A stretch of 64,000 nucleotides of DNA from assembly GCA_902386555.1 (NCBI GenBank), contig CABMJJ010000009.1, forward strand, positions 409,870 through 473,869, written 5' to 3'. The translations under genes and the position numbers were made by a program. A model generated the notes under the pieces. It did no database searches. It was not told where the DNA came from and worked only from the letters and a program-made list of their open reading frames with translations. Shown piece by piece: positions 1-64,000 of this stretch. The stretch's first letter is position 1. Every line of letters begins with the position of its first letter. This DNA comes from Candidatus Bilamarchaeum dharawalense (GTDB taxonomy: Archaea; Micrarchaeota; Micrarchaeia; Anstonellales; Bilamarchaeaceae).

Positions 1-249
1 CAGAAACAATCTCCAGTTTCTGTGGTGAATTTGGCATATGTAGCTTTTATCGCCACCAATTCCAAGAATTGCACCTTCGATTCTGCCTTTATGGTTTGCA
101 TAGAGAATTGTACCATCACCACCTATGCAGATGGTAACTTCTGCATCTTTTCTAACGATAGAATGTTTTGGTGCGAGCACTGCCTTTAGCTCGGAAGCAA
201 CGCGCCTTGCCCAGGACTTTTTTGGGTTGGCAATAATCTTGACTTTCAT
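1..249 (-). CDS. nadK: NAD kinase (N-terminal part; runs off window start)
   Basis: The 83 visible codons begin with ATG at 249 and stay open to the window edge. Residues 41-50 contain the GGDGT nucleotide-binding signature of the NAD/diacylglycerol kinase fold (context ICIGGDGTILY), followed by a glycine-rich strand (LGIGGDKS) at the position where archaeal ATP-NAD kinases have their second conserved motif. The enzyme phosphorylates NAD to NADP in the cytosol. The C-terminal half, with most of the NAD-binding residues, lies outside the window, so completeness cannot be judged. A T/A-rich stretch near 270-282 could be its promoter on this strand. Confidence 0.85.
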   Translation of the reverse strand, partial: MKVKIIANPKKSWARRVASELKAVLAPKHSIVRKDAEVTICIGGDGTILYANHKGRIEGAILGIGGDKSYICQIHHRNWRLFL

Positions 250-288
250 AGGAAGAAAAATAGGGGGGAAGGGTTTTATTAATTAAAT

Positions 289-1413
289 CTATGGCTGACC
301 TAATTTTGCCTGAAACTCTTGAATGTTATTTAGGGCCAAACTAAACCCCTGCCACTCTCCATTCTCCATTTTATAGAAATCGTCATCGGTGATTACAATT
401 ATGATATCCTTGGTGCTTTTGCCGCAATCTTCTCCACCACATAGAAACAAATCCGTGCTAATCATACCAGTATAACTTCCGTCCTGTGGTTCAAATGTTT
501 GGGCGCCATTGAGTTTGTATAGGTCAGCAGCACTTTCTATTTTTGCACTTGGAAGTCCGACAACACAATGACCACGAAGTTGTTCATCAGTATAGAAGGT
601 AGTATAACAGATTATAACTGGATTAAGATCCTCCAGCAAACCAAGGGGTTTGGCTTGGGCATTTTTATAATACCAGGCAGTGTCACTGCCCTCATAAACT
701 GTGAATTTGCTGCTACCGGTAGTCCAACCCATTAGCTTAACATGAGGTTCGGTTTTCTTTATATCATTCAGAACTGCCTTCAAAAAAAGTGAATAGTCCT
801 CGCAATCCCCACCACCCTTTGCCACCATCTCGTCTAAGGTGTTAAGTTTATCTGGAGATTCGTCCTTGTAGAAGAACTCCAGTCTTTTTTCCATAAAAAA
901 ATCAATACATGCAAGATTAAGGGTGTCCGAACCCTGAATACATTTTGAGGTGACATAGCCTGGAAAAAATTCTAACGTGGGACTCATATGGGAGTTTGTT
1001 TTAAACCATTGGATGGACTCGTTAATTGAAAGGGAAATATTTTCAACTTCGGTTTGGAGAGTTGCAAATTCGATCTGAGCTTCTTCAAGTGAAATTGATT
1101 TGTTGGTTAGTTCTGCACGAGTGGCATTCAGTTCATTTTGAGTGTGTGTAAGAAGATTCTGGGTTTGGATTAGTTTTAATTGCTCTGTTTCAAGTTGGGA
1201 ATTGAGATCTTGAATATCCTGATCCCGATCATGTATTGTTTTGTTAAGTTCAGTCACCTGGACAGCAAGTTGGTTTTTTTCATTTTCAGAATTGGTTTTT
1301 TGCTTTGCCAGATCTTCTCTGATGATATTTATGTTGTAGAGAAAAAAGATATTGGAAGCAAGAAGAAACAGGATAAAAAAGGCAAGAACAACATGTACTG
1401 TAGAAATTTTCAT
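289..1413 (-). CDS. Membrane-anchored coiled-coil protein with transglutaminase-like domain
   Basis: The 374-residue protein has one N-terminal membrane segment (about residues 7-28), a long coiled coil (about 32-130) and a C-terminal domain with a transglutaminase/cysteine-protease-like pattern: Cys204 in GGDCEDYSLF, His282 in GHCVVG and a probable acidic third residue, Glu308, in FEPQ. The domain should face outside. The ATG at 1413 lies about 25 nt below an ATTTAAATC box near 1434-1442, which suggests a leaderless transcript. The order Cys-His-Glu fits archaeal transglutaminase-like proteins; the substrate is unknown. It could be a protease or a cross-linking enzyme of the cell surface. 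Confidence 0.7.
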   Translation of the reverse strand: MKISTVHVVLAFFILFLLASNIFFLYNINIIREDLAKQKTNSENEKNQLAVQVTELNKTIHDRDQDIQDLNSQLETEQLKLIQTQNLLTHTQNELNATRAELTNKSISLEEAQIEFATLQTEVENISLSINESIQWFKTNSHMSPTLEFFPGYVTSKCIQGSDTLNLACIDFFMEKRLEFFYKDESPDKLNTLDEMVAKGGGDCEDYSLFLKAVLNDIKKTEPHVKLMGWTTGSSKFTVYEGSDTAWYYKNAQAKPLGLLEDLNPVIICYTTFYTDEQLRGHCVVGLPSAKIESAADLYKLNGAQTFEPQDGSYTGMISTDLFLCGGEDCGKSTKDIIIVITDDDFYKMENGEWQGFSLALNNIQEFQAKLGQP

Positions 1414-1484
1414 AAATTGAATAGGTATTGTAGATTTAAATTTCTATATATGAGAAAAAGAGAAAAATAAAAAATAAGAAAAAA

Positions 1485-2564
1485 TTAACCTAGAACTTCC
1501 AAATCAGAAGAGTAGGTTGGTATGACTGTTTCTTCTTCAGTCATTGAGGAGCCTGCAACGGAAGCACCCTTCACGCCAGTTACGATGGCAACGATTTCCA
1601 ACTTGCCCTCGTAGTTCTGCATGATTCTGGCACCCCATTTAACATTGGCTTCTGCATCCATTTTTTCAGTTACCCATTCACCAGCTTTGATAGCATCGCC
1701 CAATGTGAGGTCGCTGCCACCGGTGATGTGAATAAGTGCACCCTTTGCACCTTCAAAGTCAACATCGAGTAATCTGTTTTTGATAACTCCTTCTGCTGCT
1801 GCTTTGACTTTATCATTACCCTTACCTTCACCTACTGCAATGAAACCAACTCCTCCGCCTTCCATGATTGCACGGACATCAGCAAAGTCGATGTTAATCA
1901 AAGATGGTTGGGTGATGGTCCAGACAAGACCGCTAATTGCTCTTGAGAGAATCTCATCAGCAACAGCAAATGCTTCTGCCATTGGTAGGTTTGGAACCAA
2001 TTGAACCAGTCTGTTGTTATCAAGTATAATGACTGAGTCGCAGCTCTTTTTCAAGAGTTTTATACCGTCTTCTGCTCTCTTTTTTCTTGCTCTTTCTAAA
2101 GCAAATGGATAGGTAACCATTGCAACTACTATTGCACCCTGTTCTTTTGCAATCTGTGCAACGATTGGTGCGGCACCTCCACCAGTACCACCACCCATAC
2201 CAGCGCAAACGAATACCAAGTGAGCGCCTTCGAGTTCTCTTTCTACGAGTGGTCTGTCCACTTCGCAGGATTTTGCACCAATGTCTGGATAACCACCTGC
2301 ACCCAAACCTTTGGTAACAGATTTACCAATCAACACTTTCTTTGCCCTTTCATGAACAATGTTCAAGTGTTGCTTATCTGTGTTAACAGCAACAAGATCA
2401 GTACCCTTAACTCCAGACTTAATTAGTCTGTTAATGGTGTTGTTACCAGCACCACCCACACCGACAGTTACAATTTTAATGCTCTCAGAACTGAGTGCAT
2501 CGGATGATGACTTATCGGCTTGCGGCGTATTTTCCCCAACTACAGATCGTACTAAATCTTCCAT
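1485..2564 (-). CDS. ftsZ: Cell division protein FtsZ
   Basis: This tubulin-superfamily GTPase forms the division ring. The 359-residue product has the N-terminal Rossmann start (VGVGGAGNN), the tubulin signature as [12 protein letters not shown] and the T7-loop region ([11 protein letters not shown]). The usual signature has Ser/Ala/Thr where this protein has the second-to-last Gly, a small variation. I place the start at the ATG at 2564, because AAGGTGTG lies 5-12 nt upstream; an in-frame ATG 8 codons earlier (2588) has no SD and lies inside a hairpin. The protein is close to the FtsZ1 type, but I cannot assign the paralog with certainty. Its leader is unusually structured (2576-2734). Confidence 0.95.
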
Positions 2565-2575
2565 ATTCACACCTT

Positions 2576-2734
2576 GTTTAAATTTCATTTAAACTAAGTA
2601 AAAATGCACTGCATTTTTACACCGTTTTATCATTTTTGGTCGCTTTCTCTTTGTCCCGTATTTTTTCGCAGCCGCGAAAAAATTAACGAAACAAATATGA
2701 GAGTAATAGTTGACCCTTTCGGGGATTTAAATAG
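2576..2734 (-). promoter_or_regulatory. Structured ftsZ leader: TATA box, three inverted repeats, SD
   Basis: On the minus strand a TATTTAAAT box lies at about 2726-2734, so transcription should start near 2700 and give a leader of about 140 nt. It holds three perfect inverted repeats: ATTTTTTCGC/GCGAAAAAAT (2660-2683, 4-nt loop), GTAAAAATGCA/TGCATTTTTAC (2598-2620, 1-nt spacer) and GTTTAAAT/ATTTAAAC (2576-2594, 3-nt loop). The last one directly touches the ftsZ SD (2568-2575). Folding could hide the SD. The box and repeats are seen; regulation is inferred. Confidence 0.55.
2594..2614 (-). CDS. Possible 6-codon upstream ORF in the ftsZ leader
   Basis: An ATG at 2614 follows a GGTG SD (2620-2623) with 5-nt spacing and opens a six-residue ORF (MQCIFT) that ends in TAG at the foot of the hairpin against the ftsZ SD. 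The ORF lies inside a perfect 11-bp-arm palindrome. A leader of similar design occurs before rpe and proC. Six codons can arise by chance; the SD and the placement are the only support. Confidence 0.3.
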   Translation of the reverse strand: MQCIFT

Positions 2735-2811
2735 ATTTACATTTACGCCTAACAAACAAAAGCACAAAAATGCAAACAAAAAAACAAGTTGAGAAGTTAC
2801 GAGGGAAAAGT

Positions 2812-2875
2812 ATAAATACATTGACTAAATGTATTTATCATGTTCCGTACGATTGTGGCACAGCTATACCACAAT
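2812..2875 (+). promoter_or_regulatory. Promoter and two inverted repeats before the vapBC-like pair
   Basis: A TATAAATA box starts at 2811. Overlapping it is a perfect inverted repeat with 11-bp arms (ATAAATACATT, 2812-2822, and AATGTATTTAT, 2828-2838; 5-nt spacer). Forty nt further on is a second one, ATTGTGG/CCACAAT (2852-2858 and 2869-2875; 10-nt spacer). Antitoxins commonly bind such repeats to repress their own operon; that role is inferred here. Confidence 0.6.
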
Positions 2876-2897
2876 GGACGTATCAAAGAGGGGGAAA

Positions 2898-3113
2898 ATG
2901 GTTAAGGTAATAACAATAATGGACGACGTATATGCAGATCTTTATCGGTTAAAAAAATCCAAAGCCATGAGCTTTAGTGAGATTTTAAGGTTTTTACTGA
3001 AGGAAAAAAAGGAAGGCAGTAATATTATCAGCCTGGCTGGAAGCATAGATGAAATGGATATTAATCACCGCGAAGTAGACAGGATACGAAAGGAACAGGT
3101 CTATACCCGCTAG
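2898..3113 (+). CDS. VapB-like antitoxin
   Basis: The small 71-residue protein begins with a ribbon-helix-helix-like pattern (VKVITIMDDVYADLYRLKKSK followed by SFSEILRFLL), as in archaeal VapB/CopG antitoxins, and has a charged C-terminal tail that would wrap the toxin. I choose the ATG at 2898 because a GAGGGGG SD lies just upstream; in-frame starts at 2829 and 2874 lie in the operator region. The gene is followed 8 nt later by a PIN-domain toxin. Autorepression through the inverted repeats at 2812-2875 is likely. Confidence 0.75.
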   Translation: MVKVITIMDDVYADLYRLKKSKAMSFSEILRFLLKEKKEGSNIISLAGSIDEMDINHREVDRIRKEQVYTR

Positions 3114-3121
3114 GTGCCTTT

Positions 3122-3496
3122 ATGGAAAAAATTTGCTTGGACTTTGAAGCTGCATTGGATTTTCTCCGTGGCGAACCGGCAATTATTGATAAGATGAGGT
3201 ATTATGCGGATCATGAGGAGATATGTATAACAAGTTTAACAATGATGCATCTTCTCGAGGTAATAAACAAATCAGAGGTGGTCTCGTCATTTTCTGCAAA
3301 TGTTACTGTTTTACCATTTGATAAAAAAGCAGCTCAGATTGCCTCTAAAATTTTGAATGATATGAAAGAACGCAGTGATGGTTTCAGAATAACAGATAGT
3401 ATTTTGACAGCTGCCATCTGCATGGCCAATGACGCTCACTTGTTTACAAAATCAACAGGAAAATTTGAGGGGATAAAAGGATTGAAAAAAGTTTAG
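3122..3496 (+). CDS. VapC-like PIN-domain ribonuclease toxin
   Basis: The 124-residue protein has the PIN-domain layout: Asp7 at the end of the first strand (CLDF), Glu46 in MHLLE, Asp92 in RITDSILTAA and a C-terminal TKSTGKFEGIKGL segment. In most VapC toxins the equivalent of that last segment carries Asn/Asp (TRNxxDF); here it has Ser-Thr-Gly, so the fourth acidic position looks replaced. Known VapC proteins cut tRNA or rRNA and are neutralised by the partner antitoxin. The pair is a compact two-gene operon between ftsZ and purQ. The weak fourth site might lower activity. Confidence 0.75.
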   Translation: MEKICLDFEAALDFLRGEPAIIDKMRYYADHEEICITSLTMMHLLEVINKSEVVSSFSANVTVLPFDKKAAQIASKILNDMKERSDGFRITDSILTAAICMANDAHLFTKSTGKFEGIKGLKKV

Positions 3497-3560
3497 TTTT
3501 TATTTTATAACAATTATAGGAGATTCAGACCTTCATCGTAAATGACCCGGATGTGATGTT

Positions 3561-4325
3561 ATGGCGCTCAAAGCATTGGTAGTAACAGGATATGGCATAA
3601 ACTGCGAGAACGAGAGCAAGTATGCCATTGAAAAGAGTGGTGGCACAGCAGAAATTGTTCATGTTAATAAGGTTCTTGAAAATCCCAAAATGCTTGGAAA
3701 CTATAACATGTTTTTCATCCCGGGGGGGTTTGCTTTCGGTGATGATCTTGGTTCTGGAAAAGTTTTTGGCAACAAGATGAAATTTAAAATCAAAGACCAA
3801 TTGGATGAATTTGTCAAAGCAGGAAATTTGGTGGTTGGTATTTGTAATGGATTCCAAGCACTTGTGAAGATGGGATTACTTCCAGTACCAGACTTTCAAC
3901 AACGAGTAAGCTTGGTTGGGAATGATTCTGGACACTTCGAGGATAGATGGGTGATCCTAAAAACAAACAAGGATTCTCCCTGTATCTACACAAAGGGAAT
4001 GGAACACCTTCTTGTTCCAGTTCGTCACGGTGAAGGAAAATTTATCCCAAAAAATGAGAGTATACTAAAAGAAATGAGAGAAAACAATCTTGTGGTCTTT
4101 CAGTATGTTGATGAAAACGGAAACCTGGCAGGTTACCCCTACAACCCAAATGGCTCGGTAGATAATATTGCAGCATTGTGTGATAAAACCGGGAGGATAT
4201 TTGGTATGATGCCACATCCTGAAGCATTTAACATTCCAGAAAACTGCCCCTACTGGATAAGAGGGGGAATAAAAGAAGCATTGGGCCTACGAATTTTCAA
4301 AAATACAGTGGAATTCATGAGGTAA
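3561..4325 (+). CDS. purQ: Phosphoribosylformylglycinamidine synthase, glutaminase subunit
   Basis: This class I glutamine amidotransferase supplies ammonia for FGAM synthesis in the fourth step of de novo purine synthesis, working with PurL and PurS (not in this window). The nucleophile is Cys95 in GICNGFQ, and the His-Glu pair is His219 and Glu221 in PHPEAF. At 254 residues it has the length of archaeal PurQ. The ATG follows a weak SD (GTGATG). A short ATG-to-TGA ORF of four codons lies directly upstream at 3543; I attach no meaning to it. Confidence 0.95.
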   Translation: MALKALVVTGYGINCENESKYAIEKSGGTAEIVHVNKVLENPKMLGNYNMFFIPGGFAFGDDLGSGKVFGNKMKFKIKDQLDEFVKAGNLVVGICNGFQALVKMGLLPVPDFQQRVSLVGNDSGHFEDRWVILKTNKDSPCIYTKGMEHLLVPVRHGEGKFIPKNESILKEMRENNLVVFQYVDENGNLAGYPYNPNGSVDNIAALCDKTGRIFGMMPHPEAFNIPENCPYWIRGGIKEALGLRIFKNTVEFMR

Positions 4326-4805
4326 TTATTTTATAGGACCAATAAGATAGCCTAGAACTGGAACCATGAGCACAGATACAGATATTAGGAACAGGGTGTG
4401 CATAAAATCCAGAAAGGACTGGGCAAGGAAAACAGTAACCGATTCGTGCTTACCCATTCTTTCGAAGAATCTTTTGAAATAACCCATCAGAATGATGATG
4501 GGGATGGTAATCATAATAATCAGGTAAAATGCAGTTATTCCTGGGGTTTTGAGAAATGAAAGGACCTTATCCAGACTATTGAAAAGAAAAAGGAATGCTA
4601 CACCAACCAACCCCCAAAAAAGAAAGAAAAAATCAATTACTCTGCCATTATCAGGGTAAAGACCACGAGTGTACTCCTCGTCCATAATCTTTATAGAGCG
4701 GGGAAGCTCCCAGATGATGAAGCAGATGATTAGAATAGCAGAAAACGAAGTGAATAGTGTTGGGGTAAGAATTGAGAAAAAATCTCCGACTAAATTAAGT
4801 GGCAT
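4326..4805 (-). CDS. Integral membrane protein of unknown function
   Basis: About four hydrophobic segments are visible, with a short charged loop (IMDEEYTRGLYPDNGR) between the first and second pairs. I do not recognise the family. The open frame reaches back to 5012, but that extension has a non-membrane, low-complexity look and overlaps the oppositely oriented regulator and its promoter. I therefore use the ATG at 4805. A TTG near 4835 would keep the whole first hydrophobic helix and is a good alternative; a TTATAA box at about 4864-4869 supports a start in this area. Its stop is adjacent to that of purQ (convergent). Confidence 0.55.
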   Translation of the reverse strand: MPLNLVGDFFSILTPTLFTSFSAILIICFIIWELPRSIKIMDEEYTRGLYPDNGRVIDFFFLFWGLVGVAFLFLFNSLDKVLSFLKTPGITAFYLIIMITIPIIILMGYFKRFFERMGKHESVTVFLAQSFLDFMHTLFLISVSVLMVPVLGYLIGPIK

Positions 4806-4887
4806 AGCTAGATTAAATAGCAATAACAATATAAAACATACGTCGACAAGAACTGCCGAACCCTTATAAGACGATAGTCGAAATGAA

Positions 4888-4894
4888 TATAAAT
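4888..4894 (+). promoter_or_regulatory. TATA box of the HTH regulator gene
   Basis: TATAAAT lies about 60 nt before the ATG at 4952, which gives a leader of some 35 nt ending in an AAGGTGA SD. Confidence 0.5.
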
Positions 4895-4951
4895 GGTTTG
4901 CAAAATAGTTGAATACTATGGGGTTAGAGGACCTACCCTCAAGGTGACAAA

Positions 4952-5641
4952 ATGGAAAAGATAAAAATGGAGATTGCCGGGGAAATCTCACTTTCTGAAG
5001 ATCCTGGCGCAACCATGAGAAAATGGCGGGAGATATTTAGCATTTCTCAGGTTGAGCTTGCAAAACATCTTGATATCACAGTATCAACCATTAGTGATTA
5101 CGAAGGCAATAGGAGAAAATCACCAGGAACGGGTGTAATAAGGAGATTTGTAAATGCGCTCTTTGAAATCGATCAGGTAAAAGGGGGAGGCATTGCACAG
5201 AAATTCAGAGAAAAAGAAAAACCAGTAAGCGAATATTTCGAAGTCCATGAGTTTGCAAGATCAATTTCTTTAAAGGATTTTGTTAACTTGATTGACGGTA
5301 AAATCCTAACCAACGAAGACCTTGTGGAAACTAAGAAGATATATGGATATACTTTAATCGACAGCATCAAAGTGATTTTGGATATGCCATTTTCATACTT
5401 TCAGAATCTTTATGGAAACGTAAATGAACGCGTGTTTATTTTTACAGGTGTCAGCACAGGACGAAGTCCATTTGTCGTTGTGCGAGTTAGTTCATCAAAA
5501 CCGTCTGCAGTGGTGCTGCATAATATAGATGCAACCAAAGTAGACAAACTTGCAATGAAGATATCAGAGAGAGAAAGAATACCAATGATTGCAACTAACA
5601 TGACAATAGAAAAAATAAAAGATGCATTAAACCGACTCTAA
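4952..5641 (+). CDS. Archaeal HTH transcriptional regulator (COG1709-like)
   Basis: Residues about 22-75 form a Xre/Cro-type helix-turn-helix (RKWREIFSISQVELAKHL, then VSTISDYEGNRRKSPG). The remaining 150 residues match the C-terminal domain typical of a conserved archaeal regulator family whose ligand is unknown to me. The ATG follows AAGGTGA at good spacing. The gene is alone on this strand and its last 4 bp overlap the convergent membrane-protein gene. It is probably a DNA-binding regulator; the targets cannot be told from the sequence. Confidence 0.8.
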   Translation: MEKIKMEIAGEISLSEDPGATMRKWREIFSISQVELAKHLDITVSTISDYEGNRRKSPGTGVIRRFVNALFEIDQVKGGGIAQKFREKEKPVSEYFEVHEFARSISLKDFVNLIDGKILTNEDLVETKKIYGYTLIDSIKVILDMPFSYFQNLYGNVNERVFIFTGVSTGRSPFVVVRVSSSKPSAVVLHNIDATKVDKLAMKISERERIPMIATNMTIEKIKDALNRL

Positions 5642-6030
5642 TTTTCCTTTTTCTTTACAAACTGATAGTAAAGAATGGCAGCCAAAAGTCCCAGAAACAG
5701 AACACCAACTATCCACACTACCTTATTGTCTAGATTGGGATTGGTAACTAGATCGATAAGCACTAAAATCGTAAATAGAAACATGACAAAACCAGCGATA
5801 ATAATTGCAACCATGGTTATCATGCCGATTAGACTCCTCGAGGTGTTGCATAGATTTGTTAGTGATTGGGTAAGTGTTCCGGTAGAACCATAGACTGGAT
5901 CGCATACATTTTGACCCATGATAACTGTTAGGATAACTGGGGTTATTATGTAGATTACAGCAAGCAATATGGCAATTAACAAGAGAGCAACTGAGCAGAT
6001 AAGGGTCCATTTTATATATTTTTTATCCAT
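5638..6030 (-). CDS. Small membrane protein with PLDc_N-like C-terminal helices
   Basis: The 130-residue protein has about four membrane segments. The C-terminal part (NPNLDNKVVWIVGVLFLGLLAAILYYQFVKKK) resembles the two-helix PLDc_N module (Trp-led helix ending in a Tyr-Tyr pair). The start at 6030 is preceded by AGGTG, while the ATG six codons earlier is not. It begins 8 nt after the corA stop, so the two genes are probably co-transcribed. Function is unknown; a membrane accessory role is only a guess. Confidence 0.6.
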   Translation of the reverse strand: MDKKYIKWTLICSVALLLIAILLAVIYIITPVILTVIMGQNVCDPVYGSTGTLTQSLTNLCNTSRSLIGMITMVAIIIAGFVMFLFTILVLIDLVTNPNLDNKVVWIVGVLFLGLLAAILYYQFVKKKEN

Positions 6031-6038
6031 GAACGCAC

Positions 6039-7115
6039 CTAAATCCATTTCTTTCTTCTAAAATATAAAAGCATGGTTCCGGCAACCAATGACATAATAA
6101 TTAAAATAGCTGGATAGCCATAGGGACTTTCCAGTTCCGGCATGAATTTGAAGTTCATTCCATAGACTCCAGCAACAAAAGTTAATGGGATGAAAATCGT
6201 TGCTATGATGGTTAAGACCTTCATAACTTCGTTAAGTCTATGACTAACGCTGGAAAGGTAGATGTCAAGCATACCAGAGAGGATATCACGGATGGTTTCC
6301 ATAGATTCTATTATTTCAATGGTGTGATCATAGACATCACGAAGGAAAATTTTTGTTGTTGGACGTATGAGTCCATTTCTTTCACCACCAAGATGAATAA
6401 GGTAGTTGATTACTTCACGCAATGGCCAGACAGATTTGCGCAAAAGAATAATTTCGCGTTTGAGATGATGAATCTGATTAAGCGTCTTTGGATTCGGATT
6501 GGTTACAAGCTCATTTTCCAGAACTTCGATTTTTTCTCCGATTTTTTCCAGAATAACAAAATAATTATCGATAACAATATCTATTAGTGAATAGACAAGA
6601 TAGTCGGTTCCATACTCTCGGATTCTCCCCTTTTTAGTTCTGATTTGTTCACGAATTGGATCAAACAAATCCATGCAACCTTCTTGGAAGGTGAGCACAA
6701 AATTTTTTGAAAGAATTATGCTGAATTGTTCTGATTCCACTTTTTCTTTTTGTTCATCATAGCGAAGCATTCTCAAGACGATGTAGAGATATTTTCCCTG
6801 GTCCTCAACCTTTGGCCTTTGCCCGGTGTTTAGGATATCTTCCATAACCAATGGATGAAGCTCAAAGCCATGACCAAGATGTTGAAGAAGTTCCACATCC
6901 TGCAGGCCATCAACATCAACCCAGGTAACCGTTGACCGGTCTTTATAGGGCAGGCACGCCTTCACGCTGTCTGTAGAGTGTTCACAAAAGGATTTGTTGT
7001 TGTAATCAAATAGATAAATGGAGGTTTTATCGGTTTTTTTATCTCCAATAAAAATAGGTGTTCCTGGAGGAAGACCGGTTTTTCTCGAGCGTTTTTTCAT
7101 GAACGTTGAAAGCAT
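6039..7115 (-). CDS. corA: CorA-family magnesium/divalent cation transporter
   Basis: The protein has the CorA plan: a cytoplasmic alpha/beta and helical domain of about 300 residues, then two C-terminal membrane helices joined by the diagnostic GMNF loop (VYGMNFKFMPE). The C-terminus RRKKWI is basic. CorA forms a pentameric channel for Mg2+ or Co2+. The ATG at 7115 lies about 25 nt below the TTTAAATTT element at 7132-7143, so a leaderless start there fits better than the TTG at 7124 or the ATG at 7100. It shares this AT-rich element with the divergent pyrG gene. Confidence 0.93.
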   Translation of the reverse strand: MLSTFMKKRSRKTGLPPGTPIFIGDKKTDKTSIYLFDYNNKSFCEHSTDSVKACLPYKDRSTVTWVDVDGLQDVELLQHLGHGFELHPLVMEDILNTGQRPKVEDQGKYLYIVLRMLRYDEQKEKVESEQFSIILSKNFVLTFQEGCMDLFDPIREQIRTKKGRIREYGTDYLVYSLIDIVIDNYFVILEKIGEKIEVLENELVTNPNPKTLNQIHHLKREIILLRKSVWPLREVINYLIHLGGERNGLIRPTTKIFLRDVYDHTIEIIESMETIRDILSGMLDIYLSSVSHRLNEVMKVLTIIATIFIPLTFVAGVYGMNFKFMPELESPYGYPAILIIMSLVAGTMLLYFRRKKWI

Positions 7116-7129
7116 GACATACAAGGTTT

Positions 7130-7146
7130 TGTTAAATTTAAAAATA
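7130..7146. promoter_or_regulatory. Shared divergent core promoter of corA and pyrG
   Basis: The segment TTAAATTTAAAAATA contains a palindromic TTAAATTTAA that can serve as a TATA element on both strands. The corA ATG (7115) and a pyrG ATG (7167) each lie about 25 nt from it, in opposite directions, which is the distance expected between archaeal TATA boxes and transcription starts. Confidence 0.55.
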
Positions 7147-7166
7147 GTTCTAATGAAATGTTTCCT

Positions 7167-8780
7167 ATGCTAGCAAAAAAAACTCGGTTTATTGTGATTA
7201 CCGGATCCATAATGTCCGGATTGGGAAAGGGGATAGTAACTTCTTCTATAGCTAAATTACTTGAGGTACGTGGTTTCAAAGTTGTACCGATAAAATTCGA
7301 TGGATATCTAAACGTTGATTGTGGCACCATGAATCCGTTCAGACATGGTGAGGTTTTTGTCCTGGATGATGGTACCGAGGTGGATATGGACTTTGGAACC
7401 TACGAAAGATTTCTGAATAAATCATTATCCGGAATGTGTTCCATTACAGGTGGAAAATTATTCCAACGAATTATTGAGAAGGAAAGGAAAGGTGAATATC
7501 TTGGTCGTGATGTACAATTTGTCCCACACCTAACGGATGAAATAAAAAACTGGGTGCAGAATGTCGGGAAGGAAAATGATGCAGATGTTGTTCTTGTTGA
7601 AGTTGGGGGGACAGTCGGAGATATGGAAAATAGTTATTTCATAGAATCCATGCGCCAACTTTATTTTGAAAAACATAATATGGTTTTTGTCCAACTGACC
7701 TATGTACCTAGTTTAAGTTCTGGTGAACCAAAAACAAAACCAACACAACAGGCTACCCGTCTTTTACAAAGTCTTGGGATTCAGCCCAATATCATATTGA
7801 CAAGAGAACAGGAGAAACTTTCAGAAGAATCAAGAAAGAAGATCAGTCTATATTGTAGTGTACCAGAGGAAGCGGTTTTTGATGACCCCATGGTTGGCAC
7901 AGTATATGAATTGCCTCTTGTACTGGAAAAACAAAATTTGTACAAGCAGTTGGCTAGACAACTGGAACTGGATCCTAACAAAGAACCGGATTTGAAAGAG
8001 TGGCAAAGAAGAGTGAGCCACATTATAGAACCGAAAGGAACGCCTCTGAAAATTGCCATTGTTGGAAAATATACCGCAGTAAAAGATGCCTATATTAGCG
8101 TGAAAGAAGCATTGGTACACAGCGCAGCTGCAGTGAATTGCGGATTGGATGTATGTTGGGTGGAAGCCAGCGAACTGGAAAAAGTAGCTGATATCTCCAG
8201 TGCACTAAAACAATATGATGGAATTATTGTGCCAGGAGGATTTGGAACTCGTGGAATTGAAGGAAAAATAAAAGCGATACAATATGCAAGAGAGAACAAA
8301 GTACCCTATCTTGGTTTGTGTTTGGGACTTCAGTTGATGGTGGTTGAGTATGCAAGAAATATCTGCGGAATGAAAGATGCAAACTCAACTGAATTTGATA
8401 AAAAAACCAAATACCCGGTAATAGATATGCTCCCGGAACAACAACAAATCTCAAGGATGGGGGGTACGATGAGATTGGGGGCCTATGAGTGTATGATAAG
8501 TAAAAACACCATTGCGCATACTGCCTACAAAAAGGAAAAGGTAGAGGAGCGACACAGACATAGATACGAGGTCAATCCAGAATATGTAAAGCAACTCACA
8601 GAAAAAGGATTGGTAATATCAGCCATACACCCAAAGAATAATATTGTAGAAATTGCCGAATGGAAAGAAAGTTTTGGAGTCGCTACTCAGGCACACATCG
8701 AATGGAAAAGTAGATTGGAAGAACCTGCGCCGATCTTTGTAGAATTTATGAAAGCAGCGAAAACAAGAGCAGGGCAATGA
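7167..8780 (+). CDS. pyrG: CTP synthase
   Basis: The enzyme makes CTP from UTP, ATP and glutamine. Residues 1-270 are the amidoligase domain (KTRFIVITGSIMSGLGKG, then DPYLN-like DGYLNVDCGTMNP) and residues about 290-535 the class I glutaminase domain, with the nucleophile in LGLCLGLQ and the HRHRYEVNP segment. The usual PGGFG loop is present. Length (537) is normal. The ATG at 7167 is 25 nt from the shared TATA element, so it is likely leaderless; the in-frame ATG at 7158 is an alternative. One subtle change: the P-loop-like motif reads GSIMSGLGKG where many enzymes have GGVVSxxGKG. Confidence 0.97.
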   Translation: MLAKKTRFIVITGSIMSGLGKGIVTSSIAKLLEVRGFKVVPIKFDGYLNVDCGTMNPFRHGEVFVLDDGTEVDMDFGTYERFLNKSLSGMCSITGGKLFQRIIEKERKGEYLGRDVQFVPHLTDEIKNWVQNVGKENDADVVLVEVGGTVGDMENSYFIESMRQLYFEKHNMVFVQLTYVPSLSSGEPKTKPTQQATRLLQSLGIQPNIILTREQEKLSEESRKKISLYCSVPEEAVFDDPMVGTVYELPLVLEKQNLYKQLARQLELDPNKEPDLKEWQRRVSHIIEPKGTPLKIAIVGKYTAVKDAYISVKEALVHSAAAVNCGLDVCWVEASELEKVADISSALKQYDGIIVPGGFGTRGIEGKIKAIQYARENKVPYLGLCLGLQLMVVEYARNICGMKDANSTEFDKKTKYPVIDMLPEQQQISRMGGTMRLGAYECMISKNTIAHTAYKKEKVEERHRHRYEVNPEYVKQLTEKGLVISAIHPKNNIVEIAEWKESFGVATQAHIEWKSRLEEPAPIFVEFMKAAKTRAGQ

Positions 8781-8819
8781 ATATAATGTTTCGTTGTGAT
8801 GACAGTTTAGGTGGCGAGG

Positions 8820-9173
8820 ATGAGATTGGTACTCGGACTTATTTTGATATGTTTAGTTGCACTGTCCAATGCTAGTGCTGCGATTGTAGATTGTGAGGAA
8901 CAGTACAATAGCTGCATTACCCAATGTTGCGATGCATGTGGATCCCATTTGGAATATAACTCCAAGGGAGATTTGAATTGTTACGTTGGAACAGAAACCA
9001 ACCAAAATCAATACTGTATAAACATGTGCATGCCCTGCGCAACTCAATACCAACAATGCATGGGGGACACACCCAACAATAATGATGGAAACTCTGGAGC
9101 CTGCTGTGGGTCTGCTGCGGTTCTTGCTGGTATTTTAGGACTTGTTTTCTTTAGGGCAAATAACCGAGGATGA
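8820..9173 (+). CDS. Secreted Cys-rich protein with Cys-Cys C-terminal hydrophobic tail
   Basis: The 117-residue protein starts with a signal peptide (to about Ala20), carries some 12 cysteines in the mature part (for example QCCDAC and CINMCMPC) and ends in ACCGSAAVLAG, a hydrophobic stretch and a basic end (FFRANNRG). The cysteines probably form disulphides outside the cell. The same CCGS plus hydrophobic plus basic ending occurs at 25174-25554, and related endings at 57672-58318. It resembles the layout of the CGP-CTERM tails of Thermococcales. The ATG at 8820 follows GGTGG; a GTG at 8811 is in frame. The gene lies 4 nt before mscL and is probably co-transcribed with it. Function unknown. 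Confidence 0.7.
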   Translation: MRLVLGLILICLVALSNASAAIVDCEEQYNSCITQCCDACGSHLEYNSKGDLNCYVGTETNQNQYCINMCMPCATQYQQCMGDTPNNNDGNSGACCGSAAVLAGILGLVFFRANNRG

Positions 9174-9177
9174 GGGT

Positions 9178-9483
9178 ATGAAACTATTGAAAGAATTTCA
9201 GGAATTCCTAATGGAATATAAGGTTGTTGGTCTTGCAGTTGCATTTATTATGGGTGCTGCAGCCACGTCGCTGGTTACTTCTTTGGTAAACAACATAATC
9301 ATGCCGATTATTGCAGTATTACAACCAGGAGGGGATTGGCAATCATCAACCTTTGCAGTTGGTCCTGCTCTTTTCAAAATCGGCGCATTTGCAGCCTCGT
9401 TGATCAACTTCTTGATAATTGCCATAGTTGTTTTTGTGATTGCAAAGATGGTCCTTAAGGAAGATAAGGTAACAAAAAAATAG
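9178..9483 (+). CDS. mscL: Large-conductance mechanosensitive channel MscL
   Basis: The 101-residue protein has the MscL pattern: an N-terminal amphipathic helix (LLKEFQEFLMEYKVVG), first membrane helix LAVAFIMGAAATSLVTSLVNNIIMPI, an external loop and a second helix (GAFAASLINFLIIAIVVFVIAKMV) with a charged end. It opens under membrane tension and protects against osmotic downshock. The ATG at 9178 is preceded by GAGGGT; an upstream ATG (9142) lies inside the preceding gene. The C-terminal cytoplasmic bundle is shorter than in bacterial MscL (about 136 residues). Confidence 0.92.
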   Translation: MKLLKEFQEFLMEYKVVGLAVAFIMGAAATSLVTSLVNNIIMPIIAVLQPGGDWQSSTFAVGPALFKIGAFAASLINFLIIAIVVFVIAKMVLKEDKVTKK

Positions 9484-9510
9484 TTTAATTTTTTATTTTA
9501 AATCGTTGGG

Positions 9511-9527
9511 TGTGGGGCACCCCCACA
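9511..9527. terminator. GC-rich hairpin between mscL and the convergent tRNA gene
   Basis: TGTGGGG/CCCCACA with a 3-nt loop forms a 7-bp stem just after mscL and before the 3' end of the tRNA. It may help to end either transcript, but there is no clear T-run directly after it on the plus strand. Confidence 0.35.
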
Positions 9528-9622
9528 AACAATAAAAAATGGGCCCGCGCGGAATCGGACCGCGTATCTCCTGCATTCCGCCTTTTAGGAAAAGGCGGCC
9601 CAAAACGGGTTTGCTATTTCCT

Positions 9623-9661
9623 AAAAGTTTTTGGCTTTACCTTTTTTCTAAAAAGGTAAAA
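9623..9661 (-). repeat. Intron repeat copy in the anticodon-loop intron of tRNA-Val
   Basis: This 39-nt segment starts at the 5' splice region and contains the stem TTTACCTTTTT/AAAAAGGTAAA followed by CCAAAAAC. It matches the D-arm intron segment at 9695-9735 with one substitution and two single-base gaps. The rest of the intron holds a second hairpin, CCGCCTTTT/AAAAGGCGG. Confidence 0.8.
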
Positions 9662-9694
9662 TGTCAAGCAGGCGTCTTACCATTGTCGTTAACC

Positions 9695-9735
9695 AAAATG
9701 TTTTTGGTTTTACCTTTTTTCCTAAAAAGGTAAAA
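9695..9735 (-). repeat. Intron repeat copy in the D-arm intron of tRNA-Val
   Basis: This 41-nt segment has the stem TTTTACCTTTTT/AAAAAAGGTAAAA and then CCAAAAACATTTTGG. Its near identity to the copy at 9623-9661 implies that one intron was copied into the second site of the same tRNA gene. Confidence 0.8.
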
Positions 9736-9786
9736 ATCGACTACGAGCCCAGTAGAACTATTTCATAGGGCGATAGATTTTATATA

Positions 9787-10029
9787 TTATCCTTCAGTGG
9801 AAAAAACGTGGGTTCTTTCCCAAATGGGGGTTTTTTCCTGAGTCGGTAGTGCCTGGCGTGCTAGATTTCTGATGGTATAGGACGGATCGTGCTCAGAAAT
9901 ATAGTCCAAAGACAGACGTGCCATGTGACTATTGCCCATGTGTTGTTTTAACCCACGTATTGCTTCCTTCCTTTCCAGTACACTTTTACTGGATAATTTT
10001 TTTATCAAAACTGCAATTACATCATTCAT
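9787..10029 (-). CDS. Small HEAT-like helical protein
   Basis: The 80-residue protein looks like a pair of HEAT-like helices (VLIKKLSSKSVLERKEAIRGL, then a second repeat ending YTIRNLARQALP). I place the start at the ATG at 10029, which overlaps the stop of the upstream gene by 8 nt and has GAGGCGACC before it; the longer open frame upstream lies within the preceding gene. It is therefore probably translated together with the large helical protein at 10022-11905. Function unknown. Confidence 0.55.
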   Translation of the reverse strand: MNDVIAVLIKKLSSKSVLERKEAIRGLKQHMGNSHMARLSLDYISEHDPSYTIRNLARQALPTQEKTPIWERTHVFSTEG

Positions 10030-11905
10030 GTTGGTCGCCTCGTTCTGGTACATGAGATAGGAAAATATGAAGATAATCAGAAATTCTTCTACATTCATAG
10101 TTTGTTGCCTGGATAGAAGATATATCCGTGAATGGAGTTCTGTTGAAAGCTCTGGCTGCTTCTTCAAGATTTGGAGCATCGACTATGTCAGGTCTCGGGA
10201 TTTGTAACAAACCATCTTTTTTGATTAGTGCTAGCCCGGTTTGAGCAAGGTGATCAAGTGCAGCAGTATATTCTGGCGAATCTGTTCTACCACCACGAAC
10301 CATTAGGTAGAGCCGCCTTAAATCTTCTAAACCAAGGTTATCAAGATTCTGGGATCTGGAAAGAGCAACTGGACTGATTTCCCGGAACACTGCCTTAACC
10401 CCTTCGTTATTTGGATCAGACCACAGCTTGGAATGTTCCTTTTCCCAGATTTCAAATAACTCCGGAATAGATAATGATTCGTAACCTCTTTGTGTTTGAA
10501 CAGAACCACCACGCACTGGTAAGTTGAATCGAAATCCGGAAACCTGAATTCCGGCCATACTATAGGAAATAAGAACTGCTAATGCTTTTTGTTTTTCTTC
10601 TATCTGCCTGAATTTGACTAATAAAATTGCACCAATTCGATCTAGTTGTTCTTCCTCTTCTGGTGTTATGGTGCTTCTACCTCCCCATATTCTTTTTGTC
10701 AATTCGATGAGATGTTGTGGGGATAATTGATCAAGAGTTTCCTCATCTGCTGTTTTGAATTCATCAAGCTCAGTTACATCTGAACTTGGTGAGGGAAGAC
10801 CAGACCCTGGCATTTTGATACCAAGACTAACAAGTGTTGATCTTCGTGTTTCACGATCATTTGATATGGAACATGCAGGTTCGGTAAAAACCGAAACCAT
10901 TTCCTGCCCAACTTCTTGGAGTAGTGGGACCATATGACCCATACCGTTTTGCTGATAGATCATAAGTAGATGGCGTGCAGCCTCAAATTGCGAATTGTCT
11001 GCTTGAGTGAGCTGAGCATTAAGATGAACTACAGTCTGGAGCATGTTTCCAAGAGCCGTAAAATCAGGACGATGTTCGGCAATTTGGCTTGCTGCAATGA
11101 AAAAGTGGGGGGGTAGATGGGGTGCGTGATAAAGAATTTCCAGCGTTTTCCTTACAATAGCTGGGTCTTCATCTGAAAGCATCATATAGAAGAATTCATA
11201 TTTTTTCTCAAATGGTGAGCGCAGAATGTCAATACCAATTTCACCTAAATGCTCTCTAAGTACAGACCAGGGATGTTCATCCATGGAAACATTCTCACGG
11301 AATGGTTCGGCAAGGAATATTCCTATTGAAGCAAGTTTTGTTGGTAGATCATGACCGGTAAGAGGCCCGCTACCATCCCCGACCCAAAAACTTGTATGGC
11401 CATCACCAAGATTCCAGATGGCATGTAAACAAGCGATTTTAGCGCCAGTTTGAGCTTCATTGTTAGAATCATAATGAGTGTTATTTTCAGCAACATCTCT
11501 TAGTCGATGGATGATGTCTTGATAGGGTTCGGAAAGAGTATCGCCAAACTCGTTTTTAGGAAGCAGAGTTGCAGCTTCAGCAAAGAAAGTCGCAACAACA
11601 GTCAACTTTCGAGTTTCGTGCTCTGATTCGAATACAAAAGAACGGATAGATGAAAGGTCTTTGGCTAATTCACGCATAACCTTATACTTACCAATATCTG
11701 TAAGACCCTGGAAAAGTTGAAGTCCTTCCCTAAAGACCTCCCGGGCATCTTCGCCAGTATGGGCAATAGGATAGCGAATCATATCTTCTATACGAGATAA
11801 TGCTCTGTTTTCTCGCATATACCCCTTAAACCCCCCGCACTGGTGAACATGATCGCGAAAGGTGGGTCTATCTAATTGTTGAGGACTACTGGCTATGATT
11901 ATCAC
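10022..11905 (-). CDS. Large helical protein of unknown function
   Basis: About 627 residues, predicted to be nearly all helical, without signal peptide or membrane segment. The spacing of hydrophobic residues is HEAT/ARM-like in places (for example SDEDPAIVRKTLEILYHAPHL) but I recognise no family. A TTATAAA box at about 11929-11936 lies 25 nt above the GTG at 11905, suggesting a leaderless start; the ATG at 11818 with AAGGGG upstream is an alternative. The 3' end overlaps a small HEAT-like gene. It is likely a lineage-specific cytoplasmic scaffold; this is a guess. Confidence 0.55.
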   Translation of the reverse strand: MIIIASSPQQLDRPTFRDHVHQCGGFKGYMRENRALSRIEDMIRYPIAHTGEDAREVFREGLQLFQGLTDIGKYKVMRELAKDLSSIRSFVFESEHETRKLTVVATFFAEAATLLPKNEFGDTLSEPYQDIIHRLRDVAENNTHYDSNNEAQTGAKIACLHAIWNLGDGHTSFWVGDGSGPLTGHDLPTKLASIGIFLAEPFRENVSMDEHPWSVLREHLGEIGIDILRSPFEKKYEFFYMMLSDEDPAIVRKTLEILYHAPHLPPHFFIAASQIAEHRPDFTALGNMLQTVVHLNAQLTQADNSQFEAARHLLMIYQQNGMGHMVPLLQEVGQEMVSVFTEPACSISNDRETRRSTLVSLGIKMPGSGLPSPSSDVTELDEFKTADEETLDQLSPQHLIELTKRIWGGRSTITPEEEEQLDRIGAILLVKFRQIEEKQKALAVLISYSMAGIQVSGFRFNLPVRGGSVQTQRGYESLSIPELFEIWEKEHSKLWSDPNNEGVKAVFREISPVALSRSQNLDNLGLEDLRRLYLMVRGGRTDSPEYTAALDHLAQTGLALIKKDGLLQIPRPDIVDAPNLEEAARAFNRTPFTDISSIQATNYECRRISDYLHIFLSHVPERGDQHE

Positions 11906-12032
11906 CAATCTTATTTATGGTTAAAAGTGTTTATAAATGTGTGCGTTTATGGTAAAATGGGGGTATATCCAATTGCAGAAAAGAATTTGAATACTAACCA
12001 GCTAATAGCTATCACAACTTCTAGGTGTTCAC

Positions 12033-13778
12033 ATGAAATTCAAACGCTCACCCATAATTTGCATTCTAGGTCACGTTGACCATGGCAAAACCACACTCCT
12101 GGACAGTGTTAGGGGAACCACGGTTGCAAAAAAAGAAGCAGGTGGAATAACTCAGATGATCGGTGCAAGCTATGTTTCAAAAGCAGATATCGACGGAATT
12201 TCAAAGGATCTTGCACAAAAAATGAATGTTAATTTGATGGTTCCTGGCCTACTTTTTATTGACACCCCAGGTCATGAAGCGTTTACTAATTTACGAGATC
12301 GTGGTGGAAGTCTGGCAGACCTTGTCATATTGGTGGTTGACGTAAACAATGGATTCCAGCCTCAGACGGTGGAGAGCATAAAAATACTGAAACAGTACAA
12401 AACCCCATTTGTTATTGCTGCAAATAAAATTGACGCGGTGGACGGCTGGCGATCAATAAAAACAACCTCGTTTATGGAGGCGTTTTCCAAACAGCCCGAG
12501 CATATTCAAACAAGACTTGATGAAAAGCTGTACGACATAATGGGTAAAATATCAGAATATGGTTTTGACAGCGAGAGATTTGATCGGATCAAGGATTTCA
12601 CTAAACAGATAGCCATAATTCCAATAAGTGCCAAAACAAAAGAAGGACTGAGTGAACTGCTCGTATTAATCGGTGGGCTTAGTCAGAAATTTCTTGGGGA
12701 CGAGCTTGAAATTGAAGACACGGGGAGAGGAAAAGGGAGTATAATTGAGGTAAAGGAAGAGAAGGGGCTTGGCACAACACTTGACGTAATTATCTATGAT
12801 GGAATATTGAGAAAAAATGATGAAATTATATTCATGAGCACCAATGGGGTGGCAAAAACAAAAGTTCGTGGACTATTGGAACCAAACTTGGGGGGCAAGG
12901 AGAAATTTGTTTTTGTGGACGACGTGGTTGCCGCAGCAGGAGTTAAGATTTATGCTCCTGACCTCGAGGGAGCTATACCTGGATCCCCAATTGAAGTTGT
13001 TGAAGATTTTGAAAGAGACAGTAAAACAATTGAAGCCCAGTTCAAAAGTGTCATTTTCCAAAAAAGCGGAGAGTTGGGAGTGGTCCTACGAGCAGATAGT
13101 CTTGGGTCGGTGGAAGCATTGCTAAGACTCTTGAAAGATGCTGGAATACCAGTTATCGATGCAGCAGTAGGAAATATAACAAAAAAAGATGTATTGGCCG
13201 CTTCCGCAGTAGCTCAAAGCAACCAGTTTTTGGGCGTGGTTCTTGGGTTTAATGTGAAGATTCTTGATGACGCTACCATGGAAAGTCAAAACAGCAATAT
13301 TCAGATAATTTATAGTAACATAATTTACCGCCTGATAGACCAGTATAATGAATGGGTAAAAGAAGAAAAAGAAAAAATAAAGAAACATGCATTGGAGAAG
13401 GTGGTTTGGCCAGGTAAAATAAAGATACTTGATGGCTACATATTTCGTGCCTGCAAACCTGCGATTTTTGGCGTTGAGGTTTTGGCAGGTAGAGTGAGAA
13501 AAAATTATCGCCTCATGAACAAAAGTGGTGAGGTGGTGGGTGAAATTAGAGAAATTCAAAAGGAAAAAGAGAAGGTGGAGGAAGCTGGGGTCGGGGATCA
13601 ACTGGCCATATCCTGCGATGGTATAAACATTGGGAAAAATGTGGCACCAGGTGAAATACTTTATAGTTATCTCACTGAAGATGAAATAAAAAAATGGGAT
13701 GACCAAATTTCCATGTTAAATGAACATGAAAAGACGATATTTGAAGAAATGAAAAAAATGTTGAGAAAATACTTTTAG
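12033..13778 (+). CDS. infB: Translation initiation factor aIF5B
   Basis: The ribosome-dependent GTPase promotes subunit joining and placement of the initiator tRNA. The G motifs are visible: G1 GHVDHGKT, G3 DTPGHEAF, G4 ANKIDAVDGW. They are followed by domain II (KGSIIEVKEEKGLGTTLDVIIYDG), domain III and the C-terminal domain IV (LKKLxxP-like ALEKVVWPGKIKILDGYIFRACKPAIFGVEVLAG). At 581 residues it has the usual archaeal length, without an intein. AGGTG precedes the ATG with good spacing. The gene stands alone. Confidence 0.97.
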   Translation: MKFKRSPIICILGHVDHGKTTLLDSVRGTTVAKKEAGGITQMIGASYVSKADIDGISKDLAQKMNVNLMVPGLLFIDTPGHEAFTNLRDRGGSLADLVILVVDVNNGFQPQTVESIKILKQYKTPFVIAANKIDAVDGWRSIKTTSFMEAFSKQPEHIQTRLDEKLYDIMGKISEYGFDSERFDRIKDFTKQIAIIPISAKTKEGLSELLVLIGGLSQKFLGDELEIEDTGRGKGSIIEVKEEKGLGTTLDVIIYDGILRKNDEIIFMSTNGVAKTKVRGLLEPNLGGKEKFVFVDDVVAAAGVKIYAPDLEGAIPGSPIEVVEDFERDSKTIEAQFKSVIFQKSGELGVVLRADSLGSVEALLRLLKDAGIPVIDAAVGNITKKDVLAASAVAQSNQFLGVVLGFNVKILDDATMESQNSNIQIIYSNIIYRLIDQYNEWVKEEKEKIKKHALEKVVWPGKIKILDGYIFRACKPAIFGVEVLAGRVRKNYRLMNKSGEVVGEIREIQKEKEKVEEAGVGDQLAISCDGINIGKNVAPGEILYSYLTEDEIKKWDDQISMLNEHEKTIFEEMKKMLRKYF

Positions 13779-13860
13779 GTTGAGGGGAAGCCCCTCGGAC
13801 CCCACTCGCCACATAAGATAATACCGTAGGTTTTTATTTATTACCACATAATAGAACTAG

Positions 13861-14391
13861 GTGAAAATCTTAGCATTACCCTCGGACGTTGCCCTACAAC
13901 TCACCAAACCAGAGATAGTTAAACGCCCAAAACTACTCCTGAAACCTCTTGATCCGGAAGGAATAGTTGGCGGAGCGTCGAATGTATGGGGAAATGAAAA
14001 AGGAGAAAAATTTGCTTCAGTCAGGGATCCAAAATCTACAAGAAATGGTTGGGAAATAACCATATCAAGAATAATGGGGGGCCAAAGACCATACCATGTC
14101 CCATGGGTATCTGCCTACCTTAAGATAGTTGGGGATGGTATTGAAATAACTTCTATCGCAGATAGAGATAATCATTATTATGCACCACCCCCACCGGAAA
14201 AACGCGGGCGGGGTCTTTTTGGGGCGGTATTGGCAGAAACAGTATTGTTTTGTCTGGAAAACGGATCAAACACTGTTTTGATAACACCTGAATCAAGGCA
14301 TGTTAGAGCTCATTATGCAAACTATGGCTTTCAAGCTGATACGGAAAATAGGATGAAGTTCTCCGTTGATCATGATTTATTGAAGGAATAA
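13861..14391 (+). CDS. Probable GNAT-family N-acetyltransferase
   Basis: The C-terminal half has a GNAT-like core: a strand, then EKRGRGLFGAVLAETVLFCLENG (helix after an acetyl-CoA loop of the RGxGx type), TVLITPES and HVRAHYANYGFQ, which matches the usual 'A..fY...GF' ending. The first 60 residues are not recognisable. The GTG start at 13861 lies about 25 nt below a TTTTATTTATTA box, so the transcript is probably leaderless. Substrate unknown. Confidence 0.6.
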   Translation: MKILALPSDVALQLTKPEIVKRPKLLLKPLDPEGIVGGASNVWGNEKGEKFASVRDPKSTRNGWEITISRIMGGQRPYHVPWVSAYLKIVGDGIEITSIADRDNHYYAPPPPEKRGRGLFGAVLAETVLFCLENGSNTVLITPESRHVRAHYANYGFQADTENRMKFSVDHDLLKE

Positions 14392-14437
14392 CCAATGACT
14401 ATATAACTTTCCTAACTAAGATTGAAACGGTGGGAGA

Positions 14438-15442
14438 ATGATCATCGGTTTAACTGGAGAAAATTGCGCTGGAAAAAGTACTATTTGTGAATATTTGAGA
14501 AAAAAAGGATTCTACTATTTGTCACTTTCAGATGTAATACGCGAGGAACTTAGTGATGAAGGGATAGAAATAACCAGGGACACGCTTATCAAAAAGGGTA
14601 ATAGGATGCGAGAGCAGTTTGGTCCTGGAATTTTGGCAACGAAAGTATTGTTGAAAGTTGAAGGAGACAAAAACTACATCATAGATTCCATTAGAAATGC
14701 GGCAGAGGTGGAAGGGTTGAAAAAGAACCAGGGGTTCTTTTTATTTTACATTACTGCACCATCGGAAGTACGATTCCAAAGGATGAAGGCAAGAAAACGA
14801 GAGGGAGACCCGGTAACCTTTGAAGCGTTTGTTAGAATAGAAGAAATTGAAAAGAAAAGCGATAAGGCAACCCACCAGTCCATAATGGACGCAGTCAGCA
14901 AAGCAGATAAAAAAATAGTTAACGATGGTGATCTCCAGCATCTTTTTGATTTGGTTGACAAAGCACTTGGTGAGGTTTCTGAGAAATTCCGCTTTGAGAG
15001 ACCGAGCTGGGATGAATATTTCATGGGGATAGCTAAGGTTGTTGCTTCTCGAAGCAATTGTATCAAAAGAAAAGTTGCTGCCGTGATTGTCAAGGACAAA
15101 AGAATAATTTCAACAGGATACAATGGCACCCCACGTGGAGTTAGAAACTGTAATGAAGGTGGCTGTCCCAGATGCAATTCATTTGCTGAAAGTGGTAAAA
15201 ATCTGGAAGAATGTTACTGTTCACACGGAGAGGAGAATGCGATTGTTCAGGCGTCCTATCATGGCATTCCAATCAAAGGTGCAATTATCTATACCACGTT
15301 CTCACCCTGTCTTATCTGCACCAAGATGATTCTGAATGCGGGTTTGTCAGAAGTAATTTATAATGCAGAGTATCCTCTTGCTGAAGCACCATTGAAACTA
15401 TTGAAAGAAGCAGGAATCGTTGTCAGGCAGGTTAAAATTTAA
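14438..15442 (+). CDS. Fused P-loop kinase and dCMP deaminase
   Basis: Residues 1-175 are a P-loop nucleoside/nucleotide-kinase-like domain (Walker A GENCAGKST at 7-15, a lid with RMKARKREGD). Residues about 185-334 are a zinc-dependent dCMP deaminase: HGEE at the active site (CYCSHGEENAIVQA), PCLIC as the paired zinc cysteines and an upstream Cys cluster (NCNEGGCPRC). The product would turn dCMP into dUMP for dTMP synthesis. A kinase-like domain fused to dCMP deaminase is also known in some eukaryotic dCMP deaminases. The fusion suggests that both steps act on the same deoxynucleotide pool. GGTGGGAG precedes the ATG. Confidence 0.88.
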   Translation: MIIGLTGENCAGKSTICEYLRKKGFYYLSLSDVIREELSDEGIEITRDTLIKKGNRMREQFGPGILATKVLLKVEGDKNYIIDSIRNAAEVEGLKKNQGFFLFYITAPSEVRFQRMKARKREGDPVTFEAFVRIEEIEKKSDKATHQSIMDAVSKADKKIVNDGDLQHLFDLVDKALGEVSEKFRFERPSWDEYFMGIAKVVASRSNCIKRKVAAVIVKDKRIISTGYNGTPRGVRNCNEGGCPRCNSFAESGKNLEECYCSHGEENAIVQASYHGIPIKGAIIYTTFSPCLICTKMILNAGLSEVIYNAEYPLAEAPLKLLKEAGIVVRQVKI

Positions 15443-15565
15443 TAGCTCCTGTTCCAATTAGGTCTGGCAACGATGAAATCACCGTCCCAGTCTTAGTCGC
15501 AAGACAATGAAGAGAAGAGTAGCTTTTGAGTTGCTTTTTTGGTTTGATTGAAAAGATAGGAAGAA

Positions 15566-16186
15566 TTAGTCTGGTTTTGGTTGGGCTTGTCTTTGGTAGA
15601 CAGCAGCCAAGCCAATAAGTAAACCGGCCTCAGCCATCCTAACCAAGTTTCCAAAAATTCCAGTTATGGCAGTTATCACCTGAGTAGCTGGGTCTTTCGG
15701 TTGCCTTTCCATCAATTTATATCCCATTTCCAAAACACCTACGGTGTATGGTGTAAGGATTGGACCGAGAGGATCCGGGGTAATACCTAGTTTACTGAAT
15801 GCTTTTTGTTCAATTAAGATTCTTGGAACACAAAGAGCAACCTCAATGGCAGTTAGATAATCAGCATAATGAGATGGAACTGCACTTGCAACAGAAGTTG
15901 AAACTGTCAAACAAAGAGAACTTGAATCTTTCAGCCTGTTTTCAACTTGGCCGCTAAATGATGGGTCCCAAGCCCCATACCCAAAGGCCCGAGCAGTAAG
16001 ACGATTAATAGCCAGCGAAGCAGCAACTTTTAACAAATAACTACCAACGTGAAGTTCGTTTAACGCGTCGAGTCTAGACTGACCTTCGGCTCTAAGTTCC
16101 TTATATTTTCTAAAAAGCGTATATGGTGGTGGGGTAAACTTTTCTTTGAGAGCACCCACCCTGGAGGTTGTTTGAGATTCAGACAT
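15566..16186 (-). CDS. Conserved-looking protein of unknown function
   Basis: The 206-residue protein has moderately hydrophobic helices (LLKVAASLAINRLTARAFGYG; VITAITGIFGNLVRMAEAGLLIGLAAVY) that may sit in or on the membrane; no signal peptide is seen. I do not recognise it. The ATG at 16186 lies about 25 nt below a TTTATAAATA box at 16209-16218, a leaderless arrangement, so I prefer it to the upstream start at 16219. It stands alone between the dCMP deaminase and pcn. Confidence 0.5.
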   Translation of the reverse strand: MSESQTTSRVGALKEKFTPPPYTLFRKYKELRAEGQSRLDALNELHVGSYLLKVAASLAINRLTARAFGYGAWDPSFSGQVENRLKDSSSLCLTVSTSVASAVPSHYADYLTAIEVALCVPRILIEQKAFSKLGITPDPLGPILTPYTVGVLEMGYKLMERQPKDPATQVITAITGIFGNLVRMAEAGLLIGLAAVYQRQAQPKPD

Positions 16187-16291
16187 GATAATATATTTAT
16201 TACAACTATTTATAAACATAACTAAAACACAATATCATTATATTCCTTAGTGCAGAAATGGATGTGAAAGAGTAGCATAGAGAGGAGATTC

Positions 16292-16320
16292 AAAAAGAAC
16301 CTTAGGTTCTTTTTAAGAGG
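16292..16320 (+). promoter_or_regulatory. Hairpin directly upstream of the pcn SD
   Basis: AAAAAGAACC (16292-16301) and GGTTCTTTTT (16305-16314) form a perfect 10-bp stem with a 3-nt loop. The SD AAGAGGG starts right after it (16315). The same hairpin-against-SD layout is found at ftsZ, rpe and proC. Confidence 0.6.
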
Positions 16321-16326
16321 GAGAAT

Positions 16327-17070
16327 ATGAAACTAGTTGTACAAGATGCTCCAGCATTAAAATCAGCGGTTGATGCCATTGTTTGTTTAGTTGAAGAAGG
16401 TCAGTTCGAGGTCAAAAACGATGGTTTACACCTAAAAGCCATGGACCCGTCGCAAATTTCCATGGTGTCATTTACCATGCCAAAGGCAGTTTTTGTGGAG
16501 TACCACTTACCAGAAGAAAGGAAAATAGGTGTGGATATCAGCCAGCTATCCAATGTGCTTGCCCGAGGTAAAAAAGGAGAGAAGGCAGAATTGGGAGTTG
16601 AAGAAGGAAGGCTGGTGGTGAAATTTTTCGGTGAAAAGCACAAAAGAACATTCAAGATTCCGCTTATTGAAACCGGCGATCGGGTTCAGAGAGAACCAAA
16701 AATAGAATTCCAAAATTTTGCAAAAATAAAAGCAGACGCGATAAAAGAAACACTGAAAGATGCAAAACTCATTAGCTCCCACGTTAGACTTCAGCTTACT
16801 CCAGAACAATTCATTGTGGATGTGCGTGGGGAAAACGGAGACGTACGTGCAGAATTTGACAAGGGTAGTGGAGAGGTCATTGAACTTAATACAACCACCG
16901 CTGCCAAAGCCACTTTTCCTCTTCAATATCTAGAGGATATGGTCAAGGCCACAGGACCAAATTCCATAGTAACCATAAATCTAGAAACCGATCGACCGCT
17001 TAAACTAGAGTATGACATAGATGGAACAAAGGTCATCTATTACTTAGCACCGAGAATTGAAACCGATTAA
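16327..17070 (+). CDS. pcn: DNA polymerase sliding clamp (PCNA)
   Basis: The 247-residue product has the length and the two-fold repeated fold of archaeal PCNA, with the typical N-terminal KLVVQDAPALKSAVDAI, the DGLHLKAMDPSQISMVSF strand-loop and the C-terminal LKLEYDIDGTKVIYYLAPRIE. It rings DNA as a trimer and tethers polymerases, FEN1 and ligase. The gene stands alone behind a hairpin that touches its SD. Confidence 0.96.
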   Translation: MKLVVQDAPALKSAVDAIVCLVEEGQFEVKNDGLHLKAMDPSQISMVSFTMPKAVFVEYHLPEERKIGVDISQLSNVLARGKKGEKAELGVEEGRLVVKFFGEKHKRTFKIPLIETGDRVQREPKIEFQNFAKIKADAIKETLKDAKLISSHVRLQLTPEQFIVDVRGENGDVRAEFDKGSGEVIELNTTTAAKATFPLQYLEDMVKATGPNSIVTINLETDRPLKLEYDIDGTKVIYYLAPRIETD

Positions 17071-17188
17071 ACTCATAGAAAAGAAGGCGTGGAAACGTAG
17101 TTTTCACAAACAATCAAATGTGACACAGGTTTAAAAACATTTGGTGGCATTAAATATATAAACGTAGTTAAGAAGCGAGGGGCTTAGT

Positions 17189-18064
17189 ATGAAAAAGGTT
17201 GAGTATTCATTTGTGCGTAGTGCTGAGGATAGACTGCACACTCTGGATACTGAAAAGCTTGAGGATTACACTCTTCCAGAGTTCTCACGAGAGGTCCCCC
17301 TATCCACTAGAAAACAGGAAACTGAACACGGCGTTAGTTTAGAACATTCCTGGAAAGCATCAAAATGCGAAAGCATTCGTATCAAAAAAGTCACATTTAG
17401 AAAAGGAGAGGAACTCACCGATCTTTATAGAATTGCAGCGAGAGATGGTGCGGACAGCATAACTTTCAAACACAATAACGCCACGTATATTATAAGAAAA
17501 ACAGTGCGAGAGATAGCAGAAGCATTATACAACGCCTATGGAAAAATAAAAGGCGCATTAGAACAAATAGTTGGCTATCTTAGAACGGTTCTTGGAAATG
17601 ATTACGTTATATCTAAAGTAGATCATGATAGCTGGGTATTTGACAAAAGAATAGCAAAAAACGGCATCCATTATGTTGATGTTGATGGCCTGGACAAAAG
17701 AAACAAAAGCAAATTAGTGGAGATGCTAACAGAAAAAATAGCTGAACTGCATTCTAGTAATTTAATAATAGGCAGATTCACACTTAACAACATACTTCTA
17801 GGTAGCAACGACGTCAAACTAACAGATTTAAGAAAACTTAGAGTGTCCAGAAAACGATCATTTGTAATAGAAGAGTTCAAAGCCATATTACAATATTTAT
17901 TTGCAGTAGGAGTGGCACAGCGAGAGGATGTATATGCATCCATAGCCTATTATGCAACGAAAAATGAGGATAGTTGTGGCGAATGGTATAGAGATCGAAC
18001 TGGGAAAAAACCTAGCGATACTCTAGACATAGCACGCAAAATGGAAGAAGAAGTTTACAGTTAA
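17189..18064 (+). CDS. Bud32/RIO-like pseudokinase (predicted)
   Basis: The C-terminal half lines up with the catalytic loop of Bud32-type kinases. Residues 187-204 correspond to the LHxxGIVHGDLTTSNIL segment, but HGD is replaced by Ile-Gly-Arg, so the catalytic Asp is lost while the metal-binding Asn is kept (LNNILL). The DFG site reads Asp-Leu-Arg (213-215), and a helix EEFKAILQYL follows as in Bud32. The N-terminal 100 residues are not recognisable. If the alignment is right, it is an inactive kinase that may act as a binding partner. A TATATA box at 17155-17160 and a GAGGGG SD precede the ATG. Its end overlaps convergent rad50 by 4 bp. Confidence 0.5.
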   Translation: MKKVEYSFVRSAEDRLHTLDTEKLEDYTLPEFSREVPLSTRKQETEHGVSLEHSWKASKCESIRIKKVTFRKGEELTDLYRIAARDGADSITFKHNNATYIIRKTVREIAEALYNAYGKIKGALEQIVGYLRTVLGNDYVISKVDHDSWVFDKRIAKNGIHYVDVDGLDKRNKSKLVEMLTEKIAELHSSNLIIGRFTLNNILLGSNDVKLTDLRKLRVSRKRSFVIEEFKAILQYLFAVGVAQREDVYASIAYYATKNEDSCGEWYRDRTGKKPSDTLDIARKMEEEVYS

Positions 18065-20364
18065 TTGCTATCTATTTTTGTTTCTCCATTTCTAGATTTA
18101 TCTCTAGTAAAACGATAGCTGGAAGCAAATTCAGAACCCATAAATCCTTCATCATGGGTAATGATAAACGTCTGTTTGACTACTTCCGGAACTTTATATT
18201 GTAATGCAGATGAAAGCAACTCAACTGCTTCCGAATCAAGGTTATGGGTTGGTTCATCCAAGATAAGCCAGCTCAGACTCGGAGTCAGGACCATTGCAAA
18301 GGCAACACGAAGAGCCAGGGCAGCACATGCCCGTTCTCCACCACTTGCGATGGTTTCTAGACTTTTCCAATCATTTCCGTCATGAACCTCAAAAACATAA
18401 TCTTTTTCACTTACACCAAGTCGTAGAGCATGATAGTTTTTATATGGATAAAAAATAGACCAGATTTCATTCATTGCACTGTTTATTGCCTCGATTAGAT
18501 TAAGCCTGAGACTGGTTTGGGTATCAAGAAGAGCATTTTTGTAAATAGACAGTTCTTCTTCGAGCTTTGCAAGGGCAAGGATGTCTTTTTCAAGAGATTT
18601 TATTGACTCCAGTCGCTGGCACACCACCCGAAGCATTTCGTTGGAATTTTGGATTTCGGCCTGAATTGTTTTTTTGGATGATAGGATTCGTTCAACTTCC
18701 AGGCGCAACTGCTCGGTTTTGGTTCGGATTTCTTCAAATGACTTGTTATCAAATTTAATGGTAGATAGTTTGGTTTTTGTCTCGTTGATTTTAATGGAAA
18801 TGTGGTCAAATTCAGTTTTTTTGGCCATTAGATTTTTAGTCGATGTGAGTTCCTGTCTGATTGATTCCAGATCAGAATTAAGATTTTCTATGGTGGTTTG
18901 AAGAAGGATTTTCTCATCGTTTAAAGAAATAAGATCGCCATCAAATTTCTTTTTGGCTTTATCGATATCTTCTAGATTTATGTTTTCTTTTTTGAGAGAG
19001 GATATTTTTTCAGCCAAGAAAGAGGATTTGCGAATGCGATTGGAGAGTGTTTCATGAGACTTTTTTACACTGAGTACTAGATCAGATAGTTCAGCTATAC
19101 GTTTTGTTTTGGATCTGATTAGATTTTCTTTTTCGGTTTTAATATGGGATACGGATAAATCATTTAGATCAGAGGAACACAGAGGGCATTTGGAAAGCCC
19201 CGTTCTGAGTTTTGGTATGAGATCGTTAATATCCGCAAGCTCGTTTTCTGTTGATTTTTTTTCCGATTGCATGGACAACAGCTGCTGTTCCATACCCTTT
19301 TGTTTTTCAAGTAGGTTCTCGCTGGTCTCCCCCTGAAGTAGGCTGGAAAGTTCTACTTCGAGACTTGCAATGGTCTGTTGGTTCTGAAGAGCAGATTTTA
19401 ATTTTGCTTCCAGAGACCCGATTTCCTTGGAGATTTTGGCTTGTTCGCCATCAATGGTTCTAAGTTTAGTAAGAAATTTGGTTTTTTCTTCGGTGGATGC
19501 AGTAAGTTTTTTTTCTAATTTAGATTGTGCGTCACCATCAAACGTTTTATTTTCAAGTTCTTTTTTTAGAGATTCCGATTGGGTAGAAAAACGTAACAGA
19601 TCGCGATCCAGTTCGTCAAATTTTTCTTTGTCAGCTTTCATAGTGGTAAAGAGAGTGAATGCGATTTGTAGGTCAGTATTTTTTTGTTCATAGGAGACAA
19701 CAATTTCCTTGAGTTGAGATTCTGCCAACGAAACAGACTCTTGATGTTTTTTTGTTGTGGATTCGAGTTCTTGGATTTCTGTTTTATTGAATTTCTCCTC
19801 AAAGATCTGACGTTTGGAACGAATTTGATTTATGACTGTAACCACATTTGCTCGGGCAGTCTCAAATCGATCCAGACCAAGAAGAGCATCGATCTCTTCG
19901 CGTCTTTTTTTTGGATCAAGGTTAAGAAAATGATCTATGTTGTTTTGTTCGGAATAAACTGCACGAGTAAAAAGATCATAGTCAAGCCCAATTAAATTCT
20001 GGATATAGGATGTCACAGCTGCCTGTCCATGCTCCACCAGAGTTTGGTTTTTGTAGATCTCGGCTGTTGAAGAAGAACCCTTTTTTGATTTCTCAATGGT
20101 GCGTTCAACACGATAGACTCCGCCTTCCCATTCAAATTCCAGGATAATTTTGGCTGATGGTTCGTTAAGGCGCACAATATTTTCAATTTTCAGTTTTCTT
20201 CTTTCAATTGCTGGAAATGTTCCAAAAAGCGAGAAACTGATGGCTTCCAAAATGCTAGACTTTCCTGCACCCATTATGCCTACCAGTAGGTTGGTGCCTT
20301 TATGGAAGATAAGATGGGTATTGGCATGAGATCGCCAGTTGGTAAGATGAATGGACTGGATCAT
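18061..20364 (-). CDS. rad50: DNA double-strand break repair ATPase Rad50
   Basis: This SMC-like ATPase works with Mre11 on DNA ends. The 767-residue protein has Walker A (GIMGAGKSS, about 30-38), a long coiled coil broken by the zinc-hook motif CPLC, a second coiled coil, the ABC signature (SGGERACAALALR) and Walker B with D-loop (LILDEPTHNLDSE). Archaeal Rad50 is usually about 850-900 residues, so the arms are shorter here. Usual partners (mre11, herA, nurA) are not next to it. The ATG at 20364 lies close to an AATTTAAATAC stretch. Confidence 0.95.
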   Translation of the reverse strand: MIQSIHLTNWRSHANTHLIFHKGTNLLVGIMGAGKSSILEAISFSLFGTFPAIERRKLKIENIVRLNEPSAKIILEFEWEGGVYRVERTIEKSKKGSSSTAEIYKNQTLVEHGQAAVTSYIQNLIGLDYDLFTRAVYSEQNNIDHFLNLDPKKRREEIDALLGLDRFETARANVVTVINQIRSKRQIFEEKFNKTEIQELESTTKKHQESVSLAESQLKEIVVSYEQKNTDLQIAFTLFTTMKADKEKFDELDRDLLRFSTQSESLKKELENKTFDGDAQSKLEKKLTASTEEKTKFLTKLRTIDGEQAKISKEIGSLEAKLKSALQNQQTIASLEVELSSLLQGETSENLLEKQKGMEQQLLSMQSEKKSTENELADINDLIPKLRTGLSKCPLCSSDLNDLSVSHIKTEKENLIRSKTKRIAELSDLVLSVKKSHETLSNRIRKSSFLAEKISSLKKENINLEDIDKAKKKFDGDLISLNDEKILLQTTIENLNSDLESIRQELTSTKNLMAKKTEFDHISIKINETKTKLSTIKFDNKSFEEIRTKTEQLRLEVERILSSKKTIQAEIQNSNEMLRVVCQRLESIKSLEKDILALAKLEEELSIYKNALLDTQTSLRLNLIEAINSAMNEIWSIFYPYKNYHALRLGVSEKDYVFEVHDGNDWKSLETIASGGERACAALALRVAFAMVLTPSLSWLILDEPTHNLDSEAVELLSSALQYKVPEVVKQTFIITHDEGFMGSEFASSYRFTRDKSRNGETKIDSN

Positions 20365-20429
20365 TGTATTTAAATTGTTACTAAAGGAATTAAACAGTCA
20401 CGGAATAACTAGCTCGGGGGTTTGGTTGT

Positions 20430-22244
20430 ATGAAATCCGGGGTTATACTATTTATTCTAATTTTCCTAGCCGCTAGTGTTTGGGCTTTTTCCATTGATTC
20501 CTATGATAACCATGTTGAGATACTAACCAATGGGGATGTGAGGGTTCAGGAAAATATCAATTTTACCTTAGAACAGCAGTATAATGAGGGATTCCGAGAC
20601 ATAAGAAAAGAGGATTATGGCGATTTGGATAATTTGGTAGTGGAATCAGTAAAAGTAAATGGAGAAACTGTTCCCCATACTAAACAATTATACAAAGACA
20701 AGGCAGAAATTGCCTGGCAGAAAACGTTTACTGGCCACAATGCTGTCGAATTGATATATGTCCTGAAGGATAGAGCGCAGTTGTATGATGACTTTGCAAA
20801 AATTTGCATTGAACATTATGGAGCGGGATGGAGTGTTCCTGCAACAAAATTCCATTCTGAGATGAAATTGCCTGAAGCCAGTCGTAGCAAGGATATGCAT
20901 TTTGAAATCTACTCTGAGAAAAAAGGAGACGCTAGGATAAACGATCTAACCATAGAGGTGGACATGGAGAATGTGCCGCCAGGAAATTATATTGGTGGAT
21001 GTTACTTATACGATAAAGGCGCCCTTCAAACCAATAATAGAGTTAATGGTTCGGCCTATGCCATGCTTGCAGATGAAAGAAAATTGTATGGTTCCGAAGC
21101 CATTGTTGTACCAGTTGTACTTCCACCACTTTCACTGATCTGCCTCCCCGTGTCATTGATAGTTGCCGGAATTGCGTTTTATGCGTACAATAATGAAAAG
21201 AAACAACCGAGATACCCTGAGAATATTTTACCACCAGATAGGGAAGAACCTGCAGTAGTTTCGATGCTGATACGAAACTCAGTTCCACGCGCAGATATGA
21301 TGGCAGCCACCATACTGGATTTGATAAATAAGAATGTCCTGGATATTGTTGAATTGGAAAATAAGGGGGAAAGTTCCACTGAGGTAAAAAAAGAGAGAAC
21401 AGTGCTAATATTGAAAAAACGACCCAAAAATCTTAGTGAAAAAGAAACAATTATCATAGATATGATTTTTAATGGAGGCAATACTGAGGTGGATTTGGAT
21501 CAAATGGCACGGGATTTTGATGCCATTAAAACAAAACAGGACGCGGAAAAGAACACCATTAGTGTTGGTATAGAAAAATTTGATAGGGTTATAACGAGGA
21601 TACTTAATGATAGGGGGATTTCTTCTTCTAATACTGCATTCTATGTGAAATGGTTGATTTTTGTTGCATTGATTTTAGTAGCACCGTTTGCCCTATGCCC
21701 AGTATCTTTCATGGTCTTTGCTTGGGTTTTGGGATTGATGGCCAACGGTAATTATCTTGAGATAGGTGCTTTGGTTTTAGCTGGAATCATCCTGGTTGGA
21801 TCGCTCCTGTACCTTGCTAGTTTAATACTAAAACCAGCCATTCCAAAAGGAAAAGAAGATGAATATGCCAAGTGGGATGGATTTGCAAGGGCAGTAAAAT
21901 CCAGTCGTTTGAAAGAGTACCCACCTGAGTCAGTCTTGATCTGGGGGGAAATTTTGGTTTATGCAACTGCCATTGGTCTGGCAGATAAGGTAAAACAGCA
22001 TCTATCAGAATTAAACAAACTGATTCTAACAAAAATAGACAAAATGGATCGAATAAGATTGTCTTCGCACCACTTTTACAATTCTGCCATGGCACTTAAC
22101 AGTCTTAGAAAATACGGAACTAGAAATAGAGGTAATGGTGGTGGACGGCATGGTGGATTTTCATCCCATTCATCAGGTGGGTGGAGTTCGCATGGAGGGG
22201 GCGGATTTAGTCACCACTCCTCCGGCGGTGGAGGATTCCGTTAG
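20430..22244 (+). CDS. DUF2207-family membrane protein
   Basis: The 604-residue protein starts with a signal peptide (to about residue 19), followed by an extracellular beta-rich DUF2207 domain (IDSYDNHVEILTNGDVRVQE), a membrane helix near 228-248, a cytoplasmic region, two more helices near 405-460 and a C-terminal tail of Gly/Ser/His repeats (GGGGFSHHSSGGGGF). This architecture, including the glycine tail, is characteristic of the family in bacteria and archaea. Function is unknown; an envelope role is likely. Its stop overlaps the convergent prsW-like gene by 4 bp. Confidence 0.85.
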   Translation: MKSGVILFILIFLAASVWAFSIDSYDNHVEILTNGDVRVQENINFTLEQQYNEGFRDIRKEDYGDLDNLVVESVKVNGETVPHTKQLYKDKAEIAWQKTFTGHNAVELIYVLKDRAQLYDDFAKICIEHYGAGWSVPATKFHSEMKLPEASRSKDMHFEIYSEKKGDARINDLTIEVDMENVPPGNYIGGCYLYDKGALQTNNRVNGSAYAMLADERKLYGSEAIVVPVVLPPLSLICLPVSLIVAGIAFYAYNNEKKQPRYPENILPPDREEPAVVSMLIRNSVPRADMMAATILDLINKNVLDIVELENKGESSTEVKKERTVLILKKRPKNLSEKETIIIDMIFNGGNTEVDLDQMARDFDAIKTKQDAEKNTISVGIEKFDRVITRILNDRGISSSNTAFYVKWLIFVALILVAPFALCPVSFMVFAWVLGLMANGNYLEIGALVLAGIILVGSLLYLASLILKPAIPKGKEDEYAKWDGFARAVKSSRLKEYPPESVLIWGEILVYATAIGLADKVKQHLSELNKLILTKIDKMDRIRLSSHHFYNSAMALNSLRKYGTRNRGNGGGRHGGFSSHSSGGWSSHGGGGFSHHSSGGGGFR

Positions 22245-23797
22245 GGTTTGCGATTTACACTTGCCCTAATTTCTGGTTTTTTTAGAGATTCGCCAACTGC
22301 AGGTATACCATCAGGTTCTTTTTTTGTAAATACTGCTCGAAGGAAGAGAAGTAATAGTATGAAGAAGCCCCCATAATCAAAAATTGGGATGAGGAGGCAG
22401 CAGTAGAGCAACAACCCACCTCCACCCAAGAGAGCAGTGAGTATGCTGCTGGAATTATGCATAGCATGGAATAATGCTGCAACTGGCATACCGATCAAAA
22501 TACCTAAACCAGGCGCCTTAAACTTACGGGCGATAAAAAATGCGATGATTGCACCAGTAACTGCAGTATAGAAACCGTGGTTTGCAGAAAAGACAATAGA
22601 ACGAAGGATGAATAGCACTAACCATCCCCAGACATCTGAGCCCATGGGCGTGTCCAGGAAATAGATCCAATTTTCGATAAAAGCAAATCCCATACCAATT
22701 ACAAAACCATAAACAATTCCGTCTTCTATGGAATCATAATCATGGTATTCGGATAATAAGGCAAGTCCAGACCCCTTGTAGGTTTCTTCAACAATTGGTG
22801 CGACTAAAAATGTCGAAAGAAAACCAAGGCCGATAATACCGAAAAGAGCACCGGCCAGGGTATTAATGCCAATGGCCATCAGAGCAGAAAGCATACCCCA
22901 AAAAAATAATGTGATAAGTACTCGGATGGGTTCCCTTTCTTTAAAATCAGCATACCACCAGGCAGCGCACCATAGAAATGGAATGATAAAAGCAGCCATG
23001 CCAGAGAGAACAAAGCCAGTTAGTGCAGATGTGGATTTCCAAGCCTGTGCATCAACAACCATGTAGGAGAGAATCAAAATGATACCAATCAATTCAAATG
23101 CCCAGAAATATGGAGAAACAATAAAAGAATAGAATTTTTGAAGAAGGCTGCTGGTGTTGACAAACGGATGGATTAGAGAATGCAGGGTGAATTCACCTGG
23201 GAATGAGAGTTTGTGTTTTGTAGTCCTAGCGATATTCAGAACCATAAGGGCAACAGGAACAATAATGGCAACATAAACTCCGATTAGGAGGAAGAAGACG
23301 GTGGTTGAGAAATCCCAGAAGTGTTTTTCGTAGTTTGTCCAATCAAGATGGAACGAAATTGGATTGGAAGAAGATTCGTCATCTAGCACTGCAAAAATTT
23401 TATAATCGCCCTGTTTTTCATAGGTGTAAGGGATGAGGGCTAGACAATTGAATTCGGTTAATCCAACATATTCACTGGGATCAGAAAAATCTTCTAGACA
23501 GTCAGCTTCATTTAGCGACTTTCCATTACCGTAGATCCGCAGAGTAAGAAGACTGGTCTCGGTAATTGGTGGGGTATGAATAGTAATGTTGAGTTGATAG
23601 GGTGAGTCCTCGGAATACGTTTGAATTACACTTTCTTCCATGGAAAGATCGGTAGGGTGTTCCATCTTCTCTATACCATCAATAGTCTCAGGACCAACAA
23701 TAATACCCAAACCGAGAATGGCGATGCTAACAATGATGCCCAACAGTGCAAAGATCATCAGAAATCCGATAAAAAAACGATTGACAACTTCAAGCAT
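22241..23797 (-). CDS. PrsW-family intramembrane protease
   Basis: The C-terminal part of the 518-residue protein carries the PrsW active-site motifs in order: EETYK in a membrane helix (VAPIVEETYKGSG), GFAFIEN, a helix with SANHGFYTAVTG and FHAMHNS. PrsW enzymes cut membrane proteins, for example anti-sigma factors in Bacillus. Here the N-terminus adds a membrane anchor and an extracytoplasmic beta domain (about residues 50-170), so the substrate may be recognised outside. The ATG at 23797 is the natural start. It is not in an obvious operon. Its substrate cannot be named from this sequence. Confidence 0.82.
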   Translation of the reverse strand: MLEVVNRFFIGFLMIFALLGIIVSIAILGLGIIVGPETIDGIEKMEHPTDLSMEESVIQTYSEDSPYQLNITIHTPPITETSLLTLRIYGNGKSLNEADCLEDFSDPSEYVGLTEFNCLALIPYTYEKQGDYKIFAVLDDESSSNPISFHLDWTNYEKHFWDFSTTVFFLLIGVYVAIIVPVALMVLNIARTTKHKLSFPGEFTLHSLIHPFVNTSSLLQKFYSFIVSPYFWAFELIGIILILSYMVVDAQAWKSTSALTGFVLSGMAAFIIPFLWCAAWWYADFKEREPIRVLITLFFWGMLSALMAIGINTLAGALFGIIGLGFLSTFLVAPIVEETYKGSGLALLSEYHDYDSIEDGIVYGFVIGMGFAFIENWIYFLDTPMGSDVWGWLVLFILRSIVFSANHGFYTAVTGAIIAFFIARKFKAPGLGILIGMPVAALFHAMHNSSSILTALLGGGGLLLYCCLLIPIFDYGGFFILLLLFLRAVFTKKEPDGIPAVGESLKKPEIRASVNRKP

Positions 23798-24002
23798 CAG
23801 AATACTATCAAGTTATACAAATAAAAAGCTAGGATTCGATAGTAATTCCTACGATGATGACTAAGGTGATCGCAGAGCTTAGCTCTAAGCCAGTGCTTTT
23901 TGGTGTGTCAATATCAAAAAGACAGGGGCAACCCGGCCACAGCAAAAGTGATGAAGATTGACGTGCGGTCTGAGTAGTTTCTTTTTGAATGAAGGGGATG
24001 TC

Positions 24003-24050
24003 CTTGAACGTTGCAACGTTCAAGACAGTCGCGAACGACACGTCGTTCGC
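24003..24050. repeat. Two-hairpin dispersed repeat, copy 1
   Basis: A perfect 22-bp palindrome (24003-24024, half-site CTTGAACGTTG) is followed by ACAGTC and a second hairpin, GCGAACGA/TCGTTCGC with loop CACG (24031-24050). The first hairpin and the linker recur at 63283-63330 while the second stem has a different but still paired sequence. The copy lies between the DUF1697 gene and the upstream side of the prsW-like gene. Confidence 0.75.
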
Positions 24051-24087
24051 AACATCGCCCCTTCAAAACCCCGAGTGCTGAAAGGCA

Positions 24088-24615
24088 TTAACTTTGTTGA
24101 GCTAAGATTCTAGCGGTATTCACATTTCTAACGGTCATCCTCTGGTAATTCGAATTAGAGATTATCTTGTTTAACCTACTTTTGTTGTAGTTCCTCCTTT
24201 CTACACACCAATATATCGCCCCTTTAATGTAACGAATGTCAACATACTCCCTATTCATCGGAAGTTTCTCTAGGGTTTGTTCAGAATCTATCTCTTTAAA
24301 TAGATACGCAACATCGCATTTGTGAGTGGAGTCATTTTGCCAATTTGCAGGGATAGCTGCTGCTATTCGTTTCACTTCATTTAATGTTTTAACTATGGTC
24401 GGGATGGCAAAGCCAAATTCTTTCTCTAATTTCATGGATAATTCACTTGTCAATTCGGCAGGTTTTTTATCAGAGTCAAACCACGCATTCCCAGAATTAA
24501 TATATGTCGATACATTAGTACAGCCAAGAGATAAGAAGATAGATTTTAGTCGTTTCATATCTACCTTATGTTTCCCCCCAACATTTATTCCCCTAAGAAG
24601 TGCAACATACCTCAT
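24088..24615 (-). CDS. DUF1697-family protein
   Basis: The 175-residue protein begins with MRYVALLRGINVGGKHKVDM, the diagnostic start of DUF1697, and keeps the TYINSGNAWFDSD segment. The family is common in bacteria and sporadic in archaea, so transfer from bacteria is possible. The molecular role is unknown. The ATG at 24615 has no clear SD and lies below an AT-rich stretch, compatible with a leaderless transcript. The gene sits between two repeat-like hairpin regions. Confidence 0.85.
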   Translation of the reverse strand: MRYVALLRGINVGGKHKVDMKRLKSIFLSLGCTNVSTYINSGNAWFDSDKKPAELTSELSMKLEKEFGFAIPTIVKTLNEVKRIAAAIPANWQNDSTHKCDVAYLFKEIDSEQTLEKLPMNREYVDIRYIKGAIYWCVERRNYNKSRLNKIISNSNYQRMTVRNVNTARILAQQS

Positions 24616-24684
24616 GTTTCTAGATTCAAGTTAAAATATTAAAACTGAGCTAATTACACCTCATTTCCTAAGGAAACGCACTTG

Positions 24685-24731
24685 GTGTTCTTGAATGAAT
24701 GGCCTTTGCCTCTTCGAACCCCCAAGAACAC
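24685..24731. repeat. Inverted repeat between DUF1697 and a membrane-protein gene
   Basis: GTGTTCTTG (24685-24693) and CAAGAACAC (24723-24731) form perfect 9-bp arms around a 29-nt loop. A separate palindrome TTTCCTAAGGAAA lies at 24665-24677. It may be a terminator for the upstream membrane-protein gene; the role is not clear. Confidence 0.45.
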
Positions 24732-24744
24732 ACGATAACAAAGG

Positions 24745-25074
24745 TTAGGCGCTTGAGGGAACTTTTTTTGGTAGGAGCACTTTTTCATAAACAATAACCA
24801 TACCAACCCAAAGAAGGACCAACGCTATTGCCATGGGAATACCGATGGTTAGGATCTCATTAATTAATACAGCAACACCTGCAGGATTGGACATGGCAGT
24901 AAGAAACGGCGGCCATGGAACCAGTTCGCCACTTGCAACATGATCAATTCCAAGTACCACCATACCACCTAGGATCATAGTATTGAGCCAGTTAACATGC
25001 CAGTTCTTTGGAAATTTTTTTCTGAAGATTGTTGTAAAGATACCTAAAACAGCTGGAGCGATAAAACATCCCAT
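24745..25074 (-). CDS. Small membrane protein (archaeal hypothetical)
   Basis: The 109-residue protein has three hydrophobic segments and the motif HVASGELVPWPPFLTA between the second and third, which I have the impression recurs in archaeal membrane proteins; I cannot name the family. The ATG at 25074 is preceded by GGTGATTTGA, a good SD. A very short open frame ends over this SD (see rejected items). Function unknown. Confidence 0.6.
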   Translation of the reverse strand: MGCFIAPAVLGIFTTIFRKKFPKNWHVNWLNTMILGGMVVLGIDHVASGELVPWPPFLTAMSNPAGVAVLINEILTIGIPMAIALVLLWVGMVIVYEKVLLPKKVPSSA

Positions 25075-25173
25075 TCAAATCACCTGTTTTTCATAAGTTG
25101 GATTGATAATAAAAATACAAGTATTATACCGATCCAGCACAAAATATTAAAAGAGGGAATAGGTAAGTAAGGT

Positions 25174-25554
25174 ATGAAATTATTGTTGTGTCTACTGGCC
25201 AGTATATTAATTGCTTCGCCTGTTTTTGCAGAGATTTCTTCTCGTTTAAATCCGGGTGAATGTATGGAATTGGTACCAGACCACGTGGCTTGCTGTGGTG
25301 ACAACAAATGCAGTACCAGTGCATTTGAGAAATGTGATGTTTGCCCAGAAGATTGTTTTTGTGCACCAAATTTTGAATGCCAACCACTGATGACTGATGA
25401 AAATGGAAATAGTCTTGCTGATGATCGTGGTTGTGCGCCAGCCGGCTATAACACCCAATTACCTGATAATACAGACACCAGCCAGGAACCAGCTTGTTGT
25501 GGCTCATTGATATTCATACTGGCACCATTAGCCTTAGGTGTATTCAAAAGATAG
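25174..25554 (+). CDS. Secreted Cys-rich protein with Cys-Cys C-terminal hydrophobic tail
   Basis: The 126-residue protein has a signal peptide ending in PVFA (about residue 19), a mature part with about 12 cysteines (CCGDNKCSTSAFEKCDVCPEDCFC region), a Thr/Asp-rich linker and the tail ACCGSLIFILAPLALGVFKR. The tail matches that of the protein at 8820-9173 (CCGS, hydrophobic, basic end). The Cys pair sits just outside the predicted membrane segment, where a lipid or processing enzyme could act; that is inference. AGGTAAGTAAGGT precedes the ATG. The stop lies 2 nt before the convergent beta-propeller gene. Confidence 0.72.
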   Translation: MKLLLCLLASILIASPVFAEISSRLNPGECMELVPDHVACCGDNKCSTSAFEKCDVCPEDCFCAPNFECQPLMTDENGNSLADDRGCAPAGYNTQLPDNTDTSQEPACCGSLIFILAPLALGVFKR

Positions 25555-25556
25555 CT

Positions 25557-27662
25557 TCACCACCCAAAAATCCCTTTGAAAAAGTCGATTATAATATCAA
25601 CAATTCCTTTTGGAGCCGGAGGTTCGGGTTGAGGATTGAGTTGGTTGCTTGTATCGTCTCCGGGTGGTTCTGGTTGTGGATTTATAGTTATCTCAGAACC
25701 AGGACTTCCTAGATCATTTGATTGTTCCTGTGATGTGTTTGCTTCATCTGGTTTCGATGTATTAGAATCTGGAACCAGGGTATCGTTCGGTAATGTTGGA
25801 ACTACAGAACCAGGTATATCTATGATTGATGGGATGGAAACATTAATTTGAGGAGGGGTAATCTCTGGGCCAGATTGATTTGTGGGTTGACTATCATTAA
25901 TGGATGGGGTAACGAACTTACCCACACTAATCGGCGAGATTTGTTTAACCAGAGAAAAATTAATGGATGTGTTAGATAGAGGAGAGTAGAAAGACACATT
26001 TTTCGTATTAAAGCTCCATTCGATATCTGCGTAAAGCGGTTTTCCGGTTTTTGATTTGATGTTTTTGGAAAGATGGACGACGTAGTCTGTATCGGTTTTT
26101 AACTGTTCATCAGGTACAAAGATGGCAATGTTGCTTGCAGCGGTTGTATGACCTGAAACCAACGTTCCAGATTTTTCACTTAACCAAAGTGTAGTGGAAT
26201 TTACAGTTTTATTGTCTAGTGCTTCGGTAAATATGGCATATGGTTCGAAGAATTCTTCCTTATACTGGTCAGCAAATGTTCCGTTTTCAGGATAGAATTT
26301 TTTAACAAAAATTACCGTGCTATCGAATTTTGGAAGATTAATCGCAAATTGATCTAGCCAGCTATAATCAGGAGTAGGGGAGTAGACAATCTTCTCAGAA
26401 GCCGCAGAAATATCTGGACCGCTGTTAATAGCAGGTATATTGGGGAGCTGATTTAGATATTCAAGGTCATAAACAAGAACATCACTACCATGAGGATCGC
26501 TAACACCATCGTTCTTGGCAGTTGAGATGAAACCAAATTTACCGTCACCAGAGATGGTCATTTTGGAGGGGTAGGCACCATTTGGTTTGGTAATATAATT
26601 CATGGCATCAGTGGTATAGAAGGTACTACCCTCTGAAAGTGAATAGTCTTCGATGGCCCCATCATATGGACCTATGACTTTTAGCCCGCCATATTTGTGA
26701 ATAACATAGATGGGTTTGTTGCCTGAATCAAGAAAATAACCAATTGTATAAAGGGTTTGTTCGTCAGGAGAAATGGCCAGTGTAACTGGAATATAGGTGG
26801 TGGAGATAACATGTTTTCCTTTGTCCTGGGTATTCATGGCGAAGATACCAGAATTTGTATTAACCACAGCATAGAGCATTTTACCATCTATACCGAGTGC
26901 CAAACTCCTAGTATACTGGTGGTAATCGCTTTGATTGCCTGGAAGCCAGTAAACATGAACCTTGTTTTCAGTCCAATCCAATTCGTATACACGCGATGTT
27001 TGCCACCAGGCACCATAATAAACCTTGGAACCATCTGGTGAGAATTCAAAACTCTGGAAGAATAGGTTCTGACCAGCGTCAAGATACCATGATTTGCCCT
27101 GGGAAAAATCCATTATCTTAACACCCGCATCGTGGGGATAGTAATAGTCCTCAAAACCAAGGTAAACTTTTCCATCTGGTGAGACATCCAGATGTTCTGA
27201 ATAAATGCCATCAAAACTAAAATAGTCGATTGGGTCCTGGGTGGTGGCATTCAAACGTACAATCCGAGTGAATTTGTTGTAATGCCCACCATAGGAATCA
27301 CTTTCGTAAACTGCCCAAGAAATCGAAACATAAACAAACTGACCATCTGGGGAAACTGCAATCGCATCGATATAACTATCTTTTTCTTCCGATTTGATTT
27401 TAGATACCACTTTTCTAGTGGAGGAATCAATTACAAGGGCCGGAGTAGCTGCAACATAAACATAGGGCCCGCTTTGTAGGATGAGATCGGAAACAATTGG
27501 GTTTATGGGATTGAGCTGGAAATTATTAACATCTAAATTATCCGTGGTATTTTGGGATGGTGTAACAGTCAAATCGGTTAAGGGAACTGTTGAAAACCCA
27601 GGTAGCGCCGCATAGGTAAAAGCAAATAATAATAAGATAAAACTTAGTTGTAAAAATTTCAA
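25557..27662 (-). CDS. Secreted beta-propeller surface protein
   Basis: About 701 residues. After a signal peptide (KFLQLSFILLLFAFTYA) come repeated blades with the VSPDG-x-x-V-Y motif (for example AVSPDGQFVYVS, DVSPDGKVYLGF, EFSPDGSKVYYG, AISPDEQTLYTI), typical of YVTN/WD-like propellers, then an Ig-like domain (about 470-570) and an Asn/Pro/Thr-rich stalk that ends with two NPQPEPP motifs and a short amphipathic helix. The TTG at 27662 follows GGTGAT and starts right before the signal peptide, so I prefer it to the upstream start at 27746. It is probably an adhesin or S-layer-associated protein. Confidence 0.75.
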   Translation of the reverse strand: MKFLQLSFILLLFAFTYAALPGFSTVPLTDLTVTPSQNTTDNLDVNNFQLNPINPIVSDLILQSGPYVYVAATPALVIDSSTRKVVSKIKSEEKDSYIDAIAVSPDGQFVYVSISWAVYESDSYGGHYNKFTRIVRLNATTQDPIDYFSFDGIYSEHLDVSPDGKVYLGFEDYYYPHDAGVKIMDFSQGKSWYLDAGQNLFFQSFEFSPDGSKVYYGAWWQTSRVYELDWTENKVHVYWLPGNQSDYHQYTRSLALGIDGKMLYAVVNTNSGIFAMNTQDKGKHVISTTYIPVTLAISPDEQTLYTIGYFLDSGNKPIYVIHKYGGLKVIGPYDGAIEDYSLSEGSTFYTTDAMNYITKPNGAYPSKMTISGDGKFGFISTAKNDGVSDPHGSDVLVYDLEYLNQLPNIPAINSGPDISAASEKIVYSPTPDYSWLDQFAINLPKFDSTVIFVKKFYPENGTFADQYKEEFFEPYAIFTEALDNKTVNSTTLWLSEKSGTLVSGHTTAASNIAIFVPDEQLKTDTDYVVHLSKNIKSKTGKPLYADIEWSFNTKNVSFYSPLSNTSINFSLVKQISPISVGKFVTPSINDSQPTNQSGPEITPPQINVSIPSIIDIPGSVVPTLPNDTLVPDSNTSKPDEANTSQEQSNDLGSPGSEITINPQPEPPGDDTSNQLNPQPEPPAPKGIVDIIIDFFKGIFGW

Positions 27663-27803
27663 AACATCACCCTGTGAGGAATAATAACTGAAATCATTAT
27701 TAATCGTCCTCATTTCCAAAACACGATAGGATTGGCCCGGGTACAAAAATATAACTTGGGAGCAGAGTATTGGTTTTTTATAAACTGTATAAGTAAGAAA
27801 GGT

Positions 27804-29216
27804 ATGCGTAGACTGGTCATCTTGGCTATTGTAATGATTCTACTCCTATCACCAGGATGTTGTAAGTTTACTGATGGTAACCAAACCCAACCAGTTAAAC
27901 CAAATATAACTGTGAATAAACCACCAATAGTGGAGTTGAAACTGAATGCGTCTGAGGGTTCTGCTCCGTTCGATCCGTCCTACACGTATAAATGCTATGA
28001 TCCAGAAGATGATCTTGTTTCCTGTGAAATACGTATAGATGGACAGACATTTGCAAGTGGAACCAATCAAAATGAACTCTTCCCAGAAGATTACACCTAC
28101 CCAGAATTCTATGAAGCCATTATCGGAACTGTGGGGGTGCATTCGCTTGAAATTAGGGCCATAGATGGAGAAAGGCAGATAGCAACAAAAGAAGTAAATT
28201 TTACTGTTTTGAAAGGTGCAAGGCTCATCGAACCAGGATGGTATAATTGTAATGGAATAACTAACCCACCATGTGATATTTTCCAACAGTACTATTGTGA
28301 TAAATTTAACCCAACAGATATGGAAGTTAGAAAAGCAGCATCGCAGGCAATTTCCAAACACCCAGGTGCATTTTCCATAAATCAAATCCTGGATGTTTAT
28401 GATTGGGTGCACTCCAATGTGTTCTATCAAAATGTCCCCATATCCATGTGGCCACCCTATTACCCAAATGAGACATTGAAAACAGGATCAGGGGATTGTA
28501 AAAACCAGGCAGTGCTTATTGCCTCTATGATAGAGGCAATCGGAGGCTCGGCACGGGTACTTTATATTCCTGAATGTAGACACGCGTTTGCAGAGGTATA
28601 TGTTGGAGATGATGCAGATACCGATGCCCTGAACAATGCTGTTTGGGCCCACTACCCCCAGGCATCGGATAAAGAAATACATTGGCACACATCAAAAAAT
28701 GCCAACGACGAAACAGAAAACTGGTTTATTCTTGATACTGCAGGGGGTTGGTTTCCAGGAGATACAATTTTAGACTGTTTAAATGCCTCACAAACATTTG
28801 CTTTGAGAGATTGTGAAGGAACAGAAGAATTAAATGCACCAGAAATTCGAGGGACAGAATATGGACCTAACATAAGAGTGAATGATAGCCAGGTCATACA
28901 ACCGGGTTGGGGATATCATTATTGGTTAATTCCAACTGGAGTACCAGATGATTATGAATGGTGCCATTATAGAGTTTTTGTGGAATCGCATTCGAGACTA
29001 ATTGACTGGTATGTTGTTGATGAAGAGGGCTACCAGGGTTTTAATCAATATGAGAGTTTTAGATATTATTATGGAGAGGAACAGGTACAGAGCGGATTCT
29101 GGGAATTCGACTGGACGAAACCGGATAAGTTTTATATCGCCATAAGAAATAGTAACGAACAGTATTCTGCAACGGTCAGGACCCAGGTAATTGAAACTTG
29201 CTACAAAGGTGGATAG
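27804..29216 (+). CDS. Transglutaminase-like lipoprotein
   Basis: The 470-residue protein starts with a lipobox-like signal (ILLLSPGCC), then an Ig/PKD-like domain (PPIVELKLNASEGSAPFDPS) and a transglutaminase-like domain with a full Cys-His-Asp set: Cys in GSGDCKNQAVLIASM, His in ECRHAFAEVYV and Asp in WFILDTAGGW. A beta-rich C-terminal domain follows. It would be an extracellular cross-linking or proteolytic enzyme. The ATG at 27804 follows AAAGGT; the longer open frame upstream has no signal. It is followed after 2 nt by the SdpI-like gene. Confidence 0.75.
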   Translation: MRRLVILAIVMILLLSPGCCKFTDGNQTQPVKPNITVNKPPIVELKLNASEGSAPFDPSYTYKCYDPEDDLVSCEIRIDGQTFASGTNQNELFPEDYTYPEFYEAIIGTVGVHSLEIRAIDGERQIATKEVNFTVLKGARLIEPGWYNCNGITNPPCDIFQQYYCDKFNPTDMEVRKAASQAISKHPGAFSINQILDVYDWVHSNVFYQNVPISMWPPYYPNETLKTGSGDCKNQAVLIASMIEAIGGSARVLYIPECRHAFAEVYVGDDADTDALNNAVWAHYPQASDKEIHWHTSKNANDETENWFILDTAGGWFPGDTILDCLNASQTFALRDCEGTEELNAPEIRGTEYGPNIRVNDSQVIQPGWGYHYWLIPTGVPDDYEWCHYRVFVESHSRLIDWYVVDEEGYQGFNQYESFRYYYGEEQVQSGFWEFDWTKPDKFYIAIRNSNEQYSATVRTQVIETCYKGG

Positions 29217-29218
29217 AA

Positions 29219-29854
29219 ATGAAGAAAATAGAATTGCTCCAGTTTGTGATAGTTGTTCTTGCATTTGTAATAAGTATTATTTTTTACTCACAGACACCCG
29301 ATGATGTCGCATCCCACTGGGGGATTGATGGCGAAGTAAATGGGTATATGCCTAAACTTCAGGGCTTGTTTTTTATACCAGTACTCCTGATTGTTCTTAC
29401 CTTGGTTTTACAGATAATTCCGAGAATAGACCCACTAAAATTAAACATTGACAAATTCAGAAAACACTATGATAATCTTATTGTTCTGCTGTTGATTTTT
29501 ATGGTGGCCATCCATTGCCAGATGGTTTTGTGGAACATAGGTATCAAAATAAGCATGAATCTAACACTGCCCTTGGGTTTGGGTGCTCTCTTTTTCTATA
29601 TTGGAATTGTTTTGGAACATGCTAAAAGAAATTGGACTGTGGGGATCAGAACCCCATGGACGATAAGTAATGATGAAGTATGGGACAAAACACACCGGGT
29701 GGGTGGTCGGTTGTTCAGAATAATTGGGATTGTTACTCTGCTGGGGGTAGTTTTCCAAAACTATGCTTGGTTAATCATTCTAGTACCGGTGGTCTTGGCG
29801 GTAATCTATCTGACAATCTATTCCTATATGGAGTATAAAAAATTGAAAAAATAA
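29219..29854 (+). CDS. DUF1648/SdpI-family membrane protein
   Basis: The 211-residue protein has six membrane segments. The N-terminal DUF1648 module is seen as PDDVASHWGIDGEVNGYMPK, and the C-terminal SdpI module has RTPWTISNDEVWDKTHRVGGRLF, its diagnostic motif. In Bacillus, SdpI gives immunity to a toxin and senses it; in archaea the role is not known. The ATG overlaps the SD region of the upstream lipoprotein gene (GGTGGATAGAAATG), so the two are co-transcribed. Confidence 0.88.
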   Translation: MKKIELLQFVIVVLAFVISIIFYSQTPDDVASHWGIDGEVNGYMPKLQGLFFIPVLLIVLTLVLQIIPRIDPLKLNIDKFRKHYDNLIVLLLIFMVAIHCQMVLWNIGIKISMNLTLPLGLGALFFYIGIVLEHAKRNWTVGIRTPWTISNDEVWDKTHRVGGRLFRIIGIVTLLGVVFQNYAWLIILVPVVLAVIYLTIYSYMEYKKLKK

Positions 29855-30097
29855 TTATTTTTTCCTAATCGAGATGAAAACTATCAGTGCGCCCAATAGG
29901 GTTAGTACATTCCCGAAAACAATGTCCAGTGCACCACCAATGTATGAATCGATAATAAGAAGCAGGATGCCAAGGGCATTCAGAGCAGGAAACATTTTTA
30001 CTATTTCTTTCTTTCCCTTAGAAATAGAAAGATATTGCACGAACCAACCCAGAGTGATTAAAACTAAACCTAGAACAGATAGATATTTGATGTCCAT
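29855..30097 (-). CDS. Three-helix small membrane protein
   Basis: The 80-residue protein consists of three hydrophobic helices with short charged turns (SKGKKEIVK) and a basic end (ISIRKK). It resembles the small SemiSWEET-like or generic three-helix proteins, but I cannot assign it. It is convergent with the SdpI-like gene, whose stop is directly adjacent. Expression is plausible, function unknown. Confidence 0.5.
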   Translation of the reverse strand: MDIKYLSVLGLVLITLGWFVQYLSISKGKKEIVKMFPALNALGILLLIIDSYIGGALDIVFGNVLTLLGALIVFISIRKK

Positions 30098-30136
30098 ACT
30101 TTTCGATTCTTGGTTAACTCTTTAATATTTTTGGAA

Positions 30137-31663
30137 TTAGAATGGGTAAAATGCTTCCATATATTCTGGGGGTCTGCCAGTCATACGAACAATGTGTGCA
30201 AAGTCACTAATTAGATTCAGTGTGCTCTGCGCGGCTTCGGGTGAGTGTAGGGCAACAGTTCGGATATATTGTGGGACATGACCACGGAAATATTTGGCAT
30301 AGAACATATCTCCATCGCTGTGGAAGATAATTGGGGTTGTTTGTACTCCATCGCCTTGGATTTCAGTTACTGCACGAACAAATGTCCACTCTGCAAGTCG
30401 TGCTGCCTGAGATTTGCCGTCCCTTCCATACCTAAATCTCCACATTAGATAGAAACTATTGAGTTTGTTTGGATCAATATCCCCAGATTCGGTAAGGCAG
30501 AATGGGTGGGCTTTTACTCCATCTATCTGGATTAGTGCTTGGGCAAATGATAGCACATTAGCGTTAACTAGGGTACGCATCGCGGCTTGACGTTGTATTT
30601 CTTCATGTAACGCAGTTGGATTGGTACGCTGTTCATTTAGCCAAACAGCAACAGCCATTTGGTTGTGAATGTCTGGTATGCCTAAGGTAATTGCATGGGA
30701 AACGTCCATGTGTCTGAAAATTAACTCCTTAAATTCTTCAAGATCAAAATCTCGGAAACGAGATTTGTCTGCAAGTAGAATTCCATAACCTAACCTTTTA
30801 CCAGGCCAGCATTCGGATTTTGAAAATGTACCAGTAACTAGTTCAACAGATGTGCTTCCTTCTTTCAAAATTTGTTCTACTGGATCAAATGTCTGGGTTT
30901 GGTCCCTCCTGAATCTTTCGTATGTGGGATCAGTTATACGATGAATCCGAATGTCATGTTTTTGATTTAAAGAATTGAGAATGTGAGTGACCGCATTGAA
31001 GGTACCAACATCCATGGCAGAACCAAGCGGATTACCAATGGTAGTATTTACGAATACGTAGCGAACCTGCTTTCCATGTTCTTCAATAGTATCTTCCATT
31101 ATTGAACGCAGGTGATCAGGATCAACAAGGCCGGTTTTTGGATTTAGGGGAATTGTAACAACATCAGCTTCAACATAGGCAGCTTCGGCTAGAAATAATG
31201 GGTAGGTCAGTTCAGGAACAAAAACTATGGCCCGATGTTTTTTACCGCCAGCAACTGCACCCATGTAAGCACGAACAACCCCACTTGAACCTGCACCAGT
31301 ATAGATAAACGCGTCTTTTTCATTTAAACGGGTGGATACCACCTGTTCTCCTGTGCCTTCTCCGATTATGTGAAGATTACGATGACGAAGTTCATCTCTT
31401 AAATCAGGATAACCGATGGATTGGGTATAGGATGGATCATTTTCAATTACTTTGAGAAGCGCCTCTTTAAGTCGGAGGGGTTGTTTGAGACCGAATTTAG
31501 TTGGATCGCCAAGGCTTGAATCTGCCATTATTAATGGCTTTCCGTATTTTGAATCAATAAGTAATCTTCTGGAAAAAAGATTTGCACGCTCTTTTATAGG
31601 AGTAACATCTGATAAACGTAAGCTGTGATCTGCTAATTCCTGAAAACGTCCTCCTCTAGCCAT
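30137..31663 (-). CDS. PLP-dependent aminotransferase, fold type I
   Basis: The 508-residue protein has the aminotransferase I/II core: TGAGSSGVVRAYMGAV (cofactor phosphate loop), VPELTYPLF, FVNTTIGNPLGSAMD and the Schiff-base lysine region TGTFSKSECWPGKRLGYG. It is longer than usual family members (about 400), with extra N- and C-terminal parts. I therefore do not assign a substrate. The ATG at 31663 follows GAGAGGT; the open frame extends upstream across a TATATAA box (31700-31709), which is more likely the promoter. Confidence 0.8.
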   Translation of the reverse strand: MARGGRFQELADHSLRLSDVTPIKERANLFSRRLLIDSKYGKPLIMADSSLGDPTKFGLKQPLRLKEALLKVIENDPSYTQSIGYPDLRDELRHRNLHIIGEGTGEQVVSTRLNEKDAFIYTGAGSSGVVRAYMGAVAGGKKHRAIVFVPELTYPLFLAEAAYVEADVVTIPLNPKTGLVDPDHLRSIMEDTIEEHGKQVRYVFVNTTIGNPLGSAMDVGTFNAVTHILNSLNQKHDIRIHRITDPTYERFRRDQTQTFDPVEQILKEGSTSVELVTGTFSKSECWPGKRLGYGILLADKSRFRDFDLEEFKELIFRHMDVSHAITLGIPDIHNQMAVAVWLNEQRTNPTALHEEIQRQAAMRTLVNANVLSFAQALIQIDGVKAHPFCLTESGDIDPNKLNSFYLMWRFRYGRDGKSQAARLAEWTFVRAVTEIQGDGVQTTPIIFHSDGDMFYAKYFRGHVPQYIRTVALHSPEAAQSTLNLISDFAHIVRMTGRPPEYMEAFYPF

Positions 31664-31750
31664 ACCTCTCGCCTTAAGAATAAATAATAGGTAGGGCGAT
31701 TGGTTTATATACATATTTACTGTTTTTACGACATATGGCGTAGGGATTCT

Positions 31751-32158
31751 ATGAAAATCAACGTGGCGGCCGGAATTATACAAAAAAATAACAAAATACT
31801 TATTGCTCAAAGAAAACAGGGGTGTAAAAGAGAACCGAACAAATGGGAATTTCCAGGGGGTAAAATTGAGAAGAACGAAACTCCAGAGAATGCGCTAAAA
31901 CGGGAGATAAAAGAGGAATTGGGGATGGATATTGTAGTTGGGGATTTGTTTGGAGAAAGTGCGAAAAAATACCCCAACGGAGACGAAATTATCCTCTCCT
32001 GTTATTTTGCTAAGTTAAAGAACAATAAAAAACCAAAATTAACCGGATGCCAAAAAATAGAGTGGGCTTCTTTGGAACAGCTTACTGGCTATGACTTTGC
32101 AGAAGCTGACCAGGCAATAATCAGTTTAATGAAAATGAAGAAAGAACAGGAGGATTAG
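31751..32158 (+). CDS. Nudix hydrolase, MutT-like
   Basis: The 135-residue protein has a complete Nudix box, GGKIEKNETPENALKREIKEELGM, with the REIKEE core, and the MutT-type start VAAGIIQKNNKILIAQRK. MutT-like enzymes clear 8-oxo-dGTP or other nucleoside diphosphate derivatives; with this short length a dNTP-cleaning role is plausible. The gene is divergent from the aminotransferase and may share the AT-rich TATATA region near 31702-31712. An upstream in-frame start at 31700 overlaps that promoter. Confidence 0.88.
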   Translation: MKINVAAGIIQKNNKILIAQRKQGCKREPNKWEFPGGKIEKNETPENALKREIKEELGMDIVVGDLFGESAKKYPNGDEIILSCYFAKLKNNKKPKLTGCQKIEWASLEQLTGYDFAEADQAIISLMKMKKEQED

Positions 32159-32180
32159 GATAAGCATTTATGTTACATGT

Positions 32181-32352
32181 ATTTATAAATAAAAAAAATT
32201 CAATAAATAGAATAGAAAATCATGCAAAGGTGAAAATATGAATAGACAATTTGGAATTTGCAAACAAAAACCATCAGGCATGATTTGGCTTTGGCGCGAT
32301 TGAATCTAATTCTTCTACAAGTGGAAGAGATACTCTAGGGGAGCTTCGGCTC
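32181..32352 (+). promoter_or_regulatory. Candidate trp attenuator leader of trpB2
   Basis: A TTTATAAAT box at 32182-32190 should start a transcript near 32210. It contains a short Trp-rich ORF (32238-32303) and then, after its stop, TTCTTC/GAAGAG (32310-32315 with 32324-32329), an exclusive alternative pairing AGAG/CTCT (32326-32329 with 32333-32336) and GAGC-TTCG-GCTC (32341-32352), followed by a T-rich stretch (AATTTTAAGTT). The order resembles bacterial leader-peptide attenuators. Structures are seen; regulation is inferred. Confidence 0.5.
32238..32303 (+). CDS. Candidate Trp-containing leader peptide upstream of trpB2
   Basis: The ATG at 32238 follows AAAGGTGA with ideal spacing. The 21-codon ORF has Trp codons at 17 and 19 (IWLWRD at its end), then stops with TGA at 32301. 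It lies 91 nt before the tryptophan synthase gene. Two near-adjacent Trp residues close to the end are the hallmark of trp leader peptides in bacteria. In archaea such a leader is not established to my knowledge, so I treat this as a strong candidate, not a proven one. Confidence 0.5.
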   Translation: MNRQFGICKQKPSGMIWLWRD

Positions 32353-32393
32353 GGTAATTTTAAGTTAACAAATAGAAAAAACGAGGTGTTAGT

Positions 32394-33698
32394 ATGATTG
32401 ATACAAAAGTATTACTGAATGAGGATCAGGTACCGAAAAAATTCTACAATATTCTGCCGGATTTACCCGAGGCATTGGCACCGCCACTTAATCCTGGAAC
32501 AAAAGAACCAATAAATCCATCTGACCTGGAAGCCATTTTCCCAAAAGAAGTAGTAAGACAGGAGGTTTCTTCTGAAAGATTTATCACAATACCAGACGAG
32601 GTGCGCGAGGCCCTTTTAAGAATGGGAAGACCAAGCCCGCTGATTCGTGCAAAACGGTTGGAGGAGAAGTTGAAAACCCCTGCCAGGATTTATTTTAAGC
32701 ATGAGGGATTAAACCCGTGTGGGAGCCATAAGCCAAACACTGCAATAGCACAGACTTATTATAACATGAAAGAAGGCGTGGAAAACCTTGCAACTGAAAC
32801 AGGAGCCGGCCAGTGGGGAACATCGCTAGCCTATGCCACCATGCTCTTTGGATTGAAGTGTACAATTTTCATGGTAAGAACCAGCTTTAGCCAAAAACCC
32901 TACCGCAAAAGCATGATTGGAGTATATGGTGCAACGGTGCATCCTTCGCCCAGTACCATTACAGATTATGGTAAAAAAATCTTGAAGGAAACACCAGAAC
33001 ACCCGGGCAGCCTTGGGATCGCAATAAGCGAAGCCATTGAAACTGTGGTCAAGGACAAAAATAAAAAAACCAAATATTCGCTCGGAAGTGTTCTCAACCA
33101 CGTACTTCTTCATCAAACAGTAATTGGACAGGAAACACGTGAACAGCTGGCCATGATTGATGAGAAACCAGATTATATGATCGGATGTGTTGGTGGTGGA
33201 AGTAATTTTGGTGGGATTGCCTTTCCTCTTATCTATGATAAGATAAAAGGGAAGAATAATTGTGAGTTTGTTGCCGTAGAACCAGTATCCTGCCCATCCA
33301 CAACCAAAGGAGAATACCGCTATGATTTCGGGGATACTGCAGGTATGACGCCACTTATAAAAATGTACACCTTGGGAAAAGAATTTGTACCATCACCAAT
33401 CCATGCAGGGGGATTGAGATACCATGGCATGGCCCCAACCGTTTCTCTTTTAGTGAAAAATAAAATGGTGAAGTCTGTGGCCTACCACCAGAAAGAGGTG
33501 TTTGAAGCGGCCATGACATTTGCCCAGACCGAGGGGATAATAGCAGCACCTGAATCTTCCCATGCCATAAAGGCAGCCATTGACAAAGCCCTGGAATGTA
33601 AACGAAAGAATGAACAGAAAACAATTGTATTTAACCTTAGTGGGCACGGGCTTCTGGACCTGGGGGGATACGACCAGTACCTAAGCGGAAAAATGTAA
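32394..33698 (+). CDS. trpB: Tryptophan synthase beta chain, TrpB2 type
   Basis: The 434-residue protein makes tryptophan from serine and indole using PLP. The cofactor lysine is in [11 protein letters not shown], and the phosphate-binding GGGSNFGG loop is present. The long N-terminus with [24 protein letters not shown] is typical of the TrpB2 subgroup, which often works without TrpA. No trpA, trpC or trpE lies nearby, so salvage of indole is plausible. ACGAGGTGTTAGT precedes the ATG. Regulation by an attenuator-like leader is discussed at 32181-32352. Confidence 0.93.
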
Positions 33699-33703
33699 TT
33701 TTT

Positions 33704-34024
33704 TTATTTTTTATAATAATCAGAAAGAAGAGCCGTAAAAAAACTTCGCAGCTCTTCTGTCTCTAATTCCTTGGACACGTTCTTAAGATAACCGAGGCCA
33801 GTGGGGGTTGTTCCGTATTCATAGGCAAGTCTTCTGCCTCTAACATCACGACGAACAATAAGATTTTGGTCCATTAATTTTAACAAAATGGGATAGAATG
33901 ATCCAGAGCTCCAACTGGCACCAAATTGTTTACCTTTTTTCATGATTCCGTAGCCGCTGACCCAATTTTTTGAGCACATATGAAGGACGAATGCGGTGGT
34001 AAGTTTTTTACCCAAGAAATTCAT
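33704..34024 (-). CDS. PadR-family transcriptional regulator
   Basis: The 106-residue winged-helix protein has the PadR signature GYGIMKKGKQFGASWSSGSFYPILLKLMDQNLI, followed by the wing (RRLAYEYGTTPTGLGYL). PadR proteins often repress a neighbouring efflux pump and their own gene. Here an MFS transporter is divergently transcribed next to it, with an inverted repeat between them. The ATG at 34024 lies 25 nt below a TATATAAATA box, so the transcript is probably leaderless. Confidence 0.88.
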   Translation of the reverse strand: MNFLGKKLTTAFVLHMCSKNWVSGYGIMKKGKQFGASWSSGSFYPILLKLMDQNLIVRRDVRGRRLAYEYGTTPTGLGYLKNVSKELETEELRSFFTALLSDYYKK

Positions 34025-34050
34025 GAATGGATATGGGCTACAGTATTTAT

Positions 34051-34071
34051 ATATCTATTTTAGATAGATAT
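34051..34071. promoter_or_regulatory. Probable PadR operator between padR-like and MFS genes
   Basis: ATATCTA (34051-34057) and TAGATAT (34065-34071) form an inverted repeat, with a nested TATCTA-TTT-TAGATA palindrome. It overlaps the TATA box of the PadR gene and lies 50 nt before the MFS start. Confidence 0.55.
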
Positions 34072-34120
34072 TTTTTAGTGATAGTTAAGCAGATGGAATA
34101 AAAAATTTAGCAGGACGATA

Positions 34121-35281
34121 ATGACCATGGGAAAACTCGATAGAAACGTGATTGCACTGGGCCTGGTTAGTTTTTTCACAGATGTTTCAAGTGAGATGAT
34201 TTTTCCCATCCTACCTCTTTTTTTAAATGGGATTTTGGGTGTGGGGAAGGAGATAATTGGATTAATTGAAGGAGTAGCAGATAGTATTTCTAGTCTGTTG
34301 GATATCTTCATCGGATATTTTTCCGATAGACAGGGTAGAAGGAAGGACTATGTTATTTTTGGCTATGGGCTCTCAACGGTTTTGAAAATAGGCCTGGTTT
34401 TCGCAACCGCATGGCAGCACGTATTGGCGATTAGGGGTTTGGAAAGGATTGGAAAGAGTATTAGAACCAGTCCGCGAGATGCCATCATTGCAGAGTCAAG
34501 TGATGAAAAAACCAGGGGGCAGGCGTTTGGATTGCATAGGGCTATGGATACGTTGGGTGCGATCGTAGGCCCCATAATAGCCTATGTTATACTGAAATGG
34601 TTTGGAGAAACAGAAACAGGGTTCAGAACTGTTTTTGTTATTGCCGTAATACCCGCAGTACTGGCAGTTCTAACGCTATTGGTATTAGTAAGAGAACCAA
34701 AAAAAGAAACAACAAAAATTACAAAACCAAACTTTTGGGAATCGCTACGGATGTTGGATGGTAGATATAAAAAATTCCTAGCCATATCCTGTTTTTTCTC
34801 TCTTGCCTATTTCAGTTATGCGCTTCTCATAGTACGAGCAAATGATATAGGCATAAAACCAGAAGACGTTGTTTTGATTTATGTTTTTTATAATATTATT
34901 TACGCGCTTATTTCAGTTCCGATCGGTAAATTATCAGACAGAATTGGGCGAAAATTCGTTATCGCAGCTTCTTTCATATTATATGCCGTGATTTGCCTGG
35001 GTTTCATAGTGGCTAGCCAGTTTTGGCAGGTGGTTTTGTTATTTGTATTATACGCAATATTTGTTGCGGCCGATGAATCAGTAAACAAGGCATATATTTC
35101 AGATATTAGTGGGAATAGGATTAGGGGGATCGCACTTGGCGCATATAACAGTGCCGTTGGTGCCGCCTACCTACCAGCAAGTATTATTTTCGGATTTTTA
35201 TGGGTGGTTTTTGGAGTTCCGTTCGCTTTCGGAGCTGCTGCAGTGGTGGCCATCATCGCTGGGATTCTGATGCTTACTTAA
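34121..35281 (+). CDS. MFS transporter, probable drug efflux
   Basis: The 386-residue protein has about 12 membrane helices and the MFS loop motif FSDRQGRRKDYVI between helices 2 and 3, with an equivalent LSDRIGRK in the second half. The N-terminus FTDVSSEMIFPILPLFL is common in a prokaryotic efflux subfamily. It is probably an export pump regulated by the adjacent PadR protein. AGGACGA precedes the ATG. The 3' end overlaps the convergent ogg gene by 8 bp. Confidence 0.85.
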   Translation: MTMGKLDRNVIALGLVSFFTDVSSEMIFPILPLFLNGILGVGKEIIGLIEGVADSISSLLDIFIGYFSDRQGRRKDYVIFGYGLSTVLKIGLVFATAWQHVLAIRGLERIGKSIRTSPRDAIIAESSDEKTRGQAFGLHRAMDTLGAIVGPIIAYVILKWFGETETGFRTVFVIAVIPAVLAVLTLLVLVREPKKETTKITKPNFWESLRMLDGRYKKFLAISCFFSLAYFSYALLIVRANDIGIKPEDVVLIYVFYNIIYALISVPIGKLSDRIGRKFVIAASFILYAVICLGFIVASQFWQVVLLFVLYAIFVAADESVNKAYISDISGNRIRGIALGAYNSAVGAAYLPASIIFGFLWVVFGVPFAFGAAAVVAIIAGILMLT

Positions 35282-35894
35282 GCACCTTGCCAGTTTCAAG
35301 ATACCAGAGGTAGAGATCCAACTCGCCTTGAGACATGTTGAGTTTTTTTGCTAATCCTGCTAGTTTTTTTTCAATTTCAAGATATTTTGTTTTAGAAAGA
35401 GATTTTGGTTTTTTAATTCGATACTCGGATACTACCAGGTCAAGGATATGAAAATCAATAATAGCCAAATCAAAATACCCAGTGTTTCTCAAAAAATGAC
35501 TTGCCTCTTTATAACCTAAACCAAGAACATTGGATGCCAGCCACTCACGAAGCTCAATTTGGCTTTTGTTTGTTTTAAGAATTTTTAATTCTGATAGATG
35601 TTTGCGTGCTTCGTAGATATATCGTGCACGAGTATTGGGAAAGCGATAGCCCAGGGATTTTAGTTTTTGTGCAAGCTGAACCTGGGAAAGAGATAGAAAC
35701 CCACGGCCAATTTCTTTTTGAATTTTTATACCGCCAGCGGAAGTATAATTGGCAGTAAGTAAACAAAAACAGAGTTCTTCGAAAACTTTTTTGTTTGGTT
35801 GTTTTCCCAATCTGGAAAAAGAAGCGAGCCGGGATGAGATCGTTCTGGAAATTGGTTTTGAACTGAGAAGACGAATTTTAGATAGTAGGGACAT
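35274..35894 (-). CDS. ogg: 8-oxoguanine DNA glycosylase/AP lyase, Ogg2 type
   Basis: The 206-residue helix-hairpin-helix enzyme removes 8-oxoguanine. The catalytic Lys is in GLGYKEASHFLRN and the Asp 18-19 residues later in IIDFHIL, as in archaeal Ogg2. The N-terminal ELCFCLLTANYTSAGG is typical as well. The start codon follows the TGA of the cobalamin adenosyltransferase gene directly, so the two are co-transcribed. Together with the MutT-like enzyme nearby it would form an oxidative damage defence. Confidence 0.92.
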   Translation of the reverse strand: MSLLSKIRLLSSKPISRTISSRLASFSRLGKQPNKKVFEELCFCLLTANYTSAGGIKIQKEIGRGFLSLSQVQLAQKLKSLGYRFPNTRARYIYEARKHLSELKILKTNKSQIELREWLASNVLGLGYKEASHFLRNTGYFDLAIIDFHILDLVVSEYRIKKPKSLSKTKYLEIEKKLAGLAKKLNMSQGELDLYLWYLETGKVLK

Positions 35895-36422
35895 TCAATG
35901 GCCTTTCCAAATGGTTTCGGAGATTTTTTTCCTATAGTTAACATGGCGCGCTTGGACAAACAAAAAATCACCAACCCGATTAACATAAATAATAATTTCC
36001 GGATTGATGACTTCTTTTTGGGATAGTGCAATTATTTGTCTTTCAGAACGACGACAAATCGTCCTTGCAAGATGAAGCAGGGATGCGGTTTTGCTTCCGC
36101 CAGGTATAATAAAATGATTTATTGGGGGGAGATCGGCCTCCATTGAATCTATTTCGCTTTCGATTTCACCAATCCTGGCCGGGGATAGTGATCGATTTTT
36201 AGAACCAGCCAGTTCGGCACCAATAACAAATAGATCTTTTTGAATCTTAGAAAGGGACGTGGTAAGTTCTGGATCGGTACTAAACGATATGATAACTCCA
36301 AGAATGGCGTTGAGTTCATCCATACTACCATAGGCTTCCACACGAGGATGGTTTTTTGGAACCACAGAACCACCCAAAAGAGTAGTGTTGCCCTTATCCC
36401 CGAATTTAGTGTAGATACGCAT
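35895..36422 (-). CDS. Cob(I)alamin adenosyltransferase, PduO type
   Basis: The 175-residue protein makes adenosylcobalamin from cob(I)alamin and ATP. It has the diagnostic TKFGDKGNTTLLGG start, VEAYGSMDELNA and the C-terminal HLARTICRRSERQI plus VYVNRVGDFLF. The ATG at 36422 lies 25 nt below TTTAAAAC (36443-36450), a leaderless arrangement, so I reject the 21-codon upstream extension. It implies a B12-dependent enzyme elsewhere in the genome; none is visible here. Confidence 0.92.
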   Translation of the reverse strand: MRIYTKFGDKGNTTLLGGSVVPKNHPRVEAYGSMDELNAILGVIISFSTDPELTTSLSKIQKDLFVIGAELAGSKNRSLSPARIGEIESEIDSMEADLPPINHFIIPGGSKTASLLHLARTICRRSERQIIALSQKEVINPEIIIYVNRVGDFLFVQARHVNYRKKISETIWKGH

Positions 36423-36502
36423 AAAATAAATTGGATTGTTAGGTTTTAAATCACTCGGAAGCCAAACAAAAAAGATAAAAACCACTAGGGAGAGGTTAAC
36501 CC

Positions 36503-37126
36503 ATGACGCTAATTGAAGATTTTAACACTCTTGAAAAGCGGGGATTTAGATTGTTGCCCTATGTACTTGCAAAAAACGAGGAGGACGCTGTTCAGGCTGC
36601 AAAAAAAATTGGTTACCCGGTTGCCATGAAAATAGTCTCACCAGAGATAGTACATAAAACAGATGTTGGAGGGGTTAGAATAAAGATAAAAAATGCAGAA
36701 ATGCTCCGCAATGCGTATAAGGAAATAACCGAGAATGCAAAGGGGAAAAAGATAGACGGGATTCTTGTTCAAAAAATGGCACGAAAGGGAGTTGAACTGA
36801 TTATTGGTGGAAAAAAGGACGCCCAGTTTGGTCATATGATTGTTCTTGGTCTTGGGGGGATCTATGTTGAGATATTTCGAGACATAAGTGCAAGAATTTG
36901 CCCGTTAGTAAAATCTGACGTGGAAGAGATGGTTGCCGAACTAAAAGTACACCCATTACTGGAAGGTGCAAGAGGTAAAAAACCAATTAATAAAAAAATG
37001 TTGGAACGGTTGGTTTTGCGAGTTTGTAGATTTATGATGGAAGAGGACATTAAAGAGATGGATTTGAATCCAGTTGTTTTCGATGAATTGGGTTGTGATA
37101 TCGTAGACGTACGATTTAGCAGGTAA
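36503..37126 (+). CDS. acdB: ADP-forming acyl-CoA synthetase, beta subunit
   Basis: The 207-residue ATP-grasp protein contains GYPVAMKIVSPEIVHKTDVGGV, LVQKMARKGVELIIGGKKD and DLNPVVF, the standard motifs of the beta subunit. With the alpha subunit it converts acyl-CoA, ADP and phosphate to acid, ATP and CoA, a main energy-conserving step in fermenting archaea. The alpha gene follows after 4 nt. GGGAGAGG and a palindromic GGTTAACC lie right before the ATG. Confidence 0.93.
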   Translation: MTLIEDFNTLEKRGFRLLPYVLAKNEEDAVQAAKKIGYPVAMKIVSPEIVHKTDVGGVRIKIKNAEMLRNAYKEITENAKGKKIDGILVQKMARKGVELIIGGKKDAQFGHMIVLGLGGIYVEIFRDISARICPLVKSDVEEMVAELKVHPLLEGARGKKPINKKMLERLVLRVCRFMMEEDIKEMDLNPVVFDELGCDIVDVRFSR

Positions 37127-37130
37127 TACT

Positions 37131-38522
37131 ATGAATAAAAACATACAAAATCTGAAGTTTGTTTTTGCACCAAGAACGGTTGCTATTGTTGGGGCCTCTG
37201 CCACTGCAAATAAAATAGGAAATGTGATCATTCGCAATTTCCTTGATGCGAGATTTCAGGGTGATATATTTCCCATAAACCCTAAATATACAGAATTGTT
37301 TGGATTAAAATGCTATCAGAAGGTTAGTGATGTTCCTGGAACCATCGATTGTGTTATCATTGCAACCCCTGCAGAAACCGTCCCGATGATTGTGGAGGAT
37401 TGCGTAAAAAAGAAAGTAGGTGGGGTAATTGTCTTGAGTGGTGGATTTGAGGAGGTCAATAGAACAGATTTGGCCCAGAAAATAGCAGAGATTGCGAAAA
37501 AAAATAATCTACCAATAATAGGACCAAACTGTCTGGGAGTGTATAACCCCTACACTAAAGTAGATAGTATATTTTTACCAAGGTACAAACTCGAACGCCC
37601 GAAAGCAGGTGGAATTGCATTTGTAACCCAAAGTGGGGCAGTTGGTTCAACAGTAATGGATTTAGCTGCCTTTTATGGGATAGGAATATCAAAATTCATA
37701 TCCTATGGGAATGCAACGGTATTGGATGAAAGCGATTATCTTGAGTATTTGATGCACGATAAGGACACGAAAACAATTATACTTTACCTGGAAGGCGCCA
37801 AGGATGGAAGAAAACTGCTTCAGACCATGAAAAAAGTAAATAAAATAAAACCAATAATCGCGTTGAAAGCAGGGAAGGGGGTTGGTGGACAGGCAGCAGC
37901 ACGATCGCACACAGGAAATATTGCTGGTAGTTACCTTGCCTATAACGCTGCATTCAAACAGGCTAAAGTAACCGAGGCTGATGGAATTATTGAGGTATTT
38001 GATTTTGTCAAAATATTCGATCAGACAAAACCAAAAGGAAATAGAATCGCAGTTCTAACCAATGGGGGAGGAATTGGGGTTCTCACCACAGATTACATAG
38101 AAAGTGAGGGCCTGTCCTTGGCTAAATTTAGCGACGAAACAAAAAAAGAGCTTGCCAAAATTTTACCATCATATGGTACGGTTGCGAATCCCTTGGACCT
38201 TGTTGCAGATGCTGGTGTGGAAGCCTATGAAAAAGCCATCGATGTGATGATGAATGACCCAAACATTGATGCGTTGATAGTTATCGTACTTACTCAAACC
38301 CCACCAATTGATGAAAGGATAATACATGTGTTGACAAAGGCATCGGATGATAAAAGAAAACCAATTGCGACCATTTCCATTGGAGGTACTTACACAGAAG
38401 TATACAGGAAAATCCTGGAAAGTAAGGGTGTCCCAAGTTATAATTCACCCAGGGCAGCGGTTAAGGCAATTGAAAGATTGATAACTTATTCTCGTTATTG
38501 GGAACAGTTAAAGCGAAAGTAG
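37131..38522 (+). CDS. acdA: ADP-forming acyl-CoA synthetase, alpha subunit
   Basis: The 463-residue subunit has a CoA-binding Rossmann domain (VAIVGASATANKIGN), the succinyl-CoA ligase-like domains and the phosphorylated His in AARSHTGNIAGS. Beta and alpha are separate here, as in Pyrococcus, but in the order beta-alpha. AGGTAA precedes the ATG. Substrate may be acetyl-CoA or aromatic acyl-CoA; sequence alone does not decide. Confidence 0.94.
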   Translation: MNKNIQNLKFVFAPRTVAIVGASATANKIGNVIIRNFLDARFQGDIFPINPKYTELFGLKCYQKVSDVPGTIDCVIIATPAETVPMIVEDCVKKKVGGVIVLSGGFEEVNRTDLAQKIAEIAKKNNLPIIGPNCLGVYNPYTKVDSIFLPRYKLERPKAGGIAFVTQSGAVGSTVMDLAAFYGIGISKFISYGNATVLDESDYLEYLMHDKDTKTIILYLEGAKDGRKLLQTMKKVNKIKPIIALKAGKGVGGQAAARSHTGNIAGSYLAYNAAFKQAKVTEADGIIEVFDFVKIFDQTKPKGNRIAVLTNGGGIGVLTTDYIESEGLSLAKFSDETKKELAKILPSYGTVANPLDLVADAGVEAYEKAIDVMMNDPNIDALIVIVLTQTPPIDERIIHVLTKASDDKRKPIATISIGGTYTEVYRKILESKGVPSYNSPRAAVKAIERLITYSRYWEQLKRK

Positions 38523-38570
38523 GGGGAGGGTGTAATTCCATTAATATATTTTAATATTATATTATTAATT

Positions 38571-38594
38571 TGTATGTAACTATAGTTACATACA
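38571..38594. promoter_or_regulatory. Perfect 24-bp palindrome before the Cas2-like gene
   Basis: The half-site TGTATGTAACTA is followed directly by its exact reverse complement, with no spacer. It lies between an AT-rich TATA-like region (about 38541-38566) and the GGGGTG SD of the following gene, as expected for an operator or a leader hairpin. Confidence 0.65.
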
Positions 38595-38607
38595 CAGGGG
38601 TGTTTTT

Positions 38608-38847
38608 TTGTTCGTTGTTTATATTTATGATGTAAAAGCCGTAAACAAATTAAAATTCAACCGCACCAAACGATTGTTCTATTACCATCTAAACAAACTT
38701 CCTTTGAAAAAAGAGTATTGGAAATCAAAATCCGCGCTTGCCATACCACCCAAACTAGAAAAACAACTGGATTTCTTCTTCAAACGCTTCTCTAAACGTG
38801 TTTCTGTCTACAAACTACATACAACATCAATAGAAGAAATGGATTAG
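38608..38847 (+). CDS. Small Cas2-like ferredoxin-fold protein (orphan)
   Basis: The 79-residue protein starts with VVYIYDV (strand ending in Asp8), then a basic helix (RTKRLFYYHLNKL), YWKSKSALAIP (strand), LEKQLDFFFKRFSKR (helix) and VSVYKL (strand). This order and the residues match the Cas2/VapD nuclease fold. There is no CRISPR array or other cas gene in the window, so it may be a solitary nuclease of the VapD kind. The TTG at 38608 follows GGGGTG with good spacing. The adjoining perfect palindrome suggests tight regulation. The assignment rests on pattern only. Confidence 0.5.
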   Translation: MFVVYIYDVKAVNKLKFNRTKRLFYYHLNKLPLKKEYWKSKSALAIPPKLEKQLDFFFKRFSKRVSVYKLHTTSIEEMD

Positions 38848-38863
38848 TGGAAGTGTGGGGGGT

Positions 38864-40444
38864 CTAGGTTTCCAATTCACATACATATACTTCATTTTCC
38901 AGCCCCAAACCACTTAAAATTTCCTTTTTTATCTTTCCAAAAACTCCGATTTCCTTATTCTTTACCAGGATTACACACGATAGCTCTGATTCGAATACCT
39001 TATTTGGTTTTTTATTTAGTTTAAACTCAAAACCACACTCACTAGCCAGTGTTTGTAAATACCCTCTAACTTCTGAAAAATCTAATTTTTTATCCACAAC
39101 TCCAAAAACAAGTTTTTTTGTTGTTTTTTTTCTATGTACCTCCCCTATCTCATAAAATTTCTGAGGCAAACCTTTCATTTTATTTACAACCAAAACATCC
39201 AGAAAACTCACCATCAAATTAGGTCTTACGATTGTAAAGTCGACGGTGTTTGGGTTTGTTATTTCTACCACGGTTTCTTCAGAGCCTACATAATGTAGTT
39301 TTTCTTTGTTGGTCAGAGTAAATGTTTTTAATTCTAAAAAACCCATCCCTTTCATTATTTCATCAATAGAATCATATTTTCTTATTCTATTTCCGGAAGT
39401 GAAGAAGTTGGGCATTGTTGGTTTAAAATTATTATAACCATGGGCTATGGCAATATCTTCTACAATATCGATTTGTCCCATAATATCTGCTCGGAACGGC
39501 GGTATACTAACAACCCCATGTTCATATCCATATCCCATTTTTTTCAGGAATTGGGTTATTTGTTTTTCTGTAAAAACAACCCCCAAAATCCGATTTATTT
39601 CTACTAAATTAATTTTGATTTTTTGTGGAACAAGATTAGGAGTAACAAACTTTTCTTTCTGGTATTCCATTCTTACCTCATATATCTCCCCACCCATATC
39701 AGCAAAGGTGCAAACTAAGATATTTAGTGCCACTTTACACATGTGAAGATCGCTACCACTTACCTCTATGAAAACCTCTCTAGTATCCTCATCAACTTTA
39801 CCTGTTTCTGCAGAGTTAACTATGGGTATGAGCGCCATTATTTTTCCATTGGAATCAGTAAAGATGGGGTATCTTGCTTTTCCTTGAAGTAGATATCCAT
39901 ACTGTTGTCCTTTTTTATGTTTTTTAATAATCTCCTCCGCTGTCATCACTGTCTCATGGCCCAATGGTCTGTATGCTATCTCTTCTGGTTTTTTTGTTGT
40001 GTAATTTATTGGGAATTTAATTCCATGTAGTGGGTATATGCCCAAACCAAATTTTTTCACTTTCCGTCCTAATGTTGCAAGGAGTTTTTCCTGAAGCAGT
40101 ACCATATCTCTTATTTTTTGGTCATCAAAACTAAGTTTTTTTACAACAGCGCAAACTGTGTATGGCCTCACCGAAGCAACGGACGGGTCAACCACTACAA
40201 CATAATCTGATTTTTTTGTTTTATATTCTGAAATTTTTTCTCCATAATAGGATCTCAATGCACGTGCCAACCCTTCCATGGAATACCAATCCGGTCTGTT
40301 CGGAGTCAGTTCTGTTATTATCTTTTTTGTTTCTGGTTCGTATTCAGACGGCGCACCCAACTCACTTAATGTTGAAATCAACTGATCCCTAGGTAAGTTG
40401 ACGAGCTTCTTCATTTCCTCATAGGTATACTCTACTACGACCAT
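38864..40444 (-). CDS. pheT: Phenylalanine-tRNA ligase, beta subunit (archaeal type)
   Basis: The 526-residue subunit has the archaeal/eukaryotic layout, shorter than bacterial PheT: B1 with ITELTPNRPDWYSMEGLARAL, B3/B4 with RPLGHETVMTAEEII and SGSDLHMCKVALNILVCTFADMGGEIYEV, and a catalytic-like domain with VVEITNPNTVDFTIVRPNLM. It pairs with PheS (not seen). The ATG overlaps the purF stop by one base and is preceded by GGAGATG, so translation is likely coupled to purF. Confidence 0.95.
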   Translation of the reverse strand: MVVVEYTYEEMKKLVNLPRDQLISTLSELGAPSEYEPETKKIITELTPNRPDWYSMEGLARALRSYYGEKISEYKTKKSDYVVVVDPSVASVRPYTVCAVVKKLSFDDQKIRDMVLLQEKLLATLGRKVKKFGLGIYPLHGIKFPINYTTKKPEEIAYRPLGHETVMTAEEIIKKHKKGQQYGYLLQGKARYPIFTDSNGKIMALIPIVNSAETGKVDEDTREVFIEVSGSDLHMCKVALNILVCTFADMGGEIYEVRMEYQKEKFVTPNLVPQKIKINLVEINRILGVVFTEKQITQFLKKMGYGYEHGVVSIPPFRADIMGQIDIVEDIAIAHGYNNFKPTMPNFFTSGNRIRKYDSIDEIMKGMGFLELKTFTLTNKEKLHYVGSEETVVEITNPNTVDFTIVRPNLMVSFLDVLVVNKMKGLPQKFYEIGEVHRKKTTKKLVFGVVDKKLDFSEVRGYLQTLASECGFEFKLNKKPNKVFESELSCVILVKNKEIGVFGKIKKEILSGLGLENEVYVCELET

Positions 40445-41862
40445 TACATCTCCTCATTTTTAGTTTTCGCTGCCAACTCTTTTACATATTTTGTTGGGTA
40501 GTCTTCGTTTAAACACCCGGTGCATAGGGGAAGGTTGATTGCTTTTTTGAGCCCTTCTATTGAAATATAATGTAAACTATCCGCATTAAGGTATTTTCTT
40601 ATTTCATCAACTGTTTTTTTATTGGCAATCAACTCCCCATAGGTTGACATGTCCACACCATAAAAGCAAGGGGCCTTTACTGGTGGGCATGTTATTCTCA
40701 AATGCACTTCAATTGCCCCCGCTCCACGTACCAACGCAACAATCTCCTTAAGTGTTGTTCCTCTAACAATACTATCATCAACAAGCACAATTCGTTTTCC
40801 TTCAATAATATCTTTCAGTGGATTTAGTTTGAGTTTAACTGCACCAACTCGTTTTTCCTGATTTGGCATGATAAAGGTTCGTCCAATATATCTGTTTTTT
40901 ATCAATCCCTCTTCACATGGCAAACCCAAAGTTGCAGCATAGCTTGCAGCCGCAGGTCTTGAGGTATCCGGCACTGCAACAACAACATCTGCATCTACTG
41001 GGGCTTCCTTTGCCAAAAACTCCCCCAGTTTCCGTCTGGCCTGGTAGACTCCCCGCTCATTTAATATCGAATCTGGGCGTGCAAAATAAACATATTCAAA
41101 CATGCAATGTCTTGGTTGCTCTGGAACAATCTGCTTCCTATCAAGAGTTCCGTTTTCCTGAACGATAATTCTTTCTCCGCCTTTAACAACTCCCTTGTAG
41201 GGTATGTTATTAATATCAAGAGCAACGGTTTCCGAAGCAAAACAGATAAGTTCCTCATTTTCTCCCCAAACCAATGGTCGAATCGCGTGGGGGTCCCTAA
41301 ATATAATTAATTTATTTTGAAAAATCGCAGCATCTGAAAATGATCCCTGCGCTCGTTTCATTACCTCTGTTACTCCCCTATCTATCTCTTTATTTTCATG
41401 GAGCATGTATGCAATTGGTTCTGAATCAACAGTACTGTCAAAAGTATAACCCACATGTTCCAATTGTTTTTTGAGTTCATCATAGTTTGCAACATGACCG
41501 TTATGAGCAGTTGCAACCCCCTGAAAAACAGTTGGTTGTACGTCACAGAGTCTGCACTCACCAATGGTTGGGTATCTGGTATGTCCAATTCCAATGTATC
41601 CTTTTGCATCTATGTCTTTGTGGTTAAAAATCTGGTCAACCATTCCCACTCCGCGGTGCGGTTCAATTTTCTTACCATCAAACACGGCAAAACCTGCAGC
41701 ATCCTGGCCTCGATGTTGCAGTGCAATCAATGCCCGATAAAGATAGGGTGCAACATCAGTTCCTTTTTTTGAGTAAATACCAACAATTCCGCATTCTTCC
41801 CGTTTTTCTTCAGTTTCCCAACTGCTGAAACGCTTCTGATCAAAATAAGTAGTCGTTACCAT
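40444..41862 (-). CDS. purF: Amidophosphoribosyltransferase
   Basis: The first enzyme of purine synthesis, glutamine PRPP amidotransferase, 472 residues. The N-terminal nucleophile Cys lies in REECGIVGIY after a propeptide-like stretch of about 23 residues, the class II glutaminase core has HTRYPTIGEC, and the PRPP loop reads VLVDDSIVRGTT. C-terminal cysteines (LPLCTGCLNEDYP) fit the iron-sulfur type seen in Bacillus-like enzymes. The ATG at 41862 lies about 25-30 nt below TTATAAAAA, so it is probably leaderless. Confidence 0.96.
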   Translation of the reverse strand: MVTTTYFDQKRFSSWETEEKREECGIVGIYSKKGTDVAPYLYRALIALQHRGQDAAGFAVFDGKKIEPHRGVGMVDQIFNHKDIDAKGYIGIGHTRYPTIGECRLCDVQPTVFQGVATAHNGHVANYDELKKQLEHVGYTFDSTVDSEPIAYMLHENKEIDRGVTEVMKRAQGSFSDAAIFQNKLIIFRDPHAIRPLVWGENEELICFASETVALDINNIPYKGVVKGGERIIVQENGTLDRKQIVPEQPRHCMFEYVYFARPDSILNERGVYQARRKLGEFLAKEAPVDADVVVAVPDTSRPAAASYAATLGLPCEEGLIKNRYIGRTFIMPNQEKRVGAVKLKLNPLKDIIEGKRIVLVDDSIVRGTTLKEIVALVRGAGAIEVHLRITCPPVKAPCFYGVDMSTYGELIANKKTVDEIRKYLNADSLHYISIEGLKKAINLPLCTGCLNEDYPTKYVKELAAKTKNEEM

Positions 41863-41902
41863 ATTTCTAATATATTCAAACTGCTTTTAATCTTTTTTAT
41901 AA

Positions 41903-43486
41903 TTAGCGCATTGCCACATCTTCTGTTCTGGTTAATGTTATTCCGGGAGCCATAACCAAATCTCGTTTCATTTCAGCTACTGCCACATCCACCATCGCGC
42001 AGCCTAAAACAAGAACCTGTTTTGCAGGTGCATTTTCCCGTTCCCGCTTTGCCGACTCGTAGACCCTTACTTTTTCCAGATCGCCTGTCACCAGTTTAAA
42101 AAATTCCTCTTGTTCTCCCCTTGCTTTTTTCCACATTTGCCTAACCCAACCGTGTCCAGAATTATATGATTTATATGTCATATACATCTGTTGTTCTGGT
42201 GTAAGAGTTGCCATATCAATCCCGATCTTTTCGAGTTCTATTTTAGTTAATTTATAATATTTTTGTGCGAACTCAGGCATTACTTTAATTACGGATTCCA
42301 CACCAATTAACATCGATGGTATTCGTATCCCATACTGTTCGTTCAATGTTGCGGTTTTTTTAAGTACTGCCAGTGCCATTGCTCTGTCTACTCTGGGTGC
42401 GCATACAAATGCATCGTATCCTGCTCCACGTGGGTATGGTTGGTTGAGTCCGTCTACCCATCCTGTGAATCCGCTTATCAATGCACCCAATGCGCCCTGT
42501 GTACCAGGTTCCAAAGGAGTAGTTAATATATAATTAGAAATGATTTCATCCGCTAGTTTTATTTTTGAAGCATCTACTATGGTACACCGTATCTTTCCCA
42601 ACGAAGTCAAACTATATTTGATACATCCCGCCTCCTCTAGTCTTTTCAAAAGCGGTTCCATTGCTCCTCTTTCTTCTGGTTGGATATACCCATCACGATT
42701 CAGATTGGTTACAAAGGCTTCTACGAAACTCAATTTTTTAACCCGAAGTCCAGCACGTATCATAATTCCCGGATCATCACCCAACATATCCATTCCAATG
42801 TCGGTGTAAGTATCAACCTCGAGTCTATCTGATTTCCCCTCTCTCCGTCTTTTATAAACAACAGAGCTCATCTCATGGCCTATCATAGAAACTGATAGGG
42901 GAACCAACAATTCAGTCGGAAGTCCGGATGTCCTCTCAGCCGCCACCTGGACCATCTCTAAAAACCCGTGGTGACCCCGTATGTCTGGTAGTGCTCCGTT
43001 ATGCTCACATGCGAATTTCAAAGCATAAAATTTTTGTGCAAGTGAAAGAGTTCCATCCTCACCATCAGGATAACGAATTTTCGCCATAAGAAAATCTGCA
43101 ACCAAATCCATGTTAAATGGTTTTTGTCTAGCTTCGTCATCTCTTCCTGGAGGGTGTGTAGTAAATAAAGAGAAAAAATAATTATATGTCTTTATCGACA
43201 TGGACGGATCAAAGCCAGTCGTTTCTATCGTGCCATCTTTTTTTACGAAACTTACTCTATTGGTTTCAAAATCTACAAATAATTTCTCTCCGGTTTTGTT
43301 ATCTCTTAAATAAAAAAAACTCTCCCCTCTGATGTATTGCTGATTTGGATTGGTCTTACTTTGTACCAAACCACCCGTTCCATTAAATGTATTGGGGGTT
43401 ATCGCAGTTTGTTCGGCCATTCTAATTCGTTCTAAAACTGGCTGGGTAGTTGGTGTTCTTTCAGTTACTGTTGCAAAAATAATCAT
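41903..43486 (-). CDS. Large protein of unknown function, lysozyme-like candidate
   Basis: The 527-residue protein has no clear signal peptide. A central part, AAERTSGLPTELLVPLSVSMIGHE, resembles the same region of the next gene upstream (43483-44901), and MTYKSYNSGHGWVRQM recalls the YNAG motif of lytic transglycosylases. I take the two as paralogs with a possible lysozyme-like core, but similarity is weak. The start overlaps the upstream gene's stop (ATGA), so both are in one operon. Function is otherwise unknown. Confidence 0.5.
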   Translation of the reverse strand: MIIFATVTERTPTTQPVLERIRMAEQTAITPNTFNGTGGLVQSKTNPNQQYIRGESFFYLRDNKTGEKLFVDFETNRVSFVKKDGTIETTGFDPSMSIKTYNYFFSLFTTHPPGRDDEARQKPFNMDLVADFLMAKIRYPDGEDGTLSLAQKFYALKFACEHNGALPDIRGHHGFLEMVQVAAERTSGLPTELLVPLSVSMIGHEMSSVVYKRRREGKSDRLEVDTYTDIGMDMLGDDPGIMIRAGLRVKKLSFVEAFVTNLNRDGYIQPEERGAMEPLLKRLEEAGCIKYSLTSLGKIRCTIVDASKIKLADEIISNYILTTPLEPGTQGALGALISGFTGWVDGLNQPYPRGAGYDAFVCAPRVDRAMALAVLKKTATLNEQYGIRIPSMLIGVESVIKVMPEFAQKYYKLTKIELEKIGIDMATLTPEQQMYMTYKSYNSGHGWVRQMWKKARGEQEEFFKLVTGDLEKVRVYESAKRERENAPAKQVLVLGCAMVDVAVAEMKRDLVMAPGITLTRTEDVAMR

Positions 43487-44901
43487 TTACTATCCCCACT
43501 TGCGATCACAGTTAAAATCGTTCCCCATTTGTATTTTAAAAATTCTGTTGTTGCCAGTACTCTTGCATTATTCAGTGCTGCAATAAATATCGTAGGCCTT
43601 TCGTGATCTGGTGCCATTCCTGTATACGGTGCTTCTAAGAGCGCAAATCCACCAGCTGCAATTTTCTGACCCATAAGTTTTCTTGGGTGAGCTGCATTAT
43701 ACATATAATACGTTCCACCCAGCAGCATCTGCTCAGTTAGCGTAGTTTCTCCATATTCATCTTTTACAAAACGCAGAAACCTTTCTCTTCGTCCTGCTAA
43801 TATTCCGCCTATTGCCTCAACTGTGGTTGGTATATCCTTGAAATATACGCTAGTGTAACGGCCTCCAGCTTCGTTTACCACCGGTTCTGCTCTTCTAAAT
43901 GATAAATCTGGCGGTAGAAATCGTTTTATCGAAGCTACCTCACCTAAGAACGCTTCTGCTCCAACATCGTAAAAAGAGGAGACTCCTTGTCCTGTTTGGT
44001 CTGTAGCTAGATATTCGAAATTCCCTGCCAATCCCTCTTGGAATGCTACTGCCGTAATAAACCACGGGGGCAAGTTTGTTCTTTCTGCTGCCATTATACT
44101 TGCTTTAACAGTGTCTATCTCTACCTGGGCTAGATAACTGTCCCAAGGGTTAATCTGTCCATTTAAGAACGCAAAAACCCTGGCTGGTCTGACCCCATAT
44201 TTCAAGGCGAGCTCAAGGACCTTAAACTCATCCAAGTCAACTTTGGATAAAAAAACAAAATCAGATAAGACTTTCCCCTGGCTCAAATGAGATTTGACTT
44301 TGGTTGTTGCCACCACATGCCCGGTACTGTCCCTAAATTCGATCCCATGAATACCATTTTTTTGTGGAGTTATTAGAAATTCATTACCGCTTCTCCCAAC
44401 AATCCTCACTGTTGTTTTATCTCTTACGATAAGCGCTGCTTTTTCGGTTTCTTGATTAGCCCACAGCTCATAGGATGTTCCCTTACCATCAACAAATCGC
44501 ACACAATTTTTTTTTGGTTTAGGTTCGAAATCCACTAAACGTCCCACAAAATCCGGACTAAAATCTTCAAGGTCAAACATTCTTGTTAGTTGTGCTCTAT
44601 CGTTCTGATCCAACTTGCCAAGAATCTTTACAATCGCATCATAATTTTTATCAAAAGAGACCCTATCCTCACTTCCAAAAAATCGCTTTGCACCAATCCT
44701 TCCTCTGATGGTCTCATGTTCATTGGGAAATTTTCGTGTTTCATCTGCTACTAGCTTGCTAGTTGGTGTCGGAATAACTGTAGTTACAATATTTGGTTGG
44801 GCTCTGGTATCTCTAAACCACCCTGAAAAATCTGCGTGTGGTAAAGTCATTGTAGCTATAACTACAACCGGGAGCGCCAGCCTCCTTATAGTGTGTTTCA
44901 C
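43483..44901 (-). CDS. Secreted protein of unknown function, lysozyme-like candidate
   Basis: The 472-residue protein starts with a signal peptide (RRLALPVVVIATMTLP). The C-terminal half contains AAERTNLPPWFITAVAFQEGLAGNF, where the Glu sits as in lytic transglycosylases (xxES-like), and TYYMYNAAHPRKLMGQ near the YNAG position. The N-terminal half has beta-rich segments of unknown type. The GTG at 44901 lies 25 nt below TTATAAAGG, so it is leaderless. It may act on a glycan of the cell wall or of a host or competitor; that is inference. Confidence 0.5.
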   Translation of the reverse strand: MKHTIRRLALPVVVIATMTLPHADFSGWFRDTRAQPNIVTTVIPTPTSKLVADETRKFPNEHETIRGRIGAKRFFGSEDRVSFDKNYDAIVKILGKLDQNDRAQLTRMFDLEDFSPDFVGRLVDFEPKPKKNCVRFVDGKGTSYELWANQETEKAALIVRDKTTVRIVGRSGNEFLITPQKNGIHGIEFRDSTGHVVATTKVKSHLSQGKVLSDFVFLSKVDLDEFKVLELALKYGVRPARVFAFLNGQINPWDSYLAQVEIDTVKASIMAAERTNLPPWFITAVAFQEGLAGNFEYLATDQTGQGVSSFYDVGAEAFLGEVASIKRFLPPDLSFRRAEPVVNEAGGRYTSVYFKDIPTTVEAIGGILAGRRERFLRFVKDEYGETTLTEQMLLGGTYYMYNAAHPRKLMGQKIAAGGFALLEAPYTGMAPDHERPTIFIAALNNARVLATTEFLKYKWGTILTVIASGDSK

Positions 44902-45023
44902 AGTTGTATGTTGTGGCGAATCCTTTATAATTCTAATATATCGGGTATTTCTACTAAGCGTCGTAGTGTTTTTGCTTAGTCTTTTAAAGAAGTCCGAGTA
45001 TTTGTTAATCAGGTGTAATTCTT

Positions 45024-46184
45024 ATGAGAAAAGTTGCGATTATAGGCGTAGGAATGACGCATTTTGGTGAACACTGGGAACAGGGGTTCAGAGATCTTGT
45101 TGTTGAAGCAGGACTCAAGGCGATTACTGACGCAGGATTATCAGGTGATAAGATCGATGCGGGTTTTATTGGAACCATGGCATCTGGTCGCCTTGTTGGT
45201 CAAGAACACATTGGAGGTCTTCTAGCTGATTATATGGGGCTAACTCCGATTCCAATCACCCGTGTTGAAGGAGCCTGTGCATCTGGTGCTCTTGCCCTTA
45301 GGCAGGGTATTATGGCAGTGGCATCTGGTATGCACGATCTGGTTGTAGTAGGTGGAGTAGAAAAGATGACTGATCTTGGTGTTAATACGGTCAGTGATAT
45401 TTTGGGTGGTGCAGGAGACCAGGAATGGGAGCTTTTCCTTGGAGCTACATTCCCAGCAATCTATGCACTTATGGCAAAGCGACATATGTACGAATTTAAA
45501 ACAACCGAAGAAATGATGGCCAGCGTGGCCGTGAAAAACCACAAACACGGGGCAAAAAACAAATACGCTCAATTCCAAAATGAAATTACACTAGAAACCG
45601 TTATGAATTCGAAAACCATCGCAGACCCGTTGAAAGTTTTCGACTGTTCTCCCATAACAGATGGTGCTGCAGGAGTTATTCTTGCGCCCTTGGACATGGC
45701 ACACAGCTATACGAAAAAACCAATCGAAATAATCGCCAGTGCCCAGGCCAGTGATGCAATCGCACTTCAATCCCGTGAAACACTCACTGGTTTGCGTGCC
45801 ACTCAAGTTGCAGGTAAAAAAGCCTATGAGATGGCTAAACTAAAACCAAAAGACATTCAATTTGCTGAACTCCATGATTGTTTTACCATAGCTGAAATTA
45901 TGGCAATCGAGGATCTCGGGTTCTTCCCAAAAGGCCAGGGCGGACCAGCCACATTGGAAGGGAAAACTGGATTTGGTGGTGAAATCATAACCAATACTTC
46001 TGGGGGGCTTAAGTCATGCGGTCACCCTGTTGGAGCAACCGGGGTTAAACAAGCAGTTGAATGTGTATGGCAGCTTCGTAACGAAGCAGTAGGAAGACAG
46101 GTTAAAGATGCTCACATCGGGTTAAGCCAAAACGTTGGTGGAAGTGGGGCTACGGCTCTCGTCCACATCTATAAAAACCTTTAA
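45024..46184 (+). CDS. Acetyl-CoA acetyltransferase (archaeal thiolase)
   Basis: This 386-residue thiolase probably makes acetoacetyl-CoA for the mevalonate pathway. The nucleophile is Cys85 in EGACASGALAL; the active-site His and second Cys area is SCGHPVGATG. The start MRKVAIIGVGMTHFGEHW is typical of the archaeal type, which forms a complex with a DUF35 protein and HMG-CoA synthase. Here a DUF35 gene lies 5.5 kb away (51702) and HMG-CoA synthase is not seen. CAGGTG precedes the ATG. Confidence 0.92.
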   Translation: MRKVAIIGVGMTHFGEHWEQGFRDLVVEAGLKAITDAGLSGDKIDAGFIGTMASGRLVGQEHIGGLLADYMGLTPIPITRVEGACASGALALRQGIMAVASGMHDLVVVGGVEKMTDLGVNTVSDILGGAGDQEWELFLGATFPAIYALMAKRHMYEFKTTEEMMASVAVKNHKHGAKNKYAQFQNEITLETVMNSKTIADPLKVFDCSPITDGAAGVILAPLDMAHSYTKKPIEIIASAQASDAIALQSRETLTGLRATQVAGKKAYEMAKLKPKDIQFAELHDCFTIAEIMAIEDLGFFPKGQGGPATLEGKTGFGGEIITNTSGGLKSCGHPVGATGVKQAVECVWQLRNEAVGRQVKDAHIGLSQNVGGSGATALVHIYKNL

Positions 46185-46633
46185 TTTTTCCTTATTTTTA
46201 AGAACCCCAACATTCCGAACAAAACAACAAACCCAGCAGCTGGTGTAGCACACGGACTTTCGATCTCACCACATTTAACAGCAGCACTTTTCATGCATGA
46301 ATCTGCAGCTGCAAAACAAATGCTTAGCGAACCTTCTTGACAATCGGTTTTATCATTTCCTGATTGATATTGGGCAGTACAGGAACTTAATTCCGATGTG
46401 CATTCGTCAACTGCTGAACATTTTCCTTCGGCATATTTCCCGCTCATTATCGGATAGGAAGTACTGGTACAGGTAATCCCTGATGCCTTATATCCACCAT
46501 AACAGTTTTGGTCCATTTTCCCCTGAGAATCAAACGGGCAGGAAGCGCATGCTTTTCCATAGGCATCCGAAGCACAGCCCGCGAATAGTGTTCCTGTTAA
46601 AATCAAAATCAGTCCAAATATCAAAAGTTTCAT
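46181..46633 (-). CDS. Cys-rich lipoprotein with C-terminal hydrophobic tail
   Basis: The 150-residue protein has a lipobox-like start (LTGTLFAGCAS), about 14 cysteines, and a C-terminal segment SPCATPAAGFVVLFGMLGFLKIRKN. The tail resembles the Cys-Cys tails elsewhere in the window but has a single Cys. With both a lipobox and a hydrophobic end it would be anchored twice, unless one end is removed. Function unknown. Its stop overlaps that of the convergent thiolase gene by 4 bp. Confidence 0.65.
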   Translation of the reverse strand: MKLLIFGLILILTGTLFAGCASDAYGKACASCPFDSQGKMDQNCYGGYKASGITCTSTSYPIMSGKYAEGKCSAVDECTSELSSCTAQYQSGNDKTDCQEGSLSICFAAADSCMKSAAVKCGEIESPCATPAAGFVVLFGMLGFLKIRKN

Positions 46634-46752
46634 AAATTAAAATTAACTAAAAAGAATAAAAACTGATGCTAGTTCAAGAAAATCAAACTTGTTGTGCATC
46701 CTTTCACTACTGCTCAAGCTAGTGGATAGCTATAAATAAAAAATAGTTAAAT

Positions 46753-47184
46753 TTAGTTTCTAACTTTTGCAACCATCATTTCTTTGGCTGCTGTTCCGAT
46801 TATTTTGACATGTGGAGAATCATGATTTGCTCTATTATAGAGAATTCCGTGCCACTCAACCAGGCCAAATGTTTCGTCCAATAATTTTACGACTTTTTCT
46901 GCATCAAATTTCTTACACGAGTACAAATCAAAGTAGATCTCATTTGTTCCATCAGTGTGAGTAAACAGATGCAATGAAGTATGGCTTGTGGTAATCATTT
47001 GAACATAACTCTGGCCAGGGAAATCTAGGTCTTCTGCATCTGACCAGTTCAAAGGTCCCAACGGTTTCATATTAACCGTCTTCATTAACCTATCCACAAA
47101 ACGCTGAGCAGCATCCTTTGGCAATGCCTTAAAATTAGGGCTTATCTTAGCGTTTACCGTGATATGTATATGCTCTAATTTCAT
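46753..47184 (-). CDS. S-adenosylmethionine decarboxylase-like protein
   Basis: The 143-residue protein has the SpeD-like core: FPGQSYVQMITTSHTSLHLFTH, FDLYSCKKFD. In SpeD the self-cleavage site is Glu-Ser before His; here it reads Thr66-Ser67-His68, and the catalytic Cys region (YSC, Cys90) is kept. Whether the pyruvoyl group forms is uncertain. SpeD provides decarboxylated SAM for polyamines. The ATG lies about 25 nt below a TTTATAG box, leaderless. A non-decarboxylating relative is possible. Confidence 0.7.
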   Translation of the reverse strand: MKLEHIHITVNAKISPNFKALPKDAAQRFVDRLMKTVNMKPLGPLNWSDAEDLDFPGQSYVQMITTSHTSLHLFTHTDGTNEIYFDLYSCKKFDAEKVVKLLDETFGLVEWHGILYNRANHDSPHVKIIGTAAKEMMVAKVRN

Positions 47185-47356
47185 TTTACATCTTGGTAGA
47201 TTTCTTTTCGCTATAAATTTAAAAGCTTTTTCCTAACAACTAGTTTTCTCATTTTATTACTAGTTCAAATCTACTTTCTTTTTTATGCGGGGTTTATTTT
47301 AAAAACCTATTCCCACATTTTTTGCAACTTTTGTGTTTTTCTTTTCAATCGGAAAT

Positions 47357-47467
47357 CTTTATATAATCCTAATCCCTATTCTAATTACGGGCATGGGAAG
47401 CTCGAATTTTACGAGATGGCAAAATGAAAACATTTTGTCTTTGTAAAAATTGAAATTTTTACGAGGG
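47357..47467 (+). promoter_or_regulatory. Structured leader of the rpe-tkt operon
   Basis: A CTTTATATAA box lies near 47357-47366. The leader contains CAAAATG/CATTTTG (47420-47437, 4-nt loop) and GTAAAAAT/ATTTTTAC (47443-47462, TGAA loop). The second hairpin directly touches the GAGGG SD at 47463. The layout matches those of ftsZ and proC. Confidence 0.55.
47424..47453 (+). CDS. Possible 9-codon upstream ORF in the rpe leader
   Basis: An ATG at 47424, with GAGATGG upstream, opens MKTFCLCKN and stops with TGA in the loop of the hairpin against the rpe SD. Translation of it would open both hairpins. Evidence is only position and resemblance to the ftsZ and proC leaders. Confidence 0.3.
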   Translation: MKTFCLCKN

Positions 47468-47474
47468 AAAGAAA

Positions 47475-48122
47475 ATGAGGGCAGAAGTAGTACCAGCAAT
47501 CTTGGTAAAAACAAGAGAAGACCTTCTGCATCGCATCCATCAGGTTCTTGGTTTAGTAAAGGAAATTCAACTGGACATTATGGATGGTAAATTTGTTCCC
47601 AACCAAACCATCGGACTCGAATCCCTTGGCAATCTCCCCAAGGCAACCTACGAATTTCATTGGATGGTGTTTGAACCAGAAAAATGGATCGAAAAAATCC
47701 AAGGACCAAACATCCATCTGGTTCATGTTGAAACAATCACTTCTCTTGATACCATTCAAAATGCAATAAAAAAATCTGGTGGAAAGCTAGGTTTTGCAAT
47801 TAATCCGGAAACTTCTTTAGATAAGTTACTGCCTCTAATCAAAAAAGCAAAACCCATCCGTGTTCTTGTTATGACTGTGCATCCGGGATTTTCTGGTCAA
47901 AAATATATCTACGAAATGAAAGAAAAAATTGAAAAACTACGTTCGCTCTACCCCAAACTTGACATTGAAGTCGATGGTGGGATTAACGAAGAAACCGGAC
48001 GACATGCCTATCTATCCGGAGCGAACATTCTTGCAGCTGCGAGTGCACTGTTTTCTTCTCCAAATATTAAAGACGCAATAAATAATCTGAAAAGAGTCGG
48101 TGAGGTTGATGAAAAACACTAA
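47475..48122 (+). CDS. rpe: Ribulose-phosphate 3-epimerase
   Basis: The 215-residue TIM barrel interconverts ribulose-5-P and xylulose-5-P. It keeps LDIMDGKFVPN (Asp34), FHWMV (His62), VHPGFSGQKY and EVDGGIN. The metal-binding His that normally precedes LDxMDG is Gln32 here, so one of four metal ligands differs. The gene heads an operon with the two transketolase genes; its stop overlaps tktN by 14 bp. GAGGG lies 7 nt before the ATG. Confidence 0.9.
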   Translation: MRAEVVPAILVKTREDLLHRIHQVLGLVKEIQLDIMDGKFVPNQTIGLESLGNLPKATYEFHWMVFEPEKWIEKIQGPNIHLVHVETITSLDTIQNAIKKSGGKLGFAINPETSLDKLLPLIKKAKPIRVLVMTVHPGFSGQKYIYEMKEKIEKLRSLYPKLDIEVDGGINEETGRHAYLSGANILAAASALFSSPNIKDAINNLKRVGEVDEKH

Positions 48123-48948
48123 AGAATTGAAATTAATGGCCAATACTATTCGTCAGGATATTATCCGAATGTTGGTTGAAGCCAAAAGCGGTCATCCTGG
48201 TGGTTCTCTTGGCATGGCTGATATTTTTACTGTGCTTTATTTTCATGTGTTAAGACACGATCCCAAATCCCCTACATGGATTGATCGTGATCGTTTTGTT
48301 TTATCCAACGGTCATATTTGTCCTGTGCTCTATGCCACATTGGCCAATGCAGGCTACTTTCCAAAACAGGAACTACTTTCTCTTCGTAAACTCGGTTCAA
48401 AACTTCAAGGCCACCCACACAAGGGTACCCTACCTGGTGTTGAAAATTCTTCAGGGCCACTTGGTCAAGGTATTTCTCAGGCAGTTGGAATGGCCATTGT
48501 TGGTAAACGCGAAAAGAAATCCTGGAGGGTGTATTCTGTTGTTGGCGATGGAGAACTTGATGAGGGCCAGACATGGGAAGCAATTATGCTTGCAGCCAAA
48601 TACAAATTAGACAATCTGATTACTGTTGTGGATAGAAATAATATCCAGATAGATGGTACCACCGATGATGTTCTGCCACTGGAGCCTCTTGCAGACAAAT
48701 TCAGGGCATTTGGTTGGTGTGTTATTGAAATGGCCGGTAATGATGTTAATTCAATTATAAAGGCAATTGGCGAGGCTCAAACCGTTTCTGGTCAGCCAAT
48801 CGTACTAATAGCCAGGACAATGCCTGGAAAGGGCGTTTCTTTCATGGAAGGGAAATTTGACTGGCATGGAAAAGCACCCAATAGGGAACAGGGAGAACTT
48901 GCCATTAAGGAGCTTGAAACTGAAAGAAAGTTATTGGAGGTGGGCTAA
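48109..48948 (+). CDS. tktN: Transketolase, N-terminal subunit
   Basis: The 279-residue subunit binds thiamine diphosphate. Visible motifs are AKSGHPGGSLGMADI, LSNGH, HPHKGTLPGVENSSGPLGQGIS and GDGELDEGQTWEAIMLAAKYKLDNLITVVDRNN. Archaea often have transketolase split in two, as here. I use the ATG at 48109, preceded by GGTGAGG; upstream starts lie within rpe. The C-terminal subunit begins right after the stop. Confidence 0.95.
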   Translation: MKNTKELKLMANTIRQDIIRMLVEAKSGHPGGSLGMADIFTVLYFHVLRHDPKSPTWIDRDRFVLSNGHICPVLYATLANAGYFPKQELLSLRKLGSKLQGHPHKGTLPGVENSSGPLGQGISQAVGMAIVGKREKKSWRVYSVVGDGELDEGQTWEAIMLAAKYKLDNLITVVDRNNIQIDGTTDDVLPLEPLADKFRAFGWCVIEMAGNDVNSIIKAIGEAQTVSGQPIVLIARTMPGKGVSFMEGKFDWHGKAPNREQGELAIKELETERKLLEVG

Positions 48949-49926
48949 ATGACTGGTGCAAATCTAATTCCAGATCTGTTTTCTCCAACTGTTGTAAAAA
49001 AAGCCAGTAGGGATGGTTTTGGGAAAGCGCTGGTTGAACTAGCAGAAAAAGATCCCAATGTGTGGGCAGTCACTGCCGATGTTTCTGAATCCACACGAAC
49101 CCACTGGTTTGCAGAAAAATTTCCTGATCGCTTTGTGCAGGTAGGTGTTGCAGAACAAAATCTTGCAGGTGTTGCAGCAGGGATTGCAGCCTGCGATAAA
49201 CTGGTTTTCATATCCGCATTTGCTGCATTTTCTCCTGGAAGAAACTTTGATCAAATCCGTGTCTCCATCTGCTACAATGGTTCCAATGTAAAGATTCATG
49301 CTTCCCACGCTGGTGTTAGTGTTGGTCCTGATGGCGCATCCCATCAAATTCTTGAAGATATTGCAATGATGCGAGCACTTCCTGAAATGGTGGTGGTTGT
49401 TCCGGCAGATATGGAAGAAGCAAGAAAGGCAACCCTGGCTGCTGCCAAATTAGATAAACCTGTTTATATCCGAACTTCCAGAGAAAACACACCGGTTTTC
49501 ACCACCCAACAAACACCATTCACCATTGGTAAGGCAATTGTCTGTAGAGAGGGTAAGGACATCGTAATTTTTGCCTGCGGTCTTCAAGTTTACGAATCCC
49601 TTAAGGCTGCGGAAGAGCTTAGCAAGAAAAAAATAGAGGCAGCAGTAATCAATCTTCATACCATAAAACCAATCGACATCGAAACCATCGTCAAGTATGC
49701 TAAACAATGTAACGTTGTTCTATCTGCTGAAGATCACCAAATTGCCGGCGGTATGGGTAGTGCCATAGCCGAAGTTCTTTGCGAACACTGTCCTACCTCT
49801 ATGAAGCGAGTCGGTATGCATAGCCAATTTGCAGAATCTGGCAATTGCTCTGAGCTTTACAAAAAATATGGGCTTGATGCTGCAGGAATAGAAAAAGTAG
49901 CATTGGAACTCTTTAAATCCAAATAA
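48949..49926 (+). CDS. tktC: Transketolase, C-terminal subunit
   Basis: The 325-residue subunit has the pyrimidine-binding and C-terminal transketolase domains: WAVTADVSESTRTHWFAEKFPDRFVQVGVAEQNLAGVAAGIA with the catalytic Glu in AEQN, and DGASHQILEDIAMMRALP. It completes the enzyme with tktN. The ATG directly follows the tktN stop TAA and GGAGG lies just before, so the two are translated together. With rpe and the nearby transaldolase gene this gives a near-complete non-oxidative pentose phosphate route. Confidence 0.95.
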   Translation: MTGANLIPDLFSPTVVKKASRDGFGKALVELAEKDPNVWAVTADVSESTRTHWFAEKFPDRFVQVGVAEQNLAGVAAGIAACDKLVFISAFAAFSPGRNFDQIRVSICYNGSNVKIHASHAGVSVGPDGASHQILEDIAMMRALPEMVVVVPADMEEARKATLAAAKLDKPVYIRTSRENTPVFTTQQTPFTIGKAIVCREGKDIVIFACGLQVYESLKAAEELSKKKIEAAVINLHTIKPIDIETIVKYAKQCNVVLSAEDHQIAGGMGSAIAEVLCEHCPTSMKRVGMHSQFAESGNCSELYKKYGLDAAGIEKVALELFKSK

Positions 49927-49927
49927 T

Positions 49928-50467
49928 TTATTCCAAAGAAAAGTGCAATATATTATCACAAAATTGAGCTATGGCATCTTCGATCTTTTTTGTTTTCTTT
50001 CCTCCTGAAAGCACTATAAAACCAGTTATGCCATACAGTCGTATCTTCCTGCTTAAATAATACAGAAATTGTTCTGCAATAGCTTCGTTTTGATACATGG
50101 ACAGTGTCTGAACAGAATCAATATACAAAAATTGGTATCGTTCACTGCTTAAAGCATCAGTGATCGCTATTGAAATCTCTGTTAAATCCGCCGGACTTTC
50201 GATCGAGCAGTGTCTGGTACTAAAATCATTCTTTCTATTTGCCACATCTATAAAATAGGTCTTTTTTGGATCTATGTTTATACTTAATAATTCTTTTTCT
50301 ATCTGCTGATATGGTCTGTTTAGTGTTATATAAACTCCTTTCTTCCCTCTGTTCTTTATCATCTCCTTCATGATTGCATGTGAAATTTCAATATAACTTT
50401 CTGGCGAAACAGTCACCAGTACTACCTCTCCGTCTTTTATTTTTGCTAATCGTTCTGCAAAGATCAT
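49928..50467 (-). CDS. RecA/KaiC-fold-like protein without Walker A
   Basis: The 179-residue protein looks like the core of a RecA-type ATPase (VVLVTVSPESYIEISHAIMKEMIKNRGKKGVYITLNRP, then FLYIDSVQTLSMYQN in the Walker B position and GITGFIVLSGG), but the P-loop GxxxxGK[ST] is missing. It may be an inactive KaiC/RAD55-like relative with a regulatory task. The ATG at 50467 has GGAGTG upstream; the ATG at 50473 overlaps the nitroreductase stop. Co-transcribed with the nitroreductase. Confidence 0.55.
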   Translation of the reverse strand: MIFAERLAKIKDGEVVLVTVSPESYIEISHAIMKEMIKNRGKKGVYITLNRPYQQIEKELLSINIDPKKTYFIDVANRKNDFSTRHCSIESPADLTEISIAITDALSSERYQFLYIDSVQTLSMYQNEAIAEQFLYYLSRKIRLYGITGFIVLSGGKKTKKIEDAIAQFCDNILHFSLE

Positions 50468-50472
50468 AGCCA

Positions 50473-50994
50473 TCACTCGGAGTATCTTTCGTATCTTACT
50501 ATTCCGCGCAGTTCTTTTCTCGTGCGTTTTGGCTGTTTCGTTTTCTTGTCTTCATAACCAAAACCCACTACAATAGGTACTTTTTTGTTATTTGGTATTT
50601 TGAGTATCTTCTCAACCTCATTTCCCAATGGGCGTAGTATGCAGGACCCTATCCCTAACATCTGTGCTTCGTAGCACATATTCACAACCGGCATTCCCAT
50701 ATTAATGTAGCGTAATTCCATTTCCAAGCTTTCTAGCCGCCTAACCGGTGTTTTTGTATCCATAACCACGGCGATTATCAGCTGCGGAGTTGTATGAAAT
50801 AAGTTATAGTAGCATTCAGAGACTATTTTTTCTATATTTGCTTTATTTTTTACGACGATGAATTTCCATGGTTGGCTATTTTTTGAACTCGGTGCCCACC
50901 TGGCAGCTTCGAGAATTTTAACGATGTCTCTTCCTTGAATTTTTTTATCACTAAACTGATAAGTTGTTTTCCTTCTTTTAATAAAATCTAACAT
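50473..50994 (-). CDS. Nitroreductase-family flavoprotein
   Basis: The 173-residue protein has the family start [17 protein letters not shown], then [19 protein letters not shown] (FMN-binding) and [13 protein letters not shown] near the C-terminus. These enzymes bind FMN and use NAD(P)H to reduce nitro compounds, quinones or flavins. The true substrate is unknown. The ATG has a leaderless-like TATA about 25 nt upstream (TTTATAAACA near 51013-51020, shared with the divergent transaldolase gene). Confidence 0.88.
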
Positions 50995-51045
50995 GCTATC
51001 TTAACCACTTACTTGTTTATAAAAACTTTTGATCAAGGAAATACC

Positions 51046-51705
51046 ATGAATTTCTTTTTAGATACTGCTAATCTAGACTCCATAAAAAAAGCCGCAGAGT
51101 TGGGTATGTGCGATGGCATTACCACCAATCCAACAATTATCTTCAAGGAAGGTAAAGATCACAAACAGGTGGTGATGGAAATTGGCAAACTGGTATCCGG
51201 GCCCATATCCATCGAGAGTGTTGGTGAAACCGCTGAACAGATGGTTGAGGACGGAAAAGAATTCGTAAAATGGGTTAGGAATCCTGTAATCAAAGTACCA
51301 ATGACAAAGGAGGGTCTTCGCGCAGTAAGAATGTTCAACAAAATAGGAATCAAGACCAATGTTACCCTTATATTTAGTGCATCCCAGGCACTTCTTGCAG
51401 CCAAGGCAGGCGCCAGTTATGTTTCGCCTTTTGTGGGCAGATTGGATGATATTGGACAGGACGGCATGGTATTAGTCCAGGATATTGTTCAAATATTCAA
51501 GAACTATAATTTCAAAACCGAAGTTATCGTTGCGTCAGTACGTTCACTAAAGCATGTTGAAGATGCAGCCAAGGCAGGTGCACATATAGCAACCATCCCC
51601 CCAAAAATCTATGAGGAAATGTGGAAACATGCTCTTACTGACAAAGGAATAGAAATGTTTAATGCGGATTATAAAAAATCTTTAGAAGGAAAGGTGAAAA
51701 AATGA
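51046..51705 (+). CDS. tal: Transaldolase / fructose-6-phosphate aldolase family
   Basis: The 219-residue protein belongs to the short TalC-like transaldolases. It starts with [20 protein letters not shown], has DGITTNPTI, the Schiff-base Lys83 in [12 protein letters not shown], and [20 protein letters not shown]. It moves a dihydroxyacetone unit between sugar phosphates, completing the pathway with rpe and tkt. The ATG at 51046 lies about 27 nt below TTATAAAAA, so it is leaderless. The stop overlaps the DUF35 start (ATGA). Confidence 0.92.
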
Positions 51706-52124
51706 AAGAATCAATTCCACTTACTTGGAGAAGAATCCCGGAAAGATATCGGATGATTGGCGTAAAATGCGCTACCTGCAAAACAACATTTTTTCCTAAA
51801 CGTTCTATCTGCCCAAAATGCAGACGCAAAGGTAAAATAAGCGATCTACAATTTGCTGGAAAAGGCAAGATCTTTTCTTTTACTGAAGTTACTGCTCCAC
51901 CGGAAGGTTTTGAAGATCAGGTTCCCTACATACTGGCCATAATTGAACTCGATGAAGGTGCAAAAATCACCGGTCAGGTTGTTGATGCGCATAAGGATAC
52001 GGTTAAAATCGGTTCACGCGTGGAGCAGGTTTTTAGGGTAATTCAAAGAGATGACCCAGAGGGTCTCGTACATTACGGCTTTAAGTTCAGGCTAGTTGAA
52101 GATGGCAAGGCCAGGCTTGTTTGA
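51702..52124 (+). CDS. DUF35 OB-fold zinc-ribbon protein (thiolase partner)
   Basis: The 140-residue protein has an N-terminal zinc ribbon with Cys23, Cys26, Cys37 and Cys40 (KCATCK, CPKC) and a C-terminal OB fold ([43 protein letters not shown]). In archaea it bridges thiolase and HMG-CoA synthase. Here it is separated from the thiolase gene (45024) and sits behind transaldolase with an ATGA overlap. Its own stop overlaps the next start (TGATG). Confidence 0.9.
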
Positions 52125-52873
52125 TGGCATCACCATTTGCTTTTTTCGGATTAATTTTCCCCATACTCATTTTTTTTACTAGTTTATTCTTTGTCTATCA
52201 AGGCGTGATTCGTTTTTCTGCCAAATTTTTCAGTGGCATAGTAAAATCCAAAACCTTGATTACCGATCCCTACGGGGTGCAATGCGTCTACTATAAAACA
52301 GATATCGAATCCTATTGCGGTGGACACCAACCTTGGAAAAGAATCTATTCGGATGAGAAACGTTCTTCCTTTTATGTTGAAAATCAAGAAGTCGACCTCA
52401 ACAGTGCTGACATTAGGCTAACTCCCACCAAAATAGTTAATGGTCATATCAAACGGGCAGGGCTAATCCAAAAAGCCATCGAAACTGTCAGTACTAACCT
52501 CATAGGTAAAATCTCATTTTTATCTTCAAAGGATTCGAAAACATCTGATCTTTCCAAATTACCAGTGGACGAAGAAAATTCCAAGTTATTGGAAGGTTTA
52601 TTAAAATCTAAAAAAATCCCGGTTCAGTATATGACCAAACCATTCAGAATTACCCAATACACACTAACCCCGGGCGAGTCAATTTACCTAAGCTATATTG
52701 GGAGTGATGGTAAACTTCTCCATCCTTTTCTTCTGACAAATTTTGATGAATCAACCACCAAAACAATCTGCAAAGAAAAATCCTATCTGACAATTTTTAT
52801 CGGGGTTCTGCTTCTTCTGCTTTCTTTTGCCGCCTATTATGTTATTTTGGATTCAATATTTCAACCACTCTAG
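52124..52873 (+). CDS. GIDE-domain-like membrane protein
   Basis: The 249-residue protein has an N-terminal and a C-terminal membrane helix around a beta-rich domain: SGIVKSKTLITDPYGVQCVYYKTDIESY, then SSFYVENQEVDLNSADIRL. This matches the GIDE/MULAN-like domain found in eukaryotic mitochondrial ubiquitin ligases and in archaeal and bacterial relatives without the RING finger. Function in archaea is unknown. The ATG at 52124 overlaps the DUF35 stop. The end overlaps the convergent Nudix-like gene by 21 bp. Confidence 0.6.
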   Translation: MASPFAFFGLIFPILIFFTSLFFVYQGVIRFSAKFFSGIVKSKTLITDPYGVQCVYYKTDIESYCGGHQPWKRIYSDEKRSSFYVENQEVDLNSADIRLTPTKIVNGHIKRAGLIQKAIETVSTNLIGKISFLSSKDSKTSDLSKLPVDEENSKLLEGLLKSKKIPVQYMTKPFRITQYTLTPGESIYLSYIGSDGKLLHPFLLTNFDESTTKTICKEKSYLTIFIGVLLLLLSFAAYYVILDSIFQPL

Positions 52874-53242
52874 TTTTCTATCTAGTCTATGGGTTTTTGC
52901 ATCATCCAAGGATAACCACCGGAAGCCAGAAAATTCGTCTGATGGTTTCGTAGTTCGATTTTTCGCAGTCATTTTGAACACTAAAACAGGAATAATGAAT
53001 TTCCTCTTTCTTGAGCCACTGTTATGTTTATTTTGAAATACTACTTCGTGAACTTCACCATCAATACCAGTCTGCCTTTTGAATTCTTTTGCAAGTTCTA
53101 TCACTGAGTTGGCAGATGAATAGATGTCCGTACAGGGCATCCACAATCGTTCCACTCCTCTTTCATCTTTTTTTAGTAGAAATAAAATCCGTCCGTTATC
53201 TTCAAGCATTCCACATACAAGTGCCGCTGGTTTTTTATTCAT
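52853..53242 (-). CDS. Degenerate Nudix-fold protein, paralog 1
   Basis: The 129-residue protein has the Nudix fold layout (AALVCGMLEDNGRILFLLKKD, and FRWLSLDDAKTHRL at the end), but the Nudix box is lost: in place of GGxxExxE-REUxEE only SVIELAKEFKRQTGI is seen. It cannot use the usual metal site. It resembles the next gene upstream (53245-53580) along its whole length. The ATG at 53242 lies 2 nt after that gene's stop. It may bind a nucleotide or act as a regulator. Confidence 0.6.
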   Translation of the reverse strand: MNKKPAALVCGMLEDNGRILFLLKKDERGVERLWMPCTDIYSSANSVIELAKEFKRQTGIDGEVHEVVFQNKHNSGSRKRKFIIPVLVFKMTAKNRTTKPSDEFSGFRWLSLDDAKTHRLDRKLEWLKY

Positions 53243-53244
53243 CT

Positions 53245-53580
53245 TCAAACATCCTTTAGCCATTGTGTACTTCTACCTAATTTTCTCTGTTTCGCCTCAT
53301 TAAAATTCAGCCAAAGATATTTTTGGTGTTGGTACTCTTCCAGGGACACCATTTTGAAAACAATAAATTGCGTTTCTTCTCCAGAAATAATATGTTTTGT
53401 CTGGAGGAAAACTCCCTCAACATTGACTCTGATATCTGTTTGTTTTTTGAATGCTTCAGCTAATTGGCTCATGGGGTCAGTTTGTATACTTCCAAGAGTG
53501 TGGGGAACTTCTAACATACTGTTCTTTTCTAGGAATAGAATTTTTCCATCCTGTTCCAACAATCCACATAGAACTATCAA
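53245..53580 (-). CDS. Degenerate Nudix-fold protein, paralog 2
   Basis: The 111-residue protein aligns with the previous one: LIVLCGLLEQDGKILFLEKN, then MSQLAEAFKKQTDI in place of the Nudix helix and YLWLNFNEAKQRKLGRSTQWL at the end. The catalytic box is missing here too. I choose the TTG at 53580 since an SD (AAGGAGTG) overlaps the stop of the upstream Lrp gene and leads to it; a TTG at 53613 is in frame but lies inside that gene. The three genes form one operon with the regulator. Confidence 0.55.
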   Translation of the reverse strand: MIVLCGLLEQDGKILFLEKNSMLEVPHTLGSIQTDPMSQLAEAFKKQTDIRVNVEGVFLQTKHIISGEETQFIVFKMVSLEEYQHQKYLWLNFNEAKQRKLGRSTQWLKDV

Positions 53581-53584
53581 ACTC

Positions 53585-54025
53585 TCACTCCTTGACAATG
53601 TTTCTAAACGCAATCATACTTTCTGTTTGTGATATCTCATCAAACGTTCTTAGAAATTTCAAAACAAAATAATCCAATCCATCTATGTCAGTTACCCGTA
53701 CTTTAATTATAAGGTCAAACTCACCCGTGATGGCAGATCCATCTTCCACCTGGTCATGTTTCATTAGTTTTTCCAGCAAGGCAATGTGGTCTATTTTTGG
53801 CATTGCCTTGATTAGCACATGAGCAATCATTTTTTTTCCTAATTTTACCTGATCAATTATTATGGTATATTTTTTGATTATTCCTTCGGCTCTTAGTTTT
53901 TTTATCCGATGATGAACCGTTGCAATTGGGATTCCTGTTTTCCTGGCTATTTTTCCTATTGAAAGTGATGAATTTTCTCTTAAAACGTCTAAAATTGCCT
54001 CATCCTTCTCATCTAATTGAAACAT
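53585..54025 (-). CDS. Lrp/AsnC-family transcriptional regulator
   Basis: The 146-residue regulator has a DNA-binding helix-turn-helix (LDEKDEAILDVLRENSSLSIGKIARKTGIPIATVHHRIKKLRAEGII) and a C-terminal RAM ligand-binding domain (VLIKAMPKIDHIALLEKLMK, ITGEFDLIIKVRV). The ATG at 54025 lies about 25 nt below TTTAAAAGG, so it is leaderless; a palindrome spans the region between them, which suggests autoregulation. It may control the two Nudix-fold genes behind it. Confidence 0.9.
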   Translation of the reverse strand: MFQLDEKDEAILDVLRENSSLSIGKIARKTGIPIATVHHRIKKLRAEGIIKKYTIIIDQVKLGKKMIAHVLIKAMPKIDHIALLEKLMKHDQVEDGSAITGEFDLIIKVRVTDIDGLDYFVLKFLRTFDEISQTESMIAFRNIVKE

Positions 54026-54026
54026 A

Positions 54027-54044
54027 ATTGAATACTTATTCAAT
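54027..54044. promoter_or_regulatory. Operator palindrome of the Lrp gene
   Basis: ATTGAATA (54027-54034) and TATTCAAT (54037-54044) form perfect 8-bp arms with a 2-nt spacer, directly before the Lrp start and below its TATA box. Lrp proteins commonly bind such sites at their own promoter. Confidence 0.6.
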
Positions 54045-54149
54045 AATCCTTTTAAATCTGCCTATTTTTTGTACACTTATCCTGTTTTTCTTGGAATATA
54101 TTTATATTGGACTGAAATCTCACTCACCCTACAAAAACGAGGTGATGTC

Positions 54150-54494
54150 ATGGAAGTTAAACAATTTGGAAAGATGCCGTTGGGGGTAGTACAAAGACCA
54201 ATCCGTCAAGTTGGATTAAGGCTCTTCCTTCAGCGCTTGAAGGAGCGTGAGCTGATGCTGCTCTTCAAGTTTAGCAAGGATGAGCTTGATAAGGGCAAGC
54301 GAGCAGAGATGCGCGAAAAGGTTAGAGTGCAGGTTCAGAGCAAGCCCGACTATCAACAGGTCCAGCGCGAGCGCCAGGAACGAAAAAGGATTGATCGACT
54401 CGTGGAGCAAATCCAACAACGGTTGCAAGAGTTTTTCGATCAGGTAAGGTTTGGTCTGTTGGGTGGCAGATTAGAAGGAGGTGGGATAGGATGA
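54150..54494 (+). CDS. Gln/Arg-rich helical protein of unknown function
   Basis: The 114-residue protein is strongly charged, with long helices rich in Gln, Arg and Glu (YQQVQRERQERKRIDRLVEQIQQRLQEF), likely a coiled coil. I recognise no family. The ATG at 54150 follows GAGGTGATG; the longer open frame from 54069 crosses the promoter area (TATTTATATTGG). The stop overlaps the GNAT gene start (ATGA), so the two are co-transcribed. Confidence 0.5.
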   Translation: MEVKQFGKMPLGVVQRPIRQVGLRLFLQRLKERELMLLFKFSKDELDKGKRAEMREKVRVQVQSKPDYQQVQRERQERKRIDRLVEQIQQRLQEFFDQVRFGLLGGRLEGGGIG

Positions 54495-55084
54495 GAACCA
54501 GATATCTGTTGAAATCCGGATTGGATGTAATTTATCGTCCATTTGAACACCGGGACATTCAAAAGTGCTCACAAATATTGCTTAGGAATTTTGAGCCACT
54601 AAAAAGCGACATGAGTTCACAGGAGTGGCAGCAGCACTTCGGCCAGATTTATACTCTGGCCAATCTGCCTAAATTAGCCCGTGAAAGACACTATCGAGTG
54701 GTTGCACTTTCAGATGGTGAAGTTGTTGGGCTCATGGGATTCATTCCCTATTCCAATCAGGAAGCAGAGATCTCCAATCTCTCTATAGATCCACTATTCC
54801 AACGCAAGGGGCTTGGTAAACTCCTCATAACTACTGGCTTGCTCAGTGCGCTTGACTCTGGTGTCATCACATTCTGTGCTGATGCTGGTCTATGGTCAAA
54901 GGCCATCCTAGTCACCCTGGGGTTTCAAACTGATCCAGAACGATCAAACAAATATGGAAAAAGAGTGCAATTCATCTATGCTACGGCTACCTCGGATTTT
55001 AAGGTCAGAGTACTGGATATGTTGGGCTTAGTTATTGTAGGGACGAATCCATCTACCCAGTCCGCATCTTCAGAACAACCGTAG
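54491..55084 (+). CDS. GNAT-family N-acetyltransferase
   Basis: The 197-residue protein has the GNAT core: VVALSDGEVVGLMGFIPYSNQEAEISNLSIDPLFQRKGLGKLLIT, with the acetyl-CoA loop QRKGLGK. The remaining C-terminal part (ATSDFKVRVLDMLG) is not recognisable. Substrate unknown. The 3' end overlaps the convergent DUF4185 gene by 32 bp. It is translationally coupled to the small helical protein before it. Confidence 0.82.
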   Translation: MRTRYLLKSGLDVIYRPFEHRDIQKCSQILLRNFEPLKSDMSSQEWQQHFGQIYTLANLPKLARERHYRVVALSDGEVVGLMGFIPYSNQEAEISNLSIDPLFQRKGLGKLLITTGLLSALDSGVITFCADAGLWSKAILVTLGFQTDPERSNKYGKRVQFIYATATSDFKVRVLDMLGLVIVGTNPSTQSASSEQP

Positions 55085-56183
55085 TATATGGTCTCCAAAC
55101 TGAAATGGTGTAGTATATGTCCTTGCCATCAACACCAAAATTATTCGGGAAGATGTAACCACCATAACATCCACTCCAACCAGGCTGAAGCCAGGATGCA
55201 GGTTTCAATATGGTTCCACATGGGGTGAACTTAGCCGGTGAGGAATAGGGTCCATATGGTTGATCTGCGGAGAAAAGCATGTACCCTCCACTACCACCAT
55301 AGCTTTGGAACATCATCAAATATTTTTCATTTTTTACCAAGGAAACTTCTCCCACTTTAACATTTTCCATTCCTTTAATTGGGCTTGCATCTGCTATGTT
55401 TGTTGACCAACTTGGCTGGTTGTTAGAACCCAACCCAGTCAAATAATGATAGGCATTTTTGTTTTCTATCTCACCTGGTTTAACATAGGCAAGGTAAACA
55501 GGAGATTCACGGTATTTTCCAGTAATCGCCATGAAGATAACCGTTTCCCCGTTCAATTCACCCCAAACCGGTGCAGTGTTTGTATGTTTTTCATCAACTG
55601 GCCAAGAGATAACTTCAACAAAATCATCTCCCTGTTCTTTGAAAAGTACTCCATGTGCAGTGGTTTCATCACCTGGAACTAGTTTGTTTGCCCAATGATC
55701 CACTCTCATGGAATATAGGTACAATGTTCCATTAATCTCAATAGCACCAGCTGGTACTGTGGATGAATCTCCCTGTTGGCGTTTTGAAGTCAATGGCTGG
55801 TAAAATTTTCCATCCACCTTTGTTTTCCAATTGGTTTGAGCACAGTTAAACGGAGTTTGCGCCTCCAAGACTGCACTCGCTCCTCCGCTTCCCAAACCGC
55901 TCGCACCAAAAACATCCCCGAAAATTATCCATAGTTTGTTTCCCTGACTTGGCAGAGCAACGGGTATTCCCAAATCAGCTCCCCCTACTCCTATTGTATG
56001 GGCCTTATCATCTATCAATTCACAAACGTATGTTGGTTCCCCTACAATCCCTATTGTTTCATTATGAGGCAAGGTTTGGTTATTTTGTGTCTGATTTATG
56101 ATTATCTGTCCGCCATCTGTTGGTTTATTGAAACATCCAAAACCAAGCAGGACTAACACCACAAAAACAAAAAATTTATTCAT
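55053..56183 (-). CDS. DUF4185-family lipoprotein
   Basis: The 376-residue protein has a lipobox-like signal (FVFVVLVLLGFGCFNK), an Asn/Thr-rich linker and a beta-propeller-like DUF4185 domain with ADLGIPVALPSQGNKLWIIFGDVFG, near the family's diagnostic opening. Members of this fold are often glycan-acting; no catalytic residue can be named. I use the ATG at 56183, which overlaps the end of trpS and has GGGGGAAG before it. The upstream extension lies in trpS. Confidence 0.75.
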   Translation of the reverse strand: MNKFFVFVVLVLLGFGCFNKPTDGGQIIINQTQNNQTLPHNETIGIVGEPTYVCELIDDKAHTIGVGGADLGIPVALPSQGNKLWIIFGDVFGASGLGSGGASAVLEAQTPFNCAQTNWKTKVDGKFYQPLTSKRQQGDSSTVPAGAIEINGTLYLYSMRVDHWANKLVPGDETTAHGVLFKEQGDDFVEVISWPVDEKHTNTAPVWGELNGETVIFMAITGKYRESPVYLAYVKPGEIENKNAYHYLTGLGSNNQPSWSTNIADASPIKGMENVKVGEVSLVKNEKYLMMFQSYGGSGGYMLFSADQPYGPYSSPAKFTPCGTILKPASWLQPGWSGCYGGYIFPNNFGVDGKDIYYTISVWRPYTTVVLKMRTG

Positions 56184-57318
56184 GTATCTTCCCCCACATG
56201 GTTTTCGCGAGCGAGCCGGTGTACATAAATTTATCAATTTCTTTTTCCGCTTTTTTCCTTTTCTCATGATGTTCTTTCAGGAATGTATTAATTTTATCAA
56301 TAAGAAGCATTTTCATTTCTCCAGTAAGTAATTTTCCACCTCGGTAATCCTCCTGAATTTTTTTCAGTTTTAAATCATCGGGTTCAAAAAGAATAGAAAG
56401 CCACTGGTAGGGCACGTCAATGTCCGTGTTACCGCCTAATCTTCTGTGTTCTTCAACAGTTGGTTGCCCACCTGAAAAGGCATATTTATTGATTTTATTT
56501 TTTACGGTCTTTTCGTCATCCGTAAGTAAAATTGCAGTCTCTGCTCCACCGCTGGAACTCATCTTACCACTTACCCCCTGGAGTGGAGGTAAGAATTTGG
56601 TGTGTATGGCAGCTGTTTTGTAATATCCCAAGCCCTCAGCGACATCTCTTTGCACCCTCCAATAGGGGTCCTGGTCTATGGCCGCCGGAATCAGACATCG
56701 TTTTTTCTCAAAAAATGTTGGGATCACCTGGTAGGCAGGATAGAATGACAAACCAATATTGGTGGAATCATTAAAGCCAAAAACTGCCTTTACTGTTGAT
56801 GCAGTGATTTTCCTAGCAGTTTTCATCAAAAGCGGGTAAACATTTTTTACGTACTCACTATCTTTGAAAATAAATGTTCTTTCCGGGTCAAATCCAACTG
56901 CAATTATATCAAGGATATTTTGTTGTGCAGTTGCCTGAACATCCTTCCATTCATACTCTTTTCGATAAAGAAACTTTTCATCATCTGTTATTTCAATGTA
57001 AAGATTTACTTTAAATTTATCCTGGAGCCATTTGGTAAATAACAACGGAACAATATGTCCAATGTGCATTGATTTGCTCGGACCTCTCCCAGTGTAAAGG
57101 AAAAAACCACTGCCTTTTTCATAATCATCCAGCACTGCGCCCAAATCTCTATGGGAAAAAACAAAATCTCGTTTTAACATTGGGTGAAGATCGCCACAGG
57201 TTTTCTTCATCCGTTCTCTAAGCTTTTCATCAATTCTAGTGGTTCCAAACTGTTTGATTAATTTATCATAATCAACCGAACCGTTAACTTCCCATGGTGT
57301 AACTGTGAAATTCTCCAT
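56176..57318 (-). CDS. trpS: Tryptophan-tRNA ligase (archaeal/eukaryotic type)
   Basis: The 380-residue class I synthetase has MHIGH (about 84-88) and GKMSSS as the KMSKS-like loop. The N-terminal extension VTPWEVNGSVDYDKLIKQFGTTRID is typical of the archaeal/eukaryotic type. Its stop region overlaps the DUF4185 gene. The ATG has no clear SD and lies below a TTTTTATC stretch. It is the only Trp-related gene besides trpB2 in the window. Confidence 0.96.
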   Translation of the reverse strand: MENFTVTPWEVNGSVDYDKLIKQFGTTRIDEKLRERMKKTCGDLHPMLKRDFVFSHRDLGAVLDDYEKGSGFFLYTGRGPSKSMHIGHIVPLLFTKWLQDKFKVNLYIEITDDEKFLYRKEYEWKDVQATAQQNILDIIAVGFDPERTFIFKDSEYVKNVYPLLMKTARKITASTVKAVFGFNDSTNIGLSFYPAYQVIPTFFEKKRCLIPAAIDQDPYWRVQRDVAEGLGYYKTAAIHTKFLPPLQGVSGKMSSSGGAETAILLTDDEKTVKNKINKYAFSGGQPTVEEHRRLGGNTDIDVPYQWLSILFEPDDLKLKKIQEDYRGGKLLTGEMKMLLIDKINTFLKEHHEKRKKAEKEIDKFMYTGSLAKTMWGKIHE

Positions 57319-57351
57319 GAATGGTTAGGGCTGAAAAAAGATAAAAAGTAG

Positions 57352-57675
57352 TTAGCTTAGCAGCAGACCAGCAACAATTGAAAGTAAATTGCATATTAAA
57401 CTCAAAACAAGCGAATTTCCATATCCCATTTGTTTGAATGCTAGCTTATACCAAATGGCTTCTACAACAATGGCAAAGACCTCAGAGAATACAAACGTCA
57501 AAGTCCATCCAAAGCCCAAAAGAGGAAACACAAACCAAACAAACGGAAGAGTAACTGTGCTTGCCACAAACCCGTTTTTCAATATTGTTGTTGTTTCATA
57601 TTTTTTACGAAGAAGAATGAAAAGTGCAACTGTTTCAATCAGAACAGTGAGAGTGTATGCAGCAATGAAATTCAT
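57352..57675 (-). CDS. Four-helix membrane protein
   Basis: The 107-residue protein has four membrane helices (AYTLTVLIETVALFILL; ASTVTLPFVWFVFPLLGFG; TLTFVFSEVFAIVVEAIWY; SLVLSLICNLLSIVAGLLL). Conserved-looking Glu residues sit inside helices 1, 3. I do not recognise it. The start overlaps the stop of the tiny Cys-Cys-tail gene (ATGA), so all three genes of this group form one operon. It could be an enzyme or transporter for its small partners; that is speculation. Confidence 0.6.
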   Translation of the reverse strand: MNFIAAYTLTVLIETVALFILLRKKYETTTILKNGFVASTVTLPFVWFVFPLLGFGWTLTFVFSEVFAIVVEAIWYKLAFKQMGYGNSLVLSLICNLLSIVAGLLLS

Positions 57676-57821
57676 CGTCTTATCACAGCAATAACTATCA
57701 AGCCTATCAAAACCGTACTAAGACAGCAATTTGAATGTATCGGACTTGGTCCAGGTGGAATATCTGCAAATACAAATTGGATAAGACCCAGCATCAGGAA
57801 CAACAAAACCCATTTGTTCAT
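57672..57821 (-). CDS. 49-residue secreted protein with Cys-Cys tail
   Basis: The tiny gene encodes a signal peptide (NKWVLLFLMLGLIQFVFA), a mature segment of only about 12 residues (DIPPGPSPIHSN), then Cys32-Cys33, a hydrophobic helix and Arg-Arg. It overlaps both neighbours by ATGA junctions. Its mature start, D-I-P-P-G-P-S-P, matches that of the upstream protein (D-M-G-P-G-P-S-P), so the two are related. The protein is almost only signal, short linker and tail. Strong support is the operon arrangement and the shared motifs. Function unknown. Confidence 0.7.
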   Translation of the reverse strand: MNKWVLLFLMLGLIQFVFADIPPGPSPIHSNCCLSTVLIGLIVIAVIRR

Positions 57822-58318
57822 TTTAACCACACACCATATTTTATCCCAAACACACTAACCAATCCTAGCAACAGGAATCCTGTTGCACAACAGCCTGTCG
57901 ACGAGTAAGTTCCCTGGTTTTCCCCAGTCTCAGCATTGAATGTCATTTCAAAATTATTATACGAGCTATTGGTTTCGAAATTTTCTGTTTGTTTGGTTAC
58001 CCCATCTAATTCATAGGAAAAATATCCATAGGGAAAACTAAAACACGGATTGAATTTATAGTACCAGCCGCCATCATTGGTACATGTTCCCTCGGTGCAC
58101 CCAAAAACCACCACGTGTGGGTCTACGGCACCTCCTGAAGTATCATCTGTGTTCATACAATGGTAAGTTATTTCTGTTATTGATGTTTCAGGTGTTCCAT
58201 CTCCCCTTACCATATGAATCTTTACTGTTGGGGGGCTTGGCCCGGGTCCCATGTCTGCGTGTACCAAACTTATAAAAAATCCTAAAATCAGAAATCCTAC
58301 TATTGCATATTTTAGCAT
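57818..58318 (-). CDS. Secreted protein with GPGPSP start and Cys-Cys tail
   Basis: The 166-residue protein has a signal peptide ending near HA (about residue 21), DMGPGPSPP at the mature start, a beta-rich middle with several Cys (CMNTDD, GCTEGTCTNDGGW, NPCFSF) and the tail TGCCATGFLLLGLVSVFGIKYG with a basic end. It shares its mature start and Cys-Cys tail with the tiny downstream protein. I use the ATG at 58318; a GTG at 58333 is also in frame. Function unknown; likely a cell surface protein. Confidence 0.68.
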   Translation of the reverse strand: MLKYAIVGFLILGFFISLVHADMGPGPSPPTVKIHMVRGDGTPETSITEITYHCMNTDDTSGGAVDPHVVVFGCTEGTCTNDGGWYYKFNPCFSFPYGYFSYELDGVTKQTENFETNSSYNNFEMTFNAETGENQGTYSSTGCCATGFLLLGLVSVFGIKYGVWLK

Positions 58319-58452
58319 AACTAGAAAACCCACCTAATCTTATTAATGGTTTTTAAAAACGCATTTGTTATTCTCCGATAACTTTCTCTCGAGAAGCGAT
58401 TAATCGACAGATGCCGATATAAATCTTTGTTGTCCTAATTTATTAGATAAAC

Positions 58453-59337
58453 ATGAGTGATGCGGGACTACCAAAGGTTGATTTTAAATACGCAGATAAT
58501 AGCATTAGGGTAGGTTCCAAAACATTTTATTTTGCCTCTAGATTCATGAGCGAAGACCGAAGAAATTCTTTCTACGCAATTTATGCATTTTGCAGACACA
58601 CTGATAATCTTATTGATGATAACGAGGGGAATCCGAAACTTCAAAAACTACTCATCAAGGATTGGAGAAAAAGACTTTTGGAAGCCCATGATAAAGGATA
58701 TTCCACAGATCCAATTCTCAATCCATTTATCCATATTATGAAAAAGAACAACATACCTCTTCGTTATCCCCTTGAACTGATTCGCGGAGTTAGCATGGAC
58801 ATTTCTAAAAAAGAATATGGTACTTTCCGCGAACTTAGAAAATACTGTTTTAGAGTTGCTTCGGTAGTTGGATTAATGCTCATGCATGTTATGGGTATTG
58901 AAAATATTAAAAAAGCAAAAAAATATGCTACCAAACTGGGTATTGCCATGCAACTAACCAACATTCTTCGTGATGTTGGTGAAGACGCCAAGATGGGCCG
59001 GGTTTATTTTCCAAAAGACGAGCTTGCCAAATTTGGTCTTTCCATCCAGGATATACTTTCCCTTCAAAAAACAACAAATGTGATTGATTTCCTTAAATTT
59101 CAGGTAGCTCGTGCACGCAAATACTATCGAGAAGCCATGGCTGGCCTTGCCATGATACACAGAGAAGTTCGTGTGGTTATTGCACTTGCCCTTTCACTAT
59201 ACAGGGAAATTCTGGGTGTTATTGAAGAAAACGAATATGAGGTATTTACTAAAAGAGCATATGTCAGCCTATTCAGAAAAGTAATGATCTACATCAAAAT
59301 TGTTCTGTTTGGTTATTCAAATCCTGCTCTTGCATAG
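58453..59337 (+). CDS. crtB: Phytoene/squalene synthase family
   Basis: The 294-residue enzyme joins two isoprenyl diphosphates head to head. The two aspartate-rich motifs are HTDNLIDD (Asp51, Asp55) and TNILRDVGEDAKMGR, and the start of the fold reads SKTFYFASRFMSEDRR, as in phytoene synthases. It may make phytoene for carotenoids or quinone precursors; no other carotenoid gene is nearby. A GATATAAAT box lies near 58417-58425 and the ATG shortly follows, without an SD. Confidence 0.92.
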   Translation: MSDAGLPKVDFKYADNSIRVGSKTFYFASRFMSEDRRNSFYAIYAFCRHTDNLIDDNEGNPKLQKLLIKDWRKRLLEAHDKGYSTDPILNPFIHIMKKNNIPLRYPLELIRGVSMDISKKEYGTFRELRKYCFRVASVVGLMLMHVMGIENIKKAKKYATKLGIAMQLTNILRDVGEDAKMGRVYFPKDELAKFGLSIQDILSLQKTTNVIDFLKFQVARARKYYREAMAGLAMIHREVRVVIALALSLYREILGVIEENEYEVFTKRAYVSLFRKVMIYIKIVLFGYSNPALA

Positions 59338-59346
59338 ATCTGTTCC

Positions 59347-61110
59347 TCAAACTGTTTCACTATCTCTCCTTTTGGGTTTAAGTCTTGACATTCTATTCCC
59401 TTCCAGTTCTCTAACTTTCTTTTCTAGTCCTTCGAATCCTTCTTTTTCGTATATTTTTAATATTTCATCTAGTCTTGTTTTACTTCTTCGGTTTATGTCA
59501 ATGATATATCTTGCTAATTTCTCAATCTTAGCTACCTTCTCATTGCCGGAACCCTTCATGTTCCTGAAGATATCCAACAAATCACTATCCAGGTCTGAAC
59601 CTATTATTTCATCCTCCTGCCCTGGGAATGTATTAAGCGAATAAATCACAGCATGAATTCCAGCAACCATCCCATAAATGTCCTCTATTGTTTTACATTC
59701 TTTTTTATCTACAATTTTCAGCGCAGCTTCAAACATATCCATGGTGTTTGTGTCTACTGTGTCTCTTGTGGCAACTATGGTTACATTGGCATCAGGAACA
59801 GTGCCAGTTTGAGGCGTTCCAAATGATGGTTGGGAAATGCCCCTAATTCCTGACATATTATTTCCATAGGTTGCCAGAATTCCAAATACCGCAGTAAGAA
59901 CATATGGGTTGTTCAGTCGTCTTTCCTCATCTTTTAGTATGGCTGCTTTGGCCAGTGTTTTTGCTATCGAACCTCCAATGTTTATACACAGGGCCTGTTG
60001 AATTGCAATTGCTGGGTAAAGAATCGTATATTTTAATGCCGAAGCAGCAATGCCTGCAGTCATCATAGCGAGAGCTGAAAGCGGAGCAGACCAGCTTACG
60101 TCGTATTGACCAGTAAGGTTTTTGTCCAAAACCGATTGTAGTCGCTCAAGGTTCTTAACTGCCAGATCGTCTATTATGCCAGTTATTCCACCAAGAAAAC
60201 CAATCACAAAGGCGCGCCCAAATCCAGCACGTATTGATTTATCATAATTCCCAATCAGTACTGATCCAAGAGACAAGTTTGCGTACACTATTTCCATATA
60301 TCTCTGTATCTCCGATAATGATCCAACTGACATATCCCCCAGCGGTTTGAATATCCCTTCTATTGTCGGACCCCAAAGCGAATTCATCAATCTTCGTTGT
60401 TGTTCAAACGCCTTCGGAAACGCCTTTTCAAAAGGCTGTTCTTTACTGAGGGCTGTATATATGGTAAGTAGAAATGCCTGTCCTAGGGTTTTATCTGCTG
60501 CATAAAGTACAGTGAACATCTGCATAAACTGTTTCTTTTCTGATTCTGTTAACTTTGGACTATTCATTACTACCTCGTAAATCGCATCAACATCAATCTT
60601 AATCTGGTCCAATCCAGATAGGAATGTGGTTACTGCGGAAGTGTCCACTTCCAGCACCGGTGTTGTTTGATTCATGGTAACTGTAGTAGTTGGTTTGGTC
60701 TCGGTAGGGGTCAACTCGGTTTCTTTTGCTCTTGGTATAATGGGTATTCCTTGAGGGCCCTCTACTTCTGGTTCTGCCATGGGAGCCCCCCCTTTAAAAC
60801 TTTTTAACAACCCGAGCAAATATTCCCGTTTATCCGGTGCCTTAAGAAATGCCGCATAGTTTTCCTCATTTGCGAATACATAATCGATGAGTGTTTTTAC
60901 TTTCGGGTTTTCTGCTTCTTTACCAAGAGACTTTATCATTTCAGCTTTTACAAAGCTGGCAAGGGCTGGTGACATCACTACGACTGCACTATCGGCTTCT
61001 CCCAAGGTTCTAAATCTCAGTTGCTTTGGGTTCAGCATTGTGGAATCTCGTGTAAAAAAAGAATCAAGTCTGTCCATACGTTCTGTTGATCTTAATCTTG
61101 GTTCGGCCAT
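59347..61110 (-). CDS. Large protein with central membrane segments, unknown function
   Basis: The 587-residue protein has no signal peptide. A Pro/Thr-rich linker lies near 110-150, several hydrophobic helices near 300-400 (FVIGFLGGITGIIDDLAV, ALAMMTAGIAASALKYTILYPAIAIQ) and a charged C-terminus (MSRLKPKRRDSETV). I recognise no family; it may be one of the lineage-specific large proteins such as that at 10022-11905. GGTGTTACG precedes the ATG. The end lies close to the convergent crtB stop. Confidence 0.5.
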   Translation of the reverse strand: MAEPRLRSTERMDRLDSFFTRDSTMLNPKQLRFRTLGEADSAVVVMSPALASFVKAEMIKSLGKEAENPKVKTLIDYVFANEENYAAFLKAPDKREYLLGLLKSFKGGAPMAEPEVEGPQGIPIIPRAKETELTPTETKPTTTVTMNQTTPVLEVDTSAVTTFLSGLDQIKIDVDAIYEVVMNSPKLTESEKKQFMQMFTVLYAADKTLGQAFLLTIYTALSKEQPFEKAFPKAFEQQRRLMNSLWGPTIEGIFKPLGDMSVGSLSEIQRYMEIVYANLSLGSVLIGNYDKSIRAGFGRAFVIGFLGGITGIIDDLAVKNLERLQSVLDKNLTGQYDVSWSAPLSALAMMTAGIAASALKYTILYPAIAIQQALCINIGGSIAKTLAKAAILKDEERRLNNPYVLTAVFGILATYGNNMSGIRGISQPSFGTPQTGTVPDANVTIVATRDTVDTNTMDMFEAALKIVDKKECKTIEDIYGMVAGIHAVIYSLNTFPGQEDEIIGSDLDSDLLDIFRNMKGSGNEKVAKIEKLARYIIDINRRSKTRLDEILKIYEKEGFEGLEKKVRELEGNRMSRLKPKRRDSETV

Positions 61111-61228
61111 CGTAACACCGAGTACTATCTACTTTAATTAATTTATTATATTCTTTGTTTTTGAATCTCCCCGTTGGCTGCATATAAATAAAAACTGCTT
61201 TTATCACCTTTGTAGCTATCGTGATGAA

Positions 61229-62446
61229 ATGGATATTCTTGGTTTGATTGAAGATGCGCGTTCTGCAACCCCCAGCCTGGCAAATCTATCGACCCAAGAA
61301 AAAAATCAACTGCTTCTTAGGATGGCGGATTCTATTGAAAAAAACACAAAAACAATTCTAGAGGCTAACCTCAGGGACTTGGCTGCTTCTAAATTATCAA
61401 AAAACGTGGAGGACCGACTACTACTCACGGAAGATCGCATCAGATTAATGGCACAGGATGTTCGAAAAGTGGCAACCCTTCCAGATCCAGTAGGCGAAGA
61501 AAAAAAATGGACCGTCCCCAGCGGTCTTACTATCCATCAAAACAAAGTTCCATTTGGAGTTATCGGCGTCATCTATGAAAACCGTCCAAATGTAACCATC
61601 GATATTGCTTCACTCTGTTTGAAAAGCGGGAATTCCTGCATTCTTAGGGGAAGTGCCAGTGCACTTACTACCAATCGTACCTTGGTGAAAGCCATCGAAC
61701 CCATACTACCTAAAGGTGCAGTATGCTTAGTTGATAGTGCTGATCGTTCTGCAGTGGAGATTATGCTAAAGGCAAGAGGCAAAATCGATCTTCTTATTCC
61801 TCGGGGCGGTGCTGAACTAATTAATCATGTTGTACAAAATTCCAGAGTGCCAATTATTGAAACAGGAACCGGCAATTGTCATGTTTATGTTGACGAAACA
61901 GCCGATCTTACTATGGCCGAGAAGATCATAATCAATGCCAAATGCCAAAGACCCAGTGTTTGCAATGCAGAAGAAAAATTGCTTGTTCATAAAAAAATAG
62001 CCGCCAAATTTATTCCAAGAATAGTAAAAGTGCTTAGAGAAAACAAGGTTGAAGTTCGTGGTTGTTCAGAAACTAAGAAAATCATTCCAGATGTTATTCT
62101 AGCTAAAGAAGAAGACTGGTCAAGAGAGTATCTTGATCTGATCATCGCCATTAGGGTTGTTTCTGACGTAGATGAAGCCATAGTCCACATAAATAAGTAC
62201 AATAGCAAGCACACGGAAGCCATAATCACCAAAAACAAGAACAATGCAGACAAATTTACTAAAAATGTTGATGCTGCTGTAGTTATGGTGAATGCGTCAA
62301 CCCGATTTACTGATGGTGGGCAATTTGGTTTTGGCGCAGAAGTTGGAATCAGTACTCAAAAATTACATTCCCGTGGTCCCATGGGGTTGGAAGCCCTGAC
62401 CTGTACAAAATATATTGTAGAAGGAACTGGACAGATACGAAACTGA
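61229..62446 (+). CDS. proA: Gamma-glutamyl phosphate reductase
   Basis: The 405-residue aldehyde-dehydrogenase-like enzyme makes glutamate semialdehyde for proline. The NADPH-binding region reads VPFGVIGVIYENRPNVTIDIASLCLKSGN and the catalytic Cys lies in KCQRPSVCNAEEKLL. C-terminal GGQFGFGAEVGISTQKLHSRGPMGLEALT is diagnostic. The start is preceded by CGTGATGAA, and a GCATATAAATA box lies near 61180-61190. The partner kinase gene proB is not in the window. proC follows. Confidence 0.96.
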   Translation: MDILGLIEDARSATPSLANLSTQEKNQLLLRMADSIEKNTKTILEANLRDLAASKLSKNVEDRLLLTEDRIRLMAQDVRKVATLPDPVGEEKKWTVPSGLTIHQNKVPFGVIGVIYENRPNVTIDIASLCLKSGNSCILRGSASALTTNRTLVKAIEPILPKGAVCLVDSADRSAVEIMLKARGKIDLLIPRGGAELINHVVQNSRVPIIETGTGNCHVYVDETADLTMAEKIIINAKCQRPSVCNAEEKLLVHKKIAAKFIPRIVKVLRENKVEVRGCSETKKIIPDVILAKEEDWSREYLDLIIAIRVVSDVDEAIVHINKYNSKHTEAIITKNKNNADKFTKNVDAAVVMVNASTRFTDGGQFGFGAEVGISTQKLHSRGPMGLEALTCTKYIVEGTGQIRN

Positions 62447-62507
62447 GGTGAAAAAATGCAGATGAATTTTTTCTTTATAAAAATAGGAATTTTTATGAGG
62501 TGAAAAA
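62447..62507 (+). promoter_or_regulatory. proA-proC junction with duplicated SD and hairpin
   Basis: The stretch GAGGTGAAAAAATG occurs twice, 52 nt apart: once right after the proA stop (ATG at 62456) and again for proC (ATG at 62508). Between them ATAAAAAT/ATTTTTAT with loop AGGA (62477-62496) forms a perfect hairpin that directly touches the second SD. Confidence 0.6.
62456..62503 (+). CDS. Possible 15-codon ORF between proA and proC
   Basis: The ORF (MQMNFFFIKIGIFMR) starts 9 nt after the proA stop, behind a perfect GAGGTG SD, runs through the hairpin and stops with TGA inside the proC SD. Its translation would open the hairpin and deliver ribosomes to proC. Position and strong SD support it; function is inferred. 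Confidence 0.4.
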   Translation: MQMNFFFIKIGIFMR

Positions 62508-63266
62508 ATGAGAATTGCGATTATTGGTGTTGGAAGACTCGGAACCATCATTGCCAAGGCATTATCCGAACACAACGAGGTGATTCTGGTTGATAAACAC
62601 CCGGAAGATCTTGTTACCCTAGCCGGTGATGTTGGTGCCAAGGCCACCGACGATATGACAGTCACCAAATTTGTGGATATTGCAGTTATATCAGTTAAAC
62701 CAACTCAGGTTGAGGAAGTAATCAAAAAAATTCCCGAGGCAAATCTGATTGTTTCCTGTGCTGCCGGCATTCCAATTAAAAAACTTGAAAGCTGGGGTGC
62801 TAAAAACATTATCCGAATCATGCCCAACATCTGTGCTGAAGTTGATCAAGCAGTAATTGCCTATGCCATGCATACTGAAACCGAGCGCAAGGAAAAGGTT
62901 TTCCTTACTGCTTTCACTGCACTGGGCATGTGTCTTAAGGTTGATGAACAACATCTTGATCCCATCACCGCAACTTCCGGGTCTGGCCCTGCATTCATGG
63001 CATATTTTGCGCAGGCCATGATAGAAGAAGCCGTTGCCAATGGTCTTACTGAAGAGGATGCTGAACTGGTTGTTGCCCAAACACTCATTGGTACTGGTAC
63101 CCTTATGAAAAGCGGTTGGACAACCAAAAAAATAATCGAGACTGTTGCCAGTCCTGGCGGCACCACCGAGGCCGGTCTAAAAATGCTTGATGAAAAAGGA
63201 ACAAACAAGGCAATTCACACAGCAGTTAAATTTGCAACTGAAAAGGCAAAAGAATTGGGCAAATAA
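62508..63266 (+). CDS. proC: Pyrroline-5-carboxylate reductase
   Basis: The 252-residue enzyme performs the last step of proline synthesis. It has the Rossmann start AIIGVGRLGTIIAKALSEH, a conserved middle IVSCAAGIPIKKLESW and the C-terminal family signature TSGSGPAFMAYFAQAMIEEAVANGL through ETVASPGGTTEAGLKML. It is co-transcribed with proA. GAGGTG lies 6 nt before the ATG, next to a hairpin. Confidence 0.96.
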   Translation: MRIAIIGVGRLGTIIAKALSEHNEVILVDKHPEDLVTLAGDVGAKATDDMTVTKFVDIAVISVKPTQVEEVIKKIPEANLIVSCAAGIPIKKLESWGAKNIIRIMPNICAEVDQAVIAYAMHTETERKEKVFLTAFTALGMCLKVDEQHLDPITATSGSGPAFMAYFAQAMIEEAVANGLTEEDAELVVAQTLIGTGTLMKSGWTTKKIIETVASPGGTTEAGLKMLDEKGTNKAIHTAVKFATEKAKELGK

Positions 63267-63282
63267 AAAAACTACGGTTGTC

Positions 63283-63330
63283 CTTGAACGTCAAAACGTT
63301 CAAGACAGTCAAGAAAGCTACGTTTTCTTG
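63283..63330. repeat. Two-hairpin dispersed repeat, copy 2
   Basis: CTTGAACGT/ACGTTCAAG with loop CAAA (63283-63304) is followed by ACAGTC and a second hairpin CAAGAAA/TTTCTTG (63310-63330). The first stem and linker match copy 1 (24003-24050), while the second stem differs and remains paired. It sits between the convergent ends of proC and the Pelota gene, where a terminator role would also fit. Confidence 0.75.
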
Positions 63331-63398
63331 CCATCTTTTTCAATCTCCTTTTTAATTTGCTAATCCCTTTTGAATCTCCTCTAGTTCAGTTGATAAAA

Positions 63399-64000
63399 TT
63401 ACTCACGAATCTTAAATTTCAATAATGCAGCTATTTTACCCATCCCCTTTAGTTTTGCTCCCGCATCACCTTCCGATGAGAAGACAACAATATCTGCTTT
63501 GTTTTGATCTGCAAGATCCACCACTGTCTCTGCTTCTGCGTCGGTTCGTAAATATTCATCCAAAACAAGTAATTTTTTTATGGCAAACGCCTCTGCAGCT
63601 TTTTTTACTTCTCTAATTCCATAAACTGCCTTACCGCCTTCTTTATACACATCAGCCATAAGCTCTTCGATAAGCTTCATTTCATTTTCAAATCTTTCTT
63701 CGCCCATAATTTTTTCTATTACTCCCCTATTGAACAGCTCATTAACTCCTGTTCTCTCCGCATAACTAACATTCTCAAAGGTTATTTTTTTCAGAAGTTC
63801 TGGTTTTTTCTTTTCAATGAATTTTTTCAAATTATCTTTAGTAAATCCAGGCCCAGCAATTACGTATTTTTCCGGGTGTCTTTCTATCTCTGCAGCAATT
63901 TTTCCAAAATATTCACCCTGGGTTTTGTCGTAGTTTTCGTCTCGTTTGCTTCCAGAGCTGTAGAATTCGGCACCATACTCCACTCCAAATGATCTGAGCA
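63399..64000 (-). CDS. pelA: Pelota, C-terminal part (runs off window end)
   Basis: About 200 residues are visible, open to the window edge (an in-frame GTG at 63983 is internal: upstream codons continue in frame). The central eRF1-like domain shows EKYVIAGPGFTKDNLKKFI and ITFENVSYAERTGVNELFNRG, and the C-terminal domain VYGIREVKKAAEAFAIKKLLVLDEYLR and DIVVFSSEGDAGAKLKGMGKIAALLKF. Pelota frees stalled ribosomes together with ABCE1. The N-terminal Sm-like domain lies outside the window. Confidence 0.92.
   Translation of the reverse strand, partial: LRSFGVEYGAEFYSSGSKRDENYDKTQGEYFGKIAAEIERHPEKYVIAGPGFTKDNLKKFIEKKKPELLKKITFENVSYAERTGVNELFNRGVIEKIMGEERFENEMKLIEELMADVYKEGGKAVYGIREVKKAAEAFAIKKLLVLDEYLRTDAEAETVVDLADQNKADIVVFSSEGDAGAKLKGMGKIAALLKFKIRE

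Follow-up and report, generated by a model that had tools for sequence, protein, structure and literature searches.

A candidate mobile hairpin-tail module in the tRNA-Val(GAC) introns and other stable-RNA genes of one Micrarchaeota genus

The origin and spread of archaeal tRNA introns is an open question, on which the module described here bears, and the only large case of such spread known to us is that of the Thermoproteales. There, introns have transposed across tRNAs, according to the relevant portions of two reviews (PMC4090602, PMC4033280). In Caldiarchaeum, tRNA disruption is driven by mobile elements, a 1.8-kb recombinase-bearing element being implicated (PMC3293823). In ARMAN-1 and ARMAN-2, tRNA introns are cut by an epsilon2 endonuclease, as parts of two accounts describe (PMC12397907, PMC4033280).

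The present case is a tRNA-Val(GAC) gene in a 64-kb window (the whole stretch of DNA that was analyzed), in which both introns carry copies of a hairpin-tail module. As in the Thermoproteales, with which it was compared via the two reviews, there are several introns per tRNA and a permissive splicing endonuclease. However, phylum and endonuclease type are different (epsilon2 here, not alpha-beta), and the unit here has a fixed grammar and is placed against the borders of exons, in either orientation, and outside introns as well. As in Caldiarchaeum, intron gain would be tied to DNA-level mobile activity at tRNA genes, but through units of about 35-50 nt, for which no enzyme was seen, in place of a 1.8-kb element bearing a recombinase. 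Phylum, enzyme class and introns at several positions are shared with ARMAN-1/2, for which the portions of PMC12397907 and PMC4033280 considered here describe neither a repeated hairpin module nor run-length matching. The module is also MITE-like in being short, dispersed, partly palindromic and found in either orientation, and full anticodon introns resemble two inverted copies of it; some introns contain two inverted modules (the Val anticodon intron and L033), many contain one. It differs from MITEs in its near-exclusive tRNA location and in having no consistent target-site duplication. We found no description of such a module in Micrarchaeota in the open-licence literature; tRNA intron transposition is already known in Thermoproteales, and what look new are this module and this lineage. 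Our main reading, to which we give a probability of roughly 0.7, is that a mobile or gene-converted hairpin-tail module has been dispersed as short DNA into the stable-RNA genes of the genus, where the endonuclease tolerates it by a predicted splicing.

The tRNA-Val(GAC) gene and its introns

The features of the gene are as follows.

9540..9750, minus strand: tRNA-Val(GAC) gene, interrupted twice; ARAGORN calls the exon cloverleaf once both introns are removed
9778..9790, minus strand: TATA-like box ATAATATATAAAA, read from the sequence, 27 nt before the first tRNA base
9736..9750, minus strand: exon 1, GGGCTCGTAGTCGAT, tRNA positions 1-15, from ARAGORN; splice site placed by a 4-bp GUCG/CGAC helix and intronless relatives
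9683..9735, minus strand: D-arm intron, 53 nt, at about 15/16; site also occupied in tRNA-Val(UAC) (L019) and in same-order relatives
9708..9735, minus strand: hairpin of module copy 1 (T5, AGG, A6), abutting the 5' splice site and followed by tail CCAAAAAC
9662..9682, minus strand: exon 2, TGGTAAGACGCCTGCTTGACA, with anticodon GAC inside, from ARAGORN on joined exons
9576..9661, minus strand: anticodon-loop intron, 86 nt, at 37/38; position and two-hairpin layout matched in G001 (L033) and G012 (L032)
9636..9660, minus strand: hairpin of module copy 2 (T5, AG, A6), at the 5' splice site and followed by tail GCCAAAAAC
9578..9598, plus strand: hairpin of module copy 3 (CCGCC, T4, AGG, A4, GGCGG), inverted relative to the tRNA and 2 nt from the 3' splice site
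9540..9575, minus strand: exon 3, tRNA positions 38-73, from ARAGORN on joined exons

When both introns are removed, ARAGORN folds the joined exons into a 72-nt cloverleaf called tRNA-Val(gac), so that a canonical tRNA is left, as for archaeal introns spliced by the endonuclease. With the introns in place, ARAGORN run with its intron options found no tRNA in the 64-kb window, an intron in the anticodon loop being the only kind that it models; Rfam at the gathering threshold gave no match in the same window. The D-arm boundary was fixed by the GUCG/CGAC helix at the junction together with the intronless relatives GTCGATCGG and GTCGACTGG. This choice pairs U15 with A48, whereas the paralogous tRNA-Val(UAC) has G15 with C48, which would plausibly be covariation between the two paralogues. 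The TATA-like box is consistent with expression of the gene. The RNAs of both introns are predicted to fold better than shuffled sequences (z about -3.3).

Form and distribution of the module

The initial annotation had the lengths of the two introns exactly right, and it correctly saw related sequence in both. The alignment, which takes in roughly the first 42 nt of each intron, holds 39 identities over 43 columns, with one gap and three substitutions, and within it a 35-nt core differs by one substitution and one gap; the local score is 64, whereas the best of 2000 dinucleotide shuffles reached 37. The initial annotation missed the third, inverted unit at 9578-9598 in the anticodon intron, and the presence of the shared segment outside the Val gene. 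A pattern search counts three module units in the gene and none elsewhere in the window. In its common form the module has one strand of a stem followed by T(n), a loop of three bases and A(n), then the complementary strand and CA(n)C, that is, [stem]T(n)-loop-A(n)[stem']..CA(n)C. The tail of copy 3, CCCAAAAC, extends to 9606 on the plus strand, and its CCGCC stem is the most common type in the genus.

Module patterns match 12 times in the genome itself, compared with 0 for a reversed control. A 216-base query against 59 genomes (this one and its relatives) returned many short matches, limited to intron hairpins, and all 27 named loci in public genomes are titled Candidatus Micrarchaeota, apart from those of two isolates titled simply "archaeon"; the named matches thus are Micrarchaeota or an unplaced archaeon, not Thermoproteales. 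By pattern search the module occurs in 20 of 295 genomes of the phylum: 14 of the 17 of this genus, the two members of a second genus and four more. It is concentrated in this genus and its sister genus. Near-identical intron sequence is found across different tRNAs and positions, as in tRNA intron transposition, and the other tRNA introns contain the module in dozens of cases. The wider idea that intron sequence moves between tRNA positions is strongly supported across the genus. Recent and nearly identical copies are numerous in its 17 species genomes and occupy a variety of tRNA sites, so that the rules of insertion, orientation and splicing can be read from them directly.

The narrower claim of the initial annotation, that copying within the gene placed an intron at a second site, fares less well, each Val copy having a closer relative elsewhere. 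Over the core, the two Val copies are at edit distance 2 from each other, the anticodon copy is at distance 1 from a copy in a tRNA-His 3' flank, and the D-arm copy is at distance 1 from a copy in a tRNA 3' flank of another species (G014). The Val D-arm position (GTCG...CGACAA|TGG) carries unrelated introns in the tRNA-Val of many same-order genomes (G001, G024, G030, G031, G040, G051 and G056) and is empty in others (G003, G007, G012, G016, G028, G033 and G047). The D-arm intron of tRNA-Val(UAC) in the same genome (L019) has the 3' end GGTTAAC in common with that of tRNA-Val(GAC) and a different hairpin stem. The D-arm site of tRNA-Val(GAC) was thus probably intron-bearing already, with only its hairpin resembling the other intron. 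The anticodon introns of G001 and G012 keep the two-hairpin plan with other stems.

Local gene conversion that moved the anticodon-intron hairpin into an existing D-arm intron, or the reverse, would account for two such similar copies in one gene and for their common TTTACC stem, used rather than the commoner CCGCC. However, TTTACC also occurs in a tRNA-Gln D-arm intron and beside a tRNA-Leu. Taken together, the nearer relatives elsewhere, the probably prefilled D-arm site and the dispersal of the module mean that within-gene copying is not supported, and we consider it unlikely. Judged from these sequences, the Val pair would be indistinguishable, as a record of a within-gene event, from genus-wide spread. 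The two similar Val introns most likely represent two landings of the module rather than self-copying of an intron within the gene.

Run lengths and loop-tail pairing

The length of the T-run in the hairpin matches that of the A-run in the tail. Across the 17 genomes of the genus, T4 hairpins are followed by A4 in 118 cases and by A5 in 2, T5 hairpins by A5 in 102 and by A4 in 2, and T6 hairpins, which were searched with A6 only, by A6 in 32. The classes searched therefore sum to 252 matched and 4 mismatched (Fisher p about 1e-59, with related genomes treated as independent), while reversed-pattern controls gave 1 for T4/A4 and 0 each for T4/A5, T5/A5, T5/A4 and T6/A6. In a MAFFT alignment of the module, T4 and T5 hairpins fall out of register. 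For ten stem types both n=4 and n=5 are found, which shows that the match does not merely reflect two subfamilies by descent. A second dependence links loop and tail: where the middle base of the loop is C, the base after the A-run is G (7 of 7), and otherwise it is C (212 of 213). The middle base of the loop thus covaries with, and is complementary to, the base after the A-run.

Such an exact length match points to a real structural constraint. It suggests that the tail, in DNA or RNA, runs beside the T/A helix and pairs to the loop, giving an H-type pseudoknot or a triple-stranded fold; when the other strand is read, the polarity would fit a U.A-U triple helix. Since the module is found either way round with respect to the tRNA, it may be DNA, and not RNA, that is constrained. 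One explanation weighed for the run match, a duplex of the tail with the hairpin T-run and loop GG, fails for loops of the AGT and AC types. The constraint can be tested in vitro, and the endonuclease class has already been crystallized. Somewhat short of an even chance, in our estimate, is a bolder proposal: a new and very small element, mobile or structural, in which the T(n)/A(n) helix equals the tail A(n) in length and is locked by one loop-tail base pair, may have colonized nearly every kind of exon edge in the stable-RNA genes of one genus, bringing portable splice-site helices.

The same grammar might have been reached by introns independently, by convergence and with no copying, if the endonuclease or an RNA fold demanded it. 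The stems, free to vary yet perfectly complementary, with ten types at both n=4 and n=5, would fit this, as would hairpins abutting exon boundaries on either side. Against it, 25-35 nt are exactly identical among many loci and the tail context TTGCTAT is held in common, both too specific for convergence, and the motif is absent from other Micrarchaeota with introns at the same sites. We regard convergence as quite improbable.

Location, spread and splicing of the module

To locate copies, 40 were picked by pattern alone. Twenty-four lie within 300 nt of a T-arm, as compared with 10% of random positions in the same loci, and reading reveals tRNA exons around 14 more, which places 38 of 40 in or against a tRNA; the other two are L073 and L099. 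At L073 (G000:C7:117184) the copy adjoins a repeated CTTGTTATCCTCCC...CTGACCAGGGTTTCTAG sequence, possibly an unrecognized RNA gene. Intron sites with the module include the D-arm, the anticodon loop and the T-arm. Outside introns, it occurs at tRNA 3' flanks (L004, L006, L028, L170), at tRNA 5' flanks (L015, L103), at the 3' end of SRP RNA (L065) and, with a degenerate tail, at that of RNase P RNA (L181). In the cases read, it is the hairpin side that faces the exon boundary, the order being hairpin-tail after an exon and tail-hairpin before one, and either orientation relative to the tRNA is found. The genome has RNase P RNA, so that loss of RNase P was rejected as the reason why hairpins stand at tRNA 5' ends. 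It is very improbable that transcription terminators, or DNA signals of another kind, gave rise to the copies by drifting into tRNA genes: although some come after the 3' ends of tRNA, SRP RNA and RNase P RNA genes and have T-runs, the majority sit within tRNA genes, where stopping transcription would do harm, and a few stand before tRNA 5' ends (L015, L103).

The restriction to tRNA is not absolute, because one copy (L176, G000:C9:111300-112000) lies in the 5' UTR of a DRG/OBG-like GTPase gene, just before its start codon, and a two-hairpin, intron-like insert (L179, G000:C4:50800-51500) lies between the D' and C' boxes of a C/D-box-like RNA, which it appears to interrupt. Pattern copies in distant families (G097, G175, G182) had been candidates for tRNA introns; they sit in protein-coding DNA and were not counted. 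There, hairpin-tail-like coding DNA directly precedes a pilin-like QSAMEYLMTYGW motif (L128, L129, L130), and in L129 it stands between repeated copies of the coding sequence of this motif. One tRNA-Val (L060/L106, G001:C88) has three introns, in the D-arm, anticodon loop and T-arm. Several contigs stop at, or close to, module-bearing tRNA genes (L064, L080 and L015, on G000 C3, C9 and C11), which suggests that module repeats break the assembly; most of the genomes concerned are metagenome assemblies.

In the dispersal that we favor, DNA insertion or gene conversion between tRNA loci would spread copies of the module, mainly into tRNA introns and also to either side of tRNAs and to the ends of the SRP RNA and the RNase P RNA. 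No clear target-site duplication was seen in the Val introns. At L014, L044 and L072, the tRNA 3' end is duplicated downstream of or around a flanking hairpin insertion; these duplications resemble target-site duplications and hint at insertion.

A hairpin set against an exon boundary, with a short bulge between, would provide the second helix of a relaxed helix-bulge-hairpin junction, and cutting of this junction by the epsilon2 endonuclease would restore mature tRNA-Val. In minimum free energy folds, the GUCG/CGAC helix of 4 bp forms at the D-arm junction, whose 3' site has a 3-nt AAU; the anticodon junction departs from the textbook bulge-helix-bulge. The ARMAN-2 endonuclease has broad specificity and cuts relaxed junctions, as part of PMC12397907 describes. 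The present genome encodes a 391-aa, three-unit endonuclease of epsilon2 type, which matches ARMAN-2 4fz2 over its length (E=3e-131) and retains the GTYK loop motif (Y160/K161) as well as the catalytic Tyr, His and Lys. Its gene is intact, and by homology to ARMAN-2 the enzyme is predicted to cut relaxed sites; the module would be tolerated because an enzyme of this type can cut relaxed junctions. Beside it, a second protein of the tRNA endonuclease family, of 166 aa, is encoded (L111:1459-1959, G000:C11, minus strand). When aligned to 1a79, this protein has His and Thr in place of the catalytic Tyr and His, and it may be a non-catalytic partner.
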